Positions 1 to 42,249 of a stretch of DNA of 42,249 nucleotides are shown here, piece by piece (the stretch's first letter is position 1; every line of letters starts with the position of its first letter). The notes under the pieces were generated by a model. It searched no databases, was not told the DNA's origin, and was given only the letters and a program-made list of their open reading frames with translations. The DNA is from an uncultured Oscillospiraceae bacterium. GTDB taxonomy: Bacteria > Bacillota > Clostridia > Oscillospirales > Ruminococcaceae. The position numbers and the translations under genes were made by a program. The stretch is taken from NCBI GenBank assembly GCA_900540595.1, contig UQGL01000023.1:1-42249 (forward strand), read 5' to 3'.

Positions 1-142
1 AGGTTATTAAACATATTAGAGGAATAATTACTAACATAACAATCATTGCACTTCCTGTGTCTTTTATAAACCAAGGAACGATATAAAAATCTATCAGCAA
101 CAGTAGGTAGAAAACCATGTTCTTTTTTAATTTATCCATCAT
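1..142 (-). CDS. Partial small membrane protein, N-terminal 47 residues
   Basis: The gene reads leftwards and runs off the window edge. From the ATG at 142-140 it opens MMDKLKKNMVFYLLLL and continues with hydrophobic stretches at residues 9-25 and 33-47, separated by a short polar loop (KDTGS). This is the pattern of a small multi-pass membrane protein with a lysine-rich cytoplasmic start. A good ribosome binding site (AAAGGATGATGAT on the minus strand) precedes the ATG, and an extended -10 promoter (TGGTATACT) lies about 40 bases upstream. The segment is AT-rich compared with the genes to its right. The family cannot be named from this fragment. Confidence 0.6.
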   Translation of the reverse strand, partial: MMDKLKKNMVFYLLLLIDFYIVPWFIKDTGSAMIVMLVIIPLICLIT

Positions 143-177
143 ATCATCATCCTTTCAAATTCCGATTTGTCAGCCTA

Positions 178-186
178 AGTATACCA
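178..186 (-). promoter_or_regulatory. Extended -10 promoter for the left-edge gene
   Basis: On the minus strand the sequence reads TGGTATACT, an extended -10 element (TGn plus TATACT at 183-178). I see no good -35 at 17 bases. It points at the membrane protein starting at 142. The stretch from about 190 to 380 holds no gene that I can support. Confidence 0.45.
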
Positions 187-385
187 GATTTTCGGCAAAT
201 AGCATATCCCTTATCACAAAAAGCGGTGGTTTTTTCGGTACGCAGTGCAGGGACTTCGCATTTACAGCGTTTTCAACGCAAGATAAAAAGTATTCACAAC
301 GCCTGCGCTCTCAGCCCAGACGCGCCCGCCGCGCTGCAAAGAAAAAGGCGGGTTCTGTAACAAGGTCACATTCAGCGCAGACAGG

Positions 386-414
386 TTGCGGATTCGGGCG
401 GTTTATGCTATTCT
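386..414 (+). promoter_or_regulatory. Sigma-A type promoter for the LytTR regulator
   Basis: TTGCGG (386-391), a 17-base spacer, then TATTCT (409-414). Transcription would start near 421, just ahead of the AGGAGG at 435-440. Confidence 0.55.
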
Positions 415-448
415 TTAAAGCAAGAGTCAAATACAGGAGGTGAGAGGT

Positions 449-1171
449 GTGCTGCGCATTGGTATCTGCGATGATAACCGGGAGGATATTGCCCGCATCC
501 GGGAGTTGGCGGTCCGCTTCTCTGAGGAGCACCCCGAAACGCCGGTGCAGATACAGGCCTACGGCCAGCCGTATGACCTGCTGGACGAGGTAGAAAAATC
601 AGGTGGGTTTGATCTGTATCTGCTGGATGTCGTTATGCCGCACATGACCGGTGTGGCCCTGGCAAGACGCCTTCGGGAGAGAAAAGAGCGGGCAGAGATC
701 CTGTTTTTGACGGTCTCCAAGGAATATGCGGTGGACGCCTTCAGCGTAAAGGCTGCCGGGTATCTGATCAAGCCGGTGAGCAAGCCGGACTTTGACGGCG
801 CGGTGCTGGAGTGCATCCACCGCCTGCTGCCGGAGAACAACCCATCCCTTATGCTCAAATCGAAGGACGGACTCTACCGCGTGCCGGTCGGTGAGCTGGT
901 CTGTGTGGAAAGCTTCAACCACAATCAGGTCTGTACGCTGGCGGACGGCTCGGTGCTGGCCGTGTCAGCTACGATGGCAGAATTGATGGAGGCGCTCAAG
1001 GAGCAGCCTGCCTTTGTCCGGCCGCACCGGGCGTATATCGTCAACATGGATTTTATCCGCAAACTGACGGCCCGCGAGCTGCTGCTGACAAACGGAAAGC
1101 ATATCCCGATTCCCCAAAGCGGCTATGGCGAGATGAAAAACGCCTATTTTGCCTACATGACCCGTGTATAA
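449..1171 (+). CDS. LytTR-family response regulator (orphan)
   Basis: A 240-residue cytoplasmic response regulator. It has an N-terminal receiver domain (residues 1-120) with acidic pocket D8-D9, phospho-acceptor Asp60 in LYLLDVVMP, and the conserved Lys in LIKPVSKPDF. A C-terminal LytTR DNA-binding domain follows (about 135-238; ends in RPHRAYIVN and IPIPQSGYGEMK). I chose the GTG at 449 because the AGGAGGTGA at 435-443 sits at the right distance; an upstream GTG at 440 overlaps that site. No histidine kinase lies beside it here, unlike the second LytTR gene at 3220, so its kinase is either left of the window or distant. LytTR regulators usually control peptide, surface or bacteriocin functions; the target here is unknown. 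Confidence 0.93.
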   Translation: MLRIGICDDNREDIARIRELAVRFSEEHPETPVQIQAYGQPYDLLDEVEKSGGFDLYLLDVVMPHMTGVALARRLRERKERAEILFLTVSKEYAVDAFSVKAAGYLIKPVSKPDFDGAVLECIHRLLPENNPSLMLKSKDGLYRVPVGELVCVESFNHNQVCTLADGSVLAVSATMAELMEALKEQPAFVRPHRAYIVNMDFIRKLTARELLLTNGKHIPIPQSGYGEMKNAYFAYMTRV

Positions 1172-1178
1172 ATATTTC

Positions 1179-1234
1179 ACGCAGAAAAAGCGCTGTTTCA
1201 CGAAGATAAGCCGCTTATTCTGCGTGTTTCTTTT
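1179..1234 (+). terminator. Intrinsic terminator after the LytTR gene
   Basis: Arms ACGCAGAAAAAGCG (1179-1192) and CGCTTATTCTGCGT (1212-1225) pair with one mismatch. The sequence GTTTCTTTT follows. The hairpin starts eight bases after the stop codon. Confidence 0.7.
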
Positions 1235-1274
1235 ATCATGGTATAAACGGCATGCACAGAATAGGGGAATCAGT

Positions 1275-1583
1275 ATGAAATGGTTTTGGAAAAGCAGAGA
1301 AAAGCGGGCACCGCTCGAATTTGAGGATGCCGTCTGCTTCAACTGGGCACTTGATACGAACCGTGAGCTTCAGGAGGGGCTGCTGAAGCTGGCGGAGCAG
1401 TATCCCCACCTGACAGAGGAGCGGTATACCCAAAGGCTGCTGGAGCTGTTTCGGAGGGCCGGTCTGGAGCTGAACGCGGACGAGCTGAAGATCCTGCTGA
1501 TGCTGCGCCGGGAAACCGACTGTATGCTGCTGCGCAAAGAACAGGAGGAAACACAAAAGGACTTCCCCAAAGATACTTTGTAG
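1275..1583 (+). CDS. Small hypothetical protein, 102 residues
   Basis: A small soluble, charged, helical-looking protein (MKWFWKSREKRAPLEFEDAV...), rich in Leu, Glu and Arg, with repeated amphipathic helices from about residue 30 to 95. I start it at ATG 1275, behind AGGGGAA at 1263-1269; a longer reading from 1164 would run through the terminator hairpin. The TAG stop at 1581-1583 lies inside the first bases of a palindromic repeat (1579-1732), so the native C-terminus may have been replaced by repeat insertion. No family recognised. Confidence 0.6.
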   Translation: MKWFWKSREKRAPLEFEDAVCFNWALDTNRELQEGLLKLAEQYPHLTEERYTQRLLELFRRAGLELNADELKILLMLRRETDCMLLRKEQEETQKDFPKDTL

Positions 1584-1732
1584 GGGCGAGCCCGCAGGAG
1601 CTTTGTGGCTGCGGAAGCTTCCGCGGGTCGTCGAGGACGCCGACCCCTACGCCGTAGGGGCGGATTCCATATCCGCCCGGGCACTTTTCTTTTGCCGCAC
1701 ACGGCCACGGGTGACCAATGCTCGCCCCTACA
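1579..1732. repeat. Palindromic dispersed repeat with 13-base terminal inverted repeats
   Basis: TGTAGGGGCGAGC at 1579-1591 is the exact reverse complement of GCTCGCCCCTACA at 1720-1732. Inside lies a second hairpin unit, CCGTAGGGGCGGATTC...CCGCCCG at 1652-1679, and GC-rich stems on both sides. A related unit occurs at 39573-39600. There is no transposase, so it looks like a non-autonomous, MITE-like or REP-like element. Confidence 0.75.
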
Positions 1733-1797
1733 CATTAAAATAGGCCAAGAAAGTGATTCTTTGACCTGCATTTTCTGCGATGAAAATGTGCTTTTTG

Positions 1798-1826
1798 TTG
1801 CCTGTGTGCGGGAACTGCCATATAAT
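1798..1826 (+). promoter_or_regulatory. Promoter for the glycerate kinase gene
   Basis: TTGCCT (1798-1803), 17 bases, then a perfect TATAAT (1821-1826). It rules out the in-frame ATG at 1825 as the main start and supports the ATG at 1873. Confidence 0.7.
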
Positions 1827-1872
1827 GGTAGCAGAAGCCGGGAAGGCAGATAAAAGGGAGGGAAAACCGGTC

Positions 1873-3105
1873 ATGAATCAGCTGCTGCATGAGGATGCGG
1901 AAAAAATCGTATCGGCGGGTATCCACGCCGTGCTGCCGGATGTGGCCGTTATCCGTGCGCTGGAAAGCTATGACTTCGGCACCGGCGGGGTGTATCTGGT
2001 TGCGGCGGGCAAGGCGGCATGGCAGATGGCCCATGCTGCGGTATCCTGCCTTGACAGGCGCATCCGGCGCGGCGTTGTCATCACAAAATACGGCCACAGC
2101 GGGGGACCGCTGGCGGGCATTGCATGCTTTGAGGGCGGGCATCCCATTCCGGATGAAGGCTCCTGCCGGGGAACGAGGGCGGCGCTTGCGCTTGTGCGCG
2201 ATCTCGGTGCGCAGGATACGGTCGTGTTTCTGCTCTCCGGCGGGGGCAGTGCCCTGCTTGAAGAGCCGCTGGTACCGCTGTCTGAATTGCAGGACATCAC
2301 AGGTCAGCTTCTTGCCTGCGGGGCGGATATTGTCGAGATCAATACTATTCGCAAGCGGCTGTCTGCCGTGAAGGGCGGGCGGTTTGCACAGGCCTGCGCC
2401 CCGGCGCGGGTGCTTTGCATCGTGCTGAGTGACATTCTGGGCGATCCGCTCGATATGATCGCCAGCGGCCCGGCCTGTGCAGATTCGTCAACCTGCAGGG
2501 ATGCGGAGAGAGTTGTGAAAAAGTACGGGCTGCGGTTGTCCGGGGAAGCGCGCGCCTGCTTGCAGCATGAAACGCCAAAGCATCTGGACAATGTAGAGGC
2601 TCGGATCACCGGCAGTGTGAGAGAACTTTGTGCGGCAGCTGCGGCTGCGGCAAGCTCGCTCGGCTATGAGCCGATCCTTTTGACGGATCAGCTGAGCTGT
2701 CAGGCGCGAGAGGCGGGCGTATTCCTTGCGGATATTGTGCGCACCCACCGCAGCCCGGCCCGGCCGCTGGCCTATCTGGCGGGCGGAGAGACTGTGGTAA
2801 AGGTCACCGGGAATGGACGCGGCGGGCGCAATCAGGAGCTGGCGCTGGCGGCTGCGGCCGGCATAGCGGGGCTGGATGCGGCGGTTTTCAGTGTCGGGTC
2901 AGACGGTACGGACGGCCCAACGGATGCCGCCGGCGGCTATGCGGACGGTGACACGCTGGCGGCGCTGTGTGCGGCAGGGCTGGACCCCTTTGCGGTTCTG
3001 AACAACAACGACTCTTACACGGCGCTCAAAGCCGTGGACGGCCTGCTTTTTACCGGCCCGACCGGAACAAATGTGAATGATGTGGCGGTCGCGCTGATCC
3101 GATAA
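1873..3105 (+). CDS. Glycerate 2-kinase, MOFRL family
   Basis: A 410-residue cytoplasmic kinase of the MOFRL / DUF4147 glycerate kinase family, which phosphorylates D-glycerate to 2-phosphoglycerate. The N-terminal domain carries VYLVAAGKAAWQMAHA and LLSGGGSALLEEPL, followed by INTIRKRLSAVKGGRFA and VLSDILGDPLDMIASGP, all family signatures. The C-terminal MOFRL domain has LAGGETVVKVTGNGRGGRNQ, VFSVGSDGTDGPTDAAGG and FTGPTGTNVNDV. The start at ATG 1873 follows GGGAGG at 1857-1862 and lies downstream of the promoter at 1798-1826. It appears monocistronic. The family feeds glycerate from hydroxypyruvate or tartronate routes into glycolysis; no partner enzyme is adjacent. Confidence 0.93.
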   Translation: MNQLLHEDAEKIVSAGIHAVLPDVAVIRALESYDFGTGGVYLVAAGKAAWQMAHAAVSCLDRRIRRGVVITKYGHSGGPLAGIACFEGGHPIPDEGSCRGTRAALALVRDLGAQDTVVFLLSGGGSALLEEPLVPLSELQDITGQLLACGADIVEINTIRKRLSAVKGGRFAQACAPARVLCIVLSDILGDPLDMIASGPACADSSTCRDAERVVKKYGLRLSGEARACLQHETPKHLDNVEARITGSVRELCAAAAAAASSLGYEPILLTDQLSCQAREAGVFLADIVRTHRSPARPLAYLAGGETVVKVTGNGRGGRNQELALAAAAGIAGLDAAVFSVGSDGTDGPTDAAGGYADGDTLAALCAAGLDPFAVLNNNDSYTALKAVDGLLFTGPTGTNVNDVAVALIR

Positions 3106-3132
3106 GCCCCGGTATGATTTCCCAAACGCAGA

Positions 3133-3161
3133 TTGACTTTTGTGCGCCTGTCTCATAAAAT
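3133..3161 (+). promoter_or_regulatory. Promoter for the LytTR / GHKL pair
   Basis: TTGACT (3133-3138), 17 bases, TAAAAT (3156-3161). Predicted start near 3168, giving a leader of about 50 bases before ATG 3220. Confidence 0.7.
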
Positions 3162-3219
3162 AGAGTTACTGTATAGGGATAGGAACCTATGCAATCTGCT
3201 CTATGAGGAAGTGACTGAT

Positions 3220-3927
3220 ATGATCCGTTTGGCGCTGGTGGAAGATGACGCGCTGTACCGCAGCCAGCTGCGGGAATATATTGATAAATACAGTGCCGCC
3301 TCGGGTGAAAAGTTTACTGTTACGGAATTTTCCGATGGTGATGAGATCGCGCTTGGCTACAAGGCGGTTTACGACATTGTCCTGATGGATATTGAGATGA
3401 AATTCATGGACGGCATGATGGCCGCCGAGGAGATCCGCAAAAAAGACACCGAGGTCATCATCATCTTCATCACAAACTCGCCTCAGTATGCCATCAAGGG
3501 CTATGCGGTGGATGCGTTGGACTATGTGCTGAAGCCGGTTTCCTACTATGCGTTCAGCCAGCGGCTGAGCCGCGCCATCGAGCGCGCAGCGCGCCGGGCA
3601 CGGCACTACCTGCAGATCAACACCCACGGTACGGCCCATAAAATCGACACGGCCGCGCTCTACTGGGTGGAAAGCTGCGGTCATGACCTCGTTTTCCATA
3701 CGGCGGAGGGGGCGCTGACGGCGTCCGGCTCGATGGCAGAGACGGAGACAAGGCTTGCGCAGGACAGCTTTTTCCGGGTCAACAAGGGCTGCCTTGTCAA
3801 CCTTGAGCATGTGGACTGCATGGATGGCGAGGATGCCGTGGTCCACGGGGAGCGCGTACCCATCGCCCGGGCGCGGCGCAAGGCCTTTTTGGACGCGCTG
3901 AATGACTATATAAACGGGGCGGGGTGA
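3220..3927 (+). CDS. LytTR-family response regulator paired with GHKL kinase
   Basis: A 235-residue regulator. The receiver domain has E8-D9-D10 and phospho-acceptor Asp57 in YDIVLMDIEM; the conserved Lys is in DYVLKPVSYYAF. The LytTR domain (about 135-232) contains IDTAALYWVESCGHDL, FFRVNKGCLVNLEHV and a final PIARARRKAFL. ATG 3220 opens MIRLALVEDD behind AGGAAG. The stop is four bases before the kinase start at 3932, so the two form one transcription unit from the promoter at 3133. It resembles the orphan regulator at 449, so the two may be paralogues. Confidence 0.93.
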   Translation: MIRLALVEDDALYRSQLREYIDKYSAASGEKFTVTEFSDGDEIALGYKAVYDIVLMDIEMKFMDGMMAAEEIRKKDTEVIIIFITNSPQYAIKGYAVDALDYVLKPVSYYAFSQRLSRAIERAARRARHYLQINTHGTAHKIDTAALYWVESCGHDLVFHTAEGALTASGSMAETETRLAQDSFFRVNKGCLVNLEHVDCMDGEDAVVHGERVPIARARRKAFLDALNDYINGAG

Positions 3928-3931
3928 GGAT

Positions 3932-5272
3932 ATGCCGTTGAATATCCCATACTATGAGATGGACATCCCCCGTCTGGTCACAGCGGCGGCTGACTGGCTG
4001 GCCTGCCTTTTGTATCTGCGTTTTCTGCCGCCGCGCTGCGGCGGTGCAAGACGGGCGGTGCTCTATACAGGGGCGTTCGCCGTGCTGGTGGTCTATCTGG
4101 TTGCAACAGACGGCTTTGACGGCTGGCGGTTCAATGTGCTGTACGCCGTGTCGGTGGCGCTTATGCTGCTCTTTATGACGGCGGCGACCCGCGCCGACTG
4201 GTGTCAGGTCGTGTTTTTCTGTACGCGCGCCTTTATACTGGCCGGTTTTGCGGCATCGCTGACATGGCAGATGTATGTCTACTTTGCCAAGGATAACCCG
4301 CTGCTTCAGGGTCTGCCGGCGCTGGTGCTTTTTATTGCGGTGGGGTTCGGGCTGATCTTCGGGCTGATGTGGCTGGTCGAGGACGGCGGAAACATCGGCA
4401 GCGTCCAGCTTGACATCCACCCCCGCACGGCGGCCATTGCGGCCGGTCTGGCGGCAGCGGTCTATATCCTGAGCAGCATCAGTTATACGACCCTTAAAAC
4501 GCCCTTTTCGGCCCGCGGCACGATGGAGATCTACACCATGCGCTCGGTTGTTTACTTCGGGGGTGTCGCGCTGCTGCTTGCCTATCAATCGCAGCTGTGT
4601 GATCTTTCCACCCAGCGGGAGGCCGATGCCCTGCGCAACATGCTGCATCTGCAGTATGAGAACTACAAGGCCAAGCAGGAGAGCGTGGATCTGATCAACC
4701 AGAAATACCATGACCTGAAGCACCAGATCGCGGTGCTGCGGTCGGAGAGCGGGGAGGAGCGCAACGCCGTTCTGGACCGGATGGAGCAAGAGATCAAGGC
4801 CTACGAAGCCCAGAACGACACTGGCAACAAGGTGCTGGACACGGTGCTGACCGGCAAAAGCCTGACCTGCCGTGCCCAGAATATCCAGCTGACGGTGGTC
4901 GCGGACGGTGCGGCACTCGACTTTATGGATGTGATGGATATCAGCAACCTGTTCGGCAATGCGCTGGACAACGCCATCGAGGGTACAGCCAAGGTCGCTG
5001 ACCCGGAGCGGCGGCTGATCCATCTGAGTGTGGCGCGGCAAAAGGGCTTTGCAGCCATCCGCATTGAAAACTGCTATGACGGCGAGCTGCAGTTTGAAAA
5101 CGGCCTGCCCGTGACGACCAAGGCAGACGGGCGCTACCACGGCTTCGGCGTCAAGAGCATCCAGAACACGGCCGCCAAGTACGGCGGCACGGCCACCATC
5201 ACCACCCATGACGGCTGGTTTGAGCTGCGGGTCCTGATACCGATGCGCCAAAAGAAGGAGCCATCTGCTTGA
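3932..5272 (+). CDS. Sensor histidine kinase, GHKL (AgrC-like) type
   Basis: A 446-residue membrane sensor kinase. About six hydrophobic segments fill residues 10-220 with no large extracellular domain, so the membrane part itself probably senses the ligand, as in AgrC-like kinases. A coiled coil (about 225-290) carries the phospho-acceptor His260 in QKYHDLKHQ. The C-terminal GHKL ATPase domain shows the N-box NLFGNALDNAIEG and the G-box YHGFGVKSIQNTAAKYGG. GTGAGGAT precedes ATG 3932. Its partner is the regulator ending at 3927. Such pairs often answer peptides, but no precursor peptide gene is visible nearby. Confidence 0.92.
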   Translation: MPLNIPYYEMDIPRLVTAAADWLACLLYLRFLPPRCGGARRAVLYTGAFAVLVVYLVATDGFDGWRFNVLYAVSVALMLLFMTAATRADWCQVVFFCTRAFILAGFAASLTWQMYVYFAKDNPLLQGLPALVLFIAVGFGLIFGLMWLVEDGGNIGSVQLDIHPRTAAIAAGLAAAVYILSSISYTTLKTPFSARGTMEIYTMRSVVYFGGVALLLAYQSQLCDLSTQREADALRNMLHLQYENYKAKQESVDLINQKYHDLKHQIAVLRSESGEERNAVLDRMEQEIKAYEAQNDTGNKVLDTVLTGKSLTCRAQNIQLTVVADGAALDFMDVMDISNLFGNALDNAIEGTAKVADPERRLIHLSVARQKGFAAIRIENCYDGELQFENGLPVTTKADGRYHGFGVKSIQNTAAKYGGTATITTHDGWFELRVLIPMRQKKEPSA

Positions 5273-5334
5273 CCCGCTTTGGCGGGGCGGCAGAGGATTT
5301 CTGCAAAAAAATACAAAAAAATCGGACAACCACC

Positions 5335-5363
5335 TTGCAAAAAACGGAATAGTGTGCTACTGT
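5335..5363 (+). promoter_or_regulatory. Promoter of the thiamine operon
   Basis: TTGCAA (5335-5340), 17 bases, TACTGT (5358-5363). The predicted start near 5370 is immediately upstream of the riboswitch. Confidence 0.6.
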
Positions 5364-5371
5364 AAAAACTG

Positions 5372-5476
5372 TACAGAAATGGGGAGCTTGCGCAAAGCAG
5401 GCTGAGAGTGGGCTGTATTGCCCTGACCCGTAACCTGATTTGGATAATGCCAACGTAGGGAAATAGTCGTTTCTGC
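5372..5476 (+). promoter_or_regulatory. TPP (thiamine pyrophosphate) riboswitch
   Basis: The conserved THI-box core is plain: GGGGAGC (5381-5387), GCTGAGAGTGGG (5401-5412), CTGACCCGTAACCTGATTTG (5423-5442), GGATAATGCCAACGTAGGGA (5442-5461). Outer bases AGAAA and TTTCT can close stem P1. It controls the salvage genes thiM-thiE-HAD-thiD-cytX. The 5493-5524 hairpin is the likely OFF-state terminator. Class and ligand follow from the well-known TPP aptamer; the exact 5' and 3' limits are estimates. Confidence 0.95.
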
Positions 5477-5492
5477 GCTTTTTTGCGTCTTG

Positions 5493-5530
5493 ATGCGGAT
5501 GTGCCTCTGCGGGCATGTCCGCATTTTTAT
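5493..5530 (+). terminator. Riboswitch-controlled terminator
   Basis: ATGCGGATGTGCC (5493-5505) pairs with GGGCATGTCCGCAT (5511-5524), followed by TTTTTAT. It stands between the aptamer and the thiM ribosome binding site and fits transcription attenuation when TPP is bound. Confidence 0.8.
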
Positions 5531-5550
5531 TTACAAAGGAGTGCTTTTGT

Positions 5551-6372
5551 ATGCTGGGTACCTGCATCGAAAATGTGCGTAAATGCGTGCCTCTGGTCCA
5601 CAATATCACAAACTATGTCACCGTCAATGATGTGGCCAACATTCTGCTGGCCTGCGGCGGCAGCCCCATCATGTCCGATGAGCCGGAGGATGTCGAGGAC
5701 ATCACTGCCATCTGCGGCGGCCTGAACATCAACATCGGCACACTGAACCAGCGCAGCATTGAGGGGATGTTCCGCGCCGGCAAAAAGGCGAACGAGCTGG
5801 ACCATGTGGTCCTGCTTGACCCCGTGGGCGCGGGTGCCTCTGCGCTGCGCACCAACACCGCTGTGGAGCTGATGGAGAAGATCCGCTTCACCGTCATCCG
5901 CGGCAATATCTCGGAGATCAAGACGCTGGCGCTGGGCAGCGGCACTACCAAGGGCGTTGATGCCGATGTAGCTGACGCGGTGACTGAGGAAAATCTTGAC
6001 AATGCTGTTAAGTTCGTCAAGGATTTTGCCGCCAAGAGCGGCGCCATCGTGGCCGTGACCGGCGCGATCGATCTTGTCAGTGACGGCAAGAGCTGCTATG
6101 TCATCCGCAACGGCCGCCCCGAGATGGGCAGGATCACCGGCACGGGCTGCCAGCTCTCCGGCATGATGACGGCCTTTGTTGTAGCCAACCCCGACAATCG
6201 GCTGGAGGCTGCTGCTGCCGCTGTCTGCGCCATGGGTCTGGCCGGTGAGATCGGTTGGAGCCATATGGCCGAGGGTGACGGCAACTCCACCTACCGCAAC
6301 CGCATCATTGACGCCATCTACAATATGGACGGCGAGACGCTGAACGGGGGCGCACGGTATGAACTGCGATAA
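5551..6372 (+). CDS. thiM: Hydroxyethylthiazole kinase ThiM
   Basis: A 273-residue kinase that phosphorylates 4-methyl-5-(2-hydroxyethyl)thiazole, a salvage step of thiamine synthesis. Family signatures are PLVHNITNYVTVNDVANILL near the start, ACGGSPIMSDEPEDV, LLDPVGAGAS, RGNISEI, VTGAIDLVSDG and GTGCQLSGMMTA, which contains the catalytic Cys region near the anion hole. ATG 5551 follows AAAGGAG at 5535-5541; the in-frame upstream ATG lies in the terminator arm. It overlaps thiE by 14 bases, so translation is coupled. First gene behind the TPP riboswitch. Confidence 0.97.
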   Translation: MLGTCIENVRKCVPLVHNITNYVTVNDVANILLACGGSPIMSDEPEDVEDITAICGGLNINIGTLNQRSIEGMFRAGKKANELDHVVLLDPVGAGASALRTNTAVELMEKIRFTVIRGNISEIKTLALGSGTTKGVDADVADAVTEENLDNAVKFVKDFAAKSGAIVAVTGAIDLVSDGKSCYVIRNGRPEMGRITGTGCQLSGMMTAFVVANPDNRLEAAAAAVCAMGLAGEIGWSHMAEGDGNSTYRNRIIDAIYNMDGETLNGGARYELR

Positions 6373-7000
6373 AAAGGACCTGCTGCTCTACGCTGTCACC
6401 GACCGCCACTGGCTGGACGGCCGCCGGCTGGTCGATGTCGTGTGCGAGAGTCTGGACGGTGGCGTCACGATGGTGCAGCTGCGGGAAAAGACCCTTGATG
6501 AAGCAAACTTTCTTGCAGAGGCAAAGGAACTGCAGGCACTCTGCCGTGAGCGCGGCGTGCCGTTCCTCGTCAATGACAATGTCGAGATTGCCCGCGAGAT
6601 GGATGCGGACGGTGTGCATGTGGGCCAAAGCGATATGGAGGCGCAGGATGTCCGCGCCCTTCTGGGACCGGACAAGATCCTCGGCGTGTCGGCGCAGACC
6701 GTCGAGCAGGCAGTTCTGGCAGAAAAGCACGGTGCAGATTACCTCGGCGTTGGTGCGGTGTTCCCGACCGGCTCCAAGGATGACGCCGATGATGTGAGCT
6801 ATGAGACGCTTAAGGCCATCTGCGCGGCGGTATCCATTCCGGTCGTGGCCATCGGCGGCATTGCACAATCGAATGTGGCGCAGCTTGCGGGCAGCGGCAT
6901 CTGCGGCGTGGCGGTTATCAGCGCCATCTACGCGGCGAAGGATATTCAAAAGGCCTCTGCAGACCTCAGGCTGGCAACGGAGAAGATGCTGCATGTGTAA
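6359..7000 (+). CDS. thiE: Thiamine-phosphate synthase ThiE
   Basis: A 213-residue TIM-barrel enzyme that joins HMP-PP to thiazole phosphate (made by ThiM), giving thiamine phosphate. Signatures: LYAVTDRHWL, GVTMVQLREKTLDE (phosphate and Mg site), VPFLVNDNVEIA, DGVHVGQSDM, ILGVSAQTVEQA, ADYLGVGAVFPTGSK, IPVVAIGGIAQSNV. Normal length. It overlaps thiM upstream and the HAD gene downstream (8 bases). Confidence 0.97.
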   Translation: MNCDKKDLLLYAVTDRHWLDGRRLVDVVCESLDGGVTMVQLREKTLDEANFLAEAKELQALCRERGVPFLVNDNVEIAREMDADGVHVGQSDMEAQDVRALLGPDKILGVSAQTVEQAVLAEKHGADYLGVGAVFPTGSKDDADDVSYETLKAICAAVSIPVVAIGGIAQSNVAQLAGSGICGVAVISAIYAAKDIQKASADLRLATEKMLHV

Positions 7001-7640
7001 CGGTGCAATCTTTGATTTGGACGGCGTTGTGCTGGATTCCATGAGCATCTGGAATGATTTGGGGGCGCGGTATCTGCGCCGCCTTGGCGTTGCGCCGGAG
7101 CCGGGCCTGAATGAGATCCTCTTTTCCATGAGTATGGAGCAGGGGGCAGCCTACCTGCAGACGCGGTACGCGCTGCCCATGACGGCACAGGAGGTCAGCG
7201 CGGGCATCGAGGAGATGCTGCAGGACTACTATTACGACGAGGTCCCCGCCAAGGACGGTGCCCCCGAGCTGCTGGCATTTCTGGCAGAGCGGGGCATCGG
7301 GATGGCAGCGGCGACCTCCAGCCCGCGGGGCCATGTGACAAGGGCGCTTGCGCGGCTGGGACTGCTCAAATATTTTACCGAGATCTTCACAACAGGGGAG
7401 ATCGGCGTCAGCAAGCATAAGCCGGACATCTACCGGATGGCTGCCGAGCGTCTGGGCACCGCCCCGTGCGAGACAGTGGTGTTTGAGGACAGCCTCTACG
7501 CCCTGCAAACCGCCAAAGCCGCAGGGTTTATCACCGTCGGCGTGTATGATGCCAACGGCGAAGCCGACCAGCCCGGATTGAAAAAGGCGGCGGATCTATA
7601 TGTGAAGTGCTTGGGGGAAGTTCCCATTACAGAGATGTGA
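6993..7640 (+). CDS. HAD-family phosphatase (beta-phosphoglucomutase-like) in the thiamine operon
   Basis: A 215-residue HAD hydrolase. Motif I is FDLDGVVLDS (nucleophile Asp and acid/base Asp near residues 8-10), motif II is the Ser in AAATSSPRG, motif III Lys lies in GVSKHKPDIY, and motif IV is VVFEDSLYALQTAKAAGF. An alpha-helical C1 cap lies between motifs I and II. ATG 6993 overlaps the end of thiE, so it belongs to the TPP-controlled operon. The exact substrate cannot be read from sequence; thiamine phosphate or an HMP/thiazole phosphate is a reasonable inference from context. Confidence 0.88.
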   Translation: MCNGAIFDLDGVVLDSMSIWNDLGARYLRRLGVAPEPGLNEILFSMSMEQGAAYLQTRYALPMTAQEVSAGIEEMLQDYYYDEVPAKDGAPELLAFLAERGIGMAAATSSPRGHVTRALARLGLLKYFTEIFTTGEIGVSKHKPDIYRMAAERLGTAPCETVVFEDSLYALQTAKAAGFITVGVYDANGEADQPGLKKAADLYVKCLGEVPITEM

Positions 7641-7654
7641 ATTTCCGCCGCGCG

Positions 7655-7682
7655 GCAGGGGCGGGCGTGCCCTGACCCCTGC
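7655..7682. repeat. GC-rich hairpin between the HAD gene and thiD
   Basis: GCAGGGG (7655-7661) and CCCCTGC (7676-7682) pair, with an inner GGGC/GCCC stem. No T-tract follows, so it is not a clear terminator. Its GCAGGGGCG start recalls the GTAGGGGCG repeat family at 1579 and 39573. The rest of the 133-base gap shows nothing certain. Confidence 0.4.
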
Positions 7683-7773
7683 AAACCAACTTACCCCCCT
7701 CGCGGTACATCGGGGGCACCACCTTGTGCCGCGTTATAAAACCTTGCTGTACAGATAGAAAGGAAGTATTACG

Positions 7774-8571
7774 ATGAAAACAGCATTGACCATTGCTGGA
7801 AGTGATTCCAGCGGAGGCGCCGGTATCCAGGCAGATATCAAGACGATGACCGCTAACGGCGTTTTTGCCATGAGCGCCATCACGGCCCTGACTGCCCAGA
7901 ACACGACCGGCGTGACCGACATTTTTGAGACGACCCCGCATTTTCTGGCTGAGCAGCTTGACGCGGTCTTTACCGACATCTACCCCGATGCCGTCAAGAT
8001 CGGTATGGTATCCTCGGCAGAGCTGATCGGCACGATCGCCGACAAGCTGCAGGAGTACAGCGCTAGGCACATTGTGGTGGACCCCGTTATGGTGGCAACC
8101 TCCGGCTCCAAGCTGCTGCGGGACGATGCCGTGGATGCACTGACCGCAAGGCTGCTGCCGATGGCGGAGGTGCTGACCCCGAACATCCCCGAGGCAGAGA
8201 TACTCTCCGGCATGTCCATCAAAAATGCCGCCGATATGGAGAAGGCCGCGCAGACCATCAGCGAGAAATACGGCTGTGCCGTGCTGTGCAAGGGCGGCCA
8301 CCAGATCAACGATGCCGATGATCTGCTCTGGCGCAGCGGCGCAGGCAAATGGTTCCGCGGCCGCCGCATTGACAACCCCAATACCCACGGCACCGGCTGC
8401 ACACTGTCCAGCGCCATTGCGTCTAACCTTGCCAAGGGCTATGACCTCGACACCTCGGTTGAGCGCGCCAAGGCGTACATCTCGGGCGCACTGGCTGCCA
8501 TGCTCGACCTCGGGCACGGCTCCGGCCCGATGGATCACATGTTCGCACTGAAGGGAGAGTTCACCGAATGA
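7774..8571 (+). CDS. thiD: Hydroxymethylpyrimidine/phosphomethylpyrimidine kinase ThiD
   Basis: A 265-residue ribokinase-fold enzyme that converts HMP to HMP-P and HMP-PP for ThiE. Signatures: ALTIAGSDSSGGAGIQADIK at the N-terminus, GVFAMSAITALTAQNT, VVDPVMVATSGSKLL, LTPNIPEAEILSG, CKGGHQ and NTHGTGCTLSSAIASNLAKG, which carries the GTGC anion hole. GAAAGGAAG precedes ATG 7774. The stop overlaps the ATGA of cytX, indicating coupling of kinase and transporter. Confidence 0.97.
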   Translation: MKTALTIAGSDSSGGAGIQADIKTMTANGVFAMSAITALTAQNTTGVTDIFETTPHFLAEQLDAVFTDIYPDAVKIGMVSSAELIGTIADKLQEYSARHIVVDPVMVATSGSKLLRDDAVDALTARLLPMAEVLTPNIPEAEILSGMSIKNAADMEKAAQTISEKYGCAVLCKGGHQINDADDLLWRSGAGKWFRGRRIDNPNTHGTGCTLSSAIASNLAKGYDLDTSVERAKAYISGALAAMLDLGHGSGPMDHMFALKGEFTE

Positions 8572-9737
8572 AAAAGACATCTACCCTTCAGAACGGTTTG
8601 ATCTGGTTCGGCGCCGGTGTTTCGCTGGCGGAGATTTTAACAGGCACGGCCTTTGCCCCGCTGGGCATGGCCAAGGGTCTGGCAGCGATCCTTGTCGGAC
8701 ATATCATCGGCTGCGCCATGATGCTGCTGGCGGGCCTGATCGGCGGCCGCACCGGCCGCAGCGCCATGGAGACCGTCAAGATGAGCTTCGGCCAGAAGGG
8801 CGGCCTGCTGTTCGCCTTTTTGAATGTGCTGCAGCTTGTCGGCTGGACGGCCATTATGATCTATGACGGCGCACTGGCTGTCGGCGGTATCTTTGACATC
8901 GGCCGCTGGGTCTGGTGTCTGGTGATCGGCGCACTGATCATCCTCTGGATCGCGGTGGGCATCACCGATCTGGGCTGGCTCAACAAGCTGACGATGGCAG
9001 CATTGTTCGTGCTTACGCTGGTGTTGTGCAAGGTCATCTTCTTCTCCGGCAATGCCATGCCCGACCTTACCGGCGAAAGCCTGACCTTCGGCGCGGCGGT
9101 GGAGCTGGCGGTGGCGATGCCTCTGTCGTGGCTGCCGCTGATCAGCGACTATACCCGCGATGCTGAAAAGCCGACACAGGCAACATGGGTCAGCGTGATC
9201 GTCTACGGCCTTGTATCCTGCTGGATGTATGTCATCGGCATGGGCGCGGCCATCTTCACCGGTGAGTATGACATTGCCGTCATCATGGTCAAGGCCGGTC
9301 TGGGCATTGCCGCACTCGTGATTCTGGTATTTTCGACCGTTACCACGACCTTCCTCGATGCTTGGAGCGCCGGTATCTCTGCCGAGAGCCTGACGCCCAA
9401 GCTGGACGGCAAAAAGACCGCCATCGCTGTGACGGTCATCGGTGTCGCGGGGGCGATCCTCTTCCCGATGGACGACATCACCGGCTTCCTGTATCTGATC
9501 GGCTCGGTCTTTGCGCCGATGATCGCCGTGCAGATCGCAGATCATTTTATCCTCAGGCGTGACCGCTTTGCGGTGGCCGCCGATGCACGGAACCTTGTGA
9601 TCTGGCTGATCGGCTTCCTTGCCTACCGCCTGCTGATGGGGGTGGACACCCCCGTGGGCTACACCCTGCCCGCCATGGTGCTGACTGTGCTGCTCTGCAT
9701 CCTTGCAGAGAAGATTAAGCCGACCGTGAAGGCATAA
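8568..9737 (+). CDS. cytX: Hydroxymethylpyrimidine transporter CytX
   Basis: A 389-residue NCS1-family permease with about twelve membrane segments. The N-terminal motif WFGAGVSLAEILTGTAFAPL and the following GLIGGRTGRSAMETVKMSFG are typical of CytX, the HMP permease found in thiamine salvage operons. Overlap ATGA with thiD and position behind the TPP riboswitch support the role. It brings in the pyrimidine that ThiD then phosphorylates. Confidence 0.93.
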   Translation: MKKTSTLQNGLIWFGAGVSLAEILTGTAFAPLGMAKGLAAILVGHIIGCAMMLLAGLIGGRTGRSAMETVKMSFGQKGGLLFAFLNVLQLVGWTAIMIYDGALAVGGIFDIGRWVWCLVIGALIILWIAVGITDLGWLNKLTMAALFVLTLVLCKVIFFSGNAMPDLTGESLTFGAAVELAVAMPLSWLPLISDYTRDAEKPTQATWVSVIVYGLVSCWMYVIGMGAAIFTGEYDIAVIMVKAGLGIAALVILVFSTVTTTFLDAWSAGISAESLTPKLDGKKTAIAVTVIGVAGAILFPMDDITGFLYLIGSVFAPMIAVQIADHFILRRDRFAVAADARNLVIWLIGFLAYRLLMGVDTPVGYTLPAMVLTVLLCILAEKIKPTVKA

Positions 9738-9759
9738 GCTGAATACAAGCATATACCCT

Positions 9760-9800
9760 GCGCCCCGCCCGATGCTGCAATGCTCTGGCGGGGCGCTTTT
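9760..9800 (+). terminator. Terminator of the thiamine operon
   Basis: GCGCCCCGCC (9760-9769) pairs exactly with GGCGGGGCGC (9787-9796), followed by TTTT and a T-rich tail. Confidence 0.9.
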
Positions 9801-9835
9801 GCGTATTTTGCAAAAAGCAGGCGGCCGCCCTGTAA

Positions 9836-9864
9836 TTGACACGGCGGCGGCCTTGCAGTATACT
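9836..9864 (+). promoter_or_regulatory. Near-consensus promoter for the CobO-like gene
   Basis: TTGACA (9836-9841), 17 bases, TATACT (9859-9864). No cobalamin riboswitch is visible in the roughly 75-base leader. Confidence 0.8.
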
Positions 9865-9943
9865 GAATTTACATTATTATAGAGTGAGCCTGTCGAAAAG
9901 CGCTTTTTGCAAACGGCTTATACATTATAAGGAGGCTGGCGCC

Positions 9944-10441
9944 ATGCTGCATCTGTACTGGGGGGACGGCAAGGGCAAGACCACGGCGGCTATGGGGCTG
10001 GCACTGCGTGCGCTCGGCCACGGCCGCCGCGTGGTGGTGCTGCAATTTTTAAAGGACGGCACCAGCGGAGAGATCGCTCTGCTGCGCCGCTGCGGTGCAG
10101 AGGTCCATGCCTGCCCCAACGCAAAGTTTACATGGCTCATGACCGAGGCCGAGCGCACGGAGGCCCGGCAGCACAATACGGCGGCGCTGCGCGCCGCGCT
10201 GGATACCCCCTTTGACCTGCTGGTGCTGGACGAGGCCTGCGCGGCCTGTCGGCATCAGCTTGTGGACGAGGCACTGCTGCGGCAGGCGGCAGCAATGGCA
10301 AAGCAGGGCAGAGAGGTCGTGCTGACGGGCCGTGATCCGGCACCGTGGATGCAGGAGGCCGCCGACTACTCGACCGAGCTGCGCGCGGTCCGGCACCCCT
10401 ACACTCAGGGCATTCCCGCGCGGGAGGGGATAGAGTATTAA
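9944..10441 (+). CDS. Cob(I)yrinic acid a,c-diamide adenosyltransferase-like (CobO/BtuR family)
   Basis: A 165-residue P-loop protein. The N-terminus LYWGDGKGKTTAAMGLALRA is the CobO/BtuR Walker A; LLVLDEACAA is Walker B; VVLTGRDPAPWMQEAADY and the ending HPYTQGIPAREGIEY are the family C-terminal motifs. The family adds the 5'-deoxyadenosyl group to corrinoids. ATG 9944 follows AAGGAGG at 9928-9934. It is slightly shorter than typical CobO (about 170-200) and stands alone, with no other corrin genes near, so a corrinoid salvage role is more likely than full synthesis. Confidence 0.88.
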   Translation: MLHLYWGDGKGKTTAAMGLALRALGHGRRVVVLQFLKDGTSGEIALLRRCGAEVHACPNAKFTWLMTEAERTEARQHNTAALRAALDTPFDLLVLDEACAACRHQLVDEALLRQAAAMAKQGREVVLTGRDPAPWMQEAADYSTELRAVRHPYTQGIPAREGIEY

Positions 10442-10492
10442 GGGCACCGCAGCGCGCGAACCAGCGAAGAAGCAAGCGCAATTACCAGATAT

Positions 10493-10541
10493 ACCGGCCA
10501 TTTGTTGTGCATTGTGCACAAACGAACGACCGGTTTTTTTG
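10493..10541 (+). terminator. Terminator after the CobO-like gene
   Basis: ACCGGCCATTTGTTGTGCA and TGCACAAACGAACGACCGGT form a long stem with a small internal loop; seven T residues follow. Confidence 0.85.
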
Positions 10542-10590
10542 TTCTTGAAAAACCGAATATGCATGAAATGCGACCGTTTATCGCAAGCTA

Positions 10591-10620
10591 TTGAAATGGC
10601 AGTAGCAAATTGTGTACAAT
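10591..10620 (+). promoter_or_regulatory. Promoter for the GH3 gene
   Basis: TTGAAA (10591-10596), 18 bases, TACAAT (10615-10620). The leader to ATG 10665 contains AAGGAGAG. Confidence 0.6.
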
Positions 10621-10664
10621 AGCGATAACAGATAAACTGTTAAAGAAAAAACAAGGAGAGAATC

Positions 10665-13600
10665 ATGGACGAGATCAAAGCCCAAAAGAAAGCGCTCAAA
10701 AAAGCCTACAAACAGGCAAAGCGCAAGAACGTTCTGGCGTGGAAGATCCTGACGATCCTGTGTGCGGTCGTTATGGTCATTTCCGTGCCTTTGTCCGTGC
10801 TTGCCGTAAAGTTCGACAACACCATGGCGGCCCGCTTCGGCGGTAGCTTCTGGAAGCTGCAGAACGAGGACACCAACGCCCAGTATTACACCAGTGACTT
10901 CAACTCTGCCGAGGAGATGGTCGACTACGGTCTGGCCCTGACCCAGCAGGTCGAGGCTGAAGGCGCTGCCCTGCTGATGAACAACAACAATGCGCTGCCT
11001 CTGGCTGCCGATGCCAAAGTCAGCACCTTCTCCAACAGCAGTGTCAACCTCGTGTACGGCGGCACCGGCTCCGGCAACATTGATGCCTCCACCGCCGACA
11101 CCCTGCGCACCGCCCTCGAGAAGGTTGGTGTGACCGTCAACCCCACCCTGTGGGACTTCTACACCGTCGGCGCAGGCAAGGACTACGCCCGCTCCAAGAG
11201 CGGCACCGTTGCCACCGCCAGTGAGGTCACCGCTGAGGTGCCCTGGGATGTCTACACCGACGATGTGAAGAACAGCGTTGCCCAGTACGGCGATGCCGCC
11301 ATCGTCACCCTCTCCCGCGTTGGCGGCGAGGGCGCTGACCTTGCCTACGGCGAGGTCAACTATCTGGCGCTCGACGAGAACGAGAAGGCCATGCTGCAGA
11401 ACGTTGCCGAGATGAAGAAGAACGGCATCGTCAAAAAGACCATCGTGCTGATCAACTCCGCCAACGCCCTGCAGGTCGATTTCCTCAAGAACAACGAGTA
11501 CGACATCGACGCCGCGCTGTGGATCGGTGACGTGGGCATCTCCGGCATCAACGCCGTTGCCGAGATCCTGACCGGCAAGGTCAACCCCTCCGGCAGCCTG
11601 GTCGATACCTACTGCTACGACAACTTCAGCGCCCCCGCTATGTGGAACTTCACCCCCAGCACCTATGAGGGTTATGTTGAGGGCGGCGATGTGCCCGCAA
11701 AGAGCAAGTCCTACATGATCTATCAGGAAGGCATCTATGTAGGCTACAAGTACTACGAGACCCGCTACGAGGACTTCGTCACCGGCAGCGGCAACGCAGG
11801 CGACTACGCCTACGGCGACATCGTGGCTTACCCCTTCGGCTACGGCCTGAGCTACACCAGCTATGACATCAGCGACATGAAGGTCAACTATAATGCCGCC
11901 GATGACACCTACACCGTCACCGTCAAGGTCACCAACACCGGTGCCATGGCGGGCAAAAAGACCGTGCAGGTCTATGTCCAGAGCCCCTACACCGACTACG
12001 ACAAGCAGAACGGCGTTGAGAAGTCCGCTGTTTCTCTGGTCGGCTTCGGCAAGACCGGTATGATCGAGCCGGGCGCTTCCGAGACGCTGTCCATGACCGT
12101 CAACAAGCGCGACATCGCTTCCTACGACACCTACGGTGCCGGCACCTATATCCTTGACGCCGGTGACTACTACTTCACCGCCGCAACCGATGCCCACAAC
12201 GCTGTCAACAACATTCTGGCTGCCAAGGGCTTCACGGTCGAGAACACCAACGGCAAGATGACTGCCGATGGCAACGCCGACCTGACCTACACCTGGACCG
12301 AGGACGCTCTCAATACCACCACCTACGCCACCAGCGAGAACGGCACCGAGATCACCAACCAGCTGTCCTGCGCTGACCCCAACCTCTATGAGGGCGTTGA
12401 TGAGACTGTCACCTGGCTGAGCCGCTCTGACTGGAACGGCACCCTGCCCACCGAGACCGTCAAGCTGACCCTGACCGAGCTGCTGAAGAAGGACCTGCAG
12501 GAGGTCCGCTACGACGCTGCCGACTACGAGAGCGTTGAGATGCCCACCCTCGGCGCCAAGAACGGCGTCAAGCTGTACGACATGATCGGCCTCGACTACA
12601 ACGATCCCAAGTGGGACGAGCTGCTGGATCAGATGACCTTCGATGAGATGAACTCTCTGATCGGCGATGCTTTCCACTGGACCATGCCCGTTAAGAGCGT
12701 GGAGGCTCCCGGTACCCGTGACGAGAACGGCCCTCAGGGTCTGACCGCCAGCCTGCTGGGCAACGACAAGAGCCAGCTGACCGCCACCGCCTTCACCTCT
12801 GAGGACGTTATGGCTGCCACCTTCAACACCGAGATCATGACCGAGATCGGCAAGGTCATCGGCAACAACTGCCTGGAGGCCAACATTGCCTGTCTGTACG
12901 GCCCCGGCAACAACATCCACCGCACCCCCTACGGCGGCCGTAACTTCGAGTACTACTCTGAGGATGGCTTCCTGTCTGGCATGATGAGCGCCTACGAGGT
13001 CGCTGCCATTCAGGACAAGGGCGTCCACGTTGTCATGAAGCACTTTGCGCTGAATGACTGCGAGCAGGACCGTATCGGTCTGGGCGTCTGGGTGAACGAG
13101 CAGGCTGCCCGTGAGGTCTATCTGAAGGCCTTCCAGGCTCCTGTTGAGGTCGGCAACGCCAACGGCGTTATGATCGCCTACACCCGCTGGGGTGCTGTCT
13201 GGTCCGGCGGCAACTACGGTCTGGTCACCGGCATCCTGCGCAACGAGTGGGGCTGCGATGGCATGGTCATCACCGATAACGTGCTGACCCAGTATGTCAA
13301 CGGTCCCGATGGCGTCATGGCCGGCGTGTCCATCTACGATGCCATGATGTCCTTCGTCACCGACACCCTGCCCAAGTACAAGAATGACCCCGTCATCGTC
13401 ACCGCCATGCGCGAGGCCTGCCACCACAACCTGTATGCCATTGCCAACTCCTGCGGTATGAACGGCGTTGGTGCCGACACCACCATCAAGGTGATCCGTC
13501 CCACCATCGTTGCAGCAGTTATCGCTGTCGTCAGGGTTTCCGGCATCCTCTTTGTGCTGGGCCTGATCCTCTGGATCCTCGGTGCCCGCAAGCTGCGTAA

Positions 13601-13676
13601 GACTGAGCAGTACAAGGCCTACAAGGATTTCAAGAAGGCCCAGAAGGCCGCCAAGAAAGCCCAGAAGGCAAACTGA
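10665..13676 (+). CDS. Membrane-anchored glycoside hydrolase family 3 protein with reversed domain order
   Basis: A 1003-residue GH3 relative. A Lys-rich start (1-25) and one membrane segment (26-48) come first. The usual C-terminal GH3 domain follows (about 90-400: EGAALLMNNNNALPL, VDTYCYDNFSAPA, YPFGYGLSYTSYD), then a fibronectin-III-like domain (about 405-525: VTVKVTNTGAMAGKKTVQVYV). The usual N-terminal TIM-barrel domain comes last (about 640-930: DENGPQGL, GRNFEYYSEDGF, VMKHFALNDCEQDR), with the probable nucleophile Asp871 in CDGMVITDN. A second membrane segment (about 945-968) and a Lys-rich tail close the protein. This permuted order is known in some rumen and gut clostridial beta-glucosidases. 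Codon use is strongly biased to C-ending codons, suggesting high expression. Substrate unknown; beta-glucoside hydrolysis is the family default. Confidence 0.9.
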   Translation: MDEIKAQKKALKKAYKQAKRKNVLAWKILTILCAVVMVISVPLSVLAVKFDNTMAARFGGSFWKLQNEDTNAQYYTSDFNSAEEMVDYGLALTQQVEAEGAALLMNNNNALPLAADAKVSTFSNSSVNLVYGGTGSGNIDASTADTLRTALEKVGVTVNPTLWDFYTVGAGKDYARSKSGTVATASEVTAEVPWDVYTDDVKNSVAQYGDAAIVTLSRVGGEGADLAYGEVNYLALDENEKAMLQNVAEMKKNGIVKKTIVLINSANALQVDFLKNNEYDIDAALWIGDVGISGINAVAEILTGKVNPSGSLVDTYCYDNFSAPAMWNFTPSTYEGYVEGGDVPAKSKSYMIYQEGIYVGYKYYETRYEDFVTGSGNAGDYAYGDIVAYPFGYGLSYTSYDISDMKVNYNAADDTYTVTVKVTNTGAMAGKKTVQVYVQSPYTDYDKQNGVEKSAVSLVGFGKTGMIEPGASETLSMTVNKRDIASYDTYGAGTYILDAGDYYFTAATDAHNAVNNILAAKGFTVENTNGKMTADGNADLTYTWTEDALNTTTYATSENGTEITNQLSCADPNLYEGVDETVTWLSRSDWNGTLPTETVKLTLTELLKKDLQEVRYDAADYESVEMPTLGAKNGVKLYDMIGLDYNDPKWDELLDQMTFDEMNSLIGDAFHWTMPVKSVEAPGTRDENGPQGLTASLLGNDKSQLTATAFTSEDVMAATFNTEIMTEIGKVIGNNCLEANIACLYGPGNNIHRTPYGGRNFEYYSEDGFLSGMMSAYEVAAIQDKGVHVVMKHFALNDCEQDRIGLGVWVNEQAAREVYLKAFQAPVEVGNANGVMIAYTRWGAVWSGGNYGLVTGILRNEWGCDGMVITDNVLTQYVNGPDGVMAGVSIYDAMMSFVTDTLPKYKNDPVIVTAMREACHHNLYAIANSCGMNGVGADTTIKVIRPTIVAAVIAVVRVSGILFVLGLILWILGARKLRKTEQYKAYKDFKKAQKAAKKAQKAN

Positions 13677-13699
13677 TCTGAAGCATAGTCAATAAATAT

Positions 13700-13738
13700 A
13701 GCCGGGCGCTCCCGTTTGAGAGCGCCCGGCTTTTTTTG
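13700..13738 (+). terminator. Terminator of the GH3 gene
   Basis: AGCCGGGCGCTC and GAGCGCCCGGCT pair perfectly around a short loop, then TTTTTTT. Confidence 0.95.
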
Positions 13739-13807
13739 CTATAACCGAAAGCCGGAAATCTCGCTGAAATGCGGTTGCAATGGGCGGGAAAAATGTCTAC
13801 ACTTGTA

Positions 13808-14230
13808 CTATACAAACCAGCAAACGCGGTACAATACACCGCTGCGGGTCTTGCCGCCAACAGTCAGGTTCTGGAACTGGTTGTACCCCGCAAAATAGTC
13901 CGCCGTGTTGGCAGAGATCGTCCACACCCACTCGGAGTATTTGAGCCAGAGCGCATCGACAAGCTCCTGCGCAAAGTCCGGCTGCAGGATGCCGGCCTGT
14001 ACATCTTTCTCATAATAGGAATCCATATACTGGTCAAACCAGCCGGGGTTAAGGGAAAGCGGATTCTCGCTTAAAATGCCGCCTGCCTGCACGAACCACA
14101 AAAACTGCATGGCTTCGTAGAAGGTGCGCGGCGGGTTTTCCGGCACGCGGCGGCAGTTGGCGGCGATCTGCAAAAGCTCTGCCGCGCGGGCGTGACCTCG
14201 CCCACAATCTGCCGATCCTCAGTGAATGAG
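13808..14230 (-). pseudogene. Fragment of a glycyl-radical enzyme (pyruvate formate-lyase family)
   Basis: On the minus strand the frame reads AAELLQIAANCRRVPENPPR, then TFYEAMQFLWFVQAGGI, SLNPGWFDQYMDSYYEKDV, ELVDALWLKYSEW and GYNQFQNLTVGGKTRSG, an uninterrupted internal piece of a PFL-family glycyl-radical enzyme (dehydratase / choline-lyase-like subgroup). Homology stops abruptly after GGKTRSG near 13850, where the frame continues into unrelated sequence. There is no recognisable start; upstream homology fades near 14230. The catalytic Cys and Gly-loop regions are absent, and full enzymes run to about 800 residues. It is a dead remnant. Confidence 0.8.
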
Positions 14231-14308
14231 TGATCTGCAGGGAGCGTGACTTTTTATACAATTATTGCTACCGTGTATAAAGTACAAATTATGGGTCAGC
14301 CGATGATT

Positions 14309-14343
14309 TATAATAGAAGTATCGAAGGGAAAGGCTCCTTTCC
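14309..14343 (+). promoter_or_regulatory. TATAAT box and leader hairpin ahead of a small acidic ORF
   Basis: TATAAT at 14309-14314 without a clear -35, then a perfect 7-base stem GGAAAGG-CT-CCTTTCC at 14328-14343, ahead of ACGGAGGT at 14353-14360. Confidence 0.4.
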
Positions 14344-14367
14344 TCAAAAAAGACGGAGGTAACCGCT

Positions 14368-14559
14368 ATGCTGAAGGATATGGATTTCGGGATTTACGGC
14401 AAGGGGATTGACGGGTATGTACATTACTCTCTCGCAATGGACAATATCCGGGAAGAGGAGGAGCAACGCCAGGCACTGATGGATGAGTTTGACAGCGGTA
14501 CAGACGCATACGACATAAGCGATTCCGATGCGGGTGATTTCAGTGGTGACGATTTTTGA
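14368..14559 (+). CDS. Small acidic hypothetical protein, 63 residues
   Basis: The ORF has an excellent ribosome binding site (GGAGGT) seven bases before ATG 14368 and a TATAAT box upstream. The protein begins MLKDMDFGIYGKGIDGYVHY and ends in a very acidic tail (DSGTDAYDISDSDAGDFSGD), with a Glu/Gln-rich helix between. There is no membrane segment or signal peptide. No family recognised. It sits alone between two decayed genes; it could be a real small protein or the start of another remnant. Confidence 0.5.
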   Translation: MLKDMDFGIYGKGIDGYVHYSLAMDNIREEEEQRQALMDEFDSGTDAYDISDSDAGDFSGDDF

Positions 14560-14605
14560 GAAGGCCAACCCAAAGGGACATTCTTTATAAAGGCATTTAT
14601 CACAA

Positions 14606-14800
14606 TCACCGATTCACGGTAAGGCCGCGCTCGTTTTCGACGATTGCTTCTACCGCAAGTGTAAGGCCGCGCGCGATTTGGTGCAGATCCATGCTGGGCG
14701 TTCCCAGCGGCTTGCCGACGGCCAGCAGCTTGACAGCCTCATAGGCCGGGTTGACGGACTCCCCGCCGAACGGATCAAAACCGGTGATAAGGATCTTCAT
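14606..14800 (-). pseudogene. pcp: Internally deleted pyrrolidone-carboxylate peptidase (pcp remnant)
   Basis: The 64-residue ORF starts with the Pcp N-terminus [18 protein letters not shown] and continues AYEAVKLL, but then jumps directly to the Pcp C-terminal helix [20 protein letters not shown]. Intact Pcp has about 200-215 residues, so roughly 140 codons including the catalytic Glu, Cys and His are missing, with the frame kept. A good ribosome binding site (GGAGG) precedes ATG 14800, 18 bases after the rhomboid gene, so it was the second gene of that operon. The product cannot be a peptidase. Confidence 0.85.
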
Positions 14801-14818
14801 GAGGGAAACCTCCGCGTA

Positions 14819-15388
14819 TTATTTTCGGCGCACGGCAAAACCAAACCCCGTGCCGCAGGCACCGCCGACGATGTGCATAAAGTTGGCTACATTGTCCTGC
14901 ACGAACAAAATATCATATACCTGTTGGCTCAGGTAGAGCGCACCGACAAGGATCAGAGTGATCGGAATACCGCCGTTCCGGCTGCCGGCCAGACTGGACA
15001 GCATGATGAGCATAAACACGATGCCGGAGGCACCCAGCAGAGCGGAGGAGGGGAACAGCACACACTGCAGGATGCCGGACACAAGCGCGGTCATGAGGAT
15101 GCCGCTCAGCAGGGTGCGGCTGCCGTAGCGCTCCTCCAGCGGGGGCGCGATGACAAGGAAAAGCAGCATATTGCCTATAAAGTGGTCCCAGCCTGCATGC
15201 CCCAGCACATGACCAAACAGCCGGACAAAAAACAACGGATCAGCCAGCGAAGAGCGGTAGACGCTGAAAAGATGATGGGTTGTCCACCCGTTGGTCAGAT
15301 GACCGAGCGCCAGCGAAGCAAGCGACAGAAAGAAAAAGGTCAGCGTGACAGGGGCGTTGTACTGCAGATGGATATTGCTGCGCTTCAT
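14819..15388 (-). CDS. Rhomboid-family intramembrane serine protease
   Basis: A 189-residue membrane protein with about six hydrophobic segments. Rhomboid signatures are GHAGWDHFIGNMLLFLVI (the H-x4-N type motif), the catalytic Ser121 in LLGASGIVFML and the catalytic His172 in NFMHIVGGACGTGFGF. ATG 15388 follows AGGAGGCGC; a longer reading to 15532 runs through the promoter. Rhomboids cleave membrane segments of other proteins; the substrate is not inferable. It heads a minus-strand unit with the deleted pcp. Confidence 0.88.
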   Translation of the reverse strand: MKRSNIHLQYNAPVTLTFFFLSLASLALGHLTNGWTTHHLFSVYRSSLADPLFFVRLFGHVLGHAGWDHFIGNMLLFLVIAPPLEERYGSRTLLSGILMTALVSGILQCVLFPSSALLGASGIVFMLIMLSSLAGSRNGGIPITLILVGALYLSQQVYDILFVQDNVANFMHIVGGACGTGFGFAVRRK

Positions 15389-15419
15389 GGCGGATGCGCC
15401 TCCTTTGTATAATAGTACC

Positions 15420-15449
15420 AGTATAGCATATAAGCGGCCGACCTGTCGA
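15420..15449 (-). promoter_or_regulatory. Promoter for the rhomboid gene
   Basis: On the minus strand: TCGACA (15449-15444), 18 bases, TATACT (15425-15420), about 30 bases before the start codon. Confidence 0.55.
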
Positions 15450-15466
15450 GAACTGAGGAAGCCTGC

Positions 15467-15497
15467 AAATAAAAAGAGCAGACCGTAAAAGGTCTGC
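15467..15497 (-). terminator. Minus-strand terminator, probably of the MATE gene
   Basis: GCAGACC (15478-15484) and GGTCTGC (15491-15497) pair; on the minus strand the hairpin is followed by TCTTTTTATTT. The MATE stop lies 240 bases away because a palindromic element fills the gap. Confidence 0.7.
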
Positions 15498-15517
15498 CCG
15501 CAGTGCAATAGAAAATC

Positions 15518-15693
15518 AAGGCAATACCGCATAATTCTAAGTGCCGATACGGCGAGCGAGGTGCGGCAGCTGCTAAGCCAAAAGCGCAGATAATACTTTG
15601 TGTATTATCGAGCATTTTGGCAACGCAGATGCCGTGCCGCAGCCGCCGGAGCGGTGCTTAAGCCGTAAGGCGGGAATTGTGCGGTGTTGCCTC
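15518..15693. mobile_element. MITE-like palindromic element, about 176 bp
   Basis: AAGGCAATACCGCATAATTC (15518-15537) and GAATTGTGCGGTGTTGCCTC (15674-15693) are imperfect terminal inverted repeats (about 17 of 20 matches). An inner hairpin pairs GCCAAAAGCGCAGATAATA with TGTATTATCGAGCATTTTGG around 15577-15621. No ORF is credible. This fits a non-autonomous miniature element or a large folded RNA. Confidence 0.7.
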
Positions 15694-15739
15694 AAATAAA
15701 ATGTTCCGCTATGGCAGTAGAGAGAGCAGTCAAAACGCC

Positions 15740-17089
15740 TCAACAGGGCTGGGTCTGCCGCTGCTTTAAAAAGTGGATCGTCATACCGGTGCAGTAGGCC
15801 AGCGCCAGCGCCCAGGCGGCGGGGTTTGCAAGGCAGATGCCCAGAAAGCTGCTGCTGGATACGGCAGCCCAGCCGCAAACAGCGCGGCCGATCAGCTCTC
15901 CCACGCCGCTGAGGACAGCGTGCAGGCTGTAGCCCATGCCCTGCAGGGTATTGCGCAGGATCATCAGGGAACCGTGGAAGCAGAAGAGGCAGCTGATGAC
16001 GGTCAGATACTCCACCGACAGCACTGCGGCCTGATCGGAGGCCTGCCCCAGCACCATCTGGGTAAAGGCAGTCTTGCCGAAGAACAGTACCACCCAGGCG
16101 GCTGCGCAATAGATCCACTGGATGATAAGGCCGTCCCGAATGCCCTGCCTGATACGGTCGTAGCGGCGGGCACCCTCGTTCTGGCCCACAAAGGTCGCCA
16201 TGCCCATGCCAACGGATTCCATCGGCAGGGTGAACATCTGGCGGATCTTATCGCCCGCCGTCTGGCCTGCAATGGCGGCAGTGCCCAGCGCGTTGATGGC
16301 GCTCTGCAGCAAAACAGCGCCGATGGCCGACACTGAGTACTCAAACCCCATCGGCAGGCCGACGCGGCAGAGCGCGGCGGCATGGCGGCGGGAGAATCCG
16401 CGCAGCCCGGCACAGCTCTGCAGCAAATCAGTTTTGCAGGCCAGCCAGTACAGGTTTAGCAGTCCGCTGACGAGCTGGCTGGCCACGGTGGCAAGGGCAG
16501 CACCAACCACACCCAGCGGGAATACCGCCAGCAGCAGATAGTCCAGCACGATATTTAAAAAGCTGGATACCAACAAAAACAGCGTGGGGCGGCGGGAATC
16601 CCCGGCGGCCCGCAGTGCCCCGGCGCAGAAGTTGTACAAAATAGACGCCGGTATGCCTAAAAAGATGATGCGGATATAGCTTGCTGCCTGGGGCAGGATA
16701 TCCTCCGGGGTGTGGATGAGCCGCAGCATGGGCACCGCGAACGCATAGGTCAGTGCGGTAAAAGCAACGCCGAGCAGGCAGCACAGCCAGACACCGTTCC
16801 AGAAATAGCGCCGGAATTCGTCGCGATCCTTTGCGCCCACAGCCTGTGCCAGCGGAATACCGAAGCCTGCACACGCGCCCAGCACAAAACCAAGTGTCAA
16901 AAAATGCAGCGAATAGGTCGTACCGACAGCGGCCAGCGCGGACTCGCCCAGAAAGCGGCCGACCATAACGGTATCGGCAAAGGAATAGAACTGCTGGAAC
17001 AGGGTCCCGGCCACCAGCGGAAGCGAAAAAAACAGCAGCTGCTTCAGCGGATGACCGGTGGTCAGATCCATCGTGCTATTTCTTGACAT
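15740..17089 (-). CDS. MATE-family multidrug/Na+ antiporter
   Basis: A 449-residue membrane protein with twelve hydrophobic segments in two similar halves. Family marks: HPLKQLLFFSLPLVAGTLFQ, SFADTVMVGRFLGESALAAV in the first half and PMGFEYSVSAIGAVLLQSAI, ATFVGQNEGARRYDRIRQGI in the second. MATE proteins export cationic drugs or metabolites using Na+ or H+ gradients. The ATG at 17089 follows GAGG at 11 bases; a TTGCTT-17-TATACT promoter lies just upstream. Single gene. Substrate unknown. Confidence 0.92.
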   Translation of the reverse strand: MSRNSTMDLTTGHPLKQLLFFSLPLVAGTLFQQFYSFADTVMVGRFLGESALAAVGTTYSLHFLTLGFVLGACAGFGIPLAQAVGAKDRDEFRRYFWNGVWLCCLLGVAFTALTYAFAVPMLRLIHTPEDILPQAASYIRIIFLGIPASILYNFCAGALRAAGDSRRPTLFLLVSSFLNIVLDYLLLAVFPLGVVGAALATVASQLVSGLLNLYWLACKTDLLQSCAGLRGFSRRHAAALCRVGLPMGFEYSVSAIGAVLLQSAINALGTAAIAGQTAGDKIRQMFTLPMESVGMGMATFVGQNEGARRYDRIRQGIRDGLIIQWIYCAAAWVVLFFGKTAFTQMVLGQASDQAAVLSVEYLTVISCLFCFHGSLMILRNTLQGMGYSLHAVLSGVGELIGRAVCGWAAVSSSSFLGICLANPAAWALALAYCTGMTIHFLKQRQTQPC

Positions 17090-17124
17090 GAAAATAAAAC
17101 CTCATTTCGACAAAAATATGAATC

Positions 17125-17153
17125 AGTATACCATGGAAGGCGAAATAAAGCAA
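17125..17153 (-). promoter_or_regulatory. Promoter for the MATE gene
   Basis: Minus strand: TTGCTT (17153-17148), 17 bases, TATACT (17130-17125). It is back to back with the promoter at 17162-17190. Confidence 0.7.
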
Positions 17154-17161
17154 CAACCGGC

Positions 17162-17190
17162 TTTCCACAACGCAAGAAAAGTGCTATAAT
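17162..17190 (+). promoter_or_regulatory. Promoter for the DUF362 gene
   Basis: TTTCCA (17162-17167), 17 bases, a perfect TATAAT (17185-17190). Confidence 0.65.
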
Positions 17191-17273
17191 AAGTAACAAA
17201 ATATCTGCTTTGGGTATGCCGCAGAGACGGTGCGCCTTTTCTTGCAGGAACTACTACAGGGAGGAAATCTTCT

Positions 17274-18155
17274 ATGGAAAAAGCAACCGTGTATTTTACC
17301 AATGAGCTTACCCCGGAGGCAGTCGTGAAGATGTACCGCCAGCTGGGCGTTGATCTGCCCGGCAAGGTGGCCGTCAAGGTCCATAGCGGTGAGGACGGCA
17401 ACCAGAACTACCTGCGCCCCGAGTTTATGAAGCCGGTCATTGATGCCGTGAACGGCACGGTGGTCGAGTGCAACACTGCCTACGGCGGCGCCCGCAACGA
17501 AACGCCCAAGCATATTGAGCTGATGAAAAAACATCATTGGAGCGACCTGTTTGATGTCGATATTATGGATGCCGAGGGCCCCGATGTGCAGTGGCCGGTT
17601 GAGAACGGCAAGGTGCTCAAGGTCAACTATCTGGGTAAGAATATTGAAAACTACGACAGTATGCTGGTGCTGATCCACTTCAAGGGCCACCCGATGGGCG
17701 GCTACGGCGGCGCGCTGAAGCAGCTGTCCATCGGCTGCGCATCCAGCGCGGGCAAGGCCTATATCCACACCGGCGGCAAGGTCACCGACCAGAATATTCT
17801 GTGGGAGAACACGGCCGAGCAGGATACCTTCCTTGAGGCTATGGCCGATGCCGCCTCCACCGTGGCAAAGCATTTTGCAGGGAAGATCGCCTATGTGGCA
17901 GTCATGAAGAACCTTTCGGTCGATTGCGACTGCTGTGCCGTGGCGGAGGATCCCTGCATGAACGATGTGGGTATCCTGTCCAGTCTTGATCCGGTCGCGC
18001 TGGACCGCGCCTGCATTGATCTGGTACGCAACAGCAACGACCCCGGCCGCGAGCATTTTATGGAGCGCGTCAACAGCCGCCACGGCACCCACACGATCGA
18101 TGTGGCCGAAGCCCTCGGCCTTGGCACGCAGGAATACGATCTGGTGCGGGTGTAA
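17274..18155 (+). CDS. DUF362 Fe-S protein
   Basis: A 293-residue protein of the DUF362 family. The N-terminal part has KVAVKVHSGEDGNQNYLRP, VECNTAYGGARNETP and LVLIHFKGHPMGGYGGALK, common in the family. A cysteine cluster, VDCDCCAVAEDPCMNDVGI, resembles a ligand set for an iron-sulfur cluster. AGGGAGG precedes ATG 17274. Two alkylation-repair genes follow downstream, with 65 bases to the first. No biochemical role is established for most of this family; an electron-transfer role is only an inference. Confidence 0.85.
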   Translation: MEKATVYFTNELTPEAVVKMYRQLGVDLPGKVAVKVHSGEDGNQNYLRPEFMKPVIDAVNGTVVECNTAYGGARNETPKHIELMKKHHWSDLFDVDIMDAEGPDVQWPVENGKVLKVNYLGKNIENYDSMLVLIHFKGHPMGGYGGALKQLSIGCASSAGKAYIHTGGKVTDQNILWENTAEQDTFLEAMADAASTVAKHFAGKIAYVAVMKNLSVDCDCCAVAEDPCMNDVGILSSLDPVALDRACIDLVRNSNDPGREHFMERVNSRHGTHTIDVAEALGLGTQEYDLVRV

Positions 18156-18220
18156 GCGGCGCTTATAAAAGGCACCCGGCAAATTGGTGAGCGATTGGCC
18201 GGCAGCTGGGAGGTGCTGGG

Positions 18221-18883
18221 ATGTACTTTGAATACGGCGCGCAGGAAACCGAATATCTTGCCCGGAAGGACAAGCGGCTCGGTGCGGCGATCGAGCAGAT
18301 CGGCCATATTGACCGCGCGGTGGACGGCGATCTCTTTTCATCGGTAGTGCATCAGATCGTCGGGCAGCAGATTTCCACCAAGGCGCAGGAAACGATCTGG
18401 CAGCGGATGCAGCAGACCCTTGGCACCGTTGACGCCGGTCATATCCTTGCGGCGGGGGTGCCCGAGCTGCAAAAGCTGGGCATTACCTACCGCAAGGCGG
18501 AGTATATCACAGACTTCGCCCGGAAGGTGCAGACCGGGGAGTGCCGCATCGAGGAGATCTGGCAGATGCCGGACGAGGAGGTCATCCGGTTGCTGAGCAG
18601 CCTGAAGGGCATCGGTGTCTGGACGGCGGAGATGATCCTGCTGTTTTGTATGCAGCGGCCTGATGTTCTGAGCTACGATGACCTTGCGATACAGCGCGGA
18701 CTGCGGATGCTCTATCATCACCGCAAAATCGACCGCAGGCTGTTTGAAAAATACCGGCGCCGCTACAGCCCTTATGGCAGTGTGGCCAGCCTGTACCTGT
18801 GGGCCATTGCGGGCGGTGCGATTCCGGGTATGCGGGACTACGCATCCGCTAAGCCGGGCAGCAAAAAACCGAAAACCGTCTGA
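18221..18883 (+). CDS. DNA-3-methyladenine glycosylase II (AlkA-like, HhH-GPD)
   Basis: A 220-residue base-excision repair enzyme that removes alkylated purines. The HhH-GPD fold shows FSSVVHQIVGQQISTKAQET early, the helix-hairpin-helix LKGIGVWTAEMILLF, and the catalytic Asp154 in SYDDLAIQRGL. It lacks the N-terminal domain of E. coli AlkA, as many Firmicutes versions do. GGGAGG upstream supports ATG 18221. It lies 19 bases before the ogt-like gene, so the two form an alkylation-repair pair. Confidence 0.92.
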   Translation: MYFEYGAQETEYLARKDKRLGAAIEQIGHIDRAVDGDLFSSVVHQIVGQQISTKAQETIWQRMQQTLGTVDAGHILAAGVPELQKLGITYRKAEYITDFARKVQTGECRIEEIWQMPDEEVIRLLSSLKGIGVWTAEMILLFCMQRPDVLSYDDLAIQRGLRMLYHHRKIDRRLFEKYRRRYSPYGSVASLYLWAIAGGAIPGMRDYASAKPGSKKPKTV

Positions 18884-18902
18884 GCTGCATGGGGGAGCTG
18901 CT

Positions 18903-19433
18903 ATGCTGTACACAGGCTATTATCATTCGCCGCTGGGCCGGTTGCTTTTGGCGGCTGACGAAATCGGGCTGACCGGACTTTGGTTTGAGAGGCAGCGCTA
19001 CTTTGCGCAGGGGCTTGCCCCGGTGCATACGGACGAAAAAACGCCGATTTTGGCGCAGACAAGACGCTGGCTGGATCTCTATTTCAGCGGCAGTGTGCCG
19101 GACTTTACGCCGCCGCTCCATCCGATCGGGTCGGACTTTCGGCAGGAGGTGTGGGCGCTGCTGCTGCAGATCCCCTACGGCAAAACCACGACCTACGGTG
19201 CACTTGCCGCTCAGTTGGCCGAAAAGCACGGCCAACGGCGGATGTCCGCGCAGGCGGTGGGCGGCGCTGTCGGGCACAACGCGATCTCGATCATCATACC
19301 CTGCCACCGTGTTGTCGGGGCAGACGGCAGCCTGACCGGGTATGCGGGCGGGCTGGCTACAAAGGCCCGCCTGCTTGCAGGGGAGGGCGTTCCAATCGCG
19401 GAAAGCCCGTGGCGCTTACGGTCTGATATGTGA
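18903..19433 (+). CDS. ogt: Methylated-DNA--protein-cysteine methyltransferase (Ogt type)
   Basis: A 176-residue suicide enzyme that takes methyl groups from O6-methylguanine. The DNA-binding and active site part shows FRQEVWALLLQIPYGKTTTY, the Arg-finger helix with SAQAVGGAVGHNAISIIIP, and the acceptor Cys134 in PCHRVVGADGSLTGYAGG. Normal length. ATG 18903 follows GGGGGAG. The gene pairs with the AlkA-like glycosylase just upstream. Confidence 0.95.
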   Translation: MLYTGYYHSPLGRLLLAADEIGLTGLWFERQRYFAQGLAPVHTDEKTPILAQTRRWLDLYFSGSVPDFTPPLHPIGSDFRQEVWALLLQIPYGKTTTYGALAAQLAEKHGQRRMSAQAVGGAVGHNAISIIIPCHRVVGADGSLTGYAGGLATKARLLAGEGVPIAESPWRLRSDM

Positions 19434-19464
19434 ACTATACATGTCTGATATATACAAAATACTT

Positions 19465-19493
19465 TTTACACACTGCCCTTTTCCGCGTATAAT
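19465..19493 (+). promoter_or_regulatory. Promoter for the aminotransferase remnant
   Basis: TTTACA (19465-19470), 17 bases, TATAAT (19488-19493). It is strong for a gene that seems decayed. Confidence 0.7.
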
Positions 19494-19527
19494 AGGCGAT
19501 GCAGATGAGGTAGAGGAGTGGAAAAGT

Positions 19528-19974
19528 ATGCAGTATACAGAACTGACCCGGAAGGAATTGCAGCGGGAATACACCCGAATGACCCAGCGGTACAGCAGCT
19601 ACATGCGCGAACCGATGGAGCTTGATATGCGTGCCGAGGATCCCCTACTGGGACGGTGTGAGAACCGGCGGGCTGCAAAGCATTTCGGCACGGTGCTGGG
19701 CAAGGAGCTTAGTGATACTGGCGCAGCACGCCCCACGCCTGCGGAGGATGCCGTGGCCGCATTATGCACGATGCCGGGCTGCGCCAACCGTACGGTCGAG
19801 CTTTGCCGCAGGGCGGGCGTCCTTTTTGATGCTGTAGATCACAGCACGGTGCTGGCCCGCATCATTCCGTTTGATGCAAAGTCCGAGCAGCTGACCCATG
19901 CCGCGAGCCTGTTTGCCATCAGCGCGCGGCTTGCCGCACTGGAAAGCCTGCGCGGCACCCTGCTGCGCACCTGA
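19528..19974 (+). pseudogene. Internally deleted class I/II aminotransferase remnant, 148 residues
   Basis: The N-terminus (MQYTELTRKELQREYTRMTQ, then LDMRAEDP) resembles the start of a clostridial PLP aminotransferase family whose members open with a similar helix followed by LDMSRGKP. Residues 40-60 recall the next RNYG...AKxLF segment. From about residue 82 (CTMPGCANRTVELCRRAGV) to the end (TLLRT, via SEQLTHAASLFAISARLAAL) it resembles the C-terminal domain of the same family. About 270 residues, including the PLP-binding Lys, would be missing from a protein of about 420. Frame, promoter, GAGGAG site and terminator are intact. It may be a pseudogene or a repurposed small protein. The family match is from memory of motifs, so moderate confidence. 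Confidence 0.55.
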
Positions 19975-19995
19975 CGCACCGTAAGCCATAAAAAT

Positions 19996-20048
19996 AACCG
20001 AGCAGAAGTCACCCGGAAGGGTGCGGATTCTGCTCGGTTTTCTTTTTA
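19996..20048. terminator. Bidirectional terminator
   Basis: AACCGAGCAGAA (19996-20007) and TTCTGCTCGGTT (20028-20039) pair, with an inner ACCCGGAAGGGT stem-loop. TTTTCTTTTT follows on the plus strand and TTATTTTTAT on the minus strand, so it can serve the convergent kinase gene too. Confidence 0.85.
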
Positions 20049-20115
20049 TAGTGCGTCTGTTTTGGCGGTAAACGGAGAGGGCGGGGGAGCACTGCGCATA
20101 AAGCGCGATCGGCCG

Positions 20116-22383
20116 CTATTTATCGGCGGGGGGGGTAATGCGGAAACGCCGCACAACCTGCTCAAGCATGGCAATGTCCACAGGCTTCGAGAGATGCTCG
20201 TCCATGCCGGCCTCCTTGCTTTTTTGCATATCCTCCAAAAAGGCGTTGGCCGTCATGGCCAGAATGGGAATCGTTTTGCCAAGCGGATTTTCGCTGCTGC
20301 GGATGCGGCGGGTGGCCTCCAGACCATCCATGACGGGCATCTGCACATCCATCAGGATCATATCGTAGTCGCCCGGCTTTACCTTGGCAAAGGCATCTAC
20401 GATCTGCTGTCCATCGGGGTAGATCGTGCAGGTCGCGCCCTTGGATTCCAGCAGCATCTGCAGAATTTCCGAGTTGATTTCGTTGTCCTCGGCGCAGAGG
20501 AACTTCATGCCGCACAGCAGGGAATTATCCGCCGGAGCATCATCGATCTCCGGCTTCTGCACAAGGGCAGCCTCGGTATCAATGGGAAATTCCAGCACGA
20601 CCTCAAAGCGGGAGCCTTGGCCGGGGGCACTTTCCACGCTGATGACACCGCCCATCAGGTCCACAACGCTCTTGGTAATGGCCATACCCAGTCCCGTACC
20701 CTGCACATGGTTGGTGCCGGACTTTTCCTCCCGCGTGAAGGGGTCGAAAATGGTTTTCTGGTAGGCATCACTCATGCCGATGCCGTCATCCTGCACGATG
20801 AATTTGTACTTGGCGTAGTGCGCATCGCGGGGAAGCTCCTCGACCTCAAGCCGGATATGCCCGCCTGCGGGCGTGTACTTGACCGAATTGGAGAGGATAT
20901 TCATCAAGATCTGGTTCAGGCGGTTGGGGTCGGCCAGCACATGCTCATGCTGTACCGAGGTCGTGACCACGCGGAATTCCTGATTGCGCTGGTGGGCCTG
21001 CTCGCTGATAACGCTCTCGACCTGCTCGATCTGCTGCAGAAGGTCCAGCTGCTCGATATTCAGGGTGGTCTTGCCGCTCTCGATGCGGCTCATATCCAGA
21101 ATGTCGTTGATGATGCCGAGCAGCAGACGCCCGGAGCTTTCCAGCTTTTCAAGATGCTCAGCCAGCTTGTCCGGCTCGTGCAGCTCGTTTTTCATCAGGG
21201 TGGTGATGCCGATGATGGCGTTCATCGGTGTGCGGATATCGTGGCTCATGTTGGACAGGAAATCTGTCTTGGCCTTGCTGGCGCGCTCGGCACCCTGCAG
21301 GGCATCCACAGCAACCTCCTGCGCGCGCTTCAGCTCGGCATTGCGCGCGGTAAGCTGCTGGTTGTAGCTTTCCAAACGCAGATTTGTCTCCTGCTCGGCC
21401 TGCAGGGCATCGCGCTGCATATCCCTTTGCAGTCTCCAAAGAATCAGAATGGTGGAAAGTGAAAAGACAGTGGCAAAGCCTATAATGATGGCGGTCACCA
21501 AATCTACCAGCTTTTGGGTGTTGGTGGCAACATCATCTGCCGGAACCAGAAACGCCAGCGTCCATGCAGCGTTTTCCATCTGCTTGAGGGAGTAAAAATA
21601 CTCGGTGCCGTCCAGAACGGCGTTGGAGTAGCAGACACCGTTCTCTTGCAGCTCTGCCTTTGCCTGCTGAAAGGACGAGCCGTGCAGGTAGGACATTTGA
21701 GAAAGCACAGTGTAGACATTCTGACCCTTCAGCAGCTCGGTATTATTGCTGTTGAACAGCTTGAGGCCGTTGTTTTCCAGCACATACACGCTGTTGTGGT
21801 CATCGTAGGCATCACAGCGGAAGTATGTGTTCAGCTGCTCCATGCTCTGCGCAATGCCGTAGTAGCGCAGGCTGATTTGCGCTGTGCCGGCTTGCAGTGT
21901 GATGGGAGTATCCAACCGCTTTAAGAATACCATGCGGGAATCGCTTTCCGTCAGCGAGTTGGTAACATAGTTGACCCATTCCGGGTCGTCCTCAAGGTAG
22001 TGCATCTCCCGCAAAAGACCTCGGTTGCCCTGCTGGGTGTAATACCGCCCGGCGGAATCAACGACCAGCAGGGTGATCTGCTTTTCTTCCAGATTGGAAA
22101 GGGCGGATACCCGCTGCAGATACGCATACAGGTCGGTGTCGGTCTGCAGGTCGGTGCCAATCAGGTAATTGCACTGCACATCGACATCTGCCCAACGGTT
22201 GCCAATAACATCCTCCAGATTGCGGAACATCTGGTGGGTGATCTCCTCCATCTGGTTCAGGCGTTCTTTATAGACAAGATTTTTGATATAGGTCCGGCTC
22301 AGGACAAAGAAGCCCGCGACTGCCGCAAGGCTGGCGAAGATGCAGGCCAGCAGGATGCGGCGGTATTTTTTATCCTTCCACAT
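20116..22383 (-). CDS. Hybrid sensor histidine kinase with receiver domain
   Basis: A 755-residue membrane sensor. Membrane segment 1 (about 10-30) is followed by an extracytoplasmic sensor region of about 250 residues (Cache-like), membrane segment 2 (about 275-298) and a coiled coil. A HisKA domain follows with His381 in [18 protein letters not shown], then a HATPase with [13 protein letters not shown] and [18 protein letters not shown], and a receiver domain with phospho-acceptor Asp679 in [13 protein letters not shown]. There is no DNA-binding output, so the phosphate must pass elsewhere or the protein acts by interaction. The start at 22383 follows GGAG at eight bases; it overlaps the upstream lipoprotein gene by 14 bases, so the two are translationally coupled. 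Confidence 0.93.
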
Positions 22384-24190
22384 TTTGCGGCTCCGTTTCG
22401 TCCCATGCGGCGTTTGCACGGCTCAGCGTCTCAAAAGAGCCGAAAAACGCCTTCGCAGCGTCCATGCCCACTACGCCGGAATCCACAACCTCAGCCTCAG
22501 CCGCCAGCTTGTCACTGACACCGCAGATGGCGACCTGATAGGTCTTGTCCTCCTGCACGGCGGCGGGGCTTACCAGCACATAGGGATAGCATTTTCCGTT
22601 GCCGTAGGCATCGTAGCCCTCGGTGAGCAGGTCATTGATCTGGCTACCGGTCAGCGTCACGGTCTGTATGGTGCGATTCCAGCCTGTGGGCAAAATGACC
22701 GACAAATCGTAGTCAGTCAGCCCCTTGGCGTACAGCTTGCCGCTGACGCCATAGTGGTTCTGTTCAGTGGGGTTGCCGGAAATCCATGTCCCCAGCGAGA
22801 CAAGGGCCAGATCGCTGCCGGTGGCCTCGGCAAAGCAGCGTCCCACAAGCCGGGCGCAATCCTCCTGCGGGATGTCCTCAGCCGCGGTGGTGATAAGATC
22901 GGGCGTGTTGTTTACGACCTTATCCTGATCAGCGTCCAGCTGGGCGATGACTTCGTCGATCGTGGCATCGCCGCGCATAAAGTCCAGCATCTTGTTGCCG
23001 GTGGTCACAATGGTATTCTCCCACCCGGAGTAGATAAAGGGTGCTGTGCTGCCGAAATTCAGCGCATCGGCAATGTCGGTGTAATAGGTGTCGTTCGCTT
23101 TGGCGTTCTTAAAGGGCATCAGGCTGCTTTTGACTTTGGTTTCGGGGTACAGTGCAGTGGTGCCCTCGACGGTGGAAAGCACACGCATGACCTTTAAAGC
23201 ATCCTCCAGCTTTTGGGGGTTCTGCTCCAGCCGCTTGTTCAGGCCGAAATAGCGGTTCACATTCAGCACAAAGACATTCTGGCTGCCGTCCTCGGAAAGG
23301 TAGGGCATCAGGCCGAACTTGTCGCGGGTGCCGTCTGCCTCCACAATGCCGTTGGTGCTGCCCAGCAAAAACAGGGCATCGCCGTTGATCATTCGCTGGC
23401 GGGTCACCTCGTCGCTGGTGGGGTCGCCGTCACCGTTCAGCATACCGATGTCCCGCCATTTCTGGATATACGCCATGGTCTCCATCATACCCGGCGTGCC
23501 GCTGACATTGGCCTTGCCGGACAGGTAATCCTTCTGCCAGCGTTTGCCGTCCAGCGTACCGAGAAAGCCTGCGTCCGCAATGTTGCACATATACTGGAAC
23601 CCATAGCCGGGGTACTGGCTCTGCGGCAGGCAAAGCGCCACACCTGCAGCCTCAGCCTTTTCGGCAAGCTGCTCCAGCTCGGCAAAGCTGGTGGGTACTG
23701 TCCAGCCGTTTTGCTGCAGCAGGGTCTTGTTGTAGGTGATGCCGTAGCAGTTGTAGACCGAGGGCAGCAGATAAATGGCACCGTTGTCCGTGACCTCCTG
23801 CAGGCGGGATTCAATGTAATTGTCGGTGAAATCATAGCCCGCAAGGTCGATGAGCTGGTCGCTCATGTCATCGGTCATCGGGTTATAGACCGTGACGGTG
23901 CAGATGTCCGGCAGGTCATGGGCCTCGATCATATTTTGGATGCAGGAGGTCGTGTTGTCACCGCTGTAGGGAACGATCTCGATATTCACTTCCGGGTAGA
24001 TGCTGTGGACCTTGTCGATAAAGGCCTCGACATTCAGGTATGGTGCCATAAAGGTGACAGCCTCATGTGCCGTGGACTCACTGGTGGCAGGTGCAGCGGC
24101 TTGACTGGCAGCACAGGCGGTAAGCAGGGCCGCTGCGGTGAAAAGGCTCAGCCCCCGAAGCGCCATGCACCGGAAATGGTTGTTCATCAT
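22370..24190 (-). CDS. Lipoprotein: solute-binding domain fused to 5'-nucleotidase C-terminal domain
   Basis: A 606-residue lipoprotein. The signal peptide ends in a lipobox with Cys26 (ALLTAC). Residues about 45-430 are an ABC sugar-type solute-binding domain (LPDICTVTVYNPMTDDMSD, YLLPSVYNCYGITYNKTLLQ, WRDIGMLNGDGDPT, GDALFLLGSTNG). Residues about 445-585 match the C-terminal substrate domain of 5'-nucleotidases (FAEATGSDLALVSLGTWISG, YDLSVILPTGWNRTIQTVTL followed by TGSQINDLL, QEDKTYQVAICGVSD). The metallophosphoesterase catalytic domain is absent and the GGGIR arginine and PFGN phenylalanine positions are changed. No ABC permease lies nearby. It overlaps the hybrid kinase gene, so it is probably its ligand-presenting partner. 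Confidence 0.88.
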   Translation of the reverse strand: MMNNHFRCMALRGLSLFTAAALLTACAASQAAAPATSESTAHEAVTFMAPYLNVEAFIDKVHSIYPEVNIEIVPYSGDNTTSCIQNMIEAHDLPDICTVTVYNPMTDDMSDQLIDLAGYDFTDNYIESRLQEVTDNGAIYLLPSVYNCYGITYNKTLLQQNGWTVPTSFAELEQLAEKAEAAGVALCLPQSQYPGYGFQYMCNIADAGFLGTLDGKRWQKDYLSGKANVSGTPGMMETMAYIQKWRDIGMLNGDGDPTSDEVTRQRMINGDALFLLGSTNGIVEADGTRDKFGLMPYLSEDGSQNVFVLNVNRYFGLNKRLEQNPQKLEDALKVMRVLSTVEGTTALYPETKVKSSLMPFKNAKANDTYYTDIADALNFGSTAPFIYSGWENTIVTTGNKMLDFMRGDATIDEVIAQLDADQDKVVNNTPDLITTAAEDIPQEDCARLVGRCFAEATGSDLALVSLGTWISGNPTEQNHYGVSGKLYAKGLTDYDLSVILPTGWNRTIQTVTLTGSQINDLLTEGYDAYGNGKCYPYVLVSPAAVQEDKTYQVAICGVSDKLAAEAEVVDSGVVGMDAAKAFFGSFETLSRANAAWDETEPQNVEG

Positions 24191-24253
24191 GTGGATAGTT
24201 CCCTTCAGTTTTTCGTATCGCTTTCCCTCGATTATTATGAAAGAATGTTATAA

Positions 24254-24282
24254 GTTTATCACTTAGACACATTGATTGCAAG
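24254..24282 (-). promoter_or_regulatory. Promoter of the lipoprotein-kinase operon
   Basis: Minus strand: TTGCAA (24282-24277), 17 bases, TAAACT (24259-24254). The leader of about 55 bases carries AAGGGA before the ATGATG start. Confidence 0.65.
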
Positions 24283-24325
24283 GACTTTTATGGAACTTAT
24301 ACCAGTTTTTTACATGGGGTAAGGC

Positions 24326-24362
24326 GGAAAAGAAACATCCCGGCTGCTGGGCAGCCGGGATG
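24326..24362 (-). terminator. Terminator of the metal ATPase gene
   Basis: CATCCCGGCTGC and GCAGCCGGGATG (24336-24362) form a perfect 12-base stem with a 3-base loop. On the minus strand it is followed by TTTCTTTTCC. Confidence 0.9.
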
Positions 24363-24376
24363 CGGTCGGGTACTCG

Positions 24377-26449
24377 TTAAGTTAGCAGGTTTGTCATGCT
24401 CTTCAGGCTGACGCCCAAGGTGGAGGCATTGTGCAGCAGCGCGGAGGTCGCAGGCGGCAGAATGCCCATGGCGCCCAGCACGATCAGCATGCTGTTGAAG
24501 CTCATGATAAAGCGGTAGTTGGCGCGGGTGCGGTGCTGCAGACCGTTGGCGATGGCTTTCAGGGTCACCAGTTCCCGCAGGCTGTCGGCGGCAATCGTGA
24601 TGTCCGCGATCTCGCGCGCAATGGCGGCGCCGTCACTGATCGCAATGCCGACATCAGCGGCAGACAGGGCCGGGGAGTCGTTGATGCCGTCCCCCAGCAT
24701 AATGACGGTGCGGCCTGCGGCCTTTTCGGCATCGACAAAGCGGGCCTTATCCTCAGGCAGGACCTCGGCATAGTAGGCATCCACACCGACCTGCTTTGCG
24801 ATGACAGAGGCCGTGCGGTCGTTGTCGCCGGTCATCATGACCGCCTTTTGTATGCCAAGGCCGCGCAGCTGGCGAAGCACCTCGGCGGCCTCCGCGCGCA
24901 GGGGGTCGGCAATGCAGATGACGCCGGCCAGCACCCCGCCGATGGCAAGATACAGGTGGGAATACTCCGGCGGCAGGGCGTCAAATTTGGCGGTCTCAGC
25001 CGTCGGGATATAGCAGCCCTCATCCTCAAAGACAAAGTGCTGGCTGCCGATGACGGCCTTCTCGCCGCCGATGGTGCTGGCAATGCCGTGCGCTACGACA
25101 TACTGCACCTCGCTGTGCATTTCATCATGGCGGATGCCCCTTGCGGAAGCAGCCTGCACAACGGCGTTTGCCATCGAGTGGGGATAATGCTCCTCCAGGC
25201 AGGCGGCAATGCCAAGGACCTCGTCCTCTGTGCGGGTGCCGAACGGCACGATCTGCACAACGGTCGGGGTGGCATGGGTCAGCGTGCCGGTCTTGTCAAA
25301 AACAATGGTGTCGGCGTTGGCCAGTGCCTCAAGATACTTGCCGCCCTTGACCGTGATGTGGTAGCTGCCGCACTCCCGCATGGCGGACAGCACCGCCAGC
25401 GGTATCGAGAGCTTCAGCGCGCAGGAGAAGTCTACCATCAAAATCGAGATGGCGCGCGTTGCGTTGCGGGTAAGCGCATAGGTGACGGCCGTGCCCAGCA
25501 GGCTGTAGGGCACCAGCTTATCGGCCAGCGCTGCGGCGCGGGTCTCGCTGGCGGATTTCAGCTTTTCGGAGTTTTCGATCATCCGGACGATCTGGTCATA
25601 GCGGCCGCTGCCAGCCTGCTGCTCAACCGTCAGGGTGATCTGGCCCTCCTCCACAACGGTGCCTGCATAGACAACAGCACCGGCCGCCTTGCGCACCGGC
25701 TCGGCCTCGCCGGTCAGCGAGGCTTGGTTGACGCTGGCCTCACCGTCCAGCACTCTGCCGTCCAGCGGGATCACGCTGCCGGTATGTACGATGATGGCAT
25801 CCCCGGTGCGGATCTGCGAAATCGGGACAAGAACCTCGCCCTCGGTGGTAAGCTGCCAGACGCGATCCACATTCAGCGACATGCAGTGGGCCAGATCGCC
25901 CAGCGACTTTTTGCGGGTCCATTCCTCGAGCAGCTCACCCAGCCGCAGCAGGAACATGACCGAGCCTGCGGTGGAAAAGTCCCCCCGCAGCATAGATACC
26001 CCGATGGACAGTGCGTCCAGCACCTCGACCTCCAGTCTGCGGTGCAGCAGGCAGCGCAGACCGTGCCAAAGGTAGCGCACACTGCATACCGCCGTGTAGG
26101 CAAAGCGTATCGGTGCAGGCAGGAACAGCTTGCGCGCAAAGTGGAAAAGCGTCAGATTGACGAGCTTTTCCTGATACTCATGGTTTACGGCGCGCGGGCT
26201 GTTGGCGGATACCTCGGTCAGGGCCTGCACATCAAAGCGGAAGGCGGCTGCACCGTGCAGTACATCGGTGCGGGCACCCGTGTAGGTGATGACGGCGTCA
26301 CAGGTGCGCTCATACACAACGGCGACGCGCACGCCGGGCAGATCGGCAAGGTAAGCCTGCAGCTGGTCGGCCTCGGCCATGGAAAGCCGCGGCTTGTTGA
26401 GATGCAGGCGGATGCGCCCGCGGCTCTCATGCAGAATGTTCCATTTCAT
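24377..26449 (-). CDS. P1B-type heavy-metal ATPase with atypical SCALKLS membrane motif
   Basis: A 690-residue P-type ATPase. An N-terminal HMA-like segment (GRIRLHLNKP, residues 9-80) lacks the CxxC metal site. The actuator domain has SLTGEAEPVRK. The phosphorylation site is Asp385 in FDKTGTLTHAT; MLGDGINDSPALSAADVG is the hinge motif and HYPHSMANAVV the P1B HP-type motif. Where most P1B pumps carry CPC or SPC in the membrane, this one has DFSCALKLS with Cys343, so the transported metal cannot be read from known rules. Gene order puts it behind the DUF6110 gene with a terminator-like hairpin between. GGGAG precedes ATG 26449. Confidence 0.92.
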   Translation of the reverse strand: MKWNILHESRGRIRLHLNKPRLSMAEADQLQAYLADLPGVRVAVVYERTCDAVITYTGARTDVLHGAAAFRFDVQALTEVSANSPRAVNHEYQEKLVNLTLFHFARKLFLPAPIRFAYTAVCSVRYLWHGLRCLLHRRLEVEVLDALSIGVSMLRGDFSTAGSVMFLLRLGELLEEWTRKKSLGDLAHCMSLNVDRVWQLTTEGEVLVPISQIRTGDAIIVHTGSVIPLDGRVLDGEASVNQASLTGEAEPVRKAAGAVVYAGTVVEEGQITLTVEQQAGSGRYDQIVRMIENSEKLKSASETRAAALADKLVPYSLLGTAVTYALTRNATRAISILMVDFSCALKLSIPLAVLSAMRECGSYHITVKGGKYLEALANADTIVFDKTGTLTHATPTVVQIVPFGTRTEDEVLGIAACLEEHYPHSMANAVVQAASARGIRHDEMHSEVQYVVAHGIASTIGGEKAVIGSQHFVFEDEGCYIPTAETAKFDALPPEYSHLYLAIGGVLAGVICIADPLRAEAAEVLRQLRGLGIQKAVMMTGDNDRTASVIAKQVGVDAYYAEVLPEDKARFVDAEKAAGRTVIMLGDGINDSPALSAADVGIAISDGAAIAREIADITIAADSLRELVTLKAIANGLQHRTRANYRFIMSFNSMLIVLGAMGILPPATSALLHNASTLGVSLKSMTNLLT

Positions 26450-26465
26450 TATAATTATGCTCCCA

Positions 26466-26503
26466 ACAATAAAAAGGCTTCTCCGCGAGTGGGAAAAGCC
26501 TTT
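26466..26503 (-). terminator. Attenuator-like hairpin between the DUF6110 and ATPase genes
   Basis: On the minus strand AAAGGCTTTTCCC pairs with GGAGAAGCCTTT and runs into TTTTTATTG, right before the ATPase ribosome binding site. A second hairpin (GGCCGAGT/ACTCGGCC, 26554-26580) overlaps the DUF6110 stop codon. The pair could modulate read-through into the pump gene. Confidence 0.65.
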
Positions 26504-26570
26504 GCAGTAACCGGCAAATCAAAGCAGAGGTGTAACGGCTGCAGCTGACTTGCGGCCGAGTCGTCATAGC

Positions 26571-26837
26571 TTACTCGGCCTTCTCGTCAGCGGCGTCCTC
26601 GATCACGGCATCGTCATCGGCGTTGCGCTGCTCGTTGATCTCCTTGGCGTCGGCCAGAATATCGCCGCAGTTCTCCTGCAGAGAGGTGGCGGTCTTCATG
26701 ACCTGATCCTTCATGCGCAGCACGGCGGCGGTACACTGGGTGTACAGCTTCTTTGCATCCTTGCTGGTCAAAATCTCAATACCGGCGGAGCCGAACAGTG
26801 CGCCGCCTGCGAACAGACCGATCTTTGCCCAATTCAT
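26571..26837 (-). CDS. DUF6110 family small protein
   Basis: An 88-residue protein. Residues 3-24 (WAKIGLFAGGALFGSAGIEI) form a glycine-rich hydrophobic segment that may insert in the membrane. The conserved KDAKKLYTQCTAAVLRMKDQ follows, then an acidic tail. I recognise this as the DUF6110 type, which is often found next to heavy-metal P-type ATPases. GGGGAAATG precedes ATG 26837. It is the first gene of the ATPase operon; accessory or chaperone-like function is an inference from position. Confidence 0.8.
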   Translation of the reverse strand: MNWAKIGLFAGGALFGSAGIEILTSKDAKKLYTQCTAAVLRMKDQVMKTATSLQENCGDILADAKEINEQRNADDDAVIEDAADEKAE

Positions 26838-26976
26838 AACTCATTTCCCCTTTACTATCCTAATACGGTATACGGTCTGGATTTTACAAATAAACCCAGA
26901 AGGTTTACTAATTATTTTACAACGCTTGCCCATCTGAATGGTAGGTAAAAAAGACAGGAATCGTGCAATTTGGATT

Positions 26977-27969
26977 TTATTCAGCGCACGGGCAGGCAAC
27001 GCGGCGCAGCTCTGTGGGGCGGCGGCCGGTATAGCGGCGGAAGGCAGCGGAAAAGCGGCTGGGGTCCTCATAGCCGACACGGTGCGCGATCTCCGCTACA
27101 GGCAGATCGCTCTCCTGCAGCAGCCGCGCGGCTGTGTCCATCCGCACGGTGCGCAGATAACCGGCCACCGGCACCCCATAGAGCGCCTTGAAGCAAAGCT
27201 TCAGGGAGCTTTGGGAGAGATGAAACTTAGCCGCCAGCTCTGCAAGGGTGATGCGGCTGTCCTGATGGGCAACCAGATAGTCGTGCGTCTGGCGGGTGCG
27301 CTCCAGCATGAGCCGGTCAAAATAGGGGGTGCGGGGCGTATCGGCGGCATAGCGGCTGATCAGGGTATCCCAGTGCGCCAGCGCGGCGCTTGCCACGCGG
27401 GGATCGTACATGATGCCGCTGTTTTTCTCGATCTCGCAGCGGCATGCCGCGCCGGTCATCGCGGCGCGGTAGCTGCGGCTGCTCATCATGGCATCGATCG
27501 AGTCCGCCACAGCGATAATGCGCGAGCCTAAAGGGATATCGGTCCCGGATAAGCCATCGGGGTAGCCGCGGCCGTCCCAACGCTCATGATGATGCAGGAC
27601 CAGCACGGCAATATCCTGAAAATCCGCGACCCTGCGCAGTATAGTATAGCCTGTGACGGGGTGGCGGCGCATCTCCTGCCATTCATCGGCGGTCAGCGGC
27701 CCGGTCTTGCGCAGCACGGCGTCCGGCACGGCGATTTTCCCAATGTCGTGCAGATGGGCGGCTATATGGATAAGCGCGGTCTCGTCCGGGTCCAGCCCCA
27801 GTGCGGCTGCAAGCACGAGGACCATGTCTGCAACGCGGTTGGAATGGCTGGCGGTATAGGTATCGCGGGCATCCAGCGCGGAGACAATGCTCTCGATCAA
27901 ATCGTGATACTGCAGCAGGTGCGCTGCAGCGTGCGGCGGGGCGGTCAACTGCCGGGGCTGGTCTGCCAT
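26977..27969 (-). CDS. HD-GYP domain fused to AraC-type DNA-binding domain
   Basis: A 330-residue cytoplasmic protein. Residues about 20-190 are an HD-GYP domain with HSNRVADMV, IHIAAHLHDIGKIAVPDAVL (the HD metal pair), LVLHHHERWDGRGYPDGLSG (the GYP motif) and LGSRIIAVADSIDAM. Residues about 225-325 are a twin helix-turn-helix AraC/XylS domain (ITLAELAAKFHLSQSSLKL, PVAEIAHRVGYEDPSRFSAA then FRRYTGRRPTELRR). HD-GYP proteins hydrolyse cyclic dinucleotides; the canonical residues appear present. A direct fusion to an AraC reader would link such a signal to transcription in one chain. GAAAGGAGATC precedes the start at 27969, whose promoter is covered by palindromes. Confidence 0.9.
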   Translation of the reverse strand: MADQPRQLTAPPHAAAHLLQYHDLIESIVSALDARDTYTASHSNRVADMVLVLAAALGLDPDETALIHIAAHLHDIGKIAVPDAVLRKTGPLTADEWQEMRRHPVTGYTILRRVADFQDIAVLVLHHHERWDGRGYPDGLSGTDIPLGSRIIAVADSIDAMMSSRSYRAAMTGAACRCEIEKNSGIMYDPRVASAALAHWDTLISRYAADTPRTPYFDRLMLERTRQTHDYLVAHQDSRITLAELAAKFHLSQSSLKLCFKALYGVPVAGYLRTVRMDTAARLLQESDLPVAEIAHRVGYEDPSRFSAAFRRYTGRRPTELRRVACPCAE

Positions 27970-28001
27970 GGATCCGATCTCCTTTCACAAAGTTAGTGAG
28001 T

Positions 28002-28050
28002 GCTAACAGTTAGCATAGACTATATTAGTCTAAACAAACTAACTTGTCAA
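28002..28050 (-). promoter_or_regulatory. Consensus promoter with overlapping operator palindromes for the HD-GYP-AraC gene
   Basis: Minus strand: TTGACA (28050-28045), 17 bases, TAATAT (28027-28022). Palindrome AGACTA-TAT-TAGTCT (28017-28031) covers the -10, and GCTAACAGTTAGC (28002-28014) lies at the start site. Further half-sites GTTAGT and ACTAAC flank at 27992 and 28037. This fits repression or autoregulation. Confidence 0.75.
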
Positions 28051-28067
28051 TAGGAAATCGAAAAAAG

Positions 28068-28105
28068 CAATAAAAAAGCGGTGCGCGGGCAGTTTATGCG
28101 CGCAC
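28068..28105 (-). terminator. Terminator of the immunity-type ABC operon
   Basis: GTGCGCG (28081-28087) and CGCGCAC (28099-28105) pair. On the minus strand CGCTTTTTTATTG follows. The hairpin includes the stop codon of the last permease gene. Confidence 0.75.
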
Positions 28106-28828
28106 ATCCTGCCGGCGCAGCAGCAGCCATGCCAGCGCGAACATCGCAGCCAGCCAGAACAGGCCGCTGAAGGCGAACAGTGCATAGCTTCCGGACAGAG
28201 TATCCGCGCTTTTGTTGGAGTTCATACCGAGTTGCATCAGAGAATAGGGCCACAGGAGTCCAAAGCCTTTGGAGCTGATAAAGATGCCGGTAATGCCGCC
28301 CAGCAGGCCCAGAAAGATGGGCACGGCAAAGCTGCGTATGACCATGGCCAGCACCAGCTGTGCTGCAATGACGGCCAGCGCGCCCAGCAGCCCGCGCAGC
28401 AGATAGAGCGGCAAGGTGACCGGCGGCAGGCCGGGCAGCTGGGCAAATACCTTACCGCAGAACACAAACAGCGCAAATACAAAGCTGTGGGTCAGCAATG
28501 CCAGCTTTGCCACCACCGCAAACTTTGCGGCAAACAGGTCCAGCGGCGGCACAGGGCTTGCCATGATGAGGTTCCAGTTGTGCCCCAGATGCTCCAGCCG
28601 CCACAAGTAGGCAGCATAGGTGGCGACCATGGCGGGGAAAAAGAGCATGGAATAAAACAGGGTGTGCTGGGTCCACAGGCTGTACCAGCCATCGGTGAGG
28701 ATCTCAAGATTCTGCAGATAATTGAAGGTGCCGTAGGTGGCCGAAAGAATGGGAAGCGCAAAGAACATTACCCAGATGGGGGATGCGTGGAGTTTGCGGT
28801 TCTCCGCAAGAATACAGCGTTTCAGCAT
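28094..28828 (-). CDS. Lantibiotic-immunity ABC permease, MutG-like
   Basis: A 244-residue membrane protein with six hydrophobic segments and the ABC-2 layout. It begins MLKRCILAENRKLHASPIW, the usual cytoplasmic start of MutG/EpiG-type immunity permeases, and contains HLGHNWNLIMASPVPPLDLF after the second segment. ATG 28828 follows GAGGAGG at nine bases and is four bases after the preceding permease stop. It should work with the MutE-like permease and the ATPase upstream to expel cationic peptides from the membrane. Confidence 0.82.
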   Translation of the reverse strand: MLKRCILAENRKLHASPIWVMFFALPILSATYGTFNYLQNLEILTDGWYSLWTQHTLFYSMLFFPAMVATYAAYLWRLEHLGHNWNLIMASPVPPLDLFAAKFAVVAKLALLTHSFVFALFVFCGKVFAQLPGLPPVTLPLYLLRGLLGALAVIAAQLVLAMVIRSFAVPIFLGLLGGITGIFISSKGFGLLWPYSLMQLGMNSNKSADTLSGSYALFAFSGLFWLAAMFALAWLLLRRQDVRA

Positions 28829-28832
28829 AGAT

Positions 28833-29582
28833 TTATACCTCCTCATCCTGCACCTTGCGCCACGCAAGGGCAAACAGCACTGCGCCCAGCGCAAGGGTAA
28901 AGGCAAGCAGCCCCCAGTTGAAGGGGCGGGTGCCGTAGGTGACGGTGTGGGTGGCCTTGTCCCAGTTTGCCACTTCGTAGGCGCTCAGAGGAATGTAGTA
29001 CCCAAAGGGCACAAAATAACTGGCAATGGGCGGCATAAAGGCAGAGAACAACCCGACCAGCGCCCCCACAATACCTACGCAGAGCGCCGGAAGGGGATTG
29101 CCGACCCACAGCATCAGCAGAAACTCGCCGAAGAAAAGCATACAATCCACGGCCAGTGTGCAGACGAACAGATAGGCCAGCTGCCCCGTAGGAAAGACCT
29201 CGGTGTAGCCGTGGACGCGCCCAAGTACCGGCACGCAGACCAGCTCCAGCACCGTGACCAGCAGCACCTCCGACACGCCAAAGACTGCCTTGCCCGCAAA
29301 CAGGCTGCGGCGGCTCTGCAGGGTGTAGAGCAGCTTGGGGGTATTGCCCTTTATCTCCATATCCCACAGCCGGGAGGCCAGTACCGCCATCATCACCGGC
29401 ATCAGAATCGCCTCGATGACCGGCAGGCTGTAGAGCAGGGCACTGTAGCCGTTGGCCAGCTCATCCGGGTCTGCCGGGGCAAGGCCGCCCACCCACAGCA
29501 CGACAATGCCGGGGATGAGCAGGCAGAGAGCAAGGTCATGCCTACGGTGAGCTTTTTGCAGTTCTGCACGGAAAGCTGCCAT
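28833..29582 (-). CDS. Lantibiotic-immunity ABC permease, MutE/EpiE-like
   Basis: A 249-residue membrane protein with six hydrophobic segments. MAAFRAELQKAHRRHDLALC is a basic cytoplasmic start; EIKGNTPKLLYTLQSRRSLF in the first cytoplasmic loop recalls the MutE/EpiE group. GGGGAGGTGG precedes ATG 29582. The preceding ATPase gene ends one base upstream of the start. The set is typical of self-protection or resistance against lantibiotics, but no lantibiotic precursor or synthetase gene occurs in the window. Confidence 0.82.
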   Translation of the reverse strand: MAAFRAELQKAHRRHDLALCLLIPGIVVLWVGGLAPADPDELANGYSALLYSLPVIEAILMPVMMAVLASRLWDMEIKGNTPKLLYTLQSRRSLFAGKAVFGVSEVLLVTVLELVCVPVLGRVHGYTEVFPTGQLAYLFVCTLAVDCMLFFGEFLLMLWVGNPLPALCVGIVGALVGLFSAFMPPIASYFVPFGYYIPLSAYEVANWDKATHTVTYGTRPFNWGLLAFTLALGAVLFALAWRKVQDEEV

Positions 29583-29583
29583 C

Positions 29584-30473
29584 TTACGCCACCTCCCCGC
29601 TGGTCTGGGTCAGGCTGAGGAAGATGTCCTCAAGGCTCTTGGTCTGTGCAGTCAGCCCAACGACACCGGCACCGCTTTCGGCAAGGGTGCGGATCAGCGC
29701 GGCCAGTGCTTCATCCCGCAGCGGGGGAAGCTGCAGCGTGTCCGGCTGGTCGGTCAGCCTTGCGGCCGTCACCCCCTGCTGCTGCAACACGGCAAGAGCC
29801 TTGGGGGCTACCAGCACCCGCAGCAGCGTGCCGCCCCGGCTGTGCTTTTGCAGCTGCTGCAGCGAACCCTCGAACAGCAGCTTGCCGTGACTCAGGATGC
29901 CGACCTGATCCACCATCTGCTCGATCTCGCCCAGCAGATGGCTGGAGATCAAAACGGTGGCGCCGGTGGTCTGCGGCATTGAGGCAATAAGGCTGCGCAT
30001 TTCCTGAATCCCGGCCGGATCCAGACCGTTTGTGGGTTCGTCCAGAATCAGCAGCCTGGGGCTGCCCAATAGGGCCATAGCGATGCCGAGGCGCTGCTTC
30101 ATGCCCAGGGAATACTGCCCTACCTTCCGGTCAGCGTCCTTAGTCAGGTGTACGATGTCCAGCACCCGGCGGGTATCCCTGCGGTCAACGCCCTTCAGAT
30201 CGGCAACGATGGCCAGATTTTCCCGCGCAGTCAGGTGCAGGTAGCCGGAGGGCGATTCGATCAGGCTGCCGGTCTGCCGCAGCAGCGGGATACGGTTTTT
30301 CTCATTCATGGGCTGCCCCAGCAGCGCCACGCTGCCGCCGGTGGGATGCACAAGGCCCAGCAGCATCTTCATTGTGGTGGATTTTCCCGCCCCGTTGGGG
30401 CCTAAAAAGCCATAGACGCAGCCCTCCGGGACGCACAGATCCAAAGGGCATGGGTCTCAATCACAGGTTTCAT
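29584..30473 (-). pseudogene. Immunity ABC transporter ATPase with N-terminal deletion and frameshift
   Basis: From about 30441 down to 29584 an intact ATPase frame reads DLCVPEGCVYGFLGPNGAGK, a Walker A, then YSLGMKQRLGIAMALLGSPR (signature), LLILDEPTNGLDPAGIQE (Walker B) and SSHLLGEIEQMVDQ. The native start is clearly ATG 30473 with AAAGGAGA and MKPVIETHAL, but this is in another frame and ends at TAG 30402. The A-loop strand (usually TKRYGKxxALDHV, about 13 residues) is missing at the junction near 30445. In the ATPase frame only a TTG at 30444 without a ribosome binding site could start. The gene is therefore probably inactive or made at low level. Confidence 0.75.
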
Positions 30474-30587
30474 ACAAGGTTCTCCTTTCACATTCACGAT
30501 CCTTTCGGAATGCTGCCAGAATACACCCGTCATCTTAATCCTGCCGGAAGGATAGCTTAATTTGCGCTTAAATTTACGGGCGTTCTC

Positions 30588-30615
30588 TTTTGCGGCGCAA
30601 AAATTGTGGTATAGT
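30588..30615 (+). promoter_or_regulatory. Extended -10 promoter and palindrome for the two-component genes
   Basis: TTTTGCG-G-CGCAAAA (30588-30602) is a perfect palindrome; TGGTATAGT (30607-30615) is an extended -10. The palindrome sits where the -35 would be, between the divergent ABC and regulator genes, so it may be an operator. Confidence 0.5.
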
Positions 30616-30641
30616 AGGGAGGGAAAAGGAGGAAACGCCTT

Positions 30642-31361
30642 GTGAACACCATTTATGATGCGAAAATCCTGATTGTGGATGACAACGCCGATCTGCTGGC
30701 ACTGCTGTGTGAGCAGCTGCGCGGCGCAGGCTATGGGAAGATCCGCACAGCACAAAGCTGCGGGGGCGCACGCGCCGCCTTTGCGGCCGGGCAGCCGGAG
30801 CTGATGATCTTGGACATCAACCTGCCGGACGGGGACGGGTTTTCTTTATTCCGTGCGCTGCGGGCCAAAGCGGATGTGCCGGCGTTATTTCTATCAGCAC
30901 GGGATGCGGATGCAGACCGGCTGTTCGGGCTGGGGCTGGGGGCGGACGATTACCTGACAAAGCCCTTTTTGATGCAGGAGCTGTTGCTGCGGGTGCAGCA
31001 TATTCTGCAGCGGGCTTACCGGGCGGAATTGTCAGCTGCAAAACCAACGGTATTGCAGCTTGGGCCGCGCAGCGTAGACCTGAACGATGCCGTTGTCAGC
31101 CTGCCCGACGGAAAAACATTGGCGCTGACGGCTACCGAGCTGGCCCTGCTGCGCAAGCTGGCAGAAAACCGGGGGCATATCGTGACCTATGATGCCATCT
31201 GCGATGCTGTCTGGGGTGCAGATTATTATGGCTATGAGAACAGTCTGGGCGTACACATCCGGCATCTGCGGGAAAAGCTGGAAACCGAGCCCGGTGCGCC
31301 GCGGTTCCTGCGCACGGTGCGGGGGATCGGCTATAAGCTGACAAAGGAGGGAGAGCCTTGA
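30642..31361 (+). CDS. OmpR/PhoB-family response regulator (immunity module)
   Basis: A 239-residue regulator. The receiver domain has VDDN at 12-15, phospho-acceptor Asp58 in LMILDINLPDGDG and Lys in DYLTKPFLMQEL. The C-terminal winged helix shows LTATELALLRKLAENRG, VTYDAICDAVWG, NSLGVHIRHLREKLE and the final VRGIGYKL. The GTG start at 30642 follows AAAAGGAGG. It is divergent from the ABC operon and overlaps the kinase gene by four bases. The expected role is to switch on the ABC genes when a peptide is sensed. Confidence 0.94.
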   Translation: MNTIYDAKILIVDDNADLLALLCEQLRGAGYGKIRTAQSCGGARAAFAAGQPELMILDINLPDGDGFSLFRALRAKADVPALFLSARDADADRLFGLGLGADDYLTKPFLMQELLLRVQHILQRAYRAELSAAKPTVLQLGPRSVDLNDAVVSLPDGKTLALTATELALLRKLAENRGHIVTYDAICDAVWGADYYGYENSLGVHIRHLREKLETEPGAPRFLRTVRGIGYKLTKEGEP

Positions 31362-32722
31362 AAACCTTTGCACGGCTGATCCGGCGGTATGTGCTGGCCG
31401 CTGTGGGCGTTGTGCTTTTGCTGCTGTTTTCCGGCGTTGCCCTGCTGGGGTGGCTGGGCTGGCAGGAGGGCCGCCGTCTGCCGCAGAGGGAATACGCCTC
31501 CAGCGAAATTGCAGATGCTATGTTGGAAACGGCAGACGGGCTGGCACTGGGGGCAGCGCACACGCCGCAGGAATGGATGGACGGCTATGCATGGGCCATG
31601 GTGCTGGATGATGCCGGCGCTGTCCGGTGGAGCTACGAGCTGCCGAAGGAACTGAACCACACCTATACGGCCGGCGAAATTGCCCGGTTTGCCCGCTGGT
31701 ATCTGGCGGATTACCCGGTGTTCTGCTGGGAAGAACCCTACGGTCTGTTTGTTATAGGTCTGCCCAAGGGGAGCCTTTGGCGGTACAGCGTGTACAGCTC
31801 GCCGGAGCTTGTGCTGAACATGGCCGGAATCCTCCCGGCGGCAGCGCTGGGATTGCTGCTGCTGGGGCTGGCGCTTTGCCTTTGGCTGAGCTGGCGGGGG
31901 GCAAAGCGGCTGGAGACCGTAGCAAACGGTCTGGATGCGCTGGCACAGGGGCAGAGCGTCCAGCTGCCTACCAATGGCTTTGCAGGGGAACTGGCGGAAA
32001 AGCTGAACCGGACCGGCGCCCAGCTGCAGGCCAAAAACGAGATGCTCGCCCGGCGGGACAATGCCCGCACCCAATGGATCGCAGGGGTCAGCCACGATGT
32101 GCGCACCCCGCTAGCCCTGATCATGGGCTGGGCGGAGCAGCTGGAGCGGGACGCAGAAACGCCGGCGGCCTCCCGGCGGAAGGCGACCGGCATACGGACC
32201 CAGTGCGAAAAGCTCCGCACCCTCATAGATGATCTGAACCTGACCAGCAAATTGGAATACGGCGCACAGCCGCTGCGCAGAAAGAGCCTCCGGGCGGGGC
32301 CGCTGTTCCGCGCGTTGGTGGCGCAATTTTGCGAGAACGCGCAGGAAAAAAAGTGTGAGATTGCGCTGGAGCAATCAGAGCAGAGCGAACAGGCAATGCT
32401 TTGCGCAGACCGCGCCCTGCTGGAACGATTGCTTGAGAACCTATTGAACAACAGCATCCGCCACAATCCCGGCCGGGTGAGCATCACCGTGCGCACCGAA
32501 GCGGCGGGGGGCTGCTTTTGCCTGACAGTGGCCGATGACGGCTGCGGCTACCCACCTGCTGTGCTGGCGGCTATGAATGCCCCCGAGCCCTGCGAAAATG
32601 CTCCGCACATCCTTGGCCTGCATGTGGTGGAGCAGATCGCCATCGCGCACGGCGGAAAAGCAGAATTTGCGCAGAATATCCCGCAGGGTGCAAAGGCGGT
32701 CATCAGCCTGCCGATGGAGTGA
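31358..32722 (+). CDS. Sensor histidine kinase (HisKA type, immunity module)
   Basis: A 454-residue kinase. Membrane segments at about 10-30 and 155-180 flank an extracytoplasmic region of about 125 residues; a HAMP-like linker follows. The HisKA box has His246 in WIAGVSHDVRTPLALIMGW. The ATPase has LLENLLNNSIRHNPG and VADDGCGYPPAV; the G2 region is short (HILGLHVVEQIAIAHGG). The start is TTG 31358, behind AAGGAGGGAG and overlapping the regulator stop as TTGA. It resembles the kinases of lantibiotic-protection loci. Confidence 0.92.
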   Translation: MKTFARLIRRYVLAAVGVVLLLLFSGVALLGWLGWQEGRRLPQREYASSEIADAMLETADGLALGAAHTPQEWMDGYAWAMVLDDAGAVRWSYELPKELNHTYTAGEIARFARWYLADYPVFCWEEPYGLFVIGLPKGSLWRYSVYSSPELVLNMAGILPAAALGLLLLGLALCLWLSWRGAKRLETVANGLDALAQGQSVQLPTNGFAGELAEKLNRTGAQLQAKNEMLARRDNARTQWIAGVSHDVRTPLALIMGWAEQLERDAETPAASRRKATGIRTQCEKLRTLIDDLNLTSKLEYGAQPLRRKSLRAGPLFRALVAQFCENAQEKKCEIALEQSEQSEQAMLCADRALLERLLENLLNNSIRHNPGRVSITVRTEAAGGCFCLTVADDGCGYPPAVLAAMNAPEPCENAPHILGLHVVEQIAIAHGGKAEFAQNIPQGAKAVISLPME

Positions 32723-32750
32723 AAAGCTTGGATAGCGCTGCAAAATACAA

Positions 32751-32806
32751 ACGCTCCCGGCAGCTTATGTGGAAGCACAAACATAAGCTGCCGGGGGCGT
32801 TGCTTT
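32751..32806. terminator. Terminator shared by the kinase and the convergent AraC gene
   Basis: ACGCTCCCGGCAGCTTATGT (32751-32770) and ACATAAGCTGCCGGGGGCGT (32781-32800) form a stem of about 20 bases with one mismatch; TGCTTTAT follows. Confidence 0.8.
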
Positions 32807-32818
32807 ATGGGCTTCCGC

Positions 32819-33718
32819 TTATTCCTTTGCCGCCGGAATGCGGAGCTGGGCGCGGTATTCGGTCGGGGTGATGCCGTAGAGAGCGCGGAAGCTCTTTACA
32901 AAGCTGCTGTAATTTGTAAAGCCGCTGGCGGAGCAGGCATCCAGCACGCTCATGCCGGCGGCAAGGGCGTTGCGGCAGTGCTGCATCCGCAGGTTGGTCA
33001 GATAGCCGTGGACGCTCTCGAGGGTGTATTCCTTGAACACGCGGGAAAGATGCTCCCGGCTGGTGTAGGTGTAGCGCGCCAGCTGCGCAACATTCAGCTG
33101 GGGATCTGTATAGTTCGCCTGCAGGTAGGCAACCGCCTTGGCAACCAGCAGGCTTGTGGCGGAGGGCGGCGGTGCGGCGCGGCGGCCGTGGATCACATGG
33201 CAGAACAGCAAAATCAGCTCGGTCACCTCACAGCACTGGACCGCCGAACGGATCGGCTCATCCAGATAGACGGTCTGTGCCATCCGCTCCAGCAGACCGC
33301 GGAAATCCCACCGTATGACCGAGTCGGCGTCAAGTATGACAGGCTCGCCCTGCCATAAACGGTCGGTCAGCCCGCTCTGCACCCACGCGCGGTCCCAGAT
33401 GTCGGGCGCGATCTGCACGACAAGCCGTTCAGAGGTGTCCGCCGTGATGTTGAACTTGCCGGAATGGAACATCTCCCCGGGAAAGAGGATCAGCTCCCCC
33501 AAGTGCAGGTCGTAGACGCTGCCACCGATGGAATATCGCACACTGCTGCCCGATACCGGCAGGATCAGCTCATAGTAGGGGTGCGAGTGTACGACCGACT
33601 GGCTGTTGAGCTGGTTGGTGTACCATGCTACCATGACATCGCCGCCCTGCAAGGCGGAGCTGGCCTTCTCCTGCGTGAGAAGAGAATCTACATAATGCGG
33701 TACTTTTTGTATGATCAT
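32819..33718 (-). CDS. AraC-family regulator of the GH31/TRAP locus
   Basis: A 299-residue regulator. The N-terminal cupin-like sensing domain shows VVHSHPYYELILPVSGSS, LHLGELILFPGEMFHSG and WDRAWVQSG. The C-terminal HTH pair has NVAQLARYTYTSREHLSRVF and SVLDACSASGFTNYSSFVKS, ending FRALYGITPTEYRAQ. The ATG at 33718 follows GGGGAGG. It is divergent from the GH31 gene with 234 bases between, so it very likely controls the GH31 and TRAP genes. The inducer is unknown, probably a sugar. Confidence 0.92.
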   Translation of the reverse strand: MIIQKVPHYVDSLLTQEKASSALQGGDVMVAWYTNQLNSQSVVHSHPYYELILPVSGSSVRYSIGGSVYDLHLGELILFPGEMFHSGKFNITADTSERLVVQIAPDIWDRAWVQSGLTDRLWQGEPVILDADSVIRWDFRGLLERMAQTVYLDEPIRSAVQCCEVTELILLFCHVIHGRRAAPPPSATSLLVAKAVAYLQANYTDPQLNVAQLARYTYTSREHLSRVFKEYTLESVHGYLTNLRMQHCRNALAAGMSVLDACSASGFTNYSSFVKSFRALYGITPTEYRAQLRIPAAKE

Positions 33719-33872
33719 GGCGCAGGCCTCCCCACGAATTTTGTCCTTAAGACGATTATATCACATTTTGCGATATTTGCGCTACAAAAAGCAGAGATAT
33801 TTAGCCGTATATTTGATATTATAATGACGAAATAAGGCAACAGTAGCAATTATCACAAAAACAAGCGCACGA

Positions 33873-33893
33873 ATTTGTGAGGATTGCACAAAT
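33873..33893. promoter_or_regulatory. Inverted repeat in the AraC/GH31 intergenic region
   Basis: ATTTGTG (33873-33879) and CACAAAT (33887-33893) are exact inverted repeats separated by seven bases, 60 bases before the GH31 start. A TATAAT box at 33819-33824 lacks a good -35, as expected for an activator-dependent promoter. Confidence 0.5.
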
Positions 33894-33952
33894 CATGCCG
33901 AAACAAACGCTTTTTCCACTTGACCAACGCAAAAGAAGAAAGGGGAAAATCT

Positions 33953-36478
33953 ATGAAAGTGTGCTACACCGGCGGTGCTGTCAAGGACTGCGGCAGTTAC
34001 TATTCCGTTGCAACCAACGCTGTGGAGCTGCGCATCTGGTTTTTGACCGATGACATCCTGCGCATCCGCGCGGGCTTTGACGGCGATTGGGACGAAGCCT
34101 CTTACAGCCTGACCATGACGGCGTGGGACTCCCGCACCGACGAACTGATGAAGGACTGCCGCAAGCGCGTCCAGCCCGCCGAGGCTGCGCTGACCGACGG
34201 CGGCAAGCAGGCCGTCATCCAAGGCAAGCGGCTGAAAGTCGTCATCGAGAAAGCGCCGTTCCGCATCATGGTCTATGATAAGGACGGGAGCCTGCTGCAC
34301 GCCGATATTCCCGACCTGGCCTACCGCGAGGACAGCAACCACCGCCGCATCCATGCCAGCCAGATCGAGGCTGACGACTGCTTCTACGGCTTTGGCGAGA
34401 AATCCGGCGAGATCAACAAGGCCGAGAAATACATGAACATGGCCCCCGGCGACGCCATGGGCTACAACGCCAAGGAGACCGACTCCCTCTACAAGCATAT
34501 TCCGTTCTACATCCGCCTGAACCGCGGCACCAAGCAGGCTGTGGGCTATTTCTACCACAACACGGCCGAGTGTGATTTCAACATGGGCCGCGAGAAGCGC
34601 AACTACTGGCACCGCTATTCTTCCTACCGCACCGACGCAGGCGACATTGACCTGTTCCTGATTGCCGGCCCGTCCATCCGCGAGGTCATCGAGCGCTACA
34701 CCGACCTGACCGGCAAGAGCGTCATGCTGCCGAAGGCTGCACTCGGCTACCTCGGCAGTTCGATGTATTACCCCGAATTGCCCGAGAACAGCGATGACGC
34801 GGTGCTGGATTTCATCGATACCACCCGCGAGGAGGGCATCCCCGCAGACGGGTTCCAGCTTTCCAGCGGCTACTGCGCTGTCGAGACGGCCGAGGGCATC
34901 AAGCGCTGCACCTTCACTTGGAACCACAAGCGCTTCAAGGACCCGGCAGACTGGTTCGCCCAGATGGAAAAACGCGGCATTGTGGTATCGCCCAACATCA
35001 AGCCCGGCATGCTGCTGGTTCACCCGCTGCTGGACGAGATGAAGGAGAAGGGCATGTTCCTGCCCGCCTCCGATGACAACGCGGGCCTCGATGGTCTGGC
35101 TGTCGGCACATGGTGGGGCGGCCCCGGCCTCTTTGTAGATTACACGAAGGAATCCACCCGCCTGCACTGGAAGCAGTACATCAAGGATGCGCTGCTCAAG
35201 TACGGCTGCCGCTCTATCTGGAACGACAACTGCGAGTATGATTCCCTTGTTGATAAGGACGCCAAGGTCTATTTTGAGGGTAAGGGCAGCACGATCGGCA
35301 CGATGAAGCCGGTCATGAGCAACCTGATGTGCCAGCTGTCCAACGAGGCCATCGAGGAATACGACCCCAACTGCCGCCCCTTCTCTGTCTGCCGTTCCGG
35401 TCACGCCGGCATCCAGCGGTATGCACAGGTCTGGGCCGGCGACAACCTGACCTGCTGGGATACCCTGAAATACAACATTGCTACGATCTTGGGCATGGCG
35501 CTCTGCGGCGTTTCCAACCACGGCTGCGACATCGGCGGCTTCTTCGGCCCCGCGCCGGAGGGTGAGCTGTTTGTGCGCTGGGTGCAGAACGGCATCTTCC
35601 AGCCGCGCTTCTCCATCCATTCGACCAACACCGACAACACCGTTACCGAGCCTTGGATGTACAGCGACAAAAAGCAGTACATCAAGGCGGCCATCGACTT
35701 CCGCTACAAGCTCAGCCCGACGCTCTACTCGTTGATGGAGCGCGCGCATGAGAACGGTCTGCCCATCTGGCAGCCCACCTTCGCGGTGTTCCAGAATGAC
35801 CCCGCAACCTACGATGAGGGTGTCGATTTCATGTTCGGCGATTCTCTGCTGGTGGCCAATGTTGTCGAGAAGGGCCAGACCGTCCGCCCGGTCTACCTGC
35901 CCAAGACCGAAAATGAGAACGAGCGGTTCTACGACTTCTACACCCGCGAGGAATACGCCCCCGGCCAGACCGTTGAGGTGCCGGTCGACATTGCCAGCAT
36001 TCCGCTGTTTGTGCGCAGCGGTGCCATCATCCCGATGAGCGGCAACGCCCTGCATAACCTGATGACCGAAAAGACCACGGCGCTGGACATCCTGATGGCC
36101 CCCGATGTGGATTCCGAGTTCACGCTGTATGAGGATGACGGCCGCACGAACGACTATCGCAACGGCGCTTACCTCAAGACGAAGATCGCTGTCAAGGCGG
36201 GCGTCAAAACGGTCGTGACCTTCACGAACGAGGGCAGCTACGAGACCGCCGTGGAGAGCATGTACCTTGACATGATCCACCGCGAGAAGTCCCCGTTCTA
36301 TGTGCAGGTGGACGGCAAAGAGCTGTCGCACTTCCTGCACCGCCGCAAGTTCGAGGAAGCCGAGAGCGGCTGGTACTACAGCCAGCGCCTCAAGAGTGTG
36401 CAGATCAAGTACCCCAACCCCAAGCAGGATCACGAGGTGCTCGTGTCCTTCGAGCAGTTTAATTTGATTGGGATGTAA
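33953..36478 (+). CDS. Glycoside hydrolase family 31 (alpha-glucosidase/alpha-xylosidase type)
   Basis: An 841-residue cytoplasmic GH31 enzyme without a signal peptide. The N-terminal beta domain includes DDCFYGFGEKSGEINKAEKY. The catalytic barrel has GIPADGFQLSSGYC, GIVVSPNIKPGMLLVHPLL, the nucleophile Asp425 in SIWNDNCEYD, the probable acid/base Asp497 in VWAGDNLTCWDTLKYNIATI, and GCDIGGFFG. The C-terminal beta domains include VDFMFGDSLLVANVVEKGQT and FTLYEDDGRTNDYRNG. ATG 33953 follows AGAAAGGGG. GH31 enzymes act on alpha-linked sugars. The next genes form a TRAP transporter, which moves carboxylate or sulfonate substrates, so the natural substrate may be an acidic glycoside; this is inference. 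Confidence 0.92.
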   Translation: MKVCYTGGAVKDCGSYYSVATNAVELRIWFLTDDILRIRAGFDGDWDEASYSLTMTAWDSRTDELMKDCRKRVQPAEAALTDGGKQAVIQGKRLKVVIEKAPFRIMVYDKDGSLLHADIPDLAYREDSNHRRIHASQIEADDCFYGFGEKSGEINKAEKYMNMAPGDAMGYNAKETDSLYKHIPFYIRLNRGTKQAVGYFYHNTAECDFNMGREKRNYWHRYSSYRTDAGDIDLFLIAGPSIREVIERYTDLTGKSVMLPKAALGYLGSSMYYPELPENSDDAVLDFIDTTREEGIPADGFQLSSGYCAVETAEGIKRCTFTWNHKRFKDPADWFAQMEKRGIVVSPNIKPGMLLVHPLLDEMKEKGMFLPASDDNAGLDGLAVGTWWGGPGLFVDYTKESTRLHWKQYIKDALLKYGCRSIWNDNCEYDSLVDKDAKVYFEGKGSTIGTMKPVMSNLMCQLSNEAIEEYDPNCRPFSVCRSGHAGIQRYAQVWAGDNLTCWDTLKYNIATILGMALCGVSNHGCDIGGFFGPAPEGELFVRWVQNGIFQPRFSIHSTNTDNTVTEPWMYSDKKQYIKAAIDFRYKLSPTLYSLMERAHENGLPIWQPTFAVFQNDPATYDEGVDFMFGDSLLVANVVEKGQTVRPVYLPKTENENERFYDFYTREEYAPGQTVEVPVDIASIPLFVRSGAIIPMSGNALHNLMTEKTTALDILMAPDVDSEFTLYEDDGRTNDYRNGAYLKTKIAVKAGVKTVVTFTNEGSYETAVESMYLDMIHREKSPFYVQVDGKELSHFLHRRKFEEAESGWYYSQRLKSVQIKYPNPKQDHEVLVSFEQFNLIGM

Positions 36479-36487
36479 GGGGGAGGC

Positions 36488-36590
36488 GGCGGTGAGGAAT
36501 CCCTCCGCCCTCGCTTTGACAAGGGAGGCTTTAAAGGCCCCCTTGTCAAAGGGGGCTGTCCGCGAAGCGGACTGGGGGATTCCCCGCCGC
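36488..36590. repeat. Palindromic intergenic repeat between GH31 and dctP
   Basis: The core TTTGACAAGGGAGGC...GGCCCCCTTGTCAAA (36515-36550) is an inverted repeat around TTTAAA. An inner stem GTCCGC-GAA-GCGGAC (36558-36572) lies in the right half, and outer arms GGAATCCC (36496) and GGGGATTCC (36575) pair. It looks like a short repeat of a type common between genes in gut clostridia. Confidence 0.7.
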
Positions 36591-36631
36591 ACCTGCCCGC
36601 AATGACCACATATATCAGAAGGAGAGATACC

Positions 36632-37666
36632 ATGTTCAAGAAAATCGCAGCTTTGGGTGCTGCGGCTGTGCTGGGGATCGGTCTGCTGACCGGCTGCGGC
36701 GCATCCGCCTCCACGGCCGATGCAGGTTACAGCGCCGAGAACCCGCTGGTGCTGACGCTGGCCCACGGCCTGTCGGAGACCCACACTGTCCATATCGCCA
36801 TGACCCAGTTTGCGGAGGAGGTCAACGAAAAGACCGATGGCCGCATTCAGGTCAAGATCTTCCCCAACGGTCAGCTTGGCAGCGAGAACGAGAACCTTGA
36901 GCAGCTGCAGGCGGGTGTTATCGCCATGACGAAGGTCTCCGCCCCCGGCCTTGCCACCTACAACGAGGCCTACAACGCCTTCGGCCTGCCCTACATTTTT
37001 AATGACACGGAGGATTTCTACCATGTCATGGACTCGCAGGAGATGCAGGACTTCTTCCTCTCGACCGGCGAGGACGGCTTTGTCACGCTGACCTACTACA
37101 CCTCCGGTGCCCGCTCCTTCTACACGAAGGATAAGGCCATCCGCACCCCGGCAGACCTCAAGGGCCTGAAGATCCGCGTGCAGGATATGAAGAGCCAGAC
37201 CGATATGATGAGCTACCTCGGCGGTATCCCCGTTGCCATGTCCTACGGCGATGTCTATACCTCGCTGCAGACCGGCATCATCGACGGCACCGAGAACAAC
37301 GAGACCGCCCTGACCACCGGTAAGCACGGTGAGGTCTGCAAGGTCTACTCGGTCGATCAGCACGCCATGATCCCCGATGTACTGATCATGAGCGAAAAGG
37401 TCTGGAAGACCATCAGCCCGGAGGATCAGCAGATTCTTCTGGAGGCCGCCCACGACTCCACCGACGCCCACAAGGTCATGTGGGACACCGCAGTCGAGGA
37501 GGCCGTCAAGGAGGCACAGGAGACGATGGGCGTGGAGTTCGTCTACGATGTCGATAAGGAGGCCTTCCGCGAGGCCACCCAGCCGATGATCGAAGCCTAC
37601 GAAGAAGAGTATCCCGGCGTCAAGACGCTGATGGATACCATTGAAAAGGCAAGAGGGGAGGAGTAA
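36632..37666 (+). CDS. dctP: TRAP transporter solute-binding lipoprotein DctP
   Basis: A 344-residue lipoprotein with lipobox Cys22 (LLTGC). The TRAP binding-protein fold is shown by ENPLVLTLAHGLSETHTVHI, VKIFPNGQLGSENENLEQLQ, NAFGLPYIFNDTEDFYHVMD, LKGLKIRVQDMKSQTDMMSY and MSYGDVYTSLQTGIIDGTEN. Arg182 is the residue that normally clamps the substrate carboxylate; the TENNE stretch (220-224) lies in the second binding loop. AGAAGGAGAG precedes ATG 36632. First of three TRAP genes, four bases before dctQ. Confidence 0.95.
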   Translation: MFKKIAALGAAAVLGIGLLTGCGASASTADAGYSAENPLVLTLAHGLSETHTVHIAMTQFAEEVNEKTDGRIQVKIFPNGQLGSENENLEQLQAGVIAMTKVSAPGLATYNEAYNAFGLPYIFNDTEDFYHVMDSQEMQDFFLSTGEDGFVTLTYYTSGARSFYTKDKAIRTPADLKGLKIRVQDMKSQTDMMSYLGGIPVAMSYGDVYTSLQTGIIDGTENNETALTTGKHGEVCKVYSVDQHAMIPDVLIMSEKVWKTISPEDQQILLEAAHDSTDAHKVMWDTAVEEAVKEAQETMGVEFVYDVDKEAFREATQPMIEAYEEEYPGVKTLMDTIEKARGEE

Positions 37667-37669
37667 GCC

Positions 37670-38179
37670 ATGAAAAACACCTTTGCAACGATTAAATTCT
37701 GGATGGATAAGATCCTGAGCATCGCCTGTGCGATTCTGCTTTCCTTCATGACCATTCTGGTGCTTATTCAGGTATTCTCCCGCTATGTGCTCAACAGTCC
37801 CGTAGCCTTTACCGAGGAGCTTGTCCGCTACAGCCTGATCTGGACCGGTTTCATCGGCGCGGCCTACGCCTTCTCCACCCGTGAGCATATGTCGCTGACG
37901 CTCGTCCGCGACAAGTTCACCGGCAAGGCGCACACCGCCCTGCTGGTGGCCATTGACGGCCTGATTCTCCTGATGGCAATCTTCGTTTTCACGATCGGCG
38001 GCTTTAAGCTGGCTGTCTCTGCCAGCCGCGAGTTCTCGGCACTGCTGGGCATCCCCCGCAGTCTGGTTTACGCCATCGCCCCGATTTCCGGCGTGTTCAT
38101 TGTGATTGCGCAGATCATCAACATCTATGAGGACATCACCGGCGAAAAAGTAGAATCCAAGGAGGGTGCAGACAAATGA
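37670..38179 (+). CDS. dctQ: TRAP transporter small membrane subunit DctQ
   Basis: A 169-residue protein with four hydrophobic segments. The central signature VFSRYVLNSPVAFTEELVRY and SLIWTGFIGAAYAFSTREHM is typical of DctQ. GGGGAGGAGTAAGCC overlaps the dctP end as its ribosome binding site. It pairs with the large channel subunit DctM, whose gene overlaps by four bases (ATGA type). Confidence 0.95.
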   Translation: MKNTFATIKFWMDKILSIACAILLSFMTILVLIQVFSRYVLNSPVAFTEELVRYSLIWTGFIGAAYAFSTREHMSLTLVRDKFTGKAHTALLVAIDGLILLMAIFVFTIGGFKLAVSASREFSALLGIPRSLVYAIAPISGVFIVIAQIINIYEDITGEKVESKEGADK

Positions 38180-39477
38180 GTATCACCATGACCACCGTTA
38201 TCCTTTTCGCTGTGTTCGGCGTGCTGCTGTTCCTCGGCGTGCCCATCTCCATCAGCATTGTGGCATCCTCCATCGTGACGGCCATGTCTACCCTGTCTTG
38301 GGACCAGATCACCTTTATCACGATGCAGAAGATGAACTCCGGTGTTGAGTCGTTCTCTCTGCTGGCCGTGCCCCTGTTTATCCTGGCCGGCAACATCATG
38401 AACAACGGCGGTATCGCCAAGCGCCTTGTCAACTTTGCGCAGCTGTTTGTCGGCAAGATCCCCGGCTCGATGGCACAGGCCAACATCCTCGGCAACATGC
38501 TGTTCGGCGCGCTGTCCGGCTCCTCTGTTGCCGCTGCGTCTGCCATGGGCGGCTGCATCAGCCCCATTGAGGAGGAAAACGGCTACGACCCTGCCTACTC
38601 CGCCGCTGCGAACATCGCCTCGGCCCCCACGGGTCTGCTGATTCCCCCGACCTCCGCCTTCATCGTTTACTCCACCGTCGCGGGCGGTGTGTCCATCTCC
38701 ACCCTGTTCATGGCCGGCTACATCCCCGGCATCCTGATGGGCCTGTGCTGCATGGTCGTCGCCTTCATCGGCGCAAAAAAGGCCGGCATGAAGGCCACCG
38801 GCTTTGACCGCAGCCAGAGCGTGCTGAAAACCGTCTGGGATGCAGTTCCGTCCCTGCTGCTCATCGTCATCGTCATCGGCGGCATCGTCTCCGGTGTCTT
38901 TACCGCCACCGAGGGCGCGGGCATCGCGGTTCTGTACTGCCTGATCCTCTCCATCATCTATAAGAGCATCGACTTCAAGGGCTTCCTCAACATCCTGCTC
39001 AACTCCGCCAAGACGAGCGGCATCATCCTGTTCCTGATTTCCGCTTCCTCTGCCATGTCCTTCGTTATGGCGTACTCCGGCATCCCGGCCGCCATCTCCA
39101 ACGGCCTGATGAGCCTGACCGACAACAAGTATATCATCTTCCTGCTGATGAATATTATTCTGCTGGTCATTGGCATGTTCATGGACATCACCCCGGCCAT
39201 CCTGATCTTCACCCCGATTTTCCTGCCCATCGCCATCAGCTTCGGCATGACCGAGATTCAGTTCGGCGTTATGCTGATCTTCAACATGTGCCTGGGCAAC
39301 ATCACCCCGCCGGTCGGCTCTGTCCTGTTTGTCGGCTGCGGCATCGGCCATGTCTCCATCGAGCAGGTGACCTCCAAGCTGATCCCCTACTTTGTGGCAC
39401 TGGTTGCCGCCCTGCTGGCAGTCACCTATATCCCGGCGCTCTCCCTTGGTCTGCCCAGCCTCATGGGTTTGATCTGA
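38176..39477 (+). CDS. dctM: TRAP transporter large permease subunit DctM
   Basis: A 433-residue membrane protein with about twelve segments. DctM marks: LLFLGVPISISIVASSIVTA, VESFSLLAVPLFILAGNIMN, GALSGSSVAAASAMGGCISP, ASAPTGLLIPPTSAFIVYST, and near the end FNMCLGNITPPVGSVLFVGC. It forms the Na+-driven import path with DctQ and DctP. The terminator at 39497 ends the unit. Codon use matches the GH31 gene, in keeping with one operon. Confidence 0.96.
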   Translation: MSITMTTVILFAVFGVLLFLGVPISISIVASSIVTAMSTLSWDQITFITMQKMNSGVESFSLLAVPLFILAGNIMNNGGIAKRLVNFAQLFVGKIPGSMAQANILGNMLFGALSGSSVAAASAMGGCISPIEEENGYDPAYSAAANIASAPTGLLIPPTSAFIVYSTVAGGVSISTLFMAGYIPGILMGLCCMVVAFIGAKKAGMKATGFDRSQSVLKTVWDAVPSLLLIVIVIGGIVSGVFTATEGAGIAVLYCLILSIIYKSIDFKGFLNILLNSAKTSGIILFLISASSAMSFVMAYSGIPAAISNGLMSLTDNKYIIFLLMNIILLVIGMFMDITPAILIFTPIFLPIAISFGMTEIQFGVMLIFNMCLGNITPPVGSVLFVGCGIGHVSIEQVTSKLIPYFVALVAALLAVTYIPALSLGLPSLMGLI

Positions 39478-39496
39478 AGTAAATAAGCCCCCAAGC

Positions 39497-39539
39497 CACC
39501 CCGCCCGCAGCCCTGCGCTGCCGGGCGGGGTGTTTTTTA
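39497..39539 (+). terminator. Terminator of the TRAP operon
   Basis: CACCCCGCCCG (39497-39507) pairs with CGGGCGGGGTG (39522-39532), followed by TTTTTTAT. Confidence 0.95.
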
Positions 39540-39572
39540 TATGTATATATAATAAGGTAGACGCCCATCACA

Positions 39573-39640
39573 CCGTAGGGGCGCATTCCATATGCGCCCG
39601 CAGATGGGCAGCCGCCCCCGGGGTGTCGGGGACGCCGCCC
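39573..39640. repeat. Second copy of the GTAGGGGCG palindromic unit
   Basis: CCGTAGGGGCGCATTCCATA...GCGCCCG (39573-39600) matches 1652-1679 at 26 of 28 positions. The two differences are on opposite arms of the hairpin and keep the pairing. A GTCGGGGACGCCGCCCCTGC segment follows, similar to GTCGAGGACGCCGACCCCTAC in the other copy. The stretch 39641-39850 holds nothing I can identify. Confidence 0.75.
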
Positions 39641-39859
39641 CTGCGCTTTCCCTTTTCCAACACGACCGAACAAATCTTGCCCCATGCGGTTCGCAACATC
39701 TGCGCAAAAGTATCGACATAATCCAACATATAGTGTGCAGATGTGCAAGAAATCGCGCTGTATCTTACAAAGCTGCACCACTCTAACCATCAGGATGCAC
39801 AATATAATGCGGTTGAAACATAGCAAATTGCCGAAAATGAAACGATTCAATACAGGTAC

Positions 39860-39888
39860 TTGAAATCCTCATACTAAAGAACTATAAT
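39860..39888 (+). promoter_or_regulatory. Strong promoter for the surface protein gene
   Basis: TTGAAA (39860-39865), 17 bases, a perfect TATAAT (39883-39888). Start near 39895, giving a leader of about 173 bases. Confidence 0.75.
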
Positions 39889-39894
39889 TTTTTA

Positions 39895-40050
39895 TAAAAA
39901 AGGAATGCAAATTAAATCAAATACAGCATGCTTTCCATGCCTCATACGCCAGCGATTGCGCGTGGACGCCGGGGAAAGCATAAGCCGAAAGGGTGTATAC
40001 CCTTTGCTATTCCGCAGTAAGCTGCGGAATAAAGTGTATTGAACGCATAC
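39895..40050 (+). promoter_or_regulatory. Structured 5' leader of the surface protein gene
   Basis: Three stems can form: ATGCTTTCC/GGAAAGCAT (39928-39981, enclosing GC-rich sequence), AAAGGGT/ACCCTTT (39988-40005), and ATTCCGCAG-TAAG-CTGCGGAAT (40009-40030). None has a T-tract. I compared it mentally with TPP, cyclic-di-GMP and cobalamin aptamers and could not match one, so its class is open. Confidence 0.45.
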
Positions 40051-40067
40051 AAAAGGAGGCAAGGCAG

Positions 40068-42179
40068 ATGACGAAGGCAAATTCCAATCTGCACCGTGCG
40101 GCGGCACTGCTGGCCGCCCTGTGCCTGCTGGCAAGCATGGCTCTGCCGGTATACGCAGCGGAGACGGAGACTGACTTTTCTGCTTCAAACTCGGAAACGA
40201 TTCCGAGCAATGACAACGCGGAGAATGATGCTGATGGAACTGGGTCGGATATTTCTGTGTCGAATTTAGAAACGAGTCAAAAGGACGCCGACACGACAAA
40301 CGAGGGCAGCAAAACAGAGCCTGAAATTTCTGTGCCGGAATCAGGAACGATTACAAACAGCGCCGACACAACAGACAAAGCCACAGGCGCGCCCCTTACC
40401 GAGGGCGTGACCGGTTCAGAGAATACCGCCCCGGCTGACAGTGCCGCTGCGGACAAGACAGCCCCGGACGAGGAAAAAACCAATCTCACCGAAGAAAATA
40501 CCTCGGATGACGAAGAAGGTACTGCGGATGGCGGAGAAGACCCTGCAGACGAAGCTGGCGCGAAAGAAACCTTCTTCGCAGCGGATACCTACAGCGAGGA
40601 CGAAACGGAGAGCGATGACAGGTCTGCGCCAATGACCGCATCGAATGAGGGGGAAACGGCGAGTTTTATCCCCAAAACGGTAACCATTTATTTTGCGGTT
40701 GACAGCCACTATAAGGACTCTTATCAGGTTCAGTTGTTTGCCCACAAGGGAGATAATAGCGAGCTAAAGAGGGTCATGGACGATACAGGTACGACAATAA
40801 CCGATAGTCAGGGAGAAGAGCGCAAGGTTTTCAGTGTTACACTAGGTCAAGGGGACTACCCAAATGGTGGATTTTATCGACTGATTTTCCAGTATTTGGA
40901 CGGTAATACTTGGGAAGGTCAATTCCTCGCCTTTGGCGGAAAAAGTGATGGCAATAAGAACTGGACAACGATTGATAAGCTTGCCGGAAAAATGTTTGAT
41001 GCCACAACCTCTCCGTTTGATGGCGGAAACGCCACCGTTGAAGACAACCCTTACAAGGACTCCCAATGGACGCGCGTGGAATACTATTACGCGGGTATGC
41101 CGCTTTACTTCAAAAATGCAAGTGATACACCGCTGGACGGTGTTACCGCTACATTTTACAAAAAAGGTGAAGAAAACAGTACTTTTGTAGAAACTGGCAG
41201 ACAGACGATTGGCACGGTAGCGGCTAACACCATGGCCGCCCAGAAAATCACAATTCCGAACAACCAATCGCAGTTTGTAAAGTTTACTTGGACGAACAGT
41301 GGCGAAGGCACACTGTACAATTTCAGCAACGAGGAATGCGCTGGTACCACGAAGTTTGATTTGGCAGCGAACAATTGCTTTGTCTATAGCGGAAACGAAA
41401 GTACTGAAAGCCCTTGGCAAAACGCAGGCGGTGATTTGCTTACAAAGGACAAAACCATTTGTTTTGATGCAACGCTCTCCTCGTACGCTTATGCCAGGGA
41501 CTATGATATACACCAAAATCCCATGCCGGGCAAAGACGGTCAAATGTACTGCTTCCTGACGGGTGAAAACAGTCAGATCATTAAGCAGCCGATGAAACAG
41601 GTAACAACAACCGATGGCACAAACCGCCAGCTGTGGTCTTGCGAGGTTCCTCCTGAGGGTGGCCCTTTCACCGCAGTGCAATTCTCCGCAACGGAAGACA
41701 TAGGCGGCACGGTGGCAGACGATAAGACCGTGGTGTACACAACCGCGGAAATCCCCCCGAACCTGAAAGATCCCTGCTTCTTTGCCGATGATGGCGACCC
41801 AACGGCATACACTTCGCAAGGCAGCACTGTCTACCGTGACGGCTACTGGGGCAATAAAGACTCTGTCCGCGATGCCGAAAGCGGCAAAGGCACGACCGTT
41901 GTGGACATTGCAAGCGAAAAATTCACCCAAGAGGCGGGCACAAAGTACATCACCAGCACCCTCTATGACTACTACACCGACTACGAGCTGAACGGCTTTA
42001 ACCGTGACAGCTACCCGGACAACAATACCAATTCCCAACGCTGGTATGTTACATTTGAGCAGTTCAACCGCGCACTAAGCAGTGCTTACAAGGAAAACAA
42101 GAATGTCCAATACCCGCTTTATACCGGACATTTCCAACCGTCAATAGATAAGTGGGATTGCCCCGTTTCCCTTAATTAA
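40068..42179 (+). CDS. Secreted surface protein with acidic repeat stalk, probably truncated
   Basis: A 703-residue secreted protein. The signal peptide (basic start, hydrophobic 11-28) is cleaved after PVYA (30). Residues 31-210 are a Ser/Thr/Asp/Glu-rich stalk with a 25-residue period: DFSASNSETI at 36, DISVSNLETS at 61, EISVPESGTI at 86. From 210 on lie beta-rich modules of unknown family (TVTIYFAVDSHYKDSYQVQL, WTRVEYYYAGMPLYF), ending with YDYYTDYELNGFNRDSYPDN and YPLYTGHFQPSIDKWDCPVS. There is no sortase motif or C-terminal anchor, so the chain seems cut short. Codon use is visibly less GC-rich than in the neighbours. AGGAGG at 40054 fixes the ATG at 40068. Confidence 0.85.
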   Translation: MTKANSNLHRAAALLAALCLLASMALPVYAAETETDFSASNSETIPSNDNAENDADGTGSDISVSNLETSQKDADTTNEGSKTEPEISVPESGTITNSADTTDKATGAPLTEGVTGSENTAPADSAAADKTAPDEEKTNLTEENTSDDEEGTADGGEDPADEAGAKETFFAADTYSEDETESDDRSAPMTASNEGETASFIPKTVTIYFAVDSHYKDSYQVQLFAHKGDNSELKRVMDDTGTTITDSQGEERKVFSVTLGQGDYPNGGFYRLIFQYLDGNTWEGQFLAFGGKSDGNKNWTTIDKLAGKMFDATTSPFDGGNATVEDNPYKDSQWTRVEYYYAGMPLYFKNASDTPLDGVTATFYKKGEENSTFVETGRQTIGTVAANTMAAQKITIPNNQSQFVKFTWTNSGEGTLYNFSNEECAGTTKFDLAANNCFVYSGNESTESPWQNAGGDLLTKDKTICFDATLSSYAYARDYDIHQNPMPGKDGQMYCFLTGENSQIIKQPMKQVTTTDGTNRQLWSCEVPPEGGPFTAVQFSATEDIGGTVADDKTVVYTTAEIPPNLKDPCFFADDGDPTAYTSQGSTVYRDGYWGNKDSVRDAESGKGTTVVDIASEKFTQEAGTKYITSTLYDYYTDYELNGFNRDSYPDNNTNSQRWYVTFEQFNRALSSAYKENKNVQYPLYTGHFQPSIDKWDCPVSLN

Positions 42180-42206
42180 AGATATTGTTGGGTAAAAAAA
42201 GAAAGG

Positions 42207-42249
42207 TCAGTCGATTTTGCCGATGAAGCGGTAGTAGATTTCTACTTCC
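42207..42249 (-). CDS. C-terminal end of a serine recombinase (partial)
   Basis: On the minus strand the frame entering from the right edge reads EVEIYYRFIGKID and stops at TGA (42209-42207). This ending closely resembles the C-terminus of large serine recombinases of the TnpX / DUF4368 kind, carried by clostridial transposons and conjugative elements. Only 13 codons are in the window, so the call rests on one short motif. It would mean that a mobile element lies to the right, adjoining the truncated surface gene. Confidence 0.5.
   Translation of the reverse strand, partial: EVEIYYRFIGKID

Follow-up and report, generated by a model that had tools for sequence, protein, structure and literature searches.

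Described receptors pairing a binding protein with a sensor kinase

LuxP-LuxQ, the AI-2 receptor of Vibrio, combines a binding protein with a hybrid kinase that possesses a two-PAS ectodomain and a phosphorelay output. XylFII-LytS, the D-xylose sensor of Clostridium beijerinckii, relies on a LytS-type kinase. In two reports, XylFII is described as a solute-binding protein (SBP) in complex with the ectodomain of the LytS sensor kinase (PMC10384115, PMC11113362). The first of these also covers CuaD-CuaS-CuaR, the cellobiose sensor of Ruminiclostridium cellulolyticum, in which the contact between SBP and sensor has been tested by two-hybrid assay (PMC10384115).

The window, i.e. the whole stretch of 42,249 nucleotides analysed here, harbors a lipoprotein gene and a hybrid kinase gene that probably work together like XylFII-LytS, CuaD-CuaS, and LuxP-LuxQ. 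The original prediction had likened their logic to that of LuxP-LuxQ, and our comparison likewise groups the pair with SBP-kinase systems. With LuxP-LuxQ the pair shares the combination of a binding protein and a hybrid kinase, together with a probable two-PAS ectodomain and a presumed phosphorelay output; LuxP, however, is soluble and periplasmic and has no 5'-nucleotidase C-terminal domain (hereafter C-domain), and no protein of that name is found among the best 60 and the best 50 matches listed for the lipoprotein. XylFII-LytS shares an SBP and a sensor kinase ectodomain with the window pair but has no C-domain, and its LytS-type kinase is unlike the HisKA hybrid kinase of the window. In CuaD-CuaS, as in the window, a lipoprotein SBP gene adjoins the gene of a sensor kinase with two transmembrane segments. 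As far as the relevant parts of the source go, the differences are that mature CuaD, with 410 residues, leaves no room for an added domain, that CuaS has a HAMP domain and no receiver is mentioned, and that a regulator gene is adjacent and an ABC operon lies alongside (PMC10384115).

For the fusion of an SBP to a C-domain, encoded beside a kinase, the original prediction knew of no described system, and no description was found in the literature searched, which covers few subscription papers and preprints and is weak evidence of absence. In some gut Clostridia the fused lipoprotein is nearly always encoded next to a hybrid sensor kinase, which suggests a kind of two-part sensor, for nutrients or signals, that has yet to be described. 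To our knowledge, environmental sensing by Faecalibacterium and related gut commensals is poorly described, and the recognisable two-domain signature offers a handle on it.

Architecture of the gene pair

The features of the two genes are as follows.

22370..24190, minus strand: putative receptor lipoprotein, 606 residues (ORF; Pfam; AlphaFold2 mean pLDDT 85.4)
24113..24190, minus strand: signal peptide with lipobox LTA-C, residues 1-26 (read from the sequence)
22907..24070, minus strand: family-1 solute-binding domain, residues about 41-428
22391..22897, minus strand: divergent 5'-nucleotidase C-terminal-like domain, residues about 432-600 (PF02872 E 0.0074, under the cut-off; family profile matches 3ivd)
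20116..22383, minus strand: hybrid histidine kinase (ATG start; longest ORF starts at 22419; Pfam)
21529..22281, minus strand: extracytoplasmic sensor region, probably dCache-like (AlphaFold2 of the N-terminal 363 residues)
21073..21273, minus strand: HisKA dimerisation/phospho-acceptor domain (PF00512, E 2.7e-18)
20587..20931, minus strand: HATPase_c (PF02518, E 1.6e-27)
20152..20499, minus strand: receiver domain, Response_reg (PF00072, E 2.7e-22)

The predicted 14-base overlap of the two genes holds with the kinase ATG at 22383; it reaches 50 nt with the GTG at 22419 that opens the longest ORF. The lipoprotein starts with a signal peptide ending in LTAC, which we take to be a lipobox with Cys26 as the lipidation residue; this cysteine is invariant in 19/19 aligned sequences, the window protein included. 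Both fold and profile match (SBP_bac_8, E 6.1e-16) place the following domain among the family-1 (sugar) SBPs, and the sugar binders AcbH, RafE, and a chitin-oligosaccharide binding protein are among the matches listed, making a sugar-like ligand plausible. With no Metallophos match at E <= 1, the lipoprotein does not carry the catalytic domain of 5'-nucleotidases of the UshA/NadN type. The structural matches obtained with VIA-align mostly span residues 41-428, the SBP part; no 5'-nucleotidase is among those listed, which excludes nothing.

HisKA, HATPase_c, and receiver domains, with their phospho-acceptor residues, make the second protein a hybrid histidine kinase, and the H-box histidine and receiver aspartate are kept in 36/36 paired kinases. 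Its modelled ectodomain comprises one long helix and two PAS-like alpha/beta units (AlphaFold2, mean pLDDT 85.0), suggesting a dCache-like fold. Pfam dCache_1 yields no match in the window kinase at E <= 1; it matches 8/12 paired relatives scanned (E 1.3e-9 to 0.004, every one under the cut-off), the other four being L034, L036, L038, and L100. Compared with PDB sequences, the ectodomain returns only weak, unrelated matches.

Surroundings of the pair

Terminator-like hairpins bracket the two genes, as consensus matches only, in a region with 8 such sites where 4.4 are expected from shuffles. Pfam scanning of 28 window ORFs, a subset of all ORFs, reveals no BPD_transp_1 importer permease, in line with the earlier claim that no ABC permease is nearby. 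The hairpins and the transport-related Pfam matches are located as follows.

24335..24363, minus strand: terminator-like hairpin, 13 bp stem, upstream of the gene pair (consensus match only)
19998..20016, minus strand: terminator-like hairpin, 7 bp stem, downstream of the kinase (consensus match only)
8568-9737: Transp_cyt_pur (Pfam)
15740-17089: MatE transporter (Pfam)
24377-26449: P-type ATPase (Pfam)
28833-30444: ABC-2 type transporter (Pfam)
36602-39477: TRAP transporter (Pfam)

Neither a regulator gene nor an Hpt gene adjoins the pair in the window. An HD_5-AraC gene (26977-27969) was considered as part of the system and rejected, as it has no receiver domain and is separated from the pair by the gene of the P-type ATPase and by a terminator-like hairpin.

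The C-domain and its pocket motifs

The match of the window protein to 5_nucleotid_C (PF02872; E 0.0074, 16.8 bits, below the cut-off of 23.6) is insufficient alone. A chance match is nevertheless rejected, because relatives score as high as E 3.4e-33 (L109) and 1.2e-29 (L110), and because a 14-sequence C-domain profile retrieves the 5'-nucleotidase 3ivd (E 4.1e-6; 3ztv only at E 0.1). PF02872 exceeds its cut-off in 8/16 fused relatives scanned (24.4 to 115.4 bits). The proposed SBP fused to a C-domain-like module without the metallophosphatase is thereby borne out, and the 5'-nucleotidase C-terminal fold predicted for the C-terminal region withstands the profile comparison. While 3ivd and 3ztv share the C-domain with this family, they differ from the window lipoprotein, which has no metallophosphatase half and belongs to a branch devoid of the pocket motifs.

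These motifs, NGGxR, P[FY]xN, and GDG[FY], are presumably those of the nucleoside pocket of 5'-nucleotidase C-domains. The window protein has 0/3, and alignment confirms the earlier remark that the usual arginine and phenylalanine ligand positions are altered. Absence of all three extends to its whole branch (28/36 paired members, window included), while at least two are kept in the other 8/36. As all three are absent in its branch, a nucleotide-like ligand is doubtful for the window protein; of the "sugar and/or nucleotide-like" ligand originally proposed, the sugar part stands as plausible and the nucleotide part is weakened for this protein.

A dual-ligand receptor, whose SBP binds a sugar, whose C-domain binds a nucleoside or nucleotide, and whose kinase integrates both, is possible but rather doubtful. 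The eight motif-bearing members speak for it, as do the strong PF02872 scores of L109 and L110, whose lipoproteins show no Metallophos match at E <= 0.01, and a Xan_ur_permease gene located further downstream of the fused gene in L033; against it stands the lack of all three motifs in the window protein and in 27 further members. More speculative still is a new dual-input receptor family of gut Clostridia that would have arisen by joining a sugar SBP to the nucleoside-binding part of a 5'-nucleotidase, minus the enzyme part, with the product serving a hybrid kinase as its ligand subunit. Members with the pocket would then respond to extracellular nucleosides or nucleotides in combination with a sugar, and the Faecalibacterium/Blautia branch would have converted its pocket into a module for docking on the kinase, with c-di-GMP signalling as the output in some cases. 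The two branches, with pocket motifs kept or lost, make the role of the C-domain outside enzymes directly testable, and should the pocket-bearing branch bind nucleosides, it would be a case of bacteria sensing extracellular purines through a receptor dedicated to them. With a threshold of E <= 1e-30 and at most three candidates scored per genome, a search across the phylum with a pocket-bearing lipoprotein matched 1/398 genomes, the source itself.

Fused lipoproteins and their neighborhoods

A single-sequence search of genome contigs returned no relative, and a tblastn search of plasmids no match; an alignment-based search of genome contigs gave ten loci. The census comprises ORFs of at least 550 residues matching the lipoprotein and C-domain profiles in 51 loci and the window. 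The 45 fused ORFs, found through lipoprotein or C-domain searches, are reduced to 41 distinct ones after removal of copies with identical last 400 residues, and many share genera. Short loci (L011-L031, L046-L097, L112-L142), in the main tighter excerpts around the same matches or around weaker ones, were left out. Also dropped were L010 (remnants) and L106 (lipoprotein in two ORFs), as shorter or broken, and, at contig edges, the first lipoprotein of L036 and the lipoprotein of L035.

A same-strand hybrid kinase lies within 400 nt of 37/41 distinct fused ORFs, downstream in 35/37 and upstream in two (L099, kinase-first; L098 at 10176, which has kinase pieces, spread over two ORFs, on its downstream side as well). 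The longest ORFs of lipoprotein and kinase overlap in 25/37 pairs, and the kinase ectodomain profile matches 36/37. The four without a counted kinase are both L032 lipoproteins (contig ends; the start of a kinase ectodomain is visible at G147:C7:5258-5437), that of L033 (the contig edge precedes the gene and no kinase is within reach), and the second lipoprotein of the tandem in L099. As a family, the fused proteins are diverse.

Among the loci examined, no importer permease-like (BPD-like) ORF lies within 5.7 kb of any fused gene, the nearest being at 5.8 kb. An SBP gene adjoining a sensor kinase gene without a dedicated permease is thus found in the window (28 ORFs scanned) and for 37/41 fused ORFs, and the possibility raised at the outset, that homologues might lie beside ABC permeases rather than kinases, is not realised for them. 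The control consists of ten SBP-only homologues without the C-domain (L154-L160, L037, L043, and L044 at 16014; L154 and L155 are near copies). Seven adjoin ABC permeases, with BPD_transp_1 in L037, L043, L044, L154, L157, and L158, and by likeness to the L043 permeases in L155. YesM-type kinases are near four (L037, L043, L157, and L160, directly downstream in the last). L159 alone adjoins a hybrid kinase, directly upstream, with a formate/nitrite transporter downstream, and near the L156 gene no permease-like or kinase-like ORF is found. The contrast between fused and SBP-only neighborhoods is strong but not absolute; the C-domain is not needed for kinase pairing, since 4/10 lie near YesM-type kinases and 1/10 beside a hybrid kinase.

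It might be argued that the lipoprotein serves a distant ABC importer and is merely co-transcribed with the kinase, its SBP domain belonging to an ABC sugar-importer family and importers co-occurring with kinases in the SBP-only control. The hybrid-kinase pairing recurs, however, over SBP distances averaging 0.70, and this and the distance to the nearest BPD-like ORF in the loci examined leave the orphan importer disfavoured by the neighborhoods and very improbable. Pairing of the fused lipoprotein with a hybrid kinase rather than with an ABC importer is supported.

Proposed mechanism

Lipoprotein and kinase are likely to form an extracellular sensor, and their coupling appears well supported at the sequence level. 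Anchored outside the membrane, the lipoprotein would bind a solute in its SBP cleft, with a sugar or oligosaccharide as the likeliest candidate, and may dock on the dCache-like kinase ectodomain via its SBP domain, its C-domain, or both. Docking would switch kinase autophosphorylation, on or off, and phosphate would pass from His to Asp within the kinase, then to a separate Hpt protein and presumably to a response regulator encoded elsewhere. In the window's branch, the C-domain has lost its pocket motifs, and its role is probably one of coupling or docking.

SBP and C-domain divergence each correlate with that of the kinase ectodomain (r 0.93 each). Beyond the kinase core, the partial r values are 0.77 and 0.76 (30/36 pairs kept; 0 of 999 permutations), which is not proof of contact, because linked genes give correlated trees without it. 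Alternatively, the C-domain may attach to the cell wall, to mucin, or to some other surface structure, positioning the receptor without signalling: its pocket motifs are gone yet a confident fold is predicted, and an SBP without it also pairs with a hybrid kinase (L159). Since the C-domain diverges in step with the kinase ectodomain to much the same degree as the SBP, such an anchor is unlikely.

Regarding the output of the proposed sensor, the likely target in some Faecalibacterium relatives would be a c-di-GMP protein of GGDEF-REC-HD architecture, encoded immediately downstream. Its gene follows the kinase in L003, L004, and L152, and kinase remnants in L010; no receiver-bearing gene directly follows the kinase in L001, L002, L008, and L149. 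Hpt is found above the cut-off in 8/8 genomes searched.

The gene pair in the window

The lipoprotein and its hybrid kinase are encoded on the minus strand with a 14-nt overlap, as originally noted, the kinase ATG lying within the last codons of the lipoprotein gene. The pair is flanked by two terminator-like hairpins, in a region where 8 such sites are observed vs 4.4 expected from shuffles:

22370-24190, minus: lipoprotein gene (606 aa)
22383, minus: ATG of the hybrid kinase gene
24335-24363: terminator-like hairpin
19998-20016: terminator-like hairpin

Same-strand neighbours upstream encode a P-type ATPase and, beyond it, an HD_5-AraC protein. On the downstream side, a convergent 210-aa ORF has no Pfam match. 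The expectation that no ABC permease is nearby holds: Pfam reveals no ABC importer permease among the 28 window ORFs scanned, and the BPD-like ORF nearest to any fused gene in the loci examined is 5.8 kb away. The HD_5-AraC protein (26977-27969, minus) carries both an HD_5 (HD-GYP-like) and an AraC-type DNA-binding domain; the union of a putative cyclic-dinucleotide phosphodiesterase and a transcription factor in one protein seems to us unusual.

The HisKA, HATPase_c, and receiver domains of the window kinase are all intact (Pfam), and all 36 paired kinases keep the H-box His and the receiver Asp. Its first 363 residues are predicted (mean pLDDT 85.0) to form a long helix, two PAS-like units, and another long helix. 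dCache_1 is matched in 8 of the 12 paired relatives scanned (E 1.3e-9 to 0.004, all below the family's high cut-off), with no match in the other four at thresholds 0.01 and 0.1, nor in the window kinase at E <= 1. We infer a dCache-like ectodomain.

Pairing of fused lipoproteins with hybrid kinases

In the contig search of genomes, the kinase is directly downstream in all nine intact loci. A tenth (L010:7857-8806, Faecalibacterium sp. I4-3-84) retains remnants of both genes only, indicating that the pair can be lost. A wider survey of homologues, with 41 distinct fused ORFs drawn from 51 loci and the window, agrees with the predicted association: 37 have a same-strand hybrid kinase within 400 nt, the longest ORFs overlap in 25 of these pairs, and 36 of the 37 match the ectodomain profile. 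Every locus was retrieved through the lipoprotein or the C-domain, never through the kinase, and the pairing was therefore not selected for. Of the four others, two lie at a contig end where a kinase ectodomain begins, one is the second copy in a tandem, and one (L033) is at a contig edge and has a Xan_ur_permease gene on its downstream side.

The control consisted of ten homologues that lack the C-domain ("SBP-only"). Seven adjoin BPD_transp_1-type permeases, a YesM-type (PF06580) kinase is near four, and one (L156) has neither permease nor kinase beside it. The fused proteins, with hybrid kinases and no permeases, are clearly set apart from them, although members of this SBP family commonly have a kinase of some kind nearby. 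One control, a 460-aa SBP, is immediately 3' of a hybrid kinase gene (L159:3881-7375); the C-domain is hence not required for such a neighbour.

With the kinase core controlled, the distances of both the SBP domain and the C-domain track those of the kinase ectodomain (partial r 0.77 and 0.76, respectively, each 0/999 permutations; 30 pairs, 6 near copies removed). Since the genes are linked, a common history may account for part of these correlations. Coupling of lipoprotein and kinase is well supported.

The proposed likeness to LuxP-LuxQ is kept: LuxP-LuxQ is an SBP-kinase system of like logic, but is not known to have a fused 5'-nucleotidase-C-like domain. The pair is likewise akin in logic to XylFII-LytS (PMC10384115, PMC11113362) and CuaD-CuaS (PMC10384115), and this fused domain distinguishes it from both as described there. 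The literature searched, of partial coverage, yielded no description of the fusion with a kinase, in line with the original reading.

Tandems of two different fused lipoproteins with one kinase occur at L032:1567-5258 (where the kinase merely begins at the contig end), L036:2734-5628, and L099:7593-11482, and suggest heteromeric or two-ligand receptors. Elsewhere, a second sensor pair, a 270-285-aa lipoprotein with another hybrid kinase, adjoins the fused pair:

L003:13832-17228
L006:9207-12213
L042:4151-7112
L098:2060-5021
L104:2941-5923

The lipoprotein is an SBP_bac_3 in both loci scanned (L003, L006). These neighbouring pairs are arrays of binding-protein/kinase pairs. Faecalibacterium lipoproteins (L001:8001-9788, L003:13832-14659) start with a twin-arginine-like SRRxFL motif, ahead of the lipobox, that is absent from the window lipoprotein.

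The C-domain pocket

Alignments to the 5'-nucleotidase 3ivd and the L103 nucleotidase confirm that the usual arginine and phenylalanine positions are altered: the window protein has NHYGVSGKLY in place of the enzymes' GGIR and PTGWN in place of PF, and GDG[FY] is absent. The three motifs (NGGxR, P[FY]xN, GDG[FY]), which we take to form the nucleoside pocket, are all missing from 28 of the 36 paired members, window included, whereas the other eight (L109, L110, L143-L148) keep at least two. The nucleotide-like ligand originally proposed is thus better suited to this pocket-bearing sister branch than to the window protein. Among the 120 best (of 211) homologues of the L109 lipoprotein, 119 carry precomputed PF02872, the exception being P0177 (466 aa); the few names given in this set are generic. 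In two pocket-bearing loci, a Metallophos_2 phosphoesterase gene is directly 3' of the kinase (L147:3034-3528, L148:10362-10835).

Output

The window pair has no regulator gene next to it. A GGDEF-REC-HD_5 gene is 3' of the kinase in L003 (4-nt overlap), L004, and L152, and follows the kinase remnant in L010; directly after the kinase of L001, L002, L008, or L149 there is no gene with a receiver. Together with Hpt domains in all eight genomes searched, these neighbours make a phosphorelay to c-di-GMP enzymes plausible in some relatives; the window pair may signal likewise.

Distribution and possible mobility

The four best matches show 77-81% identity. Named relatives are Faecalibacterium and Gemmiger and, more distantly, Blautia, Brotaphodocola, and Hominifimenecus. 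The family is patchily distributed:

Genomes with matches
Genus of the Faecalibacterium handle (E <= 1e-20): 8/31
Genus of the Blautia handle (E <= 1e-25): 4/60
Family of genome G001 (E <= 1e-25): 6/297, one (G319) SBP-only
Order of genome G003 (E <= 1e-30): 2/295
Pocket-bearing branch, its order: 7/295
Pocket-bearing branch, its phylum (E <= 1e-30, at most three candidates scored per genome): 1/398, the source itself
C-domain profile, class (E <= 1e-5): 31/391

The weaker class-wide C-domain matches include true nucleotidases, L103 being the one checked. Integrase or serine recombinase genes directly 5' of the lipoprotein gene in four loci fit horizontal spread of the cassette:

L038:10501-11352
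L039:6508-7359
L001:5937-7541
L004:6044-7525
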